A stretch of DNA of 47,066 nt, from positions 1 through 47,066 of the forward strand of contig JAFMEV010000003.1 of NCBI GenBank assembly GCA_017856545.1, written 5' to 3'. The notes under the pieces were generated by a model that had not been told where the DNA came from, did not search any database, and saw nothing but the letters and a program-made list of their open reading frames with translations. Positions 1 to 47,066 of the stretch are shown here, piece by piece. The position numbers were made by a program, and so were the translations under genes. Source of the DNA: Chitinophagaceae bacterium. Its GTDB lineage: Bacteria; Bacteroidota; Bacteroidia; Chitinophagales; Chitinophagaceae. Position 1 is the first letter of the stretch. Every line of letters begins with the position of its first letter.

Positions 1-2
1 CA

Positions 3-65
3 GAATGTAAGAATGAATTTGCAAAAAATCCGAAAGCAAATTTAGCAGCAGCGGAATTAAAATAA
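3..65 (+). CDS. C-terminal fragment of a CDS truncated by the window edge (…ECKNEFAKNPKANLAAAELK*)
   Basis: Open frame from the window start to TAA at 63-65; too short to assign a family. Confidence 0.4.
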   Translation, partial: ECKNEFAKNPKANLAAAELK

Positions 66-78
66 AGTAATGGAATCA

Positions 79-100
79 CTGAGTCCCTTCGGAGACTCAG
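79..100. terminator. Hairpin CTGAGTC-CCTTCGGA-GACTCAG abutting the SNF2 stop codon
   Basis: 7-bp inverted repeat with a UUCG-type loop between convergent gene ends; no strong T tract. Confidence 0.45.
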
Positions 101-3100
101 TTATGAAAATAGATAATTGATATCTTCTTTGGTAAGAGATTTAACAAATCCTTCTTCATCGGAAATTAAATCTTTTGCCAAAGCTCTTTTTCTATCTTGT
201 AATTTCAGAATTTTATCTTCCACCGTATCATTACAAATCATACGGTAAGCAAAAATATTTTTTGTTTGACCAATACGATGGGTTCTATCAATAGCTTGTT
301 GCTCCACTGCTGGATTCCACCAAGGATCTACAATGTACACATAATCAGCAGCAGTTAAGTTTAAACCAACTCCACCAGCTTTTAAAGAAATTAAAAATAC
401 TCTACACTTTGGATCGTTTTGGAAACGCTCAATCGCTCTTTCTCTTTCTTGAATAGTACTAGAGCCATCAAAATATTCGAAATCAATTCCTAATTTGGTG
501 AGTTCTTCCTTGATTAACCCCAGCATTCCCAAAAACTGAGAGAAAACAAGGGCTTTATGATCACCAATATTTTCAACGATCTCACGTGTCAACTCCGTTA
601 ATTTAACTGACTCGTTTGGATAGCTTTCATCTTTTATAATCGCAGGACTGTCACATATTTGACGAAGTTTCATCAAACCTTGTAATATAGATAATTGAGA
701 TTTTTGCAAACCCTTCTCTTCCACCATACCTAATAACTTATCTCTATAGTCATTTCTATACGCTTCGTAAATTTTTCTTTGCGCATCTCCCATTTCACAA
801 TACAAAACCATTTCTTGTTTCTCTGGTAAATCTTTAGCCACTTGCTCCTTGGTTCTTCTTAAAATGAAAGGGAAAACAAATTTTCTCAAATGCTCTTTTT
901 GCTCTTGCTCATCAAATTTATCAATAGGCATCGAGAAATTATGCTTGAAGAATTCAACTGATCCCAACATGCCAGGATTCAAGAAATTCATTTGAGCATA
1001 AATATCAAATGTATTATTCTGCAAAGGCGTACCACTCAAACACAATCTGTTGGTAGCTTTTAATAAAGAAGCTGCTTTTGTTACTTTACTAGTTGGATTT
1101 TTAATGGCTTGACTCTCATCCAAAATCACATAATCAAATGCTAATTCAGAAAACATTTTAATATCGCTTCTTAGAGTACCATAGGTAGTGATAATTACTT
1201 CTACCTCTCTATTGATCAACTGTGTTTTATTTCTACTGCCTCCGTGATGAATTTGGAAAGTTAATGAAGGAGTAAATTTCTTTAATTCATTTTGCCAGTT
1301 ATACATCAAACTGGTTGGACATACCACTAAGGCAAAAAGTTGACCATTCTTTTCTTTCAAATGTTGTAAGAAAGATAAGGTTTGAATGGTTTTACCCAAA
1401 CCCATATCATCAGCCAAAATTCCACCCCATTGAACATCATGCAAATAATTTAACCATTGGAAACCACTTACCTGATAAGGTCTAAGCGTTGCAGTCAAAT
1501 GCGATGGTGGATCAACTGCTGCAATAGTATATTTTTCTCTTATGTTTTCGTACTTTCCTTCTAATTGGAAAATTAATTCTGTCTCATCTCTTTGTTGATA
1601 CAATTCATCAATCACAGAAAAATGATACTTGCTTAATTTTAAATTATCTGTTTTACCCTCACCCACCTTAAAGAGTAAAGAATATTTTTGAATCCATTCT
1701 TCAGGTAAAACACCTAAACTTCCATCTTTTAACGGAATATATTGTTGCTTATTGGTAAGCATGTTTTTAATATCCTGTACAGACACTTTTTGATCCCCAA
1801 AGGAAATTTCCACTTTGGCATCAAACCAATCTGTATTACTGCTTATGTATAATCTAGTAGCAGGTTTGGCTGTGTTAAACTTGTATTGTTTTAGAGACTC
1901 GGTTCCAAATAATGGAATTTGTCTTTCTCTTAAAGTATCTATGAATAAAAAGAACCAATTATTCTTTAAGACCTCAGAACCTTTTAATGCTAAAACATTT
2001 CCTTCATTAGGTCTTACGAATCCAGAGTGTAATTGCTCAATCACCAACATCAATTGTCTCTCTTCTGCAAAATTTCGCTCTAAAATAATAATCTTATCTC
2101 CCTCTTGCTGAATGACGCTTGCATTATCATCTTTGGTTACAATAATATTCTGATAAACAAATAAAGGTTCGAAAAATAAAAAGTCATTGCTTTCTCTTAG
2201 GAAAATTTGCAAGGTTGGCTTGATATTTTTTAATTTTTCTTGTACGACATTATCAAATTCCACAACATATTGCTTTGCCAAAGGCAACAAAGTAGATTGC
2301 AAATAACTTGACCAATTATCTAGTGATACTTCTTGAAATCCATTTGGCAAGAAACGCTCCACCCACATTAAGTCTTCTCTTGTTTTCCAATGATGCCATT
2401 CATGATGGTATTGAAAAATATAATGGGATTTAGATTGATTGTCTTCGATGCCCATTTTACCAGCAGCAATATTAACATGAGCATATACCATGTACTTGTC
2501 TTCCAATTTTTCTACCCTAAAAGAAGGCTGAATAGGCTGGTAGACTAAATCTGCTTTTTGCAAATTAGCTGTAGTAAATGGTTTATTATGTGGAATGAAG
2601 AAACTAAAAGGATGTTCAGATAAATCTCTCCAAACTTTTTCAATTTTAGGATGCAAGTACTCTTGCATTAATTCTTTTGTTTCTTCAGGTAAGCTTGCCT
2701 CATCTGCATGAAGAATGGTATCCCAGAAACCTTGAAATGGTGAATTTTTATTTAAAAACTTAGCCATTTCAGCAGGTTGCAATTTCTTCACTAATTGCAA
2801 CAAAACTTTATCTTCTTCATTGATTAATGCAGGTGTAACTAATTTAGCTAAGTCTATTTTTTCTACTTTCCCAATAAAAGAAGTTCCTTCATCATTCACT
2901 TCCCCTTTAATGATATTAAATTGTATATAAGGATAACTATTGGCATCTTCTTGCATAACCAATCCAAAGCGATGGGTGATTTTTTCTTCTTTAGGCTCTC
3001 TGGTTTCAACTTCTACGATAGGTAATGACTTAGAAAAACCGATTTGCTTAGAAATGCCATCATTATTGATTCTTTGAATACTACTATCTAATACTTTTAA

Positions 3101-3859
3101 GAAAGGTTTTCCATCTTGATAAGTAAACTCAAATTTATTTTCTAGGTTATCTTTTAATGAATAACCATATAATGCTAATAACTTATTTTTTTCTCTATCC
3201 CAGTTTCTAATTGAATCAAAATAATCTGCACCTTTTAATTGAAATAGCAACAATAAAAGCATGGTCTTATGCAAACAAAGAGGATAAGCTGTTTCAGACA
3301 AGCAATCACAAGAAGTATCAAAAAATCTTTCTTCGTTTTTTTGAATGATGATATGATGCGTTTTTCCATGATGCTCCACTTCTGCTTCTACCCTTTCATT
3401 CTCACTCAATAAAATATGAGGTCTTATGGTTTTTAAAGTATTTTCTGCTTTTTCAAAAGTGTCTTTTGAACAAAGCATCTTGATCATTTTAAGATCTAAG
3501 TTTTTAGTTCGCAGTAATGTATGGGTAGTCTTGTAGGCCTCCGATTGATATTCCAACATATTTTTATCCATTAAATCTTGGATAAAAAACAAAGCGGCAG
3601 CTTTATGTCTACAAACTTCTGATAAATTATAAGGACAGCCACATCTTAAAGACAAAGTAGCTGGATTCTTAAAGTTCTCAATCGTCACTTTATAAAAAGT
3701 GCTATAGCCATCATCTTTAACCCTGCAATGGATAGAACCCAATAATGGATCGAACTTAACAAGTTCAATATTTTTTAAGGCAAAAATTCGCTTACCTCTT
3801 CTAATCACCTCTTCGGTGCCGTAACTGTATATGTGTTTAACTAAATAGGGTAATGCCAT
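101..3859 (-). CDS. SNF2-family DEAD/DEAH helicase with N-terminal SWIM-type zinc finger region
   Basis: Motifs GGILADDMGLGKTIQTLSFL, DESQAIKNP, SGTPLQNN, VGLNLTAADYVYIVDPWWNPAVEQQAIDRTHRIGQ; Cys/His cluster CGCPYNLSEVCRHKAA. Confidence 0.93.
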   Translation of the reverse strand: MALPYLVKHIYSYGTEEVIRRGKRIFALKNIELVKFDPLLGSIHCRVKDDGYSTFYKVTIENFKNPATLSLRCGCPYNLSEVCRHKAAALFFIQDLMDKNMLEYQSEAYKTTHTLLRTKNLDLKMIKMLCSKDTFEKAENTLKTIRPHILLSENERVEAEVEHHGKTHHIIIQKNEERFFDTSCDCLSETAYPLCLHKTMLLLLLFQLKGADYFDSIRNWDREKNKLLALYGYSLKDNLENKFEFTYQDGKPFLKVLDSSIQRINNDGISKQIGFSKSLPIVEVETREPKEEKITHRFGLVMQEDANSYPYIQFNIIKGEVNDEGTSFIGKVEKIDLAKLVTPALINEEDKVLLQLVKKLQPAEMAKFLNKNSPFQGFWDTILHADEASLPEETKELMQEYLHPKIEKVWRDLSEHPFSFFIPHNKPFTTANLQKADLVYQPIQPSFRVEKLEDKYMVYAHVNIAAGKMGIEDNQSKSHYIFQYHHEWHHWKTREDLMWVERFLPNGFQEVSLDNWSSYLQSTLLPLAKQYVVEFDNVVQEKLKNIKPTLQIFLRESNDFLFFEPLFVYQNIIVTKDDNASVIQQEGDKIIILERNFAEERQLMLVIEQLHSGFVRPNEGNVLALKGSEVLKNNWFFLFIDTLRERQIPLFGTESLKQYKFNTAKPATRLYISSNTDWFDAKVEISFGDQKVSVQDIKNMLTNKQQYIPLKDGSLGVLPEEWIQKYSLLFKVGEGKTDNLKLSKYHFSVIDELYQQRDETELIFQLEGKYENIREKYTIAAVDPPSHLTATLRPYQVSGFQWLNYLHDVQWGGILADDMGLGKTIQTLSFLQHLKEKNGQLFALVVCPTSLMYNWQNELKKFTPSLTFQIHHGGSRNKTQLINREVEVIITTYGTLRSDIKMFSELAFDYVILDESQAIKNPTSKVTKAASLLKATNRLCLSGTPLQNNTFDIYAQMNFLNPGMLGSVEFFKHNFSMPIDKFDEQEQKEHLRKFVFPFILRRTKEQVAKDLPEKQEMVLYCEMGDAQRKIYEAYRNDYRDKLLGMVEEKGLQKSQLSILQGLMKLRQICDSPAIIKDESYPNESVKLTELTREIVENIGDHKALVFSQFLGMLGLIKEELTKLGIDFEYFDGSSTIQERERAIERFQNDPKCRVFLISLKAGGVGLNLTAADYVYIVDPWWNPAVEQQAIDRTHRIGQTKNIFAYRMICNDTVEDKILKLQDRKRALAKDLISDEEGFVKSLTKEDINYLFS

Positions 3860-3867
3860 AATAAATA

Positions 3868-3895
3868 CAAATTACCCTTCAAAAAGGGCAATTTG
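3868..3895 (-). terminator. Hairpin CAAATTACCCTT/AAGGGCAATTTG between comB-like gene and SNF2 gene
   Basis: 12-nt arms with one mismatch and a 4-nt loop; could be a terminator or a 5'UTR hairpin. Confidence 0.4.
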
Positions 3896-3915
3896 CAAAT
3901 GTACAACTTTGTGGG

Positions 3916-4650
3916 CTATTTTAAGTCAATCAATGCCCCATTCTTGAAAATGGGCAAAGAAGGGGCAACATCCTTAGAAATACAATATAGCATGTCTTCT
4001 TCTAAGCCATATGCTGCCAAACGATGCCAATGTGTTAGGGTCTTAATATAGTTTGGCAAATCCGCCTTGTGCATGTTATATAAATTATTGGCCATATAAC
4101 TACTATCGCAATGAATTGTAAACTGGTCTTTGATTTCTTCAATCACTGCTCCAGCAAATAAAGTGTCTTCTATATTAAATCTATTTTTCCAACCAGAACA
4201 ACCTAAAATAATATTGGCATTTTGTTCTTTTAAAAAACTAACCACTTTTGATAAATTAGGAAATGAGCCTGTTATCACTTCTTTAGCACCTTGCTTCAAA
4301 GCCATATGCAACAATTTGGTACCATTGGTAGTGGTAATCACAAGGGTTTTATTTTCGATAAAAGATCTTGGATATTCAGAAGGCGAATTACCATAAGCCA
4401 ATCCTGGAATAATTTTTCCATCTCTTTCACCCGCAGTAATTCCTCCCGTTTGCTTACCCATTTCGATACATAATTCCGCTGAATCAACAGGGATAATTTT
4501 GGATGCACCATTATATAAAGCAGTCGCCATGGTGGAGGTAGCTCTAAACACATCAATAATCACTACTATTGAATCATGCACTTCATACAAGTCTAATAAA
4601 GAAGGGGTTAATACCGTGTGTAGACTTGGTTTCTTTTTTTGTTCACTCAT
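3916..4650 (-). CDS. comB: 2-phosphosulfolactate phosphatase family protein (ComB-like)
   Basis: VVIIDVFRATSTMATALYNGA, GITAGERDGKIIPG, LVITTTNGTKLLH, ILGCSGWKNRFNIEDTLFAGAV are typical of ComB. Confidence 0.88.
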   Translation of the reverse strand: MSEQKKKPSLHTVLTPSLLDLYEVHDSIVVIIDVFRATSTMATALYNGASKIIPVDSAELCIEMGKQTGGITAGERDGKIIPGLAYGNSPSEYPRSFIENKTLVITTTNGTKLLHMALKQGAKEVITGSFPNLSKVVSFLKEQNANIILGCSGWKNRFNIEDTLFAGAVIEEIKDQFTIHCDSSYMANNLYNMHKADLPNYIKTLTHWHRLAAYGLEEDMLYCISKDVAPSLPIFKNGALIDLK

Positions 4651-4687
4651 AGGCGCAAAGATACAACAAGACTCATTTTTTTAATCG

Positions 4688-5035
4688 TTAAATTTTATCT
4701 TTTGCTTTATTTAACAATAAAATTTCCGAAATAATAATCTCTGTTGTAGCTCTTTTGATTTCATTCTTATCTGTATAAGATTTATTCACAATTCTACCCT
4801 CAATGGCAATTTCGGAACCCTTCAATAAATACTGTTCTGCATATTGTGCCAACTTAGACCATGCTACTAAATTAAACCACTGTGTTTCATCCACCCATTC
4901 CCCTTTTGCATTTTTAAATCGGTCATTGACTGCAATACTTAAATTGGCAACCTTTTTATCTGTATCAAAAATTTTGATCTCCGGGGCAGCACCTAGATGC
5001 CCAATTAATTGCACTTTGTTTTTAATTGCTTTCAT
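4688..5035 (-). CDS. ssb: Single-stranded DNA-binding protein
   Basis: OB-fold SSB signature NKVQLIGHLGAAPEIK…VANLSIAVNDRFKNAKGEWVDETQWFNLVAWSKLAQYAEQYLLKGSEIAIEGRI; start chosen at MKAIKNKV inside the longer ORF. Confidence 0.92.
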   Translation of the reverse strand: MKAIKNKVQLIGHLGAAPEIKIFDTDKKVANLSIAVNDRFKNAKGEWVDETQWFNLVAWSKLAQYAEQYLLKGSEIAIEGRIVNKSYTDKNEIKRATTEIIISEILLLNKAKDKI

Positions 5036-5108
5036 AAAATTATTTTTTTGTTGAACCACAAAACTGCAAGAAAGCAAAGTGCTAAAACATAGTAATTATC
5101 TATACAAA

Positions 5109-5132
5109 AAAAGGGGGCAATTGCCCCCTTTT
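5109..5132. terminator. Perfect palindrome AAAAGGGGGCAATTGCCCCCTTTT, intrinsic terminator after gcvT
   Basis: 24-nt perfect inverted repeat with A/T flanks just downstream of the gcvT stop. Confidence 0.85.
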
Positions 5133-5151
5133 ATATGATGTTGATCATTTT

Positions 5152-6246
5152 TTACTTAAAAGGAAACTTCACCACTTTAGCCTTAACCAGCGTATTTCTA
5201 ATATCAATATAAATTTCAGTACCCAATTTTGCATGTTCCGTTGCAACATAACCTAAGCCAATTGCTTTGCCTAAACTTGGGGCCTGCGTTCCAGATGTAA
5301 CGGAACCAATTTCTTTTCCATCAGCATCTTTAATTATATAATAATGACGAGGTATCCCTCTATCAATCATTTCAAAACCTACTAATTTTTTAGCAACTCC
5401 ATTTTCTTTTTGAGCTTTAATAGCAGCAGCATTGGTAAACTCTTTGGTGAATTTTGTAATCCAACCTAAACCAGCTTCAATAGGGCTAGTGGTATCATCA
5501 ATATCATTACCGTATAAACAAAAGCCCATCTCTAATCTTAAAGTGTCTCTTGCACCCAATCCAATAGGTTGTATACCAAATGCAGCTCCTTTTTCAAATA
5601 AAGCATCCCAAACTTTTGAAGCATTATCGTCTATATCTTCAAAATAAATTTCAACACCTCCAGCACCTGTATATCCTGTTGCACTAATTAAAACATTATC
5701 AATGCCCAATAAAGTTCCTTTTGCAAAACTATAATAAGGCATATTGAGCACATCAATATCTGTCATTTGTTGTACAATCTGAGTAGCTTTTGGACCTTGC
5801 ACCGCTAACAAAGCAGTCTTTGCACTAATATTATGCATTTCAACTCCCTTTGTATTATAACTACTAATCCAATTCCAATCTTTTTCAATATTAGAAGCAT
5901 TCACCACCAACATGTAAACTTTATGCTTCTCTACACAATACACCAATAAGTCATCTACAATACCGCCAGTAGTATTTGGCAAGCAACTATACTGTGCTTT
6001 ACCATCTTCTAAAACTGAAGCATCGTTAGATGTTACACGTTGAATTAAATCCAATGCATCTGGTCCTCTTAAAATAAACTCTCCCATATGACTCACGTCA
6101 AATACGCCAGCAGCATTTCTAACAGCAGCATGCTCCACATTAATTCCAGCATAACTAATTGGCATATTGTATCCAGCAAAAGCAGCCATTTTTGCACCAA
6201 GTGCTAAATGTTTAGCAGTAAAAGGGGTGTTTAAGATTTCACTCAT
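5152..6246 (-). CDS. gcvT: Glycine cleavage system aminomethyltransferase (T-protein)
   Basis: [94 protein letters not shown]. Confidence 0.97.
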
Positions 6247-6275
6247 CTATTTAAAATTTGTCCAAAGGTACATAA

Positions 6276-6310
6276 AAAAAACACCCCCTCTAAAAAGAAG
6301 GGATGTTTTT
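6276..6310 (-). terminator. Terminator-like hairpin downstream of the pspC gene
   Basis: AAAACA-CCC…GGG-TGTTTT inverted repeat with T-rich flank between pspC stop (6335) and gcvT start. Confidence 0.6.
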
Positions 6311-6334
6311 CATCTTAACTATAAACAATTGAAT

Positions 6335-8593
6335 CTAATAAGTAAAACGCTCCAAAACCCAATTGATGTCGGTTAATTTACCTGCGACTTTTGGAAGTCT
6401 GCTTTTCTTTACATCTGAAGCATCTACAGATGCGGATATCTTTTGGGTAGATTTATTGATATCCTTTTTTTGCTTCTCCAAAGCTTTGTCAATTTTTTCT
6501 AACTCTCTTAATTTTTCTTCTCTGTTTTTCTCTAAATTATTTTCAATCTCTTCTCTTTCTCTTTTCAATTCCTCCAATCTTTGCTCCATTTCGTCTGGAT
6601 CCTGATCATCGTTATTTAATTTCTCCTCAGCATCATCATCTCTTTTGATTTTTTCTAAACCAGTGGCAGTCATTTTATACTCAACGCCACGCTCATAAGA
6701 AAATGATTCATTATCCCATGGCTCATTCCACTCATCATACCAATCATCATCAGAAGAAATACGGTCAAAGGTTTCGGTATGCATACCTCTGCCATTGATT
6801 CTAACATTGGTTTGAGACCAACCTTTATTAGTTATTTTGATTCGCTTACCCAATGGCACAGCAATAGTCATAATAATATGTTGGTTTCTGAATTTATCTT
6901 TCTTATTAATAGCAATACCTCTATCCAAAAACACCAAACTATCTTGTTGCGTCAAATCAAAATTAATTTTACTAGCTAATTCATTGGCATTTTGAATGGT
7001 TTTACCATTACTTAATTTCACCACTTTTACTTGAAAACTATCCGTCTTGGATTGAACAATTCTAATTCTTAGGTTTCTTACAAAAACAGTGTCTTCATCT
7101 GAAAACGCATCAAAAGGTGAAATTTGAAACCAACGATCTTCATAATATTTCATTTTTGGTGATGCGGTCACTTCTAAATAATCTACTGCAGGATTCGCTA
7201 ATGCAACTGTTTGTTCCTCTGGAACATTATGTTTAGAAAAACTATGCCCTAAGCTACTTCCAAAATAGAATAATAAAACCCAACCTACTACCCATAAAGC
7301 AACAAAGCTAGACCTTACCCATACATTGGCTTTTTTGTATCCAGCCAATTTTCTTACTACGGCAGTAACAATTCCTATGATAGGTACCCAAACAAAGAAT
7401 AATAAAGCACCATATACAGACCATATTTGCGCACCATCTTCCAATAAGAATTTTCTAAGCGGCATTACTGCAGTTGCTGCTACTCCAATTCCAAACAAAG
7501 CTGCTAATAATGAAATGCCTATAATACCTAATATAAAATATACAAAGGCTTTAATACTTATTGTGATGATTCTTCCTATATAGTAAACAATACCTTTTCT
7601 TTTTTCTGAAGGGTGAGCAGATGCCCCATTTTTTGTATTAGAAGCATGATCGGTTTGATATTTATTTTTCAAATCACTTCCCCATCCTTGCGCTCTTTTA
7701 CTAAAACCTTCCATATCATTTTGAATGGTATTCTTAATACTATTCAAATCCACTTTCTCCCCTACCATTTCTAATTTATCAGCACTTGTTTTTGCTTCTG
7801 GTAATACCAACCAAAGTACAATGTAAATAAATACTGATCCTGGACTAAATGTAATATCTAAGAAATTAGGGAAATCTGGTGCATCCCAAAATTGGAATAA
7901 ATGTATTTCTCTAAAATTAAATACTAAACGAATAAAAGGTATTAAAAATAAAATTCTGATAATCCATACCTTAATTCCAAAATATTTAGACAAGCCGGCA
8001 CAAACACCGCCAATCACTTTGTTTTCAATATCTCTAAACAATCTTTTTTTAACCCCTCCGATTTCTTTTACGGAAGAACTTGGAACGGCAATCCATAAAA
8101 TTAAATACCCTAAAATATTTACACCGATCAAAAAGATCCATAAAATTCTTACCAATAATGGTTCCAAGCCAAAGTAATTTGCAATACCACTACAAACTCC
8201 ACCTAAAACTTTGTTTTGCTCGTCACGGTATAAACGCTTTGGTCTTATATTATCCCAATTATTTTGTCCTTCATTTTGAGAAGAAGAATAATTAGAATTA
8301 CCTGAACTTGATTGTGCTTCAAAACCATCCTGTGCTTCAAAATCAGCTGGACGACCAATGCTTTCAATAATTAAATTGATATCATCTTCTGTAATACAAA
8401 CTGCACCCTTCTTCAATCTATCTTCACATAATTCTGCTACACGACATTCGATATCATTGATGATTTCATCTTTACCTTCTTCTTTTTCAAAATAAGCACT
8501 AAGCGATTCTATATAATTTTTCAAATTTTCATAAGCCATTTCTTCAATTGGAAGAATGCGACCTTGGAAATTTATATTGATTACTTTTTTCAT
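6335..8593 (-). CDS. PspC domain-containing membrane protein with two PspC repeats, TM region and C-terminal charged coiled coil
   Basis: RPKRLYRDEQNKVLGGVCSGIANYFGLEPLLVRILW and KKRLFRDIENKVIGGVCAGLSKYFGIKVWIIRILF are tandem PspC domains; start at MKKVININFQGR. Confidence 0.88.
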   Translation of the reverse strand: MKKVININFQGRILPIEEMAYENLKNYIESLSAYFEKEEGKDEIINDIECRVAELCEDRLKKGAVCITEDDINLIIESIGRPADFEAQDGFEAQSSSGNSNYSSSQNEGQNNWDNIRPKRLYRDEQNKVLGGVCSGIANYFGLEPLLVRILWIFLIGVNILGYLILWIAVPSSSVKEIGGVKKRLFRDIENKVIGGVCAGLSKYFGIKVWIIRILFLIPFIRLVFNFREIHLFQFWDAPDFPNFLDITFSPGSVFIYIVLWLVLPEAKTSADKLEMVGEKVDLNSIKNTIQNDMEGFSKRAQGWGSDLKNKYQTDHASNTKNGASAHPSEKRKGIVYYIGRIITISIKAFVYFILGIIGISLLAALFGIGVAATAVMPLRKFLLEDGAQIWSVYGALLFFVWVPIIGIVTAVVRKLAGYKKANVWVRSSFVALWVVGWVLLFYFGSSLGHSFSKHNVPEEQTVALANPAVDYLEVTASPKMKYYEDRWFQISPFDAFSDEDTVFVRNLRIRIVQSKTDSFQVKVVKLSNGKTIQNANELASKINFDLTQQDSLVFLDRGIAINKKDKFRNQHIIMTIAVPLGKRIKITNKGWSQTNVRINGRGMHTETFDRISSDDDWYDEWNEPWDNESFSYERGVEYKMTATGLEKIKRDDDAEEKLNNDDQDPDEMEQRLEELKREREEIENNLEKNREEKLRELEKIDKALEKQKKDINKSTQKISASVDASDVKKSRLPKVAGKLTDINWVLERFTY

Positions 8594-8603
8594 TACTTTA
8601 AAT

Positions 8604-8969
8604 TTATTCAGCAGTATCTGCTTCGTTAACAATGGGGTTTGCTTTTGGCGCAATAATGGCTTCAACCGAACTTGCCATTTCAGACCAAGTAGTATGTAAT
8701 GCTTGATAGGCTTTCTCGCCTTCTTCGGTCATTACAAAATATTTTCTTGGGGGTCCACTGATACTTTCTACCCAACGGTAATTTAATAAGCCCGCATTTT
8801 TTAATCTTGTTAACAAAGGATACAAAGTACCTTCTAGAATATGCAGATTGGCCGCTTTCATTTGCTCAACAATATCACTCGGATAAACCTCGCCTTGTTG
8901 AATGATGGACAATATGCAAAACTCCAAAACGCCCTTGCGCATCTGACTTTGTGTGTTTTGAATATCCAT
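8604..8969 (-). CDS. PadR family transcriptional regulator
   Basis: QMRKGVLEFCILSIIQQGEVYPSDIVEQMKAANLHILEGTLYPLLTRLKNAGLLNYRWVESISGPPRKYFVMTEEGEKA is a classic PadR wHTH. Confidence 0.93.
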   Translation of the reverse strand: MDIQNTQSQMRKGVLEFCILSIIQQGEVYPSDIVEQMKAANLHILEGTLYPLLTRLKNAGLLNYRWVESISGPPRKYFVMTEEGEKAYQALHTTWSEMASSVEAIIAPKANPIVNEADTAE

Positions 8970-8986
8970 AATTTGAATTTATACCA

Positions 8987-8994
8987 CAAAGCTA
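8987..8994 (-). promoter_or_regulatory. Putative Bacteroidota -7 element TAGCTTTG for padR-pspC
   Basis: Matches TAnnTTTG on the minus strand, upstream of the padR start. Confidence 0.5.
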
Positions 8995-9005
8995 AGGAGA
9001 AATAA

Positions 9006-9028
9006 GGTACTATGCATCACATAGTACC
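9006..9028. promoter_or_regulatory. Putative PadR operator GGTACTATG-CATCA-CATAGTACC
   Basis: Perfect 9-bp inverted repeat with 5-nt spacer, lying over the -33 region expected from the TAGCTTTG -7 element. Confidence 0.6.
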
Positions 9029-9055
9029 AAGTTTTTTATAGTTCTATAAAATAAA

Positions 9056-9092
9056 AAATCCTAAGATATTGAATTACAATACTTTAGGATTT
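9056..9092 (-). terminator. Terminator of the M16 peptidase operon
   Basis: AAATCCTAA/TTAGGATTT stem; on the minus strand it is followed by a T-rich run. Confidence 0.7.
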
Positions 9093-9114
9093 AAAATATT
9101 TTTAAAAATTATTT

Positions 9115-10398
9115 CTAGTACACTACCAACTCGTAAAAATCCTCTTCTTTTAGGTATTTATTGGCCAAATCCTGAAGCGCTTTTGGCTCTATTGTACGAA
9201 CTGTTTGAATGGTATTATAGAAATAATCCTCTGTTAACCCATTTAATATATAGGTCTTCCAACGTCCAATTATCTGGAATGGACCATCCAAATCCCCCAA
9301 TAAAGAACCTAACATATAATTCTTCACCAAGTCTAATTCGTCTTTCTCCACTAATTCTTCTCTTAAAATTTTCATCTCTTTATACACTTCATCAATAGTG
9401 GCTCTACAAACATCCTTACCAGCATCGGTGCTAATCATCCATGCACATTCTTGCATATGGTTTTGTAAATAACTATGTATACCATATGTATATCCTTTGT
9501 CTTCTCTGATATTGCTCATTAATCTAGATCCAAAAAATCCACCAAAAATATTATTCAATATTTGTGCACTGGCAAAATCAGGATGATGTCTATTGGGGAA
9601 ATGTCTAGCAATTCTAATAGAGCCTTGAACAGCACTTTCATCATTTACTACACTGTACTTTTTTTCTTTAGCAGCAATGATTGGATGATTAAAATCGGGG
9701 ATGGCTTTTGCATTCAAAGAAAGACTTCCAATATGTTTATTCAATAATTCAATGGTATTGGAAGGAAATTTTCCTGCCATAAAAATGACCAACTTCCCAT
9801 TCTTGTAAAATTGATTATAAAAGTTCACCAGGTCTTCTCTTGTCAACAAATTAAAATCTTTTTCGGTAGAGTATTTACCATATGGATGTTCTATACCAAA
9901 TAAATATTCATCAATTAATCTATTCGCAATAAAATCGCCTTTCTTCAAATTCAATGTAAGTCTCTGAATTTGATTCTTCTGGTAGATCTCTAATTCTTTT
10001 TCTGGGAATTGCGCATCCGTTATAAGTTCACTTACAGTTGGAATAACTTTTTCAAAATGTTTATTCAGACAATGTAAAGAAATCGTAGAGGTTTCGTTAT
10101 AACAGCTTCGATTTAAATAGGCTCCGTAAAATTCAAAAGCTTCATTAATCTCAAAAGCAGTTTTAGTAGATGTGCCATTTTTCAATAAAAAATTTGTTGC
10201 AGCTGCTACCCAATTTTTTTGCTCATAACTATTCCCAGCATAAAAAACCATGTCTAACATCATCACTTCCTGAGAGCCACCTTCAAAAGCATATACTTCC
10301 ACCTGATTGTCTAGACGGTAGTGTTGATAAGGTTTTAAACGAATATCAAAGTCAACAGCATCTTTTATAAAGGGTGCCTTATTTCTATTTAATGCCAT
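9115..10398 (-). CDS. M16 family peptidase-like protein, predicted catalytically inactive partner subunit
   Basis: M16 fold with C-terminal GGFFGSRLMSNIREDKGYTYGIHS but no HxxEH zinc motif in the N-terminal domain. Confidence 0.85.
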   Translation of the reverse strand: MALNRNKAPFIKDAVDFDIRLKPYQHYRLDNQVEVYAFEGGSQEVMMLDMVFYAGNSYEQKNWVAAATNFLLKNGTSTKTAFEINEAFEFYGAYLNRSCYNETSTISLHCLNKHFEKVIPTVSELITDAQFPEKELEIYQKNQIQRLTLNLKKGDFIANRLIDEYLFGIEHPYGKYSTEKDFNLLTREDLVNFYNQFYKNGKLVIFMAGKFPSNTIELLNKHIGSLSLNAKAIPDFNHPIIAAKEKKYSVVNDESAVQGSIRIARHFPNRHHPDFASAQILNNIFGGFFGSRLMSNIREDKGYTYGIHSYLQNHMQECAWMISTDAGKDVCRATIDEVYKEMKILREELVEKDELDLVKNYMLGSLLGDLDGPFQIIGRWKTYILNGLTEDYFYNTIQTVRTIEPKALQDLANKYLKEEDFYELVVY

Positions 10399-10401
10399 GA
10401 T

Positions 10402-11640
10402 TTATGATTTGCTATAGTAGTATAAAGTGTTTCGATTTTGCTCCGTAAAAATTGCTTGAGCAGTAGCTTGAATGATAGCAGGCGTTACCGCTTGGTATTT
10501 TTCTAATTCTGTATTCATTAACTGAGCATCCCCTAGTAATTCATAAAATGCTAAGCTATGTGCTCTGTTCATGATACTCATATCTTCAAAACAAATAATA
10601 CTCTCTGTTTTATTAATTACTTTCTGTACTTCTTTTTCTTCCAATAAATCATTGGTTAATTTAGCCACTTCGTCTAGTACTGCTTTTTCAGCAACAGACA
10701 TGCTGATCCCTTTAACTAGCTTTCCTTCAATCACCAATAAACCAGGATCAACGGTACCAAAATGATAACAATCGATGCTAGAGAAAATTTGTTTTTTCTT
10801 AATCAACTCTTCATACAATCTTGCACTTGCACCACCACCCAATACTTCTGTTATTAAATCTGTAGCATGATAACTTGCATCAAATCTTCCTCCCATATGC
10901 CATGTCATCATTAACATGTCCATAGGAACATCTGCACGCACATCTAATGATTTATTTTTTTCTTGTTTTGGCTCCACTGGTAAATTTCTGTGATAAGGCT
11001 TACCAGCTTCAATAGGGCCAAACCATTTTTCTGCCAATACTTTCACTTGATCCGTAGTGACATTCCCAGTAACCACAAGAATGGCATTATTAGGTCTATA
11101 AAATTGAAAGAAAAAATCTTTTACTTCTTGCATCGTTGCTTGCTCCACATGTTCTAAAGAAGCACCAATGGTCATCCATTGATAAGGATGTTGGGTATAT
11201 GCCAAATTGCGCATCTTGTGCCATGCGTCGCCATAAGGTTTATTGATATAATGTTCTTTAAACTCTTCGCATACCACTTTTCTTTGTACTTCTAAACTTT
11301 TCTCACTAAAAGCCAAAGAGAGCATTCTATCACTCTCTAACCAAAAAGCAGTTTCAATATTTTCTGCAGGTAATTGGCAATAGTAATTGGTTAAATCATT
11401 GGTGGTATAAGCATTGTTTTCACCTCCTGCTCTTTGCAAGGGTTCATCATATTCTGGGATATTCACACTACCTCCAAACATCAGATGTTCAAACAAGTGC
11501 GCAAAGCCAGTTTTGTGGGGGTTTTCATCCTTAGACCCCACATTATATAAAACATTTACTACGGCCATTGGCGTACTGGTATCTTGATGCACCAATACCT
11601 TCAATCCATTGTCTAATGTAAAACGATCAAATTGTATCAT
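10402..11640 (-). CDS. M16 family zinc metallopeptidase (catalytic subunit)
   Basis: NVGSKDENPHKTGFAHLFEHLMFGGS carries the HxxEH motif; GGGASARLYEEL. Confidence 0.93.
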   Translation of the reverse strand: MIQFDRFTLDNGLKVLVHQDTSTPMAVVNVLYNVGSKDENPHKTGFAHLFEHLMFGGSVNIPEYDEPLQRAGGENNAYTTNDLTNYYCQLPAENIETAFWLESDRMLSLAFSEKSLEVQRKVVCEEFKEHYINKPYGDAWHKMRNLAYTQHPYQWMTIGASLEHVEQATMQEVKDFFFQFYRPNNAILVVTGNVTTDQVKVLAEKWFGPIEAGKPYHRNLPVEPKQEKNKSLDVRADVPMDMLMMTWHMGGRFDASYHATDLITEVLGGGASARLYEELIKKKQIFSSIDCYHFGTVDPGLLVIEGKLVKGISMSVAEKAVLDEVAKLTNDLLEEKEVQKVINKTESIICFEDMSIMNRAHSLAFYELLGDAQLMNTELEKYQAVTPAIIQATAQAIFTEQNRNTLYYYSKS

Positions 11641-11681
11641 AGAAGGACAAAATTAGTCAAATCATTGTATACTAGATATAT

Positions 11682-11689
11682 TAACTTTG
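11682..11689 (+). promoter_or_regulatory. Putative -7 element TAACTTTG for mqnC
   Basis: TAnnTTTG match 20 bp upstream of the mqnC start. Confidence 0.45.
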
Positions 11690-11708
11690 CACTCTAATAT
11701 TAAAGGAT

Positions 11709-12833
11709 ATGCAATTGGATGTTTTATATCAAAAGGCCTTGAACTTTGAGTACTTGACAAAAGAAGAGGGAATGTTTTTATTTGAACATGCCCCATTAAC
11801 TGAGTTGACTTATGTAGCCAACGAGTTAAGAAAAAAACAAGTGCCTCATGGAAAAGTAACTTGGCAAATTGATAGAAATTTAAATACTACCAATGTTTGT
11901 ATTGCCAATTGTAAATTCTGTAATTTTTATAGAATACCAGGTCATCCAGAATCTTATATCACAGATATGGATACTTATCGCAAAAAAATTAAAGAGACCA
12001 TCGAATGGGGAGGTGATCAATTATTATTACAAGGTGGACATCATCCAGAATTAGGTTTAGATTTTTATGCAAATTTATTTAGACAAATTAAGTCTGAATT
12101 TCCAACGATTAAATTACACACATTAGGACCACCAGAAATTGCACATATCGCAAAATTAGGTGGACATACCCATACCCATGTTTTAAAAACATTACAAGAA
12201 GCAGGCATGGATTCCTTACCAGGTGCGGGCGCAGAGATTTTAGTAGATAGAGTTAGAAGATTGGTATCTAATGGCAAGTGTGGTGCAGATGAGTGGTTAG
12301 AAGTTATGGCTGCTGCGCATCAACTACATATCACATCAAGTGCAACAATGATGTTTGGTCATGTTGAAACTTTGGAAGAAAGATTTATACACTTAGTAAG
12401 AATCAGAGAAACACAAGATAGAAAACCAAAAGATGCTAAAGGATTCTTAGCATTCATCCCTTGGACCTTCCAAGATGTAGATACCTTATTGACTAAAATT
12501 AGAGGGGTACATAACCTTACTACTACAGAAGAGTATATCAGAATGATTGCCATTAGCAGAATCATGTTGCCAAATATTAAAAATATCCAGGCAAGCTGGT
12601 TAACAGTAGGAAAAGCTACCGCGCAGGTTTGCTTGGAAGCTGGTGCAAATGACTTTGGAAGTATCATGTTAGAAGAAAATGTAGTGAGCGCAGCGGGGGC
12701 ACCTCATAGATTTACCTATAAAACCATCCAAGAAGCCATCAAAGAAGCTGGTTTTGAGCCACAATTGAGAAATCAGCAGTATGAATGGAGAGAACTTCCT
12801 CAAAATATCCAAGAACAGGTAATTAATTACTAA
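11709..12833 (+). CDS. mqnC: Cyclic dehypoxanthinyl futalosine synthase (radical SAM, menaquinone futalosine pathway)
   Basis: NVCIANCKFCNFYR radical-SAM CxxxCxxC; GGDQLLLQGGHHPELGLDFYANLF; SSATMMFGHVETLEERF. Confidence 0.92.
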   Translation: MQLDVLYQKALNFEYLTKEEGMFLFEHAPLTELTYVANELRKKQVPHGKVTWQIDRNLNTTNVCIANCKFCNFYRIPGHPESYITDMDTYRKKIKETIEWGGDQLLLQGGHHPELGLDFYANLFRQIKSEFPTIKLHTLGPPEIAHIAKLGGHTHTHVLKTLQEAGMDSLPGAGAEILVDRVRRLVSNGKCGADEWLEVMAAAHQLHITSSATMMFGHVETLEERFIHLVRIRETQDRKPKDAKGFLAFIPWTFQDVDTLLTKIRGVHNLTTTEEYIRMIAISRIMLPNIKNIQASWLTVGKATAQVCLEAGANDFGSIMLEENVVSAAGAPHRFTYKTIQEAIKEAGFEPQLRNQQYEWRELPQNIQEQVINY

Positions 12834-12893
12834 TTCACTGTAACATATTGGAGCTGGAAGCGTTCTATTAACAAAACATCCTTATTTCTAGGC

Positions 12894-13385
12894 ATGACCG
12901 ATATAGCTTACAATAATGCAGTGGACCAATACGCAGACGGCGTCTACCGTTTTATTGTCAAAAATATCCAACATGAAGAGGATGCAAGGGATATCGTCCA
13001 AACGGCTTTTGAAAAACTTTGGATCAATAGAGATACAGTAGACCCTGTAAAAGTAAAGTCCTATTTATTTACCATTGCCTATCATCAAATGATAGATCAT
13101 ATCCGTAAGGTAAAAAAATATACTGTGACAGATATTTACGAGACTAGTTCTATAGATCCAGTATATCAACCTCAGCACGAATTAAGACAAACTATATTAA
13201 AAGCGATAAACGAATTAAACCCCACACAAAAGAGTTTGATTCTTTTAAAAGATTACGAAGGATATAATTATCAAGAGATAGGTGAAATAATGAACTTAAG
13301 TGAAAGTCAAGTAAAAGTATATATACATAGAGCTAGACTACAATTAAAAGAAAAATTAAGTCACTTACAAAAAGCAAGCGCTTAA
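12894..13385 (+). CDS. ECF-type RNA polymerase sigma-70 factor
   Basis: EEDARDIVQTAFEKLWINRD (region 2) and NYQEIGEIMNLSESQVKVYIHRARLQLKEKL (region 4). Confidence 0.93.
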   Translation: MTDIAYNNAVDQYADGVYRFIVKNIQHEEDARDIVQTAFEKLWINRDTVDPVKVKSYLFTIAYHQMIDHIRKVKKYTVTDIYETSSIDPVYQPQHELRQTILKAINELNPTQKSLILLKDYEGYNYQEIGEIMNLSESQVKVYIHRARLQLKEKLSHLQKASA

Positions 13386-14228
13386 ATGGAATTGAATCAA
13401 GATAACTACGAAAATTATTTATTGTTGTATATCGACAATGAATTATCTGCTTCTGAAAAAGCAGCAGTAGAGTTATTGCTTGCATCCAATCCAAAACTGG
13501 CTCAAACACTAAAAGCATTACAAGCTGTTCAATTGAAGCCTGAATTTGTTGAATTTTCAGATAAATCAAGTTTATACAGATTTGATGAAATGAATGCATC
13601 ATTAGATCCGGCATTTAAAAAGACTTTGTATAAAAGCAGTTTGAAAAGTGCCAAGTTAATAGATATTAAAAAAATATATTGGGCAACGGGTTCAATTGCT
13701 GCAATTGCAATTAGCATATTCTTTGGCGTAAAAACTTTAGTGAATCAGCCGCAACTCCAACAACCCCAATTAGTAGCTTCTATCGCGCCAATAAAAAACA
13801 ATATACCTAACAAGTCAGTAAGTATTTTAAAACCTATTGAAAAAACACTTAGTACAACCGATAATCAACTGAATAACCAACCACAAATTATCGCTCAGCC
13901 TAATCAAGTCATTGCCGATGCAACACTGCCAATCATCGCTAGTGTTACAAACAATGATCAGCCTATCTTATCTAAAGAAACTTTGAATGCTGATCAAACA
14001 GCAACCATGGTGGAATCCAGCTCAATTACTGCTGATAATACCACAATGAATAGTACTATTTCGGTGGAGCAAAAAATAGAAAAAGAAATTTTTGAAGAAA
14101 TTAATACCGAAGACAATGATCGTGTTATATATATTAGTAATATTGAATTAGACGGTGATAAGTTTAGAGGAATTACTAGAAGACTAAACGCCCTATTTAA
14201 AAGAAATAAATCAGAGAAAAATAAATAA
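13386..14228 (+). CDS. Putative anti-sigma factor-like single-pass membrane protein
   Basis: Directly abuts the sigma gene; N-terminal cytoplasmic-like domain NYLLLYIDNELSASEKAAVELLLASNPKL, one TM segment IYWATGSIAAIAISIFFGVKTLV, low-complexity C-terminal region. Confidence 0.65.
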   Translation: MELNQDNYENYLLLYIDNELSASEKAAVELLLASNPKLAQTLKALQAVQLKPEFVEFSDKSSLYRFDEMNASLDPAFKKTLYKSSLKSAKLIDIKKIYWATGSIAAIAISIFFGVKTLVNQPQLQQPQLVASIAPIKNNIPNKSVSILKPIEKTLSTTDNQLNNQPQIIAQPNQVIADATLPIIASVTNNDQPILSKETLNADQTATMVESSSITADNTTMNSTISVEQKIEKEIFEEINTEDNDRVIYISNIELDGDKFRGITRRLNALFKRNKSEKNK

Positions 14229-14234
14229 AGTAGT

Positions 14235-15089
14235 ATGAAAAAATTAATCTTGCCATTTTTAAGCATTTTAATATCAAGCAGCTTATTGGCTCAAAAAGAC
14301 ACATTGGTTGCTATGAATCAAGATACCATTAAAATAGGTAGTTTTTTGATCATTAAATCTCAGGACCAAAGTGCGAAAAAAGATTGGCAAACAATGATTG
14401 ATAGAGGTGATTTCAGAAATACCCAAATCAAAATTGAAAGAATCAAAACAAGAAAAAAAGAAGTGAATACAAAATGGTTCACTTTAGACATTGGTTTTGC
14501 TAATTATTTGGATGCAACAAGTTATAAATGGCAACCTCAGTTTACCAATCCTGCAGTTGGTCCAGTCTTAACTGCAAAAAGCTTTCAATTGAACAATGGT
14601 AAATCAAGCAATGTGAACTTGTGGATTGTACAACAAAAATACCAACTAAAAGAAAATTGGTACGTAAAGTATGGTTTAAGTATGAATATGTATAATTTCA
14701 GATTTGAACAACCCATTAGTTTTAGAAATACTGGCCCATCTTATGTTTATTTAGATAGTAAAACATTTAAAAAAGATAAATTATATACCAGTTATTTAAC
14801 AGTGCCGATTTTATTAAACTACAGCTCACCTAAAAAAGGGTTCAATATTGGCGGTGGATTAAGTGTAGGCTACTTAATGAATTCAAAAAACAAGCAAATT
14901 GACGGTAAAAAACAAAAGTATAATGGCAATTTCAACTTGAACGATTTTCAAGTGGCTGGTATAGGTGAGTTAGGTATTGGCAATATCAAATTATATACTT
15001 CTGTAAGCTTAACAAACTTATACGATAGCAAGTTGTCAAAACAATTTAATTACCCATTTGCAATAGGCCTTCGTTTTGGTAAATTCTAG
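14235..15089 (+). CDS. Exported beta-barrel-like protein of unknown function (paralog A)
   Basis: Signal peptide; C-terminal YPFAIGLRFGKF; shares architecture with the next gene. Confidence 0.65.
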   Translation: MKKLILPFLSILISSSLLAQKDTLVAMNQDTIKIGSFLIIKSQDQSAKKDWQTMIDRGDFRNTQIKIERIKTRKKEVNTKWFTLDIGFANYLDATSYKWQPQFTNPAVGPVLTAKSFQLNNGKSSNVNLWIVQQKYQLKENWYVKYGLSMNMYNFRFEQPISFRNTGPSYVYLDSKTFKKDKLYTSYLTVPILLNYSSPKKGFNIGGGLSVGYLMNSKNKQIDGKKQKYNGNFNLNDFQVAGIGELGIGNIKLYTSVSLTNLYDSKLSKQFNYPFAIGLRFGKF

Positions 15090-15111
15090 TATCCAACAAT
15101 TGAATTAAAAA

Positions 15112-15921
15112 ATGAAAAAATACTTCCTCCTAATTAATACATTTCTAATTTTTGCGACAGCTTATTCGCAAGACACTATAAGAGTAGGCAATTTGGTAAT
15201 CGTGAAGCGCGCAAACGATAGTGTTAGAGAAGCAAGATATACTCCTAGAAAGAAGGCAAATGTTAGTTTTACAAAAACTAGAAAGTTCAATAATATTGAT
15301 AATAGGACAAGTTATTTTGATTTGGACCTTGGTTTTGCCAATTATATAGACAACTCGCCTTCAGCAGATCGATTCCCAAATTTATATTCAGGTAGTTTGG
15401 AGCTCAATCATTTAAAATCAACCAATGTGAATCTTTGGTTTGCACAACAAAGAGTGAAGCTCATCAAAAATTTTGCAAGCTTGCAATATGGTGTAGGATT
15501 AGAGATGTTCAATTTTAGATTTGAACAAAATATTAGTTTCAGAGATGATGTGATCAATAAAGTGAAATTTGATAACATCAATTTTAGTAAAAATAAATTG
15601 TTCGTAAACTACCTAACCGTACCAGTGAAGGTTAATATTAATTTAACACCTGGCGCAAGAAGACCATTACATGCAAGTCTTGGTATGTCGGCAGGTTATT
15701 TATTAAAAGCCAGAAATAAGCAAATCAGTACCGAAAGAGGAAAAGAAAAGTACAACGGCACATTTAATTTAAATAACTGGAGAATAGCCACTATTGGAGA
15801 ATTAGGTTTTGGAGACTTTACTTTATATGGATCCTACAGTCGAACCAACTTGTTCAATGATGAACAAAATGCTTTTCAATTGAACCCAATAGCTATTGGC
15901 ATTAAACTAAGTGACCTTTAG
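15112..15921 (+). CDS. Exported beta-barrel-like protein of unknown function (paralog B)
   Basis: Signal peptide; shared blocks with paralog A: DTI(R/K)(V/I)G, SSNVNLW/STNVNLWF, MxNFRFEQxISFR, LTVPxxxN, KYNG(N/T)FNLN. Confidence 0.65.
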   Translation: MKKYFLLINTFLIFATAYSQDTIRVGNLVIVKRANDSVREARYTPRKKANVSFTKTRKFNNIDNRTSYFDLDLGFANYIDNSPSADRFPNLYSGSLELNHLKSTNVNLWFAQQRVKLIKNFASLQYGVGLEMFNFRFEQNISFRDDVINKVKFDNINFSKNKLFVNYLTVPVKVNINLTPGARRPLHASLGMSAGYLLKARNKQISTERGKEKYNGTFNLNNWRIATIGELGFGDFTLYGSYSRTNLFNDEQNAFQLNPIAIGIKLSDL

Positions 15922-15928
15922 TATAAGC

Positions 15929-17200
15929 TTAGATTAAATCCTGTCCACCAAAATAAGGCTTCAACACTTCTGGTAAAGCAATTCCATTCGCGGTTTGATA
16001 GTTTTCTACAATGGCTGCAAAAATTCTTGGTAAAGCCAGTGAACTTCCATTCAAAGAATGCGTGAAATGAATTTTACCATTGGCATCTTTAAACCTACAT
16101 TTCATTCTATAGGTTTGGTAGTTCATGAAATTAGAAACGCTACTTACTTCCAACCATTTTTCTTGAGCTGCACTATATACTTCAAAGTCGTATGTAATAG
16201 CAGAAGCGAATCCCATATCACCACCACATAATCTTAAAATTCTATAAGGCAATCCAAGACTCACCAAAAGTTTTTCAACATGTGCCACCATCTCTTCTAA
16301 AACAGTTTCACTTTTCTCTGGATGTACAATTTGTATAATCTCTACTTTTTCAAATTGATGTACTCTATTTAAACCTCTTACTTCTTTACCAAAACTTCCC
16401 GCTTCTCTTCTAAAACAAGGAGAGTATGCAGTCATCATCACCGGTAAATCTGTTTCTTTTAATATAGTATCACGAAACACATTGGTAACAGGCACTTCAG
16501 CAGTAGGAATCAAATAAAAATCATCTTCCGTAGCGTGGTACATTTGACCTTCTTTATCGGGTAACTGACCTGTTGCAAAAGCAGAAGCTGCATTCACCAT
16601 AAAGGGTGGTAGGTATTCTGTATAACCTGCAGCCGTATTAAAATCTAAAAAATATTGCACCAATGCTCTTTGAAATTTAGCGCCTTTGCCAATATATAAA
16701 GGGAAACCACTACCAGTGATTTTAGCCCCTGTTTCAAAATCAACCAAATTGTATTGCTTGATCAAATCCCAATGCGCTTTAGCACCATCAACCAATTTTG
16801 GAACTACCCCTCCCGTTCTTACAACTTCATTTTCTTCTGGCGTTTTCCCAATAGGCACTAAAGGATGGGGTAAATTAGGAAGTTGTACAATAGTTTGTTG
16901 TAAGCTTGCCTCAACCTCAGTCATCTTGGTTTTCAATGGATCCAACTGTGCTTTCCATCCTGCTACTTCTTGTTTGATGGCTTCTGCCTTGTCTTTCTCT
17001 CCCTTAGCCATCAAAGCTCCAATCTCTTTGGAAGCCGCGTTTACCTTAGACTGTAAATCATCAAAACCTGCTTGTAAAGCCTTTCTTTCGTCGTCTAAAG
17101 CAATCACCGTATCTACCAAACCAAGCTGAGGAAAATGTTTTACCCCTAAACGTTGTTTGGCTAAATCGGTGTTTTCACGCAAATAACTAACCTGTAACAT
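15929..17200 (-). CDS. serS: Seryl-tRNA synthetase
   Basis: MLQVSYLRENTDLAKQRL…TAEVPVTNVFRDTIL…CFRREAGSFGKEVRGLNRVHQFEKVEI…NFMNYQTYRMKCRFKD; start at MLQVSYL. Confidence 0.96.
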   Translation of the reverse strand: MLQVSYLRENTDLAKQRLGVKHFPQLGLVDTVIALDDERKALQAGFDDLQSKVNAASKEIGALMAKGEKDKAEAIKQEVAGWKAQLDPLKTKMTEVEASLQQTIVQLPNLPHPLVPIGKTPEENEVVRTGGVVPKLVDGAKAHWDLIKQYNLVDFETGAKITGSGFPLYIGKGAKFQRALVQYFLDFNTAAGYTEYLPPFMVNAASAFATGQLPDKEGQMYHATEDDFYLIPTAEVPVTNVFRDTILKETDLPVMMTAYSPCFRREAGSFGKEVRGLNRVHQFEKVEIIQIVHPEKSETVLEEMVAHVEKLLVSLGLPYRILRLCGGDMGFASAITYDFEVYSAAQEKWLEVSSVSNFMNYQTYRMKCRFKDANGKIHFTHSLNGSSLALPRIFAAIVENYQTANGIALPEVLKPYFGGQDLI

Positions 17201-17256
17201 GATAAAAATATTTCGGCAAAGATAATCAAACCATTTTACAACCCTAAGATATACCC

Positions 17257-17264
17257 TACCTTTG
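17257..17264 (+). promoter_or_regulatory. Putative -7 element TACCTTTG upstream of the 115-aa ORF
   Basis: TAnnTTTG match 22 bp upstream of the ATG, in the serS divergent intergenic region. Confidence 0.4.
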
Positions 17265-17286
17265 CCAAATAAATAGAAAAAGGGAC

Positions 17287-17634
17287 ATGGCAAGCATAGC
17301 AGATGATTTTCAGTCAAGATGGTGGGAATTGGAGCGAAAACTAATGGAGCGATTTGGCAAAAAACCAGATGTTGAAGCGATTTTGTTTTTAATAGGATTG
17401 CAAGAAATTGGCTTATCGCAAGAAAAAATAAGCAAAGAGCAAAAGCAAGACTTGATGCATGTTGCCATATGTACCATACTATCCAGCAGTGGATATTATA
17501 TAGTAGAGGGCAAGGACCAAGAGGGATGGCCTCATTTCAAACAGCTTAAAAACCTACCTATAATGAATATGATAGAGCAGGAAGCCTTTTTGAAAGACCA
17601 TATTTTACTCTATTTTGATAACAATCAGTTCTAG
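17287..17634 (+). CDS. Conserved-looking hypothetical protein, 115 aa
   Basis: Complete ORF filling the serS-gcvH gap with its own -7 element; no family recognised. Confidence 0.7.
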   Translation: MASIADDFQSRWWELERKLMERFGKKPDVEAILFLIGLQEIGLSQEKISKEQKQDLMHVAICTILSSSGYYIVEGKDQEGWPHFKQLKNLPIMNMIEQEAFLKDHILLYFDNNQF

Positions 17635-17689
17635 TAGATTGTTTTTTCAGTGATTTTTACCAATCTTTGCAACAATAAATAAAAAGCAT

Positions 17690-18067
17690 ATGCAATTTCC
17701 AGCTGAATTACGTTACACAAAAGATCACGAGTGGATTAAATTAGAAGGCAATACTGCCACTATTGGTATTACAGAATTCGCTCAATCTGAATTAGGAGAC
17801 ATCGTATACATTGATATCAATACAGTAGGATCTAGTTTATCAGCTGAAGCTGTTTTTGGTACTGTAGAAGCGGTGAAAACAGTGAGTGATTTATTCATAC
17901 CAGTTGCAGGAACAGTTACTGAAGTAAATCCAGCATTAGCAGCACAACCAGAATTAGTGAATACAGACCCATATGGAGCAGGATGGATGGTGAAAGTAAC
18001 AGTAAATAATCCAGCAGATGTAGAAGCTTTATTATCAAGCGAAGCATATGCGCAGTTGGTTCACTAA
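17690..18067 (+). CDS. gcvH: Glycine cleavage system H protein
   Basis: [38 protein letters not shown]…[19 protein letters not shown] (lipoyl-lysine motif). Confidence 0.97.
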
Positions 18068-18076
18068 ACCAGCCCA

Positions 18077-18445
18077 ATGAAAAAAATAAGTAGTCTTTGG
18101 CTGATAGCCGAAATCATCTTTATTTTTTACATGTTAAGTTTACCCGGTAGTAATCTTCCAAATGTAGATTACTGGGGACAAGATAAAATCATCCATATTA
18201 TTTTGTTTGGCTCTTTAATGTATGCAGCATTATTTCATTTTGATCAAATGGATAATAGCTTTGTAAAAACAACCAGAGCTAGAGCACTTACGATGATAGT
18301 ATGTATATTGTATGGCATTGGGATGGAATTTTATCAAAAATATTTTGTGCCTTCTAGAGGCTTCGAAGTGTCGGATATGTTGGCTGATGCAGCAGGCGTA
18401 ATCATAAGCTTGCCTTTATATCAAAAAATAAAGCTTCGTAAATAG
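18077..18445 (+). CDS. VanZ-like family membrane protein
   Basis: YWGQDKIIHIILFGSLMYAAL…GIGMEFYQKYFVPSRGFEVSDMLADAAGVIIS. Confidence 0.8.
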   Translation: MKKISSLWLIAEIIFIFYMLSLPGSNLPNVDYWGQDKIIHIILFGSLMYAALFHFDQMDNSFVKTTRARALTMIVCILYGIGMEFYQKYFVPSRGFEVSDMLADAAGVIISLPLYQKIKLRK

Positions 18446-18446
18446 T

Positions 18447-18902
18447 ATGGGAATAGAAAAAGATATACAGCAAACCAATTTCAGAAATGAGTACCAAAAG
18501 TTGGGTATCAATATTATGTATACTGCCAATTGGTTAAATGAAAAAATTGCTGGCATACTTTCCCAAGAAGATATCACACAACAACAATACAATATTTTAA
18601 GAATATTGCGCGGTGCAGATAAGCCACTTAGTACATTGCAAATAAGAGCACGCATGTTGGATAAAATGAGTGATACAAGTAGAATTGTAGACAGATTAGT
18701 AGCAAAAGAATTGGTTGAAAAAAACACTTGCCCTACTGATAAAAGATTGGTTGATGTAGTACTCTCGAAAAAAGGTTTTGTCATTCTAGAAAAATTAGAT
18801 CAACTGAATCATCATTTAGACGCACTAATGAAAGGTATTAGCGAAAAAGATGCCATTACAATGAATCAATTATTAGATCAATTACGTGAAGTTTCAAAAT
18901 AA
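18447..18902 (+). CDS. MarR family transcriptional regulator
   Basis: ITQQQYNILRILRGADKPLSTLQIRARMLDKMSDTSRIVDRLVAKELVEKNTCPTDKRLVDVVLSKKG wHTH. Confidence 0.9.
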   Translation: MGIEKDIQQTNFRNEYQKLGINIMYTANWLNEKIAGILSQEDITQQQYNILRILRGADKPLSTLQIRARMLDKMSDTSRIVDRLVAKELVEKNTCPTDKRLVDVVLSKKGFVILEKLDQLNHHLDALMKGISEKDAITMNQLLDQLREVSK

Positions 18903-18909
18903 ACCCATT

Positions 18910-20376
18910 ATGATGCAAAGAATTTTATGTAGCCTGCTTTGTGTAGGTTTTTTTATTTCTGCAAATGCACAGCCTAGCAAATGGGATAAAAATGTTTTTG
19001 AATTTAGAGGCGTATGGATTGCTACGGTTGAAAATATTGATTACCCAAGCAAAAGGGGCTTAAGTAGTGAAGCGCAAAAAGAAGAATTCATACAAATTTT
19101 AGAAAAGCATCAAAAAAATGGTATGAATGCTATTGTGATGCAAATAAGACCAGCAGGAGATGCATTGTACCCATCTGAATTAGAACCATGGAGCGAATAT
19201 TTAATGGGCAAGCAAGGGCAGGCTCCTATCCCCTTTTATGATCCCTTGCATTTTATGATTGAAGAAACGCATAAAAGAGGCATGGAGTTTCATGCATGGA
19301 TCAACCCTTATAGAGCAGTATTCAATATTAATAAATCTAGTGTTGCACCAAGTCATCTATCTAAAATGCATCCAGAATGGTTCATCAATTTTGAAGGAAA
19401 AAAATATTTTAACCCAGGACTACCAGAAGTATGGAAGCATACCAATAAAGTAGTTGCAGATATTTTAAAGAGATACGATGTAGACGCTATTCATATGGAT
19501 GACTATTTTTATCCTTATAGAGTACCTAATAAAGATTTTCCTGATCAAGCTACCTATTTAAAATATCCGAGAGGTTTGGACAAAGAAACTTGGAGAAGAA
19601 GTAATTGTGATACGATTATCAAACAATTGAATGCTACCATTAGAAGTATTAAACCAGGGGTGCAATTTGGTATAAGTCCATTTGGTGTTTGGCGAAATAA
19701 ATCCAAAGATCCAAGAGGTAGTGCTACAAGAGCTGGTCAAACCAATTATGATGATTTATACGCTGATATATTGTTGTGGTTGGAAAAAGGGTGGATTGAT
19801 TATGTTACACCACAATTGTATTGGGAGCATGGACATGCTTTAGCAGATTATGATGAATTAGTACAGTGGTGGAATGATCATACCTATGGAAAAGCATTAT
19901 ATATTGGACATGGGATATATAGAGCCGGAACCACAAGTACATGGAGAGATCCAAATGAAATTCCATATCAAATTAAAAAATTAAGATCCTTACCAAATAC
20001 CGGAGGGAGCGTTTATTTTAGTAGCAATAGTTTTAAAAATAATGCGAATGGATGGAATGATAGTTTACAAAACAACTATTATAAAAACCCAGCATTGCTG
20101 CCTTCTCTGGTTCCACAATACACTATGGCTGCACCCAACATTGAGAAAAAGACAAATACAAGCTATCAAATCAATATGCCTAAAAATGCTTTAATAAAAT
20201 CTTTTGCCATCATTCAAAAAGAAGAAGGCAAATATAGTGTTGCAGGTATTTTAGCCGCAGATAGCAAAATGGTGAATTTGAATGCTTTGGGCATTCAAAG
20301 AAAAACAAGCAATCAATATTGGTTGATAGCCATTGGATTACAAAATCAAATTAGCGACTATATCCCACTTCCTTAA
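18910..20376 (+). CDS. Family 10 glycosyl hydrolase-like (DUF187/GHL10-type) exported protein
   Basis: EFRGVWIATVENIDYPSKRGLSSEAQKEEFIQILEKHQKNGMNAIVMQIRPAGDALYPSELEPWSEYLMG; HAWINPYRA; YVTPQLYWEHG. Confidence 0.9.
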   Translation: MMQRILCSLLCVGFFISANAQPSKWDKNVFEFRGVWIATVENIDYPSKRGLSSEAQKEEFIQILEKHQKNGMNAIVMQIRPAGDALYPSELEPWSEYLMGKQGQAPIPFYDPLHFMIEETHKRGMEFHAWINPYRAVFNINKSSVAPSHLSKMHPEWFINFEGKKYFNPGLPEVWKHTNKVVADILKRYDVDAIHMDDYFYPYRVPNKDFPDQATYLKYPRGLDKETWRRSNCDTIIKQLNATIRSIKPGVQFGISPFGVWRNKSKDPRGSATRAGQTNYDDLYADILLWLEKGWIDYVTPQLYWEHGHALADYDELVQWWNDHTYGKALYIGHGIYRAGTTSTWRDPNEIPYQIKKLRSLPNTGGSVYFSSNSFKNNANGWNDSLQNNYYKNPALLPSLVPQYTMAAPNIEKKTNTSYQINMPKNALIKSFAIIQKEEGKYSVAGILAADSKMVNLNALGIQRKTSNQYWLIAIGLQNQISDYIPLP

Positions 20377-20384
20377 AACTAAGT

Positions 20385-22355
20385 TTATTCAAAAACGCGT
20401 TTTAAATTTAGGTTTTGATTGGCTTTGATAATCAATGGAACATGTTCAACAATGGTCATGTCATTGTCTAAACCAAAGGCTTTCTGATCGCTTTGCGCCA
20501 ATTGTTTGATATTAAAATAGGTATCCATAATAAAGTCTTCTCTAAATGATAATTCATTTTCAATAGAGAAGAAACTTTCAATAATTACATAGGTAATATC
20601 TGCATGGAAATCTTTACTCTTCAATGATTCGTATTTGCTGTAAATACCCAACTCTTGGCACTCATTCAATTCTTGCATTACTTTCTTAAAGCAAATATTG
20701 ATCCTTGGTTGAATTCTAAATCCAATCTTAAAATCAACACGCATTACTTTGTCGTCTACTAATTCACGAATGCTATACTCCATGCCATAGGGAGAATCGG
20801 TTCTGTCAATATGAATAAACCAATAAATATCGGCACGCTTTGGCTTACGATTCAATATAGAATCCATAATACGATGCTCAATCTCTCTGTGGTTATTCGC
20901 TTTGGTTAAATACACTAAGTGTGTTGCATATTTGGGCACATCCTTATCTGCACTTAAATCAGTCAATTGCTGTAAGTAATCTTTCAGCTTCACAAAATCC
21001 AAGTATCTATTGGTAATCTTTCTTGCTCGATGCCAAATCATCATCACAAAAATCATACTTAAAGAAAACACAAAAGTGATATAGCTTTCTTTAATCTTCA
21101 CCACATTCGCAATAAAGAAAGAAATTTCTACTACACTAAATATGGCAATAATAATAGCTACAGGTAAATGACCCCATCTTCTTACATTCAACAAATAAAA
21201 GTTCATTAAGATGGTGGTAGAGATCATGGTAATGATAATAGAAAAACCATAGGCTGCTTCCATGTGTTCACTCTTTCTAAAAAATAAACACATCGTGATA
21301 CAACCCACCCATAATAAAAAGTTTAGAGAAGGAATATAAATTTGTCCTTTTTGATCTGTCGGAAATTTAACGGTTACTCTTGGCCAGAAATTCAAACTAA
21401 TGGCTTCGTTGATTAGAGTAAAAGATCCGCTAATCAATGCTTGGCTAGCAATAATTGCTGCAATCGTGGCTACACCAATACCAATCACCAAGAACCAAGG
21501 CGGCATGATTTCATAAAAAGGATTCATTCCTTCTATAGAAGTGCCAACATGTTGTAATAACCAAGCGCCCTGACCCATGTAGTTCAATACCAAAGCCAAT
21601 TTTACAAACATCCAGCTTACTTGAATATTTTGACGACCACAATGTCCTAAATCACTGTACAATGCTTCTGCTCCTGTAGTACATAAGAATACAGCTCCCA
21701 GTAACCAAAACCCTTTTGGATAATTTATTAATAAATCAATGCCGTAATATGGATTTAATGCTTTTAAAATTTCCCAATGTCCTATAATCTGAGAAACCCC
21801 TAAAACCATGATCATAGAAAACCATAATAACATGATTGGACCAAATGCAAAACCAACAATCTTTGTTCCAAATCTTTGAAAGAAAAAGATCAAAGAAATA
21901 ATGGCAATAACAATACCAATGGTTAAATTATTACCTGGCACAATCGTATTTTCCAAACCTTTCACGCCGCCTAAACCTTCAATAGCAGATGCAACAGAAA
22001 TAGGTGGTGTAATCATACCATCAGCCAATAACATCGCAGCACCAATAATGGCAGGAATATAAATCCACTTCACATAGCGTCTTATTAAAGCAAAAAGAGA
22101 GAAGATTCCACCCTCCCCTCTATTATCAGCTCTTAAAGTAAGAAACACATATTTAAATGTAGTTTGTAATGTCAAGGTCCAGAACACACATGATATGGCA
22201 CCATATACCAATTGTTCGGTAACGGTTCTGTCGTTGATGATTGACTTGAATACGTAGAGTGGAGAAGTTCCAATATCGCCGTAAATAATACCTAGAGTTA
22301 CGATTAATCCAGCTACAGAAAGCTTCTGTGCATGTCCGCCATTTGTTTGTCCCAT
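20385..22355 (-). CDS. kup: KUP/HAK/KT family potassium transporter
   Basis: VTLGIIYGDIGTSPLYVFKSII; GEGGIFSLFALIRRY; LADGMITPPISVASAIEGL; GAEALYSDLGHCG. Confidence 0.96.
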   Translation of the reverse strand: MGQTNGGHAQKLSVAGLIVTLGIIYGDIGTSPLYVFKSIINDRTVTEQLVYGAISCVFWTLTLQTTFKYVFLTLRADNRGEGGIFSLFALIRRYVKWIYIPAIIGAAMLLADGMITPPISVASAIEGLGGVKGLENTIVPGNNLTIGIVIAIISLIFFFQRFGTKIVGFAFGPIMLLWFSMIMVLGVSQIIGHWEILKALNPYYGIDLLINYPKGFWLLGAVFLCTTGAEALYSDLGHCGRQNIQVSWMFVKLALVLNYMGQGAWLLQHVGTSIEGMNPFYEIMPPWFLVIGIGVATIAAIIASQALISGSFTLINEAISLNFWPRVTVKFPTDQKGQIYIPSLNFLLWVGCITMCLFFRKSEHMEAAYGFSIIITMISTTILMNFYLLNVRRWGHLPVAIIIAIFSVVEISFFIANVVKIKESYITFVFSLSMIFVMMIWHRARKITNRYLDFVKLKDYLQQLTDLSADKDVPKYATHLVYLTKANNHREIEHRIMDSILNRKPKRADIYWFIHIDRTDSPYGMEYSIRELVDDKVMRVDFKIGFRIQPRINICFKKVMQELNECQELGIYSKYESLKSKDFHADITYVIIESFFSIENELSFREDFIMDTYFNIKQLAQSDQKAFGLDNDMTIVEHVPLIIKANQNLNLKRVFE

Positions 22356-22449
22356 GGAGCAAGTAATAAATTGACAACAAAGTTTATGCTTTTTAGCATA
22401 ACAAGGAACATTCCTCTCAAGTATTTTAAAAAAATCTTTTTAAAAAATA

Positions 22450-22923
22450 CTAAGGCTTGTAAGCACCCCAGAGATCCAAAACAGCTTTATACCTATAATC
22501 GAAAATCCCCTGCAATTGATTTTTGACAAATAAAGTGTTCGCAATATCTCCTAAAATACCCAAAGGAATCTTGTAATGAACAATATCTTCCATGGCTACT
22601 CCACCAGGAATTGCTTTAAAATGGTGTTGATGATGCCACATGGTATATGGACCAAATCTTTGCTCATCTACAAAATAAGATCCCTCTTGCACGTGGGTAA
22701 TCTCCGTCATCCAATACAAGGGAACACCCAAAACAGGCTTAACGGTATATTCTATAATCTGACCAGGATACATTTTTTCGCCATGGTGCTTACTGATAAT
22801 ATGAAAACCCATATGAGAGGGTGTTATTTTGGCAAGATTGGCTGGACTACTGAAAAAATCCCAGGCAGTTTCTAAGCTAATAGGCATTTCCTGGTAAGTG
22901 TGAAGGGTATAAACTTTTGACAT
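22450..22923 (-). CDS. SRPBCC family protein
   Basis: MPISLETAWDFFSSPANLAKITPSHMGF…GPYTMWHHQHHFKAIPGGVAMEDIVHYKIPLG; start at MSKVYTLH. Confidence 0.88.
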   Translation of the reverse strand: MSKVYTLHTYQEMPISLETAWDFFSSPANLAKITPSHMGFHIISKHHGEKMYPGQIIEYTVKPVLGVPLYWMTEITHVQEGSYFVDEQRFGPYTMWHHQHHFKAIPGGVAMEDIVHYKIPLGILGDIANTLFVKNQLQGIFDYRYKAVLDLWGAYKP

Positions 22924-22989
22924 ACTCTTATAACAATACTTACTCCTTTTTGTTGTAAGAATTAGCCATAAAGCAGTTAATTTTAACCC

Positions 22990-25900
22990 ATGATTAGTAG
23001 AGCCGAACAGCAAGCAGCATTTGAAGCCATATACAAAAACCTAAATACGGCTCAAAAAAAGGCAGTGGACAATATAGAAGGTCCAGTAATGGTGATAGCT
23101 GGCCCGGGTACAGGTAAAACACAGATATTAGGTGCACGTATTGGGAAGATTTTATTGGAAACAGATACAGCACCCGAAAATATTTTATGTCTCACTTATA
23201 CAGATGCAGGTGCCATTGCAATGCGCAAAAGATTGGTCAGCTTTATTGGTAGTAGTGCCTACAAAGTAACTATTTCAACATTTCATTCTTTTTGCAACGA
23301 TATTATTCAAGACAATTTATCACTCTTTGATAAAACAAGTCTCGATCCTATATCCGAATTAGAAAAAATAGAACTGCTCAAAAAATTAATAGATGGTTTT
23401 GAGAAAAACAATCCATTAAAAAGATATAGAGGAGACGTGTATTTTGAAATGAGCAATTTGGCCAAATTATTTAGTGCCATGAAAAAAGAGGGCTGGACAA
23501 GCCAATACTTAATTGAAAGGATTGACGCATACATTCAAGAAATTCCTTTCAGAGATGAATTTATTTATAAAAGAAAATACAAACAATTTGAGGCAGGCGC
23601 TTTAAAGCAAGGATTAGTAGACGTAGAGCTGGAAAAAATGAGCAAGTTAAAAGCAGCAGTGAACTGTTTTGATATTTACCAAGAGCTTATGAAAAGTCAT
23701 AACAGATATGACTTTGATGACATGATCAATTGGGTATTAAAAGCCTTTAACGAAAACAAGAACTTATTAGCCCAATACCAAGAAAGGTATTTGTACATTT
23801 TAGTAGACGAGTTTCAAGATACCAGTGGAACCCAAAATGCACTCATCAAGTTATTGGTAAATTATTGGGAGCAACCCAATTTATTTGTAGTGGGAGATGA
23901 CGATCAAAGTATTTTTAGATTTCAGGGAGCCAATGTAGAAAATATGTTGCATTTCCAACACGACTATGCAGAAGAAGTATTGATGATTGTTTTGGAAAAT
24001 AATTATAGATCCACACAACCCATTTTGGATGCTTCAACAATTATCATCAATAACAATCAAGAACGATTAGTCAATAAAATTGAAGGACTAGAGAAAAAAT
24101 TAATTTCTTCTCATCCAGATTTACAAAACAACACCACTCTTCCAAGCATTGTTTCTTATGGCAATCCACAAGAAGAAATGATAGATATTACCGAACAAAT
24201 TACTCAATTAATTGAAAAAGGGGTTGCACCACAAGAAATAGCGGTATTGTATAAAGAGAATAGATATGGCGAAGAGATTGCTCATTTCTTGCAACAAAAA
24301 AATATCCCTGTTTATACCAAGCGAACAGCGAACCTATTGGATCAAACACTGATTAAACAGATTATTACTTTACTAGATTATTTGAATTGTGAATTAGATC
24401 AATCTTATGAAGGCGCACATTTATTATTTGAAATATTGCATTTTAAGTGGTGGAATATCTCTCCAATTACAGTTGCAACGTTAACTTTTGAAGCCAATCA
24501 ATTAAAATACAGCGATAGCAATAATTCATTTAGAAAGGTATTGGTAGATAAAACGCAGGAAGTTCAAACAGATTTATTTAAACAAGGTGGATTAACAGAA
24601 GTAGCCAAAGCTGTTAAAGTAATTGAAGGACTTATTGGAGAAGTGGCGAATGTGACTTTGTTAAATTTGATAGAACAAGTCTTGCAAAAAACAGGGATCA
24701 TACAAAGTGTATTAAAATCAGACAACAAGGCTTTTGAATTAGAGATGATCACTAAATTTTTTGATTTCATCAAAGAAGAAACCCACAGACATCCTAGCTT
24801 AAATTTAAAGACCTTGGTAGAAATGTTGCACTTAATGCAAAGAGAAGGCATAAGATTACCGCTCCCTATTACTACAGGAGGGCCAACTGGTGTGCATTTA
24901 TTAACCGCACACGGATCAAAGGGATTAGAGTTTGAATATGTATTTTTAGCAGGCACCAACGCACATCTTTGGGAAAAGAAAAGATCCTCTAATAATATTG
25001 GCTACACATTACCAGACACTGTATTAACTAGTTTAGAAAATGTAGATGACAAAGAAGAATTAAGAAGATTATTTTATGTAGCCATCACCAGAGCAAAACA
25101 TTTTATCCAAGTTTCTTATAGTGCAAATAAAGCAGATGGTAAAGAGGCAGAAGCAAGTCAATTTATTATTGAAATGACAGAGGGCAATGAGCAGTATACC
25201 GCCCATAAAACATTAGACGAGGCGACAATCATACAATACAAATTATTACACTTACAAACAGCACCACAACCAGAAATAGCCCAATTAGAAGCAGACTTTA
25301 TTGAACCTAAATTGGAAAAGTTTACGATGAATGTCACTGCTTTAAATAATTATCTAAAATGCCCATTACATTTTTATTACAATAGTTTAATCAGGGTGCC
25401 ATCAGGGAAATCAGAAGCTACCACTTTTGGATCGGCAGTGCATGATGCATTGAATAAGTTATTCAAAAAAATGCAAGAAAGAAATAACCAGTTTCCAGCA
25501 ATCAAAGAACTGGTAGACGATTTTAATTATTACATGCAAAGGCATCGTGAAGCATTTACACAAGTAGAATTTAAGAATAGAAAAGAGCAGGGCGAAATGG
25601 TGTTAACCAATTACTATAATGAATATGTAGAGGGATGGAATAAAGTAGTCACAACAGAATACAGAATCAATAATGTAGTATTAAAGGGCATACCATTAAA
25701 AGGAGCCATTGATAAAATAGAATTTAATGGAAAGCAAGTAGTGGTGATTGATTATAAAACAGGAAGTGTAGAAAATGCCAAGGAGAAACTATTAGCCCCT
25801 AATGATAAAAATCCTTTAGGGGGAGACTACTGGAGGCAAGCGGTGTTTTATAAAATATTACTAAGAGGACATCCTAAAAACTGGGAAGTAGAAAGAGCAG

Positions 25901-26130
25901 AATTTGATTTTGTAGAACCTAATAAGAAATCAGCATTTGAAAAAATTGGCATCACGATATCAGAAGCGGATATCACCACAGTAACACAACAAGTGGTAGA
26001 GACTTGGGAGAAAATACAAAACAAGGAATTTTACAAAGGATGTGGCAAGCCCGAATGTCATTGGTGTCAATTTGTAAAAAGCAATGAATTGGCAGTAGCA
26101 TTACACGAAATCGAGTCAGAAATAGACTAA
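22990..26130 (+). CDS. UvrD/REP-type ATP-dependent helicase fused to C-terminal PD-(D/E)XK nuclease with Fe-S-type cysteines
   Basis: GPVMVIAGPGTGKTQILGARI; ILVDEFQDTSGTQ; VVGDDDQSIFRFQGA; TAHGSKGLEFEYVFLAG; C-terminal GSAVHDALN…VVVIDYKTGSVE…CGKPECHWCQF. Confidence 0.92.
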   Translation: MISRAEQQAAFEAIYKNLNTAQKKAVDNIEGPVMVIAGPGTGKTQILGARIGKILLETDTAPENILCLTYTDAGAIAMRKRLVSFIGSSAYKVTISTFHSFCNDIIQDNLSLFDKTSLDPISELEKIELLKKLIDGFEKNNPLKRYRGDVYFEMSNLAKLFSAMKKEGWTSQYLIERIDAYIQEIPFRDEFIYKRKYKQFEAGALKQGLVDVELEKMSKLKAAVNCFDIYQELMKSHNRYDFDDMINWVLKAFNENKNLLAQYQERYLYILVDEFQDTSGTQNALIKLLVNYWEQPNLFVVGDDDQSIFRFQGANVENMLHFQHDYAEEVLMIVLENNYRSTQPILDASTIIINNNQERLVNKIEGLEKKLISSHPDLQNNTTLPSIVSYGNPQEEMIDITEQITQLIEKGVAPQEIAVLYKENRYGEEIAHFLQQKNIPVYTKRTANLLDQTLIKQIITLLDYLNCELDQSYEGAHLLFEILHFKWWNISPITVATLTFEANQLKYSDSNNSFRKVLVDKTQEVQTDLFKQGGLTEVAKAVKVIEGLIGEVANVTLLNLIEQVLQKTGIIQSVLKSDNKAFELEMITKFFDFIKEETHRHPSLNLKTLVEMLHLMQREGIRLPLPITTGGPTGVHLLTAHGSKGLEFEYVFLAGTNAHLWEKKRSSNNIGYTLPDTVLTSLENVDDKEELRRLFYVAITRAKHFIQVSYSANKADGKEAEASQFIIEMTEGNEQYTAHKTLDEATIIQYKLLHLQTAPQPEIAQLEADFIEPKLEKFTMNVTALNNYLKCPLHFYYNSLIRVPSGKSEATTFGSAVHDALNKLFKKMQERNNQFPAIKELVDDFNYYMQRHREAFTQVEFKNRKEQGEMVLTNYYNEYVEGWNKVVTTEYRINNVVLKGIPLKGAIDKIEFNGKQVVVIDYKTGSVENAKEKLLAPNDKNPLGGDYWRQAVFYKILLRGHPKNWEVERAEFDFVEPNKKSAFEKIGITISEADITTVTQQVVETWEKIQNKEFYKGCGKPECHWCQFVKSNELAVALHEIESEID

Positions 26131-26141
26131 TTTTGTACCCT

Positions 26142-27551
26142 ATGAAACAGGCATCCAAGCTATTTCCCTTAATTCAAATCATCTGTATAGGATATCTATT
26201 GCAATTAGCAGTGGGATGTGCCAATATTGTTCCACCAGCTGGAGGCCCTAGAGACACATTGGCGCCCTATTTGATTGCAGCCAAACCAAAAGATTCTGCC
26301 ACCAACATCCAACCTAAAGAGATATTGATTGGATTCAATGAATATATCGTTGCTGCAGATATCCAAACCAACTTAATCATCTCACCTACCATTAAAAATA
26401 CGCCATTAGTTGATGTAAGATTGAATGCATTAAGAATTAGAATCAATGATAGCCTTTCTGCGAATACCACTTATAGTTTGCAATTTGGTAACGCCATTAA
26501 AGATGTGAATGAAGGTAATATTATTCAAAACTTTACCTATGTTTTTAGTACGGGGGATAAAATAGATACTGGAAGATTGGTTGGCTATGTTCGTCTTGCA
26601 GAAACTGGATTGATAGATAGTACATTAATTGTGGTTTTACAGCCTGCAGATAATGATACAGCAATTTTTAAGAATAAACCAAATTACTATTCAAGAGTAA
26701 ATGGTAAAGGACAATTTGAATTCAAGTTTTTACCATTCAAACCTTTTAAGTTATTTGCGATACCTAATGATTATGCTAAAAAATATGATGACAGTACTAA
26801 ATTATTTGCCTTTACAGATCAACCCATTGAAGTTGTAAATAAAATAGACACCCTTCAGCTTTATGCTTTTCAGGCATATAAAAAAATTGATAAGAAAAAA
26901 TCTACCACAAATACTAGTGCAAAAAAAGCAGGCCCAGTTAATTTAAAATATACCAAAAGCATAGACGGAACGGAACATACTATTTTAAAGCCCATTAGTT
27001 TAAACTTTGAAACAAAAATCAAATTAAACGATAGCTTCCCCATACTATTGACTGACACTTTAAATAAATTAATTGAAGACTATTCTATACAATTAGACTC
27101 CACTGCACAAACAATTACAATAAATCATAACTGGCATCACGATGAGAAATTTAAATTAATCATCCCACAAAAAAGTGTAACTGATAGTTTACAAAATACC
27201 CTTGCGAAATCAGATACTTTAAAATTTAGTATAAAGCCTGCAACTGCCTATGGTTCAGTACTCATTAGAACAAGTGGATATCAGCAATTCAAGCATCCTG
27301 TGTTATTGTTCACTCAAGACAATACCATTAAATACAGTTATCCTATTACACAATCCATTTTAAGAATACCATTAATTTTACCAGGTGAATTTGTAGTCAA
27401 AATTTTAGAAGACGATAACAATAATGGTATTTGGGATACAGGTGTATATGGAAAAATAAAAAAACAACCCGAAAAAATTATTTTAACAGGAACCAGTATT
27501 TCCATTAAAGCAGACTGGGAAAACGAATTCAATATTATTTTAAAAAAATAA
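26142..27551 (+). CDS. Putative lipoprotein with Ig-like/SbsA N-terminal domain
   Basis: Signal with lipobox-like LAVGC; PPAGGPRDTLAPYLIAAKPKDSATNIQPKEILIGFNEYI. Confidence 0.75.
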   Translation: MKQASKLFPLIQIICIGYLLQLAVGCANIVPPAGGPRDTLAPYLIAAKPKDSATNIQPKEILIGFNEYIVAADIQTNLIISPTIKNTPLVDVRLNALRIRINDSLSANTTYSLQFGNAIKDVNEGNIIQNFTYVFSTGDKIDTGRLVGYVRLAETGLIDSTLIVVLQPADNDTAIFKNKPNYYSRVNGKGQFEFKFLPFKPFKLFAIPNDYAKKYDDSTKLFAFTDQPIEVVNKIDTLQLYAFQAYKKIDKKKSTTNTSAKKAGPVNLKYTKSIDGTEHTILKPISLNFETKIKLNDSFPILLTDTLNKLIEDYSIQLDSTAQTITINHNWHHDEKFKLIIPQKSVTDSLQNTLAKSDTLKFSIKPATAYGSVLIRTSGYQQFKHPVLLFTQDNTIKYSYPITQSILRIPLILPGEFVVKILEDDNNNGIWDTGVYGKIKKQPEKIILTGTSISIKADWENEFNIILKK

Positions 27552-27555
27552 ATTC

Positions 27556-28170
27556 ATGCAATTACCTTCTACCCTTTTAGAAAATGCTGTTGCCGCTTTT
27601 GCCAAACTTCCTGGAATTGGTAAAAAAACTGCATTGAGATTGGTGTTGCATTTATTGAAACAAGATGAGGAAGTAACCACAGAGTTTGGAGAAGTCTTGC
27701 AAAAAATGAGAAAAGAAATAAAGTTTTGTCAAAGATGTTTTAATATCAGTGACGGAACCATCTGTTCTATTTGCGCTAATTCAGGAAGAAGTAAAGAAAT
27801 GATTTGCGTAGTAGAAAATATCAGAGATGTAATTGCTATTGAAAACACACAACAGTATAATGGAACCTATCATGTTTTAGGAGGTATTATTTCACCATTA
27901 GATGGTATTGGACCAGATCAATTAACCATTGAACCCTTGATTGAAAGAATCAAGAAAGACAAGGTCACTGAGCTGATTTTTGCTTTGAACCCAACCATTC
28001 AGGGAGATACGACCATTTATTATATCCAGAAAAAGTTGGCAGACAGTTCTTGTCGCATTACCACTATAGCGCGAGGCATTGCATTTGGGGGAGAATTAGA
28101 ATATGCAGATGAAATGACCCTTGGAAAGAGTATCTCCAATAGACAACCCATTCATCAGTACATAAAATAG
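27556..28170 (+). CDS. recR: Recombination mediator protein RecR
   Basis: AFAKLPGIGKKTALRLVLHLL; CQRCFNISDGTICSICANSGR zinc finger; VVENIRDVIAIENT Toprim. Confidence 0.96.
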   Translation: MQLPSTLLENAVAAFAKLPGIGKKTALRLVLHLLKQDEEVTTEFGEVLQKMRKEIKFCQRCFNISDGTICSICANSGRSKEMICVVENIRDVIAIENTQQYNGTYHVLGGIISPLDGIGPDQLTIEPLIERIKKDKVTELIFALNPTIQGDTTIYYIQKKLADSSCRITTIARGIAFGGELEYADEMTLGKSISNRQPIHQYIK

Positions 28171-28236
28171 GTGGTTTTCAATAAAAACACTAATTTTGAT
28201 GTTCAAACATTGATTAATCGTCTTAAACATATTTAT

Positions 28237-28767
28237 ATGAAACAGTTATTAGTAGTTTTTGGTCTTTTATTGATGAGCGCAAATACTTATGCTCAAAAGA
28301 ATTTTAGTACTTCTACTGCTGTGGTAAGATTTATCGCAGTGGATGATACCGATATTGATGCTACCAATAAGAAAGCAGTAAGTCGTCTACAAACTAATGG
28401 GGATTTGAGTTTCATCATGTTGATGAAAGATTTCACTTTTGATATGGATAAAATGCAAGAGCATTTCAATGAAGAGTATGTAGAGAGTGATAAATTTCCA
28501 AGAGCATTTTTTAATGGCAAAATCACCAATTTTTCTTCCGTAAATTTTAAGAAAGATGGTGTCTACCCTATCACCGTTTCAGGTAATATGCAGGTTCATG
28601 GTGTCAACAAAACCATGCAAACCAATGGAGTGATAGAAATCAAGGGTGGCAAGCCTGTGGCAAACGCTAAATTCACTGTTACTTTGAAGGATTTTGGCAT
28701 TGGAGGTGTTTTGATCAAAATGGTGGCGGATAAGATCAATGTAGAGGTAACGGCTGCTTACCAATAG
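28237..28767 (+). CDS. YceI family exported protein
   Basis: Signal peptide; FSTSTAVVRFIA…VESDKFPRAFFNGKITNF…GNMQVHGVNKTMQTNGVIEIKGG. Confidence 0.85.
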   Translation: MKQLLVVFGLLLMSANTYAQKNFSTSTAVVRFIAVDDTDIDATNKKAVSRLQTNGDLSFIMLMKDFTFDMDKMQEHFNEEYVESDKFPRAFFNGKITNFSSVNFKKDGVYPITVSGNMQVHGVNKTMQTNGVIEIKGGKPVANAKFTVTLKDFGIGGVLIKMVADKINVEVTAAYQ

Positions 28768-28769
28768 TA

Positions 28770-28801
28770 TTTGGCTACAAACTAGTTCTATACTAACTTT
28801 G
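28770..28801 (+). promoter_or_regulatory. Bacteroidota promoter TTTG-N20-TAACTTTG driving metH
   Basis: Matches TTTG N19-21 TAnnTTTG; predicted start site falls at about 28806-28808, the first base of the structured leader. Confidence 0.7.
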
Positions 28802-28805
28802 CTCC

Positions 28806-28920
28806 GCAACTGCAGGTGGGATTTGTTTATTGTTCAACCTGCCATCCGTAAGGAGAAAAGAACTAATAAACGATACACCAATCGACTCCCCTTTATTAAA
28901 ATCTCTCCTTAGGCAGCTGC
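28806..28920 (+). ncRNA. Structured metH leader RNA, candidate SAM-II-like pseudoknot riboswitch
   Basis: P1 GCAGGT(28812-28817)/ACCTGC(28837-28842); loop 28823-28832 TTGTTTATTG pairs with 28864-28873 TAATAAACGA; AUUUG in the loop as in SAM-II; alternative nested hairpin 28849-28856/28904-28911. Confidence 0.55.
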
Positions 28921-28935
28921 ATAAAATATATAGGT

Positions 28936-29949
28936 ATGTCAATAAGAGAGGAACTTAAAAAAAGAATTTTAGTCATTGATGGCGCCATGGGTACCATGGT
29001 ACAGCGTCATAAATTAACTGAAGAAGATTATCGCGGAACACGTTTTGCCAAATGGCATACGGATGTAAAAGGAAATAATGATTTATTGTGTATTACACAA
29101 CCTGATATTATCACAGGTATCCATTTACAATATTTAGAAGCAGGTGCAGATATTATTGAAACCAATACTTTTAGTAGTACTTCCATTGCGATGGCAGATT
29201 ACGATATGCAAGAATTAGCTTATGAGTTAAATGTTGCTGCAGTAAAATGTGTAAGAGAAGCCATTAATCAATACAAAGCAAAACATCCCAATACTACTGA
29301 GAAATATATTGCAGGATCTATTGGACCATTGAATAAAACATTGAGTTTGTCTCCAGATGTAAACAATCCTGGATACAGAGCAGTAACATTTGATGAAGTG
29401 GTTGTTGCTTATACAGAACAGATCAAAGGATTAGATGAAGCAGGCGTAGATGTTTTACTCGTAGAAACTATTTTTGATACACTCAATGCGAAAGCAGCGA
29501 TTTTTGCGATCAAAGAATATTACAGAAAAATAGGTAAGGCAGAATTACCCATCATGATTAGCGGAACGATCACAGATGCTTCAGGAAGAACATTAAGTGG
29601 ACAAACATTAGAAGCATTCTATACCTCGGTAGAACATGCAAAGCCGCTGAGTGTTGGATTAAACTGCGCTTTAGGTGCACAAGAAATGAGATCTCATATT
29701 GAAGAGCTTTCTCAAATTGCTTCATGTTATACATCCGCTTATCCTAATGCTGGATTGCCGAATGCAATGGGACAATACGACGAAGCACCTCACCAAACAG
29801 GACATTTTATTGAAGAATGGGCAAAGAATAAATTTGTAAACATAGTGGGCGGATGTTGTGGTACAACACCTGATCATATCAAACAAATGGCAGACAATGT
29901 TAGAAATCTAACACCAAGAAGCCTTCCTATTCTTGATACAACAATATAA
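28936..29949 (+). CDS. metH: Methionine synthase N-terminal homocysteine-binding module, separate polypeptide
   Basis: RILVIDGAMGTMVQRHKLTEEDYRG; AGADIIETNTFSSTSIAMADY; VGLNCALGA; IVGGCCGTTPDHIKQMA. Confidence 0.93.
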   Translation: MSIREELKKRILVIDGAMGTMVQRHKLTEEDYRGTRFAKWHTDVKGNNDLLCITQPDIITGIHLQYLEAGADIIETNTFSSTSIAMADYDMQELAYELNVAAVKCVREAINQYKAKHPNTTEKYIAGSIGPLNKTLSLSPDVNNPGYRAVTFDEVVVAYTEQIKGLDEAGVDVLLVETIFDTLNAKAAIFAIKEYYRKIGKAELPIMISGTITDASGRTLSGQTLEAFYTSVEHAKPLSVGLNCALGAQEMRSHIEELSQIASCYTSAYPNAGLPNAMGQYDEAPHQTGHFIEEWAKNKFVNIVGGCCGTTPDHIKQMADNVRNLTPRSLPILDTTI

Positions 29950-30021
29950 TATTATGAGCGAAACGATACATATAAATGAGCTTTGTAAAAGCGAATTCAA
30001 TATGTCAATTTAAAAAACTTT

Positions 30022-32745
30022 ATGATTCATATTAAACCTTATTTAAGACTTGCTGGATTAGAACCTTTGGTGATTCGTCCAGAAACCAATTTTGTGAATG
30101 TGGGAGAAAGAACCAATGTAACTGGTTCAAAAAAATTCGCAAGATTGATTAAAGAAAATAAATACGAAGAAGCTTTATCTGTTGCTCGTCAACAAGTAGA
30201 AAGTGGTGCGCAGATTATTGATGTAAATATGGATGATGCCTTATTAGAAGGCGTGAAAGCCATGACTACTTATTTGAATTTATTACAAAGTGAACCAGAT
30301 ATTGCGCGTATTCCAGTAATGATTGATAGCTCTAAATTTGAGATCATTGAAGCAGGTTTAAAATGTGTACAAGGAAAGTGTATTGTGAATTCTATCTCCA
30401 TGAAAGAAGGAGAAGAAAAGTTTATAGAACAAGCACATATTTGCAAAGCCTATGGAGCAGCAGTGATTGTAATGGCTTTTGATGAAGTAGGACAAGCTGA
30501 TACGAAGGATCGTAAGGTGGAAATTTGTGAAAGAGCTTATAAGATATTGGTTGAAAAAGTAGGATTTGATCCTCAAGATATTATTTTTGATCCCAACATT
30601 TTTGCAGTAGCTACAGGTATAGAAGAGCACAATAACTATGCAGTAGATTTTATTGAAGCTACTAAAATCATCAAGCAAAAAATGCCTTTGGCAAAAGTAA
30701 GTGGTGGTGTATCGAATGTCTCTTTCTCTTTTAGAGGGAATGAAGCAGTAAGAGAAGCTATCCATGCAGTATTCTTATACCATGCGGTGAATGCTGGTAT
30801 GGATATGGGAATTGTGAATGCAGGTCAGTTAGCAGTATATGATGAAATTGATCCAGTATTAAGAAATCTTTGTGAAGATGTTATCTTAAATAAAAACAAC
30901 GATAATAACCAAGCAACAGAAGCCTTAATTCAATATGCAGATAATTTAAAAGCAAGTGGTGAAAATGGAGGACAATCTTCTGAAGAAGCTAATAAAATTA
31001 AATTAGCCTGGAGAAACGATACGGTAGAAAAGCGATTAGCGCATTCATTGATTAATGGTATTACAGACTTTATTGATGAAGATACAGAAGAAGCAAGATT
31101 ACAATATAGTGCTCCATTAGAAGTGATAGAAGGCCCATTGATGGCAGGAATGAACCAAGTAGGTGATTTATTTGGTGCTGGTAAAATGTTTTTACCACAA
31201 GTTGTGAAGAGTGCTCGTGTGATGAAAAAGAGTGTAGCTGTATTAACTCCCTATATCGAAGCAGAAAAAGAAAGAATCAAATTAGCCTCTGCATCACCAA
31301 ATGGTGCAACCAAAGGACCTGCTAAAATTTTATTGGCAACCGTAAAAGGAGATGTACATGATATTGGTAAAAATATTGTGGGTGTAGTATTAGGATGTAA
31401 TGGTTATGAAATTATAGATATTGGTGTAATGGTGCCTGCTGATAAAATTTTAGCAGAAGCAGAAAAGCATCAGGTAGATATTATTGGATTAAGTGGCTTG
31501 ATCACTCCATCATTAGACGAGATGGTACATATCGCCAAAGAGATGAAGAGAAGAGGGATGAATATTCCTTTAATGATTGGAGGGGCGACTACTTCAAGAA
31601 TGCATACTGCTGTAAAGATTGCTCCGGAATATGATAATGGTGTTATACATGTATTGGATGCCTCAAGAAGTGTAACGGTTGCAGGATCTTTATTAAATAA
31701 GGATCAAAAGAAAACATTCCTAGCAGAATTAGATACTACTTATAATCAACTGAAATCAGACTTTGACAATAAGAAAACAGTAAAACAAAGTCTTCCTTAC
31801 AAAGAGGCTTTACAAAATAAAGTAAGTATTGATTGGAGTAATTTCAAAGTAACTGCTCCTAGTTTTACAGGAAATAAAGCGATTGCGATTGAAGATTTAT
31901 CCGTATTAGTACCTTATATAGATTGGAAACCTTTCTTTATTGCTTGGGAACTACACGGAAACTTCCCAGCTATTTTAACAGATGAAAAAGTAGGTGAAGT
32001 TGCTAGTAAATTATACCAAGATGCTACTGCCCTTTTAAATACTATTATTCAAGAAAAGTGGTTGACTGCAAAAGGTGCTATTGGATTTTGGCCAGCAGCT
32101 GCAAAAGAAGATGATGTGATCTTAAATGATAATGGTAAAGAAGTCTCTTTACATTTCTTAAGACAACAATCTAAAAAAGCAGCAGGTCAACCTAATTTCT
32201 CTTTAGCTGACTTTATTTGTCCAGCATCAGAAAACAAAGAAGATTATTTGGGTGCATTTGCAGTAACCATTCATGGTATTGAAAAACATATCAAAGCTTT
32301 TGAAGCCAATCACGATGATTACAATAAAATTATCTTACAAGCATTAGCTGATAGATTAGCAGAAGCATTTGCAGAATACTTACATGCGCAAACCAGAACA
32401 GAATACTGGGGCTATGCAAAAGAAGAGCAATTGGACAATGATGCATTAATTAAAGAAGAGTATGTAGGTATTAGACCTGCTCCAGGTTATCCAGCTTGTC
32501 CAGATCATACAGAAAAGTATACCTTATTTGATTTATTGAATGGTCAAGAACATACTGGCATTAGCTTGACAGAAAGTTTAGCGATGTACCCAGCATCAAG
32601 TGTTTGTGGTTGGTACTTTGCACATCCTCAAAGTCAGTATTTTGGATTAGGTAAAATTCAACAAGACCAAGTAGAAGATTATTCAAAAAGAAAAGATAAA
32701 TCTTTAGAATATATCACTAGATGGTTGCAACCTGTGATTGAATAA
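30022..32745 (+). CDS. metH: Methionine synthase C-terminal modules (pterin-binding, cobalamin-binding, AdoMet activation)
   Basis: [52 protein letters not shown] (B12-binding DxHxxG); [39 protein letters not shown]. Confidence 0.97.
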
Positions 32746-32746
32746 T

Positions 32747-33484
32747 TTATACTTTTTCGAATAACCACCACAAGCGTTTACGAGGGGTTACTTTGTAATT
32801 GGTTCTAACATAAGAACTAATATGATTAATGGCCTCTTCCACACTATCTGTAAATAATACAAATTTCTTGTCTTCAGGAGAGATGGTTCCTGCTTGAATC
32901 ATGTGATCCATCCAGTGTTGGAAAGGTTGATAATAGGAACGACCCATCACCACAATGGGAAAATCATTAATCACTTTTGTTTGCGCCAAGGTTAAGGTTT
33001 CGAAAAATTCATCTTGGGTGCCAAATCCACCAGGCATAATGATAAAAGCGTAAGAATATTTTACCAATAAAACTTTTCTGATAAAAAAGAAATTAAACGT
33101 AATACTGGTTTGAACATAAGGGTTAGGCGTTTGTTCAAAAGGCAACTTAATATTACAACCAACCGATTTCCCACCTGCTTCAAAAGCACCTCTGTTAGCA
33201 GCTTCCATGATTCCAGGACCTCCGCCGGTCATCGTAACCATGCCCAATTCTGCAATTCGTTTACCAATCTCTCTTGCCTGCTTATAATAGATATGATCCT
33301 CATTAAATCTAGCAGATCCAAATACCGTCACACAAGGTCCAACGAAATGTAGGGCTCTAAATCCTTTTATAAATTCAAAGAAGATTTGTAATGCAAATTT
33401 AAATTCATTTATCCTGGGCTTAGGGCCTTCCAATTGAAAACCTGAATAGGCTGGTATAATTTTCTTCTTCTTCGGTTGATTCAT
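32747..33484 (-). CDS. LOG family protein (TIGR00730-type Rossmann fold)
   Basis: VTVFGSARFNEDHIYYKQAREIGKRIAELGMVTMTGGGPGIMEAANRGAFEAGGKSVGCNI; IIMPGGFGTQDEFFETLTLAQT. Confidence 0.93.
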   Translation of the reverse strand: MNQPKKKKIIPAYSGFQLEGPKPRINEFKFALQIFFEFIKGFRALHFVGPCVTVFGSARFNEDHIYYKQAREIGKRIAELGMVTMTGGGPGIMEAANRGAFEAGGKSVGCNIKLPFEQTPNPYVQTSITFNFFFIRKVLLVKYSYAFIIMPGGFGTQDEFFETLTLAQTKVINDFPIVVMGRSYYQPFQHWMDHMIQAGTISPEDKKFVLFTDSVEEAINHISSYVRTNYKVTPRKRLWWLFEKV

Positions 33485-33558
33485 ATATTGAAGTTAAATA
33501 AATAATCTATAGAGAAGCTTAAAATAGTTAATTTTGATATAGAAATTGAAGCCCATTT

Positions 33559-34944
33559 ATGAAACTACGCATACCCGGTATATTTCTTTTTTTAAGTATT
33601 CTGATCAGCGAATTTACATTTGCGCAAACACCCGTTGTACTTGAACAAATACAAAGCTATTCCTATATTTTACCCAATGCAGATTATTGGAAATTAGATA
33701 AAAAAGCTGCCTTACAAATAAGAGATGCATTAGAACAAAATTTATTCAAATCCATGTCTTTAAAATTGAATAAAGATTTTCCCACAAATACGGTAGCACT
33801 AACAAAGTTTAATCAACTAGGTAAAATTCAAATCAATTGGGAACAAACAGCCTCTATTCCATTGCACGCATATGTTGAGTTATATGAACTAGATCCAAGC
33901 ATTGCATTTAAAAACAACCTCATTGATATAGCTGATAGCAAAAAAGACAGTATTAATTCAGTTTGGTTCATTACATGTTCAATTATCAATCAAGAAAGAC
34001 AAGTAGTCTTCAAAAAAACATTGTTGATGAGTATTCAACCTCAAACGACTATTGGCATTGGATACCCAACCATATATACTTTGAGCAGTCCATCTAATTT
34101 GATAAAAGCAATAGCAAAAGGAATTGAACAAATCAACCCAAGTTTTGATGATTTAAGTTATACGGAAGCAAAAGCACCTAGCTTATATACGGTTGACAAT
34201 ATATGGATGCCCTATGTGCATCAAACACCTAGAACCTTGATAGATACTACCAGAGGTTTTATCGCGTTTTCTAGAAATAATTTACGTCAAATTTTAAGAG
34301 TACCCACTGCAGCTATGCAGAAAATCAATACCAATGCTACGGAATTAAATAATCCTTATGGTACCTTATTGACAAATTTAAGAGCAAGCAAATGGAATAA
34401 GAGTAAAGAGCTATATCAAATTGAGCAACCATTAAGAGATGTAAAAAATAATATCGATTATAGTATCTCCTCTTTTTTAGTATTTAATCCATACGCTGGT
34501 AATGAAATGAATCCAGCAAATCCAATTAGCTTTTTAAATGATAGTTTGAATAAAATATTTATAGGTCAGGAACTCATTGGCAATTTTAGCGTTGCAGAAA
34601 ATGTGCTACAATTGGATGCATGGATAGATCCAAATGAATTATACAATGGCTATGACTCTACAGAAAAAATTATACTAAATACTTCTTATAAAAAACAAAA
34701 TATTGTTGCCAATAAACAAATTAAAGGCATCTATAAAAATAGTCCATTTTTAATTTTGATCAATTACGATGCTAATATCAAAACTATTTTTGTAGACCAG
34801 CAATTGGCACTAGTAGTATATGGAGATAAAATGCCATCCCATATGGTGATCGCACAAAATAATTTATCTGACTCGTTTTTAAATTTTATGTTATTACTAT
34901 CCTACTCTGAACTTTTCCAAATGCCCAAATCAACAGAAGAATAA
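33559..34944 (+). CDS. Exported hypothetical protein
   Basis: Signal peptide (LFLSILISEFTFAQ); no recognised domain; translationally coupled to xth. Confidence 0.7.
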   Translation: MKLRIPGIFLFLSILISEFTFAQTPVVLEQIQSYSYILPNADYWKLDKKAALQIRDALEQNLFKSMSLKLNKDFPTNTVALTKFNQLGKIQINWEQTASIPLHAYVELYELDPSIAFKNNLIDIADSKKDSINSVWFITCSIINQERQVVFKKTLLMSIQPQTTIGIGYPTIYTLSSPSNLIKAIAKGIEQINPSFDDLSYTEAKAPSLYTVDNIWMPYVHQTPRTLIDTTRGFIAFSRNNLRQILRVPTAAMQKINTNATELNNPYGTLLTNLRASKWNKSKELYQIEQPLRDVKNNIDYSISSFLVFNPYAGNEMNPANPISFLNDSLNKIFIGQELIGNFSVAENVLQLDAWIDPNELYNGYDSTEKIILNTSYKKQNIVANKQIKGIYKNSPFLILINYDANIKTIFVDQQLALVVYGDKMPSHMVIAQNNLSDSFLNFMLLLSYSELFQMPKSTEE

Positions 34945-35714
34945 TGCAGATTATAAGTTATAATGTAAATGGCATAAGAGCTGCTATAAAAAAAGGATTG
35001 ATAGAATGGTTAGAAGCTGCAGCAGTGGATGTATTGTGTGTGCAAGAGACAAAAGCTAGTCCAGCCGATATTGACATCAGTATCTTTACTTCTTTAGGTT
35101 ATCATGTAGCTTGGTACCCCGCTCAAAAAAAAGGATATAGTGGTGTGGCCATCTTTAGTAAAAAAAAGCCAGACCAAATTGTATATGGAAATGGATTTGA
35201 AATGAGTGATGCAGAAGGAAGAGTGGTTAGAGTGGATATAGGCGATCTAACTATTGTAAATGCCTATTTCCCTTCAGGAACAAGTGGTGATGAAAGACAA
35301 GCATATAAATACCAATGGCTAAAAGAATTTTCTCAATATATTGAAGCATTAAAAAAAGAAAGGCCAGAAATTGTGGTTGCTGGTGATTATAATATTGCTC
35401 ATAAAGAAATAGACATACACGATCCTAAAGGAAATAAAAAATCATCTGGATTCTTACCAGAAGAAAGAGCATGGATGGACCAGTTTTTAGCAAGTGGCTG
35501 GGTAGATAGTTTTAGAGTGATACATCCAGAAGCAACTGGTGCATACAGTTGGTGGAGTCAAAGGTTTCCATCTGTTCGATTAAATAACAAGGGCTGGAGG
35601 ATAGATTATTTATGTACTACAGAAACCCTTGCAAAAAAAATTAAAAACGCTACTATCTTGCCTGAGGTAAAACATAGTGATCATTGTCCTATCTTAGTAG
35701 CGTTAAAAAAATAA
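34944..35714 (+). CDS. xth: Exodeoxyribonuclease III / AP endonuclease
   Basis: MQIISYNVNGIRAAIKKG; DVLCVQETKAS; VVAGDYNIAHKEIDIHDPKGNKKSSGFLPEERAWMDQFL; HSDHCPI. Confidence 0.96.
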   Translation: MQIISYNVNGIRAAIKKGLIEWLEAAAVDVLCVQETKASPADIDISIFTSLGYHVAWYPAQKKGYSGVAIFSKKKPDQIVYGNGFEMSDAEGRVVRVDIGDLTIVNAYFPSGTSGDERQAYKYQWLKEFSQYIEALKKERPEIVVAGDYNIAHKEIDIHDPKGNKKSSGFLPEERAWMDQFLASGWVDSFRVIHPEATGAYSWWSQRFPSVRLNNKGWRIDYLCTTETLAKKIKNATILPEVKHSDHCPILVALKK

Positions 35715-35716
35715 AC

Positions 35717-36019
35717 ATGTCCGTTTGTAATATTAGTTTTCAAATTGAGCCAAGTTCTGAAATCATTTGGAAGGCATGGATGCAAGAACAATTTATACCA
35801 GCTTGCATGCAGACGAATTGTTTTACTGAATTTCGTTTTTACGAATTAGAAGTAGAGCCTACTCAGGCACCCACTTATACACTTCAATTATTTGCAACAT
35901 CTAAAGAAATCATGGAGCAGTATCGTGGCAAACACGCAGCAGACCTACTTTACAAGCTACACCACACTTGGGGTGAGCAATGCTTTCATTTTAGCAGTTT
36001 TATGCAAATTGTGAATTGA
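35717..36019 (+). CDS. DUF4286-like small protein
   Basis: Complete ORF MSVCNISFQIEPSSEIIWKAWMQEQFIPACMQT; family recalled from this motif, not searched. Confidence 0.65.
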   Translation: MSVCNISFQIEPSSEIIWKAWMQEQFIPACMQTNCFTEFRFYELEVEPTQAPTYTLQLFATSKEIMEQYRGKHAADLLYKLHHTWGEQCFHFSSFMQIVN

Positions 36020-36048
36020 TTGTGGATAGATAATCCTTTGAAATCCTT

Positions 36049-36180
36049 TATAGGCCTATATTTCAGCAAATATTGGCTGAAACTCAACAAAATCAAGGGT
36101 TTACACAATGCAAGATTCCTATGTATCTTTCTAAGATAGGGGTAGTTTCCCATGAAAACCTTACTATTTAAGGGTTTTGG
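36049..36180 (+). other. Structured intergenic region upstream of HU
   Basis: TATAGGCCTATA palindrome (36049-36060), TTTCAGC/GCTGAAA (36061-36082), TATCTT/AAGATA (36124-36138), AAAACCTT/AAGGGTTTT (36155-36178). Confidence 0.35.
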
Positions 36181-36237
36181 TGGAAAAATAAAAACAAAAA
36201 TTTATCCCTAAATATTTTTTCGTTTCATAAAACCCAA

Positions 36238-36245
36238 TAAATTTG
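36238..36245 (+). promoter_or_regulatory. Putative -7 element TAAATTTG for HU
   Basis: TAnnTTTG match 33 bp before the HU ATG. Confidence 0.45.
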
Positions 36246-36277
36246 TTCTATCGTTTAAAACTATAAAAAACACATCT

Positions 36278-36547
36278 ATGAACAAAGCAGAATTAATCGC
36301 ACACATCGCGGACAGCGCTGATTTACCAAAAACATCAGCAAACGCAGCTTTAGATGCTTTCATCGAAGCAGTAACTAAATCTTTGAAAAAAGGTGATAAA
36401 GTAACTTTAGTAGGTTTTGGTACTTTCTCAGTAACAAAGCGTGCTGCTAGAACTGGTCGTAACCCACAAACTGGTGCTACAATCAAGATCAAAGCTAAGA
36501 AAGTTGCAAAATTCAAGGCTGGTAAAGAATTAAGCGCGAAATTATAG
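36278..36547 (+). CDS. HU family DNA-binding protein
   Basis: [85 protein letters not shown]. Confidence 0.97.
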
Positions 36548-36569
36548 TCGTAAAAAACTAATTTGAAAT

Positions 36570-36607
36570 AAAACCCCTTGGATATCCATATATTCAAGGG
36601 GTTTTTT
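36570..36607 (+). terminator. Intrinsic terminator after HU
   Basis: AAAACCCCTTG…CAAGGGGTTTTTTT stem plus T tract. Confidence 0.9.
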
Positions 36608-36648
36608 TATTTTTGCAGTCAAATCATTCATTTAAAACAATTATCAAA

Positions 36649-36798
36649 ATGGGAAGAGGAGATAAAAAAACAGCAAAAGGTAAAAGATTCATGGGATCTT
36701 TCGGTGTAAGCAGACCACACAAAACAGCTACAACCGCTCCAAAAGCAGCAGCAGCTCCTGCAGCACCTGCAAAAAAAGCAACTAAAGCAAAAGCTTAA
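36649..36798 (+). CDS. 30S ribosomal protein THX (bTHX)
   Basis: MGRGDKKTAKGKRFMGSFGVSRPHK followed by an Ala/Lys-rich tail. Confidence 0.88.
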   Translation: MGRGDKKTAKGKRFMGSFGVSRPHKTATTAPKAAAAPAAPAKKATKAKA

Positions 36799-36812
36799 AG
36801 GCGTATAAAGAT

Positions 36813-36835
36813 CCCCGAAAGCTCGGGGTTTTTTT
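36813..36835 (+). terminator. Intrinsic terminator after bTHX gene
   Basis: CCCCGA-AAGC-TCGGGG followed by TTTTTTT. Confidence 0.9.
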
Positions 36836-36859
36836 ATACCTTATTTCATACCTATTGTC

Positions 36860-37078
36860 ATGAAAAAAATTGTCAAAATACTTGTCTTCACTGTGCCATT
36901 TATATTCAATGGCCTGATAAGCTATGCGCAATGTTCTATCTGTACTAAAACTGCAAGTCAGATTGGTGAAGAAGCCGGCAGAGGATTCAATGCTGGTATA
37001 TTATATTTAGCAGCCATGCCATTTGGCATCATGGGCTATATCGCATTTAGATGGTGGAAAAGCGAGCAACAAAAATAG
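36860..37078 (+). CDS. Small membrane protein with CSIC motif, 72 aa
   Basis: Signal-like N-terminus, CSICTKTASQIGEEAGRGFNAGILYLAAMPFGIMGYIAFRWW; one further TM segment. Confidence 0.7.
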   Translation: MKKIVKILVFTVPFIFNGLISYAQCSICTKTASQIGEEAGRGFNAGILYLAAMPFGIMGYIAFRWWKSEQQK

Positions 37079-37081
37079 TCG

Positions 37082-37978
37082 CTAGTAATACTGTTTCGCA
37101 AATTCAAAAATATTGAAAGAAGATGTTTGCATTGCTTTTGCAAGCTCAGTTTCTATTGTTGCATAATCTAATTGTTGCATCTTTTTTGCAACGATTAATT
37201 GCATTGTCTTTGATAGCATCAATCTTTGTTTGGAACTTTGTTGATGTGCGATAGTTTGATGATGTTGAATAGCTTTAACCAATTCCCCAATACCTTCTTT
37301 TTGAGAAGCGATGGTTTGTACTACAGAAGTTTCAGTAGCATGATTTTCTAAAAGCATCTGTTGAATATGCGCTGTAAATGCATTGGCATCTGGTCTATCA
37401 GATTTGTTCACTACAAAAATATTGGCCACTTCCATCAAGCCAGATTTCATCATTTGAATATCATCCCCTGCTTCAGGTACCAATACCACCAAAGTAGTAT
37501 CTGCTAAAGCGGCTACTTCCACTTCTGATTGTCCCACACCCACTGTTTCCAAAATGATCATATCAAAACCAGCGCATTGTAATAATGTAGTGAGTTCAAT
37601 AGTAGTGCTATTCAACCCACCTAAATGACCTCTAGAAGCTAATGATCTAATAAAAACCTGCGGATGTAAATACCATTCTCTCATTCTAATTCTGTCTCCT
37701 AAAATAGCCCCTTGATGAAAAGGGGAAGAAGGGTCAACAGAAAGCACTGCAATACGTTTGCCTGCTTCTATCCACTCTTGTATCAATGCTGCAATTAAAG
37801 TGCTTTTACCAGCGCCTGGAGGGCCTGTAATGCCTATAATTGGAATAGCTGAAGGTCTAAGGCTTTCCAAAAACTGCGTTGCATCATTCGCATTATTTTC
37901 AATAGCAGAAATCGCTTTTGCAAGGGTTAAAAAATTACCCGACTGCACTCCATTTTTGATTGATTCAATTTCTAGCAT
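37082..37978 (-). CDS. meaB: Methylmalonyl-CoA mutase-associated GTPase MeaB (ArgK family)
   Basis: IIGITGPPGAGKSTLIAALIQEW; AVLSVDPSSPFHQGAILGDRIRM; FDMIILETVGVGQSEVEVA. Confidence 0.94.
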   Translation of the reverse strand: MLEIESIKNGVQSGNFLTLAKAISAIENNANDATQFLESLRPSAIPIIGITGPPGAGKSTLIAALIQEWIEAGKRIAVLSVDPSSPFHQGAILGDRIRMREWYLHPQVFIRSLASRGHLGGLNSTTIELTTLLQCAGFDMIILETVGVGQSEVEVAALADTTLVVLVPEAGDDIQMMKSGLMEVANIFVVNKSDRPDANAFTAHIQQMLLENHATETSVVQTIASQKEGIGELVKAIQHHQTIAHQQSSKQRLMLSKTMQLIVAKKMQQLDYATIETELAKAMQTSSFNIFEFAKQYY

Positions 37979-37982
37979 ATCG

Positions 37983-38882
37983 TTATTTAATCAAATGATA
38001 ATTTTTATACTCCCCCAATTTAAATCCTAAAAAGTCTTCAATAGGTTGCAAGTATTTATCTTTCTTGTGCCAAACAGACAATTCTTTTTTATAGCTATAC
38101 TCCCAATCTTGCGCTGCCACTTTTGCATGCATAATTTTTGGATGCGTTCCATTAAAAGGAATGGTTCTATCCACAGAATGCATATGGAAATCATGGCTCG
38201 CTAATTTTTTTTCTAAAGCTTCAGGACTAGTATAATAAGATTGGAACATGGCTACTTTCTTTGCATAAGCATCTGGAGATCTAATACCTGTGTAATGATA
38301 CACGGTAGCGTCTAATTTTTTCACGCGCAGTTTCTCTCCTTTTTCAGTACCATTTTCATAGGCCTCAAAAGATTGATATTTCCTAAAACCTTGAGAATCT
38401 CTATAGGATCTTACACCAATATGGTTTCTAAAAATTCTGATTTCAAAATTATGTACTCTTCTCGTATTTCTAATATGATCGTACCCGCCCCAAAAATGCA
38501 CGAATGGCAAAATAAAACCATCTACTCTTTTGTCCTCATGATGCAATTCAATTTGAGCTTGAATAAGTTCCAAATCATTTTCATGAAATACTTCGTCCGA
38601 TTGAATATGCAAACACCAATCTGCTTTTACCTGATCCAATGCAATATTTGCTTGTTGAGCAAATACTTTACCTCCCTCTCTCAATTCCATATTCCAAACC
38701 GTATCAATAATTTTGATTTTAGGTGAGTTTAAATCCACAATCGCTTCTCTTGTACCATCATTTGAATCCCCCACCGCTACAATCATTTCATCACAAATGG
38801 GAAGAACAGATTGTATGGATTCCAAGAAAGGAACGCCATAGTCAAATCCATTTCTAACATACGTGAATCCAGCTAATTTCAT
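37983..38882 (-). CDS. Glycosyltransferase family 2-like protein
   Basis: FLESIQSVLPICDEMIVAVGDSNDGTREAI…ADWCLHIQSDEVFHENDL. Confidence 0.82.
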   Translation of the reverse strand: MKLAGFTYVRNGFDYGVPFLESIQSVLPICDEMIVAVGDSNDGTREAIVDLNSPKIKIIDTVWNMELREGGKVFAQQANIALDQVKADWCLHIQSDEVFHENDLELIQAQIELHHEDKRVDGFILPFVHFWGGYDHIRNTRRVHNFEIRIFRNHIGVRSYRDSQGFRKYQSFEAYENGTEKGEKLRVKKLDATVYHYTGIRSPDAYAKKVAMFQSYYTSPEALEKKLASHDFHMHSVDRTIPFNGTHPKIMHAKVAAQDWEYSYKKELSVWHKKDKYLQPIEDFLGFKLGEYKNYHLIK

Positions 38883-38957
38883 GAAGGGGATGTTTTAAAG
38901 TTCAAATAACCGAAATCTTTTGCAAAAAGCCATTAATTTTGAAGTTCAAGTAAGAAT

Positions 38958-39683
38958 ATGAGTACAACAATTTGTTTTGACTTTGGCAATTCAAGATATA
39001 AAGCAGCTATTTTTAAAAATGGTCAGCTAGATGAAATTGTTGTTTTGGAAGACGCTAGTATCCAAACACTAAAAAACCTGGTTGAACAATGGAAGCCGAC
39101 AAAGACCATCTTGTCTTCGGTTGTGCATCATGATAAAGCCATTGAAAGCTTTTTGGAAACAATAGCCCCATTTCACTTGATTGGGCCCCATACCCAACTG
39201 AATTTTAGTACCCCAGTGGGAAAGCCAGAAACCATTGGTGCAGACAGAATTGCCCTATGTGCAGCTGCAGTGCATATGTATCCAAATCAGCATACATTGG
39301 CCATTTCCCTAGGAACCTGTATAACTTATAATTTTATCAATAATTCCCATGAATTTTTAGGGGGAAGTATCTCTCCTGGCATGCAAATGCGCTTCAAATC
39401 CATGCACGAACAGACGGCTTTACTACCATTAATCAAGCCTACAAAGGATTTCCCATTGGTGGGCTATGATACCAAAACCAACCTTTTGAGTGGTGTTGTT
39501 TGGGGCATGGCGGCTGAAATTAATGGTATCATAGAGGCATATGAAGCTAAATACAGCAACTTTAACGTGCTATTAACCGGGGGTGACCTTAGTTATTTTG
39601 TACCTCGCTTAAAAAAGAGGATATTTGCGGACCCAAATTTAATATTCAAAGGATTATATGCTATTAGCGAAACAAATCAGTAG
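38958..39683 (+). CDS. coaX: Type III pantothenate kinase
   Basis: TICFDFGNSRYKAAIF; PVGKPETIGADRIALCAAAV; ISLGTCITYNFI; GGSISPGMQMRFKSMHEQTALLP. Confidence 0.94.
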   Translation: MSTTICFDFGNSRYKAAIFKNGQLDEIVVLEDASIQTLKNLVEQWKPTKTILSSVVHHDKAIESFLETIAPFHLIGPHTQLNFSTPVGKPETIGADRIALCAAAVHMYPNQHTLAISLGTCITYNFINNSHEFLGGSISPGMQMRFKSMHEQTALLPLIKPTKDFPLVGYDTKTNLLSGVVWGMAAEINGIIEAYEAKYSNFNVLLTGGDLSYFVPRLKKRIFADPNLIFKGLYAISETNQ

Positions 39684-41040
39684 AGTAACCCTATTCTTAG
39701 TTTTAGTTTGTTATTTAACCCCTTCAAAGGCGCAAATCAACTCTCCATTTTCAAGATACGGATTAGGTAACGAAGTGTTGAATGGACAAAATGCAGCCAG
39801 CCAAGGAATGGGAGGTTTCTCCACTGCTTTTACTTCATCTATGAGTGGAAGTTATGGACAGAGTATCAACTTTAATAATCCTGCCAGTTATAGTCAGCAT
39901 TATATGACCACTTTTGATTTAGCGACCAGCTTAAGTCAAACCATCTTGCAAAGAATTGAACCATCAGCAAGAGAAAAGTCTGCTTATTTGGTACCAAATT
40001 ATTTAGCGATTGGTGTTCCAATAAATAAGAAAAAGAAAATTGGATTCGCATTTGGATTACAACCTCTAACAAGTATACGCTACTCTGTCAATCAAGTAGA
40101 AAACTTCAATGGACAAGATTCTTTGCTAAACAGTTACAGAGGTGATGGTGGTTTAAACCAATTATTTATTGGTGCAGCAAAAGGCTGGAAATATTTAAGT
40201 CTTGGTTTTAATACAGGATTTAATTTTGGTAGAAAAGATATTGAAACTTTTAAGACCATTTCTTATAACAGAGACTCTAGCTATTTCTATCAGTCAAAAT
40301 CTAGCACTAAAACTAGTTTCAGTGGGTTATTTTTAAAATTAGGTGCTCAAGGTGAATTCACTATTTTAAAGAAAGAGCGTCCAGCAATAAAAGAAAGAAC
40401 AGAATATACCATAAGTTATGGAGCTACTTATACTTTGGATCAAAGTTTAAGAGCCAAGCAAGATGTTACCAGAAGCATTGGTACTTATACTGCTAGCATT
40501 GAAACACCATTGGATACTGCTTTAAGTACAATCAATCAAAGAGGACGAATTACCCTTCCAAGTTTTATTTCTGTAGGATTTGCTTTGCATAAAAAAGAAA
40601 CCGTAGCGAGAGGTAGTTATGATCAGTGGGTATTTGGAATTGAAGTGAATCAAGCATCATGGAAAGATAGTTATAGCTTTTACGGAAAAAAAGATCCCCT
40701 ATCTAACTCATTAATGATTAGAGGTGGTATTCAATACAATCCAGATCCATATGCATTTGAAAATTATTGGTCTAGTGTAACATATAGAGTTGGATTCTTT
40801 AGCGGTAAAGATTATGTAAACATTGATAACAATGGATTAAAAATTACAGGATTTAGTTTAGGATTAGGATTACCTGTTAGAAAGTATCGCTCATATGACT
40901 ATCAATATACCATCTTAAATGCGGCTTTACAAATTGGTCAAAGAGGTAGTAATGCAAATAATTTCAAAGAAAATTTTGTTCAATTTACACTTGGATATAG
41001 TTTGAGTGATATGTGGTTTAATAAACGCAAATATGATTAG
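39658..41040 (+). CDS. Outer-membrane beta-barrel-like hypothetical protein
   Basis: Signal peptide; INSPFSRYGLGNEV…; overlaps the coaX end by 26 nt. Confidence 0.75.
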   Translation: MLLAKQISRVTLFLVLVCYLTPSKAQINSPFSRYGLGNEVLNGQNAASQGMGGFSTAFTSSMSGSYGQSINFNNPASYSQHYMTTFDLATSLSQTILQRIEPSAREKSAYLVPNYLAIGVPINKKKKIGFAFGLQPLTSIRYSVNQVENFNGQDSLLNSYRGDGGLNQLFIGAAKGWKYLSLGFNTGFNFGRKDIETFKTISYNRDSSYFYQSKSSTKTSFSGLFLKLGAQGEFTILKKERPAIKERTEYTISYGATYTLDQSLRAKQDVTRSIGTYTASIETPLDTALSTINQRGRITLPSFISVGFALHKKETVARGSYDQWVFGIEVNQASWKDSYSFYGKKDPLSNSLMIRGGIQYNPDPYAFENYWSSVTYRVGFFSGKDYVNIDNNGLKITGFSLGLGLPVRKYRSYDYQYTILNAALQIGQRGSNANNFKENFVQFTLGYSLSDMWFNKRKYD

Positions 41041-41623
41041 TCATTCCTATAAGAAATTTAATCACTGGGCAGTTGCTTTAATCAGTAGCTGCTTTTTTAT
41101 GGCTTCTTGTGAGAATAATGTAAATGAAGTAAGAAATTTAGGAAAGAAAAATGGTGGCGTAGATATTGGAAAAGATGTTGCCATTTATATGAGTAGTGGA
41201 GGTAAAATGTCTGCAAAAATTATGGGGCCTATCATGAATAGATACTTGCAAGACAGTAGTAAGATGGTAGAATTTCCCAATAACATATATGTAGATTTTT
41301 TTAAAGACAGTGCCAAAGTAGATAGTAAGCTTAGAGCGAATTATGCCAATTATAAAGAGACAGAAAATAAGATATTTTTACAAGGCAATGTGGTAGTATT
41401 TAATTTACAAGGTGATACACTTTGGTGTCAAGAAATGTTTTGGGATCAAGAAACTGGAAAATTTCATACAGATAAAGATGTTATCGTAAAACAGCATAAT
41501 CCACAAGTTAAAACATTTGGAAAAGGCTTTGAAGCCAATCAAGATTTAACAGATATTCGTATCTTTCAAGTACAGCCTAATAGCTATGCAATCCTTAATG
41601 ACAGTAGTACAATACAACCTTAA
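41033..41623 (+). CDS. LptC-like LPS export periplasmic lipoprotein
   Basis: Lipobox-like FFMASCENN; YMSSGGKMSAKIMGPIMNRY…FFKDSAKVDSKLRANYANYKETENKIFLQGNVVVFNLQGDTLWCQEMFWDQ. Confidence 0.8.
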   Translation: MISHSYKKFNHWAVALISSCFFMASCENNVNEVRNLGKKNGGVDIGKDVAIYMSSGGKMSAKIMGPIMNRYLQDSSKMVEFPNNIYVDFFKDSAKVDSKLRANYANYKETENKIFLQGNVVVFNLQGDTLWCQEMFWDQETGKFHTDKDVIVKQHNPQVKTFGKGFEANQDLTDIRIFQVQPNSYAILNDSSTIQP

Positions 41624-41633
41624 ATAAAATATG

Positions 41634-42623
41634 ATGGAATATAGAAAGATGGGTAAAACAGGGCTTCAATTAAGCACATTAAGCTTTGGAAGTTGGGTTA
41701 CTTTTCACAAACAAATTAACGATGGTATTGCAGATACCTTAATGGGCATGGCATATGATGCAGGCGTAAATTTCTTTGATAATGCAGAAGTATATGCAGC
41801 AGGAGAAAGTGAAAAAATGATGGGTCGTGTTTTAGCAAAGAAAAAATGGGATAGAACAAGTTATGTACTTTCTTCTAAAGCGTATTTTGGATGGAGAGGA
41901 AAAGAAAATAAACCCAATCAAACAGGATTGAGTAGAAAACATTTAACCGAAGCATGTCACGAAGCCTTACAAAGAATGCAAACGGATTATTTGGATTTAT
42001 ATTTCTGTCATAGACCAGATAAAACCACTCCCATTGAAGAAGTAGTGCACACCATGAATACTTTAATTCAACAAGGCAAGATTTTATATTGGGGCACAAG
42101 TGAGTGGAGCGGTGTAGAAATTATGGAAGCACATAGAGTGGCAGAAAAATACAGATTGATTGGACCTAGTATGGAGCAACCTCAATACAATATGTTTGAG
42201 CGTCAAAAAGTAGAAGTAGAGTACAATGAAATTTATAAAAATGTGGGATTAGGAACTACTATTTGGAGTCCATTAGCAGCGGGACTTTTAACGGGAAAAT
42301 ACAATGATGATATTCCAGAAGGATCAAGATTTCAATTAGAAGGATTTGAGTGGTTGAGAGATAGATGGTTGATGCAGGATAAAATTAGAAAAGTACAACA
42401 ACTAAGCGCACTTGCAAAAGCATTAAAAGTAAGCACAGCTTCATTAAGTATTGCATGGTGTATTAAAAACCCCAATGTAAGTACGGCTATCTTAGGTGCA
42501 ACCAGTGAAGCACAATTAAAAGATAATTTAACCGCCATAGATACTGCAACATTATTAACTCCAGAAATCATGGAGCAAATAGAAGGCATTATCGAAACCA
42601 AACCAGCTTTCCCTGAGTGGTAA
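41634..42623 (+). CDS. Aldo/keto reductase (Kv-beta-like)
   Basis: YRKMGKTGLQLSTLSFGSWVTF; FFDNAEVYAAGESEKMMGRVL; YLDLYFCHRPDKTTPIEE; ILYWGTSEWSG. Confidence 0.94.
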   Translation: MEYRKMGKTGLQLSTLSFGSWVTFHKQINDGIADTLMGMAYDAGVNFFDNAEVYAAGESEKMMGRVLAKKKWDRTSYVLSSKAYFGWRGKENKPNQTGLSRKHLTEACHEALQRMQTDYLDLYFCHRPDKTTPIEEVVHTMNTLIQQGKILYWGTSEWSGVEIMEAHRVAEKYRLIGPSMEQPQYNMFERQKVEVEYNEIYKNVGLGTTIWSPLAAGLLTGKYNDDIPEGSRFQLEGFEWLRDRWLMQDKIRKVQQLSALAKALKVSTASLSIAWCIKNPNVSTAILGATSEAQLKDNLTAIDTATLLTPEIMEQIEGIIETKPAFPEW

Positions 42624-42636
42624 ATAAATAAAAAAT

Positions 42637-43872
42637 ATGATTTTCGCCATTATTGCATCTTTATTGTTGATCGGCTTTTTCTCGGGCTATGAAATTGGAT
42701 TCGTCAGTGCCAATAGATTAAGTTTGGAATTAAAGAAAAAGCAAGGAAGTCGTGCGGGAAATATTTTAGCAAAATTCTTAGAAGCCCCTACCCAATTCAT
42801 TGGCACCTGTTTAATTGGATTAAATATTTCATTGGTAATATTTGGTATTTTATTTGAAGAGGCTTTGCATGAATATGTTTGGTCAGCATTTAATTTAGGA
42901 CCTTATGCCATTCTTTTTGGAAATACAGTGGTATCTACTTTAGTGATTTTATTAATTGGAGAATTAGTACCTAAAGCCATCTTCAAAGCAAGAGCGGCAT
43001 CCATGATTACTAGTTTTGCTCCCTTAGCCAACTTTTTTCATTTACTCTTTAAGCCATTAACCATTGTACTAGTGAATTTGGCACAATGGGTTTTAAAAAA
43101 CTTATTCAATGTAAAATTGATCAATAAGAAAGAAGCATTCAATAAAGTTGACTTAGCCCACTTTGTTCAACAAACAAAAGACGAACAAAATCAACAAGAC
43201 CTAAACACAGATTTATTTGAGAATGCCTTAAGCTTACCCGATATCAAAATAAGAGAATGTTTGGTGCCAAGAACAGAAATTATTGGCGTCGAAATCAATA
43301 CCTCATTAGATGCATTGCAAAAAATATTTGAAGAAACTAAACTAAGTAAACTTATTGTTTATGAAGAAAGCTTAGATAGTATCGTGGGGTATGTTCATCA
43401 ATTAGATTTATTTAAGAAGCCAACCAAGTTAGCAAGTGTATTACATTCCATACCATTGGTACCAGAAAGTATGAGCGCTGCAGATTTAATTAATTTATTT
43501 TCCAAGAAAAGAAAGAGTATTGCTTGGGTAGTAGACGAGTTTGGCGGAACAGCTGGAATTGTGACCATGGAAGATGTATTGGAAGAGATATTCGGAGAAA
43601 TTGATGATGAGTATGATGAGCAAGAATTTTTAGAAAAGCAATTATCAGATACTGAATTTATATTTAGTGGCAGACTAGAATTGGATTACTTATATGAAAA
43701 ATATGGTATCGACTTTTCTGCAGATAGCGCTGAGACCCTTAGTGGCTATTTAATTCACAATTACGAGTCTATCCCGAAGGTGAGAACTACTATGCAATTG
43801 GCTCATTTTGACGCAGAAATATTGTCTGTGAGTGATACTAGGATTGAGAAGGTGAAAATAAGGATCCGATAG
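42637..43872 (+). CDS. Hemolysin family protein (DUF21-CBS-CorC_HlyC)
   Basis: N-terminal DUF21 TM region, CBS pair, VDEFGGTAGIVTMEDVLEEIFGEIDDEYDEQE. Confidence 0.92.
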   Translation: MIFAIIASLLLIGFFSGYEIGFVSANRLSLELKKKQGSRAGNILAKFLEAPTQFIGTCLIGLNISLVIFGILFEEALHEYVWSAFNLGPYAILFGNTVVSTLVILLIGELVPKAIFKARAASMITSFAPLANFFHLLFKPLTIVLVNLAQWVLKNLFNVKLINKKEAFNKVDLAHFVQQTKDEQNQQDLNTDLFENALSLPDIKIRECLVPRTEIIGVEINTSLDALQKIFEETKLSKLIVYEESLDSIVGYVHQLDLFKKPTKLASVLHSIPLVPESMSAADLINLFSKKRKSIAWVVDEFGGTAGIVTMEDVLEEIFGEIDDEYDEQEFLEKQLSDTEFIFSGRLELDYLYEKYGIDFSADSAETLSGYLIHNYESIPKVRTTMQLAHFDAEILSVSDTRIEKVKIRIR

Positions 43873-43943
43873 TGTAAAATTTAAGGCTCAAACCCCCATA
43901 ATTCCTCTAAAAAAAGTAACTTTATTGCTCATTCATTTTTCGC

Positions 43944-44795
43944 ATGGCAATATTCGATAGATTCAAATCAGACGAGCATTCAGAGATGTCTTTTATAGAT
44001 CATTTGGAGGTATTAAGGGGTACTATAGTTCGTTCTTTATTTTCTATTTTAATAGCTTTTGTAACGCTATTCATATACAGAGACTGGATTATGGATCATG
44101 TTATTATGGGTCCACTCTATCCAGATTTTATAACTTATAAAGCATTCTGTGACCTAAGCCATTATTTACACTTAGGGGATTCACTATGTATGCCGCCAGT
44201 AAAAGTAACTTTACAAAGCACTACTTTCGGTGGACAATTTTTAAGCGCTATTAGTATGGCATTTATTGGTGCCATCATTGTTGCTTTTCCATTTATTTTT
44301 TGGCAGTTTTGGTCTTTTGTAAAACCAGCATTAAAAGAAAACGAATTAAAGAATACGAGATTCATGATTTTCTTTGTTTCTTTTTTCTTTTTTGTAGGAG
44401 CTGCATTTGGATTTTTTATACTAGGTCCATTTACCTTTAACTTCTTAGCTGGATTTCAATTAGGTACTAGAGGTGCAGTAACCACCATCCCTACTTTTGC
44501 AGATTATATTGATAATCTAACCAATCTCATATTAGGCTGTGGCATTGCATTTGAAATGCCAGTGATTATGTTCCTATTAACAAAGATTGGTATCGTAACT
44601 CCTAAGTTTTTGAGAAGCGTAAGAAAATACGCTGTGATTGTAATCTTGGTAATTTCAGCCTTTATTACACCAAGTCCAGATTGGTATAGCCAAACAATTG
44701 TATTCATTCCATTATATTCATTATTTGAATTTAGTATCATTGTTTCTGCATGGGCATACAGGTCTGTACAGAAAGCAGATGAGGAATGGGATTAA
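43944..44795 (+). CDS. tatC: Twin-arginine translocase subunit TatC
   Basis: EMSFIDHLEVLRGTIVRSLFSILIAF; FPFIFWQFWSFVKPALKENE; GCGIAFEMPVIMFLL; SAFITPSPDWYSQ. Confidence 0.96.
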   Translation: MAIFDRFKSDEHSEMSFIDHLEVLRGTIVRSLFSILIAFVTLFIYRDWIMDHVIMGPLYPDFITYKAFCDLSHYLHLGDSLCMPPVKVTLQSTTFGGQFLSAISMAFIGAIIVAFPFIFWQFWSFVKPALKENELKNTRFMIFFVSFFFFVGAAFGFFILGPFTFNFLAGFQLGTRGAVTTIPTFADYIDNLTNLILGCGIAFEMPVIMFLLTKIGIVTPKFLRSVRKYAVIVILVISAFITPSPDWYSQTIVFIPLYSLFEFSIIVSAWAYRSVQKADEEWD

Positions 44796-44817
44796 ATTAA
44801 AAACTAAAACGATCATT

Positions 44818-45270
44818 ATGGCATTTGTTTTTGATGCAAGCAAACCTATTGCAATGGGTGCTGATCATGCAGGAGTAGATTATAAAGATCAAGTGAAGAC
44901 TTGGTTAGAATCTCAAGGATATACTGTAAAAGATTTTGGAACTCATGGGAAAGACTCTGTGGACTATCCAGATTTTGCGCATCCTACAGCGAGTAGTGTA
45001 GAAACAGGAGAAGCAGCTTTTGGAATTTTATTTTGCGGAAGTGCTAATGGAGTGGCGATGACAGCCAATAAACATGCAGGTATTCGTGCTGGATTGTGCT
45101 GGGAAAAAGAGATTGCAGAATTAACGCGATTGCACAACGATGCTAATATGATATGTATTCCTGCTAGATACGTAAGTATCGAAAAGGCAAAAGAAATGAT
45201 TGCGGTATTTATGGAAACAAATTACGAAGGAGGAAGACATCAAAATAGAGTCAATAAAATCACTTGTTAA
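44818..45270 (+). CDS. rpiB: Ribose 5-phosphate isomerase B
   Basis: IAMGADHAGVDYKDQVKTWLESQGYTVKDFGTHGKDSVDYPDFAH; GILFCGSANGVAMTANKHAGIRAGLCW; start at MAFVFDASK. Confidence 0.95.
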   Translation: MAFVFDASKPIAMGADHAGVDYKDQVKTWLESQGYTVKDFGTHGKDSVDYPDFAHPTASSVETGEAAFGILFCGSANGVAMTANKHAGIRAGLCWEKEIAELTRLHNDANMICIPARYVSIEKAKEMIAVFMETNYEGGRHQNRVNKITC

Positions 45271-45284
45271 TTAAAATATCAACT

Positions 45285-46805
45285 ATGAAAAAAGGGATTT
45301 GGATTTTAATTGCTTTTATTAGCACAACTACTTTTGCTCAAAAAGCAGAAGACTTAAAGAAATTCGGAAAGTACATTACACAAGAAGGATTAAAAGAAAA
45401 ATTAAGTGTAATTGCAAGTGCCGAAATGGAAGGTCGTGAAACTGCTACACCAGGTCAAAAGAAAGCAGCAGCATATATTGAATCTCAATTTAAAAAATGG
45501 GGATTACAACCAGGTAATGGTGCTAGCTATCAACAAGTTTATCCTGTATACCAAGATGCTTTAACAGAAAAAAGCTTAACTGTAAATGGAAAAACATTTG
45601 AATGGGATAAAGATTTTTCATTCTCATTACAGACCATAGGTACAGGTAATTTCAATTATACCAATGTAGTATATGCGGGTTATGGAATAGTAGATGCTGC
45701 AAATGGCATCAACGATTATGAGAACCTAGATGTACAAGGAAAATTAGTCATTGTATCAGAAGGTAGTGCAGCAGGTATCCCTACCATGGGACAAGGTGGC
45801 AATAGAGCTTTCAATGCTAATCCAGCTTCTCCAATGTCAAAGATGAGAAATGCAATGGCAAAAGGCGCAGCAGGTTTATGTATTATTAATGCAGACTTCC
45901 CAAAGAAGACAGCAACTCCCACCAAAGGAAATATGTATGTCAAAGCAAATACTGCTAAAGGTTTTGCTATGTTAAGTATTTCAAAAACATTGGCTAATGA
46001 AATACTAGGAACAAGTAACTATACTAAAGGAAGTTTTGCCACTCAAGTAAATTTAGTAGCCACCAAAGTGACTGAAAATTTAGAAAGTAGCAATGTAGTA
46101 GGCTATGTTCCTGGTACAGATAAAAAAGATGAATATTTAGTGGTATCTGCGCACTATGATCATTTAGGAAAAAGAGGTGATGTAATTTGGTATGGTGCAG
46201 ATGATGATGGATCAGGTACAGTAAGTGTTATGCAAATGGCAGAAACATTTGCACAAGCTGCAAAAAAAGGAAAAGGCCCAAGAAGATCTGTTGTTTTTAT
46301 CATTGTTAGTGGAGAAGAAAAAGGATTATGGGGATCTGACTACTATTCAGAGCATCCATTATTCCCTTTAGCCAACACTACTGCTGATTTAAATATTGAC
46401 ATGGTTGGTAGAGTAGATACAGAAAGACAAACAGCAGATTCTTTAAACTATGTATATGTTATTGGGCACGATAAATTAAGCACTGATTTACCTATCATCA
46501 ATGAAGCTGCTAACAAAGCATCTACCAATTTAACATTGGATTATAAGTATGATGACCCAGCAGATAAAAACATGATTTACTATAGAAGCGACCATTACAA
46601 CTTTGCAAAAAAAGGCGTACCTGTATTATTCTTCTATGATGGAATGTTATTAGCAGATTATCACCAACCTACAGATACCATTGAGAAAATCAATTTTGAT
46701 TTGATGCAAAGAAGAGTGATGATGATATATTACACTGCCGCAGAAATGGCCAACAGAGATGAGATGTTAAAGAGAGATCTTAAATTAAACATGCCTTCTC
46801 GTTAA
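45285..46805 (+). CDS. M28 family zinc peptidase with inserted PA-like domain, exported
   Basis: Signal peptide; SAHYDHLGKRGDVIWYGADDDGSGTVSVMQMAE; VSGEEKGLWGSDYYSEHP; LNIDMVGRVD. Confidence 0.93.
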   Translation: MKKGIWILIAFISTTTFAQKAEDLKKFGKYITQEGLKEKLSVIASAEMEGRETATPGQKKAAAYIESQFKKWGLQPGNGASYQQVYPVYQDALTEKSLTVNGKTFEWDKDFSFSLQTIGTGNFNYTNVVYAGYGIVDAANGINDYENLDVQGKLVIVSEGSAAGIPTMGQGGNRAFNANPASPMSKMRNAMAKGAAGLCIINADFPKKTATPTKGNMYVKANTAKGFAMLSISKTLANEILGTSNYTKGSFATQVNLVATKVTENLESSNVVGYVPGTDKKDEYLVVSAHYDHLGKRGDVIWYGADDDGSGTVSVMQMAETFAQAAKKGKGPRRSVVFIIVSGEEKGLWGSDYYSEHPLFPLANTTADLNIDMVGRVDTERQTADSLNYVYVIGHDKLSTDLPIINEAANKASTNLTLDYKYDDPADKNMIYYRSDHYNFAKKGVPVLFFYDGMLLADYHQPTDTIEKINFDLMQRRVMMIYYTAAEMANRDEMLKRDLKLNMPSR

Positions 46806-46820
46806 TCTTTAATAAAGTAA

Positions 46821-46895
46821 GTTTGAAAAAATACCTCATTCTCGCTCTCGATCGCAAGCTCAAACGTTCGCTCGTATGAGTATTTCTTTCAAACT
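46821..46895. repeat. Imperfect long palindrome with GC-richer core (REP-like candidate)
   Basis: GTTTGAAAAAATACCTCAT … ATGAGTATTTCTTTCAAAC arms around CTCGCTCTCGATCGCAAGCTCAAACGTTCGCTCG. Confidence 0.55.
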
Positions 46896-46911
46896 TTATA
46901 ACATATAAAAC

Positions 46912-46948
46912 ATAAAGAAGCCCTTAAGTAATTTAAGGGCTTCTTTAT
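46912..46948. terminator. Bidirectional intrinsic terminator between convergent genes
   Basis: ATAAAGAAGCCCTTAA-GTAAT-TTAAGGGCTTCTTTAT, perfect 16-nt arms. Confidence 0.93.
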
Positions 46949-46969
46949 TATACAGGCGGGAAACCTGAT

Positions 46970-46987
46970 AGAATGAGGTATTTTTTC
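46970..46987. repeat. Perfect inverted copy of 46825-46842
   Basis: AGAATGAGGTATTTTTTC is the exact reverse complement of GAAAAAATACCTCATTCT. Confidence 0.8.
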
Positions 46988-47006
46988 TAAAGCTATATTA
47001 ATCGGA

Positions 47007-47066
47007 TTACTGGCCAAGAATATAAGCGAAGATTAGTGGAACTACGATAGTAGCATCACTCTCTAC
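47007..47066 (-). CDS. C-terminal fragment of a minus-strand CDS (…VESDATIVVPLIFAYILGQ*), possibly deoxyhypusine synthase-like
   Basis: Open minus-strand frame running off the window edge; family guess from the DATI.PL motif only. Confidence 0.45.
   Translation of the reverse strand, partial: VESDATIVVPLIFAYILGQ

Follow-up and report, generated by a model that had tools for sequence, protein, structure and literature searches.

The SAM-II and SAM-V riboswitches are off switches. Both have a relative in SAM-II long loops (RF01726), which were described from Bacteroidetes and marine sequences (Weinberg et al., 2010; PMC2864571). In the SAM-V structure (PMC6061858), the SAM adenine pairs with U47, itself contacted by U8; a U20:A48.U9 triple faces the sulfonium, with a U19:A49.U10 triple next to it. 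The aminoacyl group of SAM is held by A50, whose partner is A18. Inosine at position 50 severely reduces SAM binding (PMC6061858).

The window analyzed here is a 47,066-nucleotide stretch of DNA from Chitinophagaceae bacterium (assembly GCA_017856545.1, contig JAFMEV010000003.1, positions 1 to 47,066). Its metH leader, i.e., the interval between a YceI-like gene ending at 28767 and metH starting at 28936, carries a pseudoknot with most of the SAM-V pocket residues. We consider it rather likely, with a probability of roughly 0.7, that this region forms the SAM-sensing aptamer of a switch acting in cis on metH, a Chitinophagaceae-specific variant of the SAM-II/SAM-V superfamily. The metH of the window consists of two adjacent genes, which are included in the following features.

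28770..28801, + strand: Bacteroidota-type promoter, TTTG at 28770-28773, 20 nt, then TAACTTTG at 28794-28801
28812..28817, + strand: 5' strand of stem P1, GCAGGU, pairing with 28837-28842
28818..28824, + strand: loop 1, candidate third strand of a triplex, GGGAUUU
28825..28835, + strand: 5' strand of stem P2 (strand A), GUUUAUUGUUC
28837..28842, + strand: 3' strand of P1, ACCUGC
28845..28854, + strand: optional hairpin P3 in loop 3, UCC-GUAA-GGA
28849..28911, + strand: alternative hairpin of the minimum-free-energy fold, UAAGGAGA at 28849-28856 with UCUCCUUA at 28904-28911
28860..28871, + strand: 3' strand of P2 (strand B), GAACUAAUAAAC
28892..28898, + strand: strand C, UUUAUUA, alternative partner of the UAAUAAA of strand B (a weak match if the window is taken by itself, p 0.31)
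28936..29949, + strand: metH part 1, homocysteine S-methyltransferase (Pfam PF02574, 335.5 bits)
30022..32745, + strand: metH part 2, with pterin-binding, B12-binding and activation domains (Pfam PF00809, PF02607, PF02310 and PF02965)

Structure and distribution of the metH-leader element

The preliminary description of this leader had proposed a stem of GCAGGT (28812-28817) and ACCTGC (28837-28842) enclosing a 19-nt loop (28818-28836), and every base of it was confirmed. The pairing that it had drawn between TTGTTTATTG in the loop (28823-28832) and TAATAAACGA (28864-28873) uses bases that are present, but its register of 10 pairs with two G-U can be improved to 11 Watson-Crick pairs by joining 28825-28835 (GUUUAUUGUUC) with 28860-28871 (GAACUAAUAAAC) and leaving U28864 bulged. 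P2 is then an 11-bp stem, GUUUAUUGUUC/GAAC(U)AAUAAAC, in which one U is bulged and for which AUUU is the candidate third strand. The AUUUG that begins in loop 1 is nearly invariant among the leaders, and GAACTAATAAAC of strand B is found in nearly all of them. Because loop 1 is ~3 nt shorter than that of SAM-V and P2 is longer, the predicted triplex is not certain. The P3 stem is kept within the genus of the window while its tetraloop varies among GUAA, GAAA and GAUA; P3 is frequent in loop 3 but missing from leaders in which this loop is short, and the loop 3 spacing between A and B ranges from ~10 to 70 nt.

The folding energy of the window's leader alone is unexceptional (z -0.87), so the case for the element rests on comparison. 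We aligned 100 distinct leaders with R1, a covariance model built from 41 metH leaders; the alignment was fitted to P1 and not to P2. Compensatory changes in both stems among relatives, a check set beforehand, were found: all 6 pairs of P1 changed on both sides, and the nearly invariant P2 (99.6% standard pairs) had two-sided changes in 2 of its 11 pairs (L141 and L138), together with several U-G changes. None of 500 shuffles, which ignore phylogeny, reached the pairing values of the whole structure, and sliding the partner destroyed these values. It should be noted that the invariance of P2 partly reflects how the sequences were collected; yet the leaders without an R1 match show no degraded core, as a scan of them for fuzzy or SAM-II-like cores found none with both strands and no continuum of decay.

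The preliminary description had also placed a promoter, TTTG plus TAACTTTG, such that transcription would start at the first bases of the structure. The bases of this promoter are present. Of 120 leaders, 102 have TANNTTTG 5' of the core, in almost every case 12-19 nt away from it, compared to 2.0 expected from shuffles; the motif fits the Bacteroidota -7 element. TTTG is found 17-23 nt further upstream in 21 of the 36 leaders with enough sequence, in 15 of the 21 at exactly 20 nt. Given this conserved position of TANNTTTG, transcripts are expected to begin at or just before P1, which would place this stem right at the start of the RNA. Comparison of the leaders shows an H-type pseudoknot of P1 and P2, carried by a transcript predicted to start at about P1.

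The common core of the metH leaders of relatives reads GAUUUGUUUAUUGUUC ... GAACUAAUAAAC. R1 matched 110 of 149 sampled Chitinophagaceae genomes, which represent 77 of 103 genera; a matched genome nearly always has one copy, and 109 of the 111 copies were directly upstream of metH on the same strand, at a median of 139 nt before the protein match. In one of the two exceptions (G124), reading of the contig revealed that the copy also precedes a metH start. In the other (G049), the copy is at a contig end, and contigs C62 and C97 (L136 and L137) end in the same sequence; these contig-end copies are probably one locus split by assembly. At the class level, 6 of 242 genomes matched R1, 4 of them from Chitinophagaceae. 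The other two, weak matches outside the family (L103 and L104), lack the conserved core and look spurious. A scan of GTDB genomes for the exact core, made with no knowledge of metH, yielded at least 119 matches. Among the matches listed, metH was downstream in all 114 that could be checked, and the remaining 5 of the at least 119 were near the end of the available sequence. The records of the matches listed are titled Chitinophagaceae, other Bacteroidota or uncultured bacteria, and their genera include Segetibacter, Flavihumibacter, Ferruginibacter, Terrimonas, Niabella, Puia and Hydrotalea. Thus, the core marks the metH leaders of Chitinophagaceae.

The element is a real, strongly conserved and apparently uncatalogued structured RNA, well beyond what chance would give. 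Of 4227 Rfam families, none passed its cut-off, whether in the window or in 20 relatives, and searches with lenient E-values returned no significant SAM family. A covariance hit for SAM-II, SAM-II long loops or SAM-V, for which the preliminary description had suggested looking, stayed below the cut-offs in the window and the relatives. The best Rfam SAM match in the window was SAM_V (RF01826), at 13.3 bits against a gathering threshold of 41 (E 7.7); SAM-II/SAM_alpha (RF00521) had no match in the window or relatives, and RF01726 (gathering threshold of 44 bits) had none in the window or the 20 relatives and none over the cut-off in the 149 family genomes. RF01726 matched 34 of the 242 class genomes and precedes metK at the loci that could be checked; R1 found none of the RF01726 loci, and the models do not cross-detect. 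No description of the element was found in the open-licence literature, leaving aside Weinberg and colleagues' extensive motif survey of 2017.

Candidate ligand pocket

The pocket was mapped by sequence alignment to the SAM-V numbering (PMC6061858); the correspondence is one of alignment and not of a solved structure of the element. In loop 1, A28821 and U28822-U28824 correspond to SAM-V A7, U8, U9 and U10; in strand A, A28829, U28830, U28831 and G28832 correspond to A18, U19, U20 and G21; and in strand B, the bulged U28864 corresponds to U47 and A28865-A28866 to A48-A49, with U28867 at the position of A50. The equivalents of U8, U9, U10, U19, U20, G21, U47, A48 and A49 are all present and near-invariant in the 100 leaders. 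The equivalent of A50 is absent, as nearly all leaders have a U that gives a plain A18:U50 pair. Among the RF01726 loci, 28 of 30 have A50; the two exceptions, with A18/U50, precede metK (L087 and L088), which argues that the exchange is compatible with SAM sensing. The SAM-II-like class of the preliminary description thus holds for the pseudoknot at the transcription start before metH, the covariation and nearly all pocket residues, but not for membership in the SAM-II, RF01726 or SAM-V families of Rfam.

A SAM-I riboswitch (RF00162, 57-81 bits) is found in the metH leader of the element-free family members G032, G114 and G127. This replacement before metH by another SAM sensor is the strongest indirect evidence for SAM as the signal. 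SAM-I stands directly before metH at loci L131, L132 and L221, in family members without the new element.

Expression platform and proposed mechanism

Shine-Dalgarno control is uncommon in Bacteroidota. We propose that SAM binding would stabilize strand A with strand B. In leaders with B abutting the AUG, the A:B pairing would block translation directly; in most leaders, including that of the window, the downstream strand C could pair with B instead, and the choice between A:B and B:C would decide metH expression. High SAM would be predicted to lower it.

Strand C typically has the sequence CGUUUAU..(A)GUUC and lies 24-40 nt downstream of B. Its complementarity to B is significant at p<=0.05 in 72 of 114 leaders (mean z -2.7 relative to dinucleotide shuffles). 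The pairing energy is -8.7 kcal/mol for A:B and has a median of -9.25 kcal/mol for B:C, so the two states differ little in energy. The window's alternative hairpin holds UAAUAAA/UUUAUUA and CGAU/AUCG inside and excludes P2. A match to mir-3192 was rejected as a chance fit to the antisense of this hairpin. An inner stem of the GAAAC/GUUUC type between B and C is found in 21 of 84 leaders at p<=0.05.

In seven leaders (L191, L193, L206, L209, L214, L139 and the re-registered L138 of G055) the AUG follows strand B by 0-12 nt, so that P2 itself would cover the start. A general strand D, i.e., a start-codon strand pairing with C, was rejected as a family-wide mechanism, as it reached p<=0.05 in 5 of 81 leaders (L045, L047, L049, L169 and L181), with L048 borderline. 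In L045, L047, L049 and L181, a B-like strand (e.g., TGAACTAATActtATG in L049) lies beside the metH AUG and could pair with C. These four leaders could use a four-strand switch between A:B/C:D and B:C, in which the pseudoknot would turn translation off. Together, the AUG-adjacent B strands and the B-like strands at start sites point to control in which the bound ligand would switch expression off.

Two further kinds of sequence were noticed in the leaders. The words GTTGCGTCGCAC and GTTGTGTCACTC follow strand C in many long leaders, including L004, L010, L020, L021, L203 and L204, and are absent from the window; 21 copies occur in 0.88 Mb of loci that are enriched for metH leaders, compared to ~0.1 expected per word. 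A genus-conserved block, GGATNNTGCATAAAA, lies just 5' of the metH start codon (L032-L042; GGCAGCTGCATAAAA at 28912-28926 in the window) and seems able to pair in part with P1 on its 5' side (CAGCA/TGCTG in L035 and L037, for example). This block is a possible extra switch strand.

Judged from the leader sequences, the most likely role of the element is repression of metH as a riboswitch of the SAM-II/SAM-V type. Counted for this explanation are the position before metH, the covariation, the pocket residues, the SAM-I replacement, the RF01726 bulge architecture before metK, the AUG-adjacent B strands, the significant B:C complementarity and the close energies of the two states. Counted against it are the U at the position of SAM-V A50, the lack of any Rfam SAM model over its cut-off, the shortened loop 1 and longer P2, and the finding of a start-site partner for C in only about five leaders. 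Within this explanation, Rho-dependent attenuation is a tentative sub-mechanism: SAM-held B would expose a C-rich, G-poor stretch that loads Rho. In 85 leaders, C makes up 30% and G 10% of the B-C interval, and that of the window contains ACTCCCC and TCTCC; however, the interval is only ~30 nt long. A ligand that turns metH on, with the B:C hairpin as the off state (a terminator or translation block), is quite improbable. An A-rich sequence does precede B, and TTTTT follows C in 15 of 77 leaders with C, compared to 4.8 expected, but most C strands have no T run directly after them, pseudoknot formation would mask the start codon in leaders whose AUG directly follows B, which implies an off switch, and SAM-II and SAM-V switch off.

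In a rival reading the fold is the same and the ligand differs: the A50-to-U exchange would retune the pocket to SAH, to a different sulfonium or adenosyl compound, or to a cobalamin- or homocysteine-related metabolite. Nearly every leader has another base at the aminoacyl-contacting position, the loop 1 turn is shortened and the sulfonium- and adenine-facing residues are retained; a precedent has been described for spermidine, in which a close SAM-aptamer variant changed its ligand (PMC10853860). This reading is nevertheless unlikely, given that A18/U50 is also found in two RF01726 metK leaders, where SAM is expected, and that SAM-I occupies the same position in relatives. It is likewise doubtful that the A50-to-U exchange and the extended P2 alter recognition so far that the element is a separate class on the SAM-II/SAM-V scaffold, with a non-SAM metH signal or a new mode of SAM binding and a three-strand platform. 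The almost invariant P2 strands could also be those of a protein site, i.e., a conserved DNA operator or protein-binding RNA in place of an RNA switch, but P1 covaries, the changes in P2 are compensatory, the A-B spacing varies from ~10 to 70 nt and the element is downstream of the promoter, which makes such a site very improbable.

The element is probably a switch for methionine feedback that serves a whole bacterial family and appears to be uncatalogued. If the SAM-switch reading is true, it would fill in the missing methionine-feedback regulator of vitamin-B12-dependent metH for a large, environmentally common family and would add a SAM-II/SAM-V superfamily member overlooked by curated models. 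With one contact residue exchanged and the rest of the pocket kept, it would be a natural experiment on recognition of the amino-acid end of SAM, and its leaders, ranging from an AUG right after the pseudoknot to a three-strand switch, would form a natural series for Bacteroidota expression platforms.

Comparison with known systems

The metH element resembles RF01726 in its H-type pseudoknot, its GAUUUG third strand, its UUG followed by a P2 with bulged U, its P2 3' strand with a potential partner further downstream, its Bacteroidota hosts and its methionine/SAM gene. The two differ in that RF01726 precedes metK and the metH element precedes metH, in the sequence and length of P2 (UUGCA/UGC-U-AA in RF01726 and UUGUUC/GAAC-U-AA in the metH element), in position 50, which is nearly always A in RF01726, and in the families of their hosts. 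With SAM-V (RF01826) the element shares the equivalently placed AUUUG, UAUUG and bulged U47 A48 A49 and the optional P3 in loop 3. In contrast to SAM-V, the AAC turn of loop 1 is missing, P2 is extended by GUUUA/UAAAC, A50 is changed to U, no Shine-Dalgarno sequence follows, and the host belongs to Chitinophagaceae and not to the marine Pelagibacter lineage from which SAM-V was described. SAM-II/SAM_alpha (RF00521) has the same pseudoknot topology and the pocket residues as for SAM-V, and SAM-I (RF00162), which precedes metH in element-free members of the family, has an unrelated fold.

Since the models fail and one contact residue differs, the metH element should not be assigned to SAM-II, SAM-II long loops or SAM-V. 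Models set it apart as a group of its own, and its architecture places it in the same superfamily; SAM-V was split from SAM-II on such grounds, though their pockets match (PMC2704228, PMC6061858).
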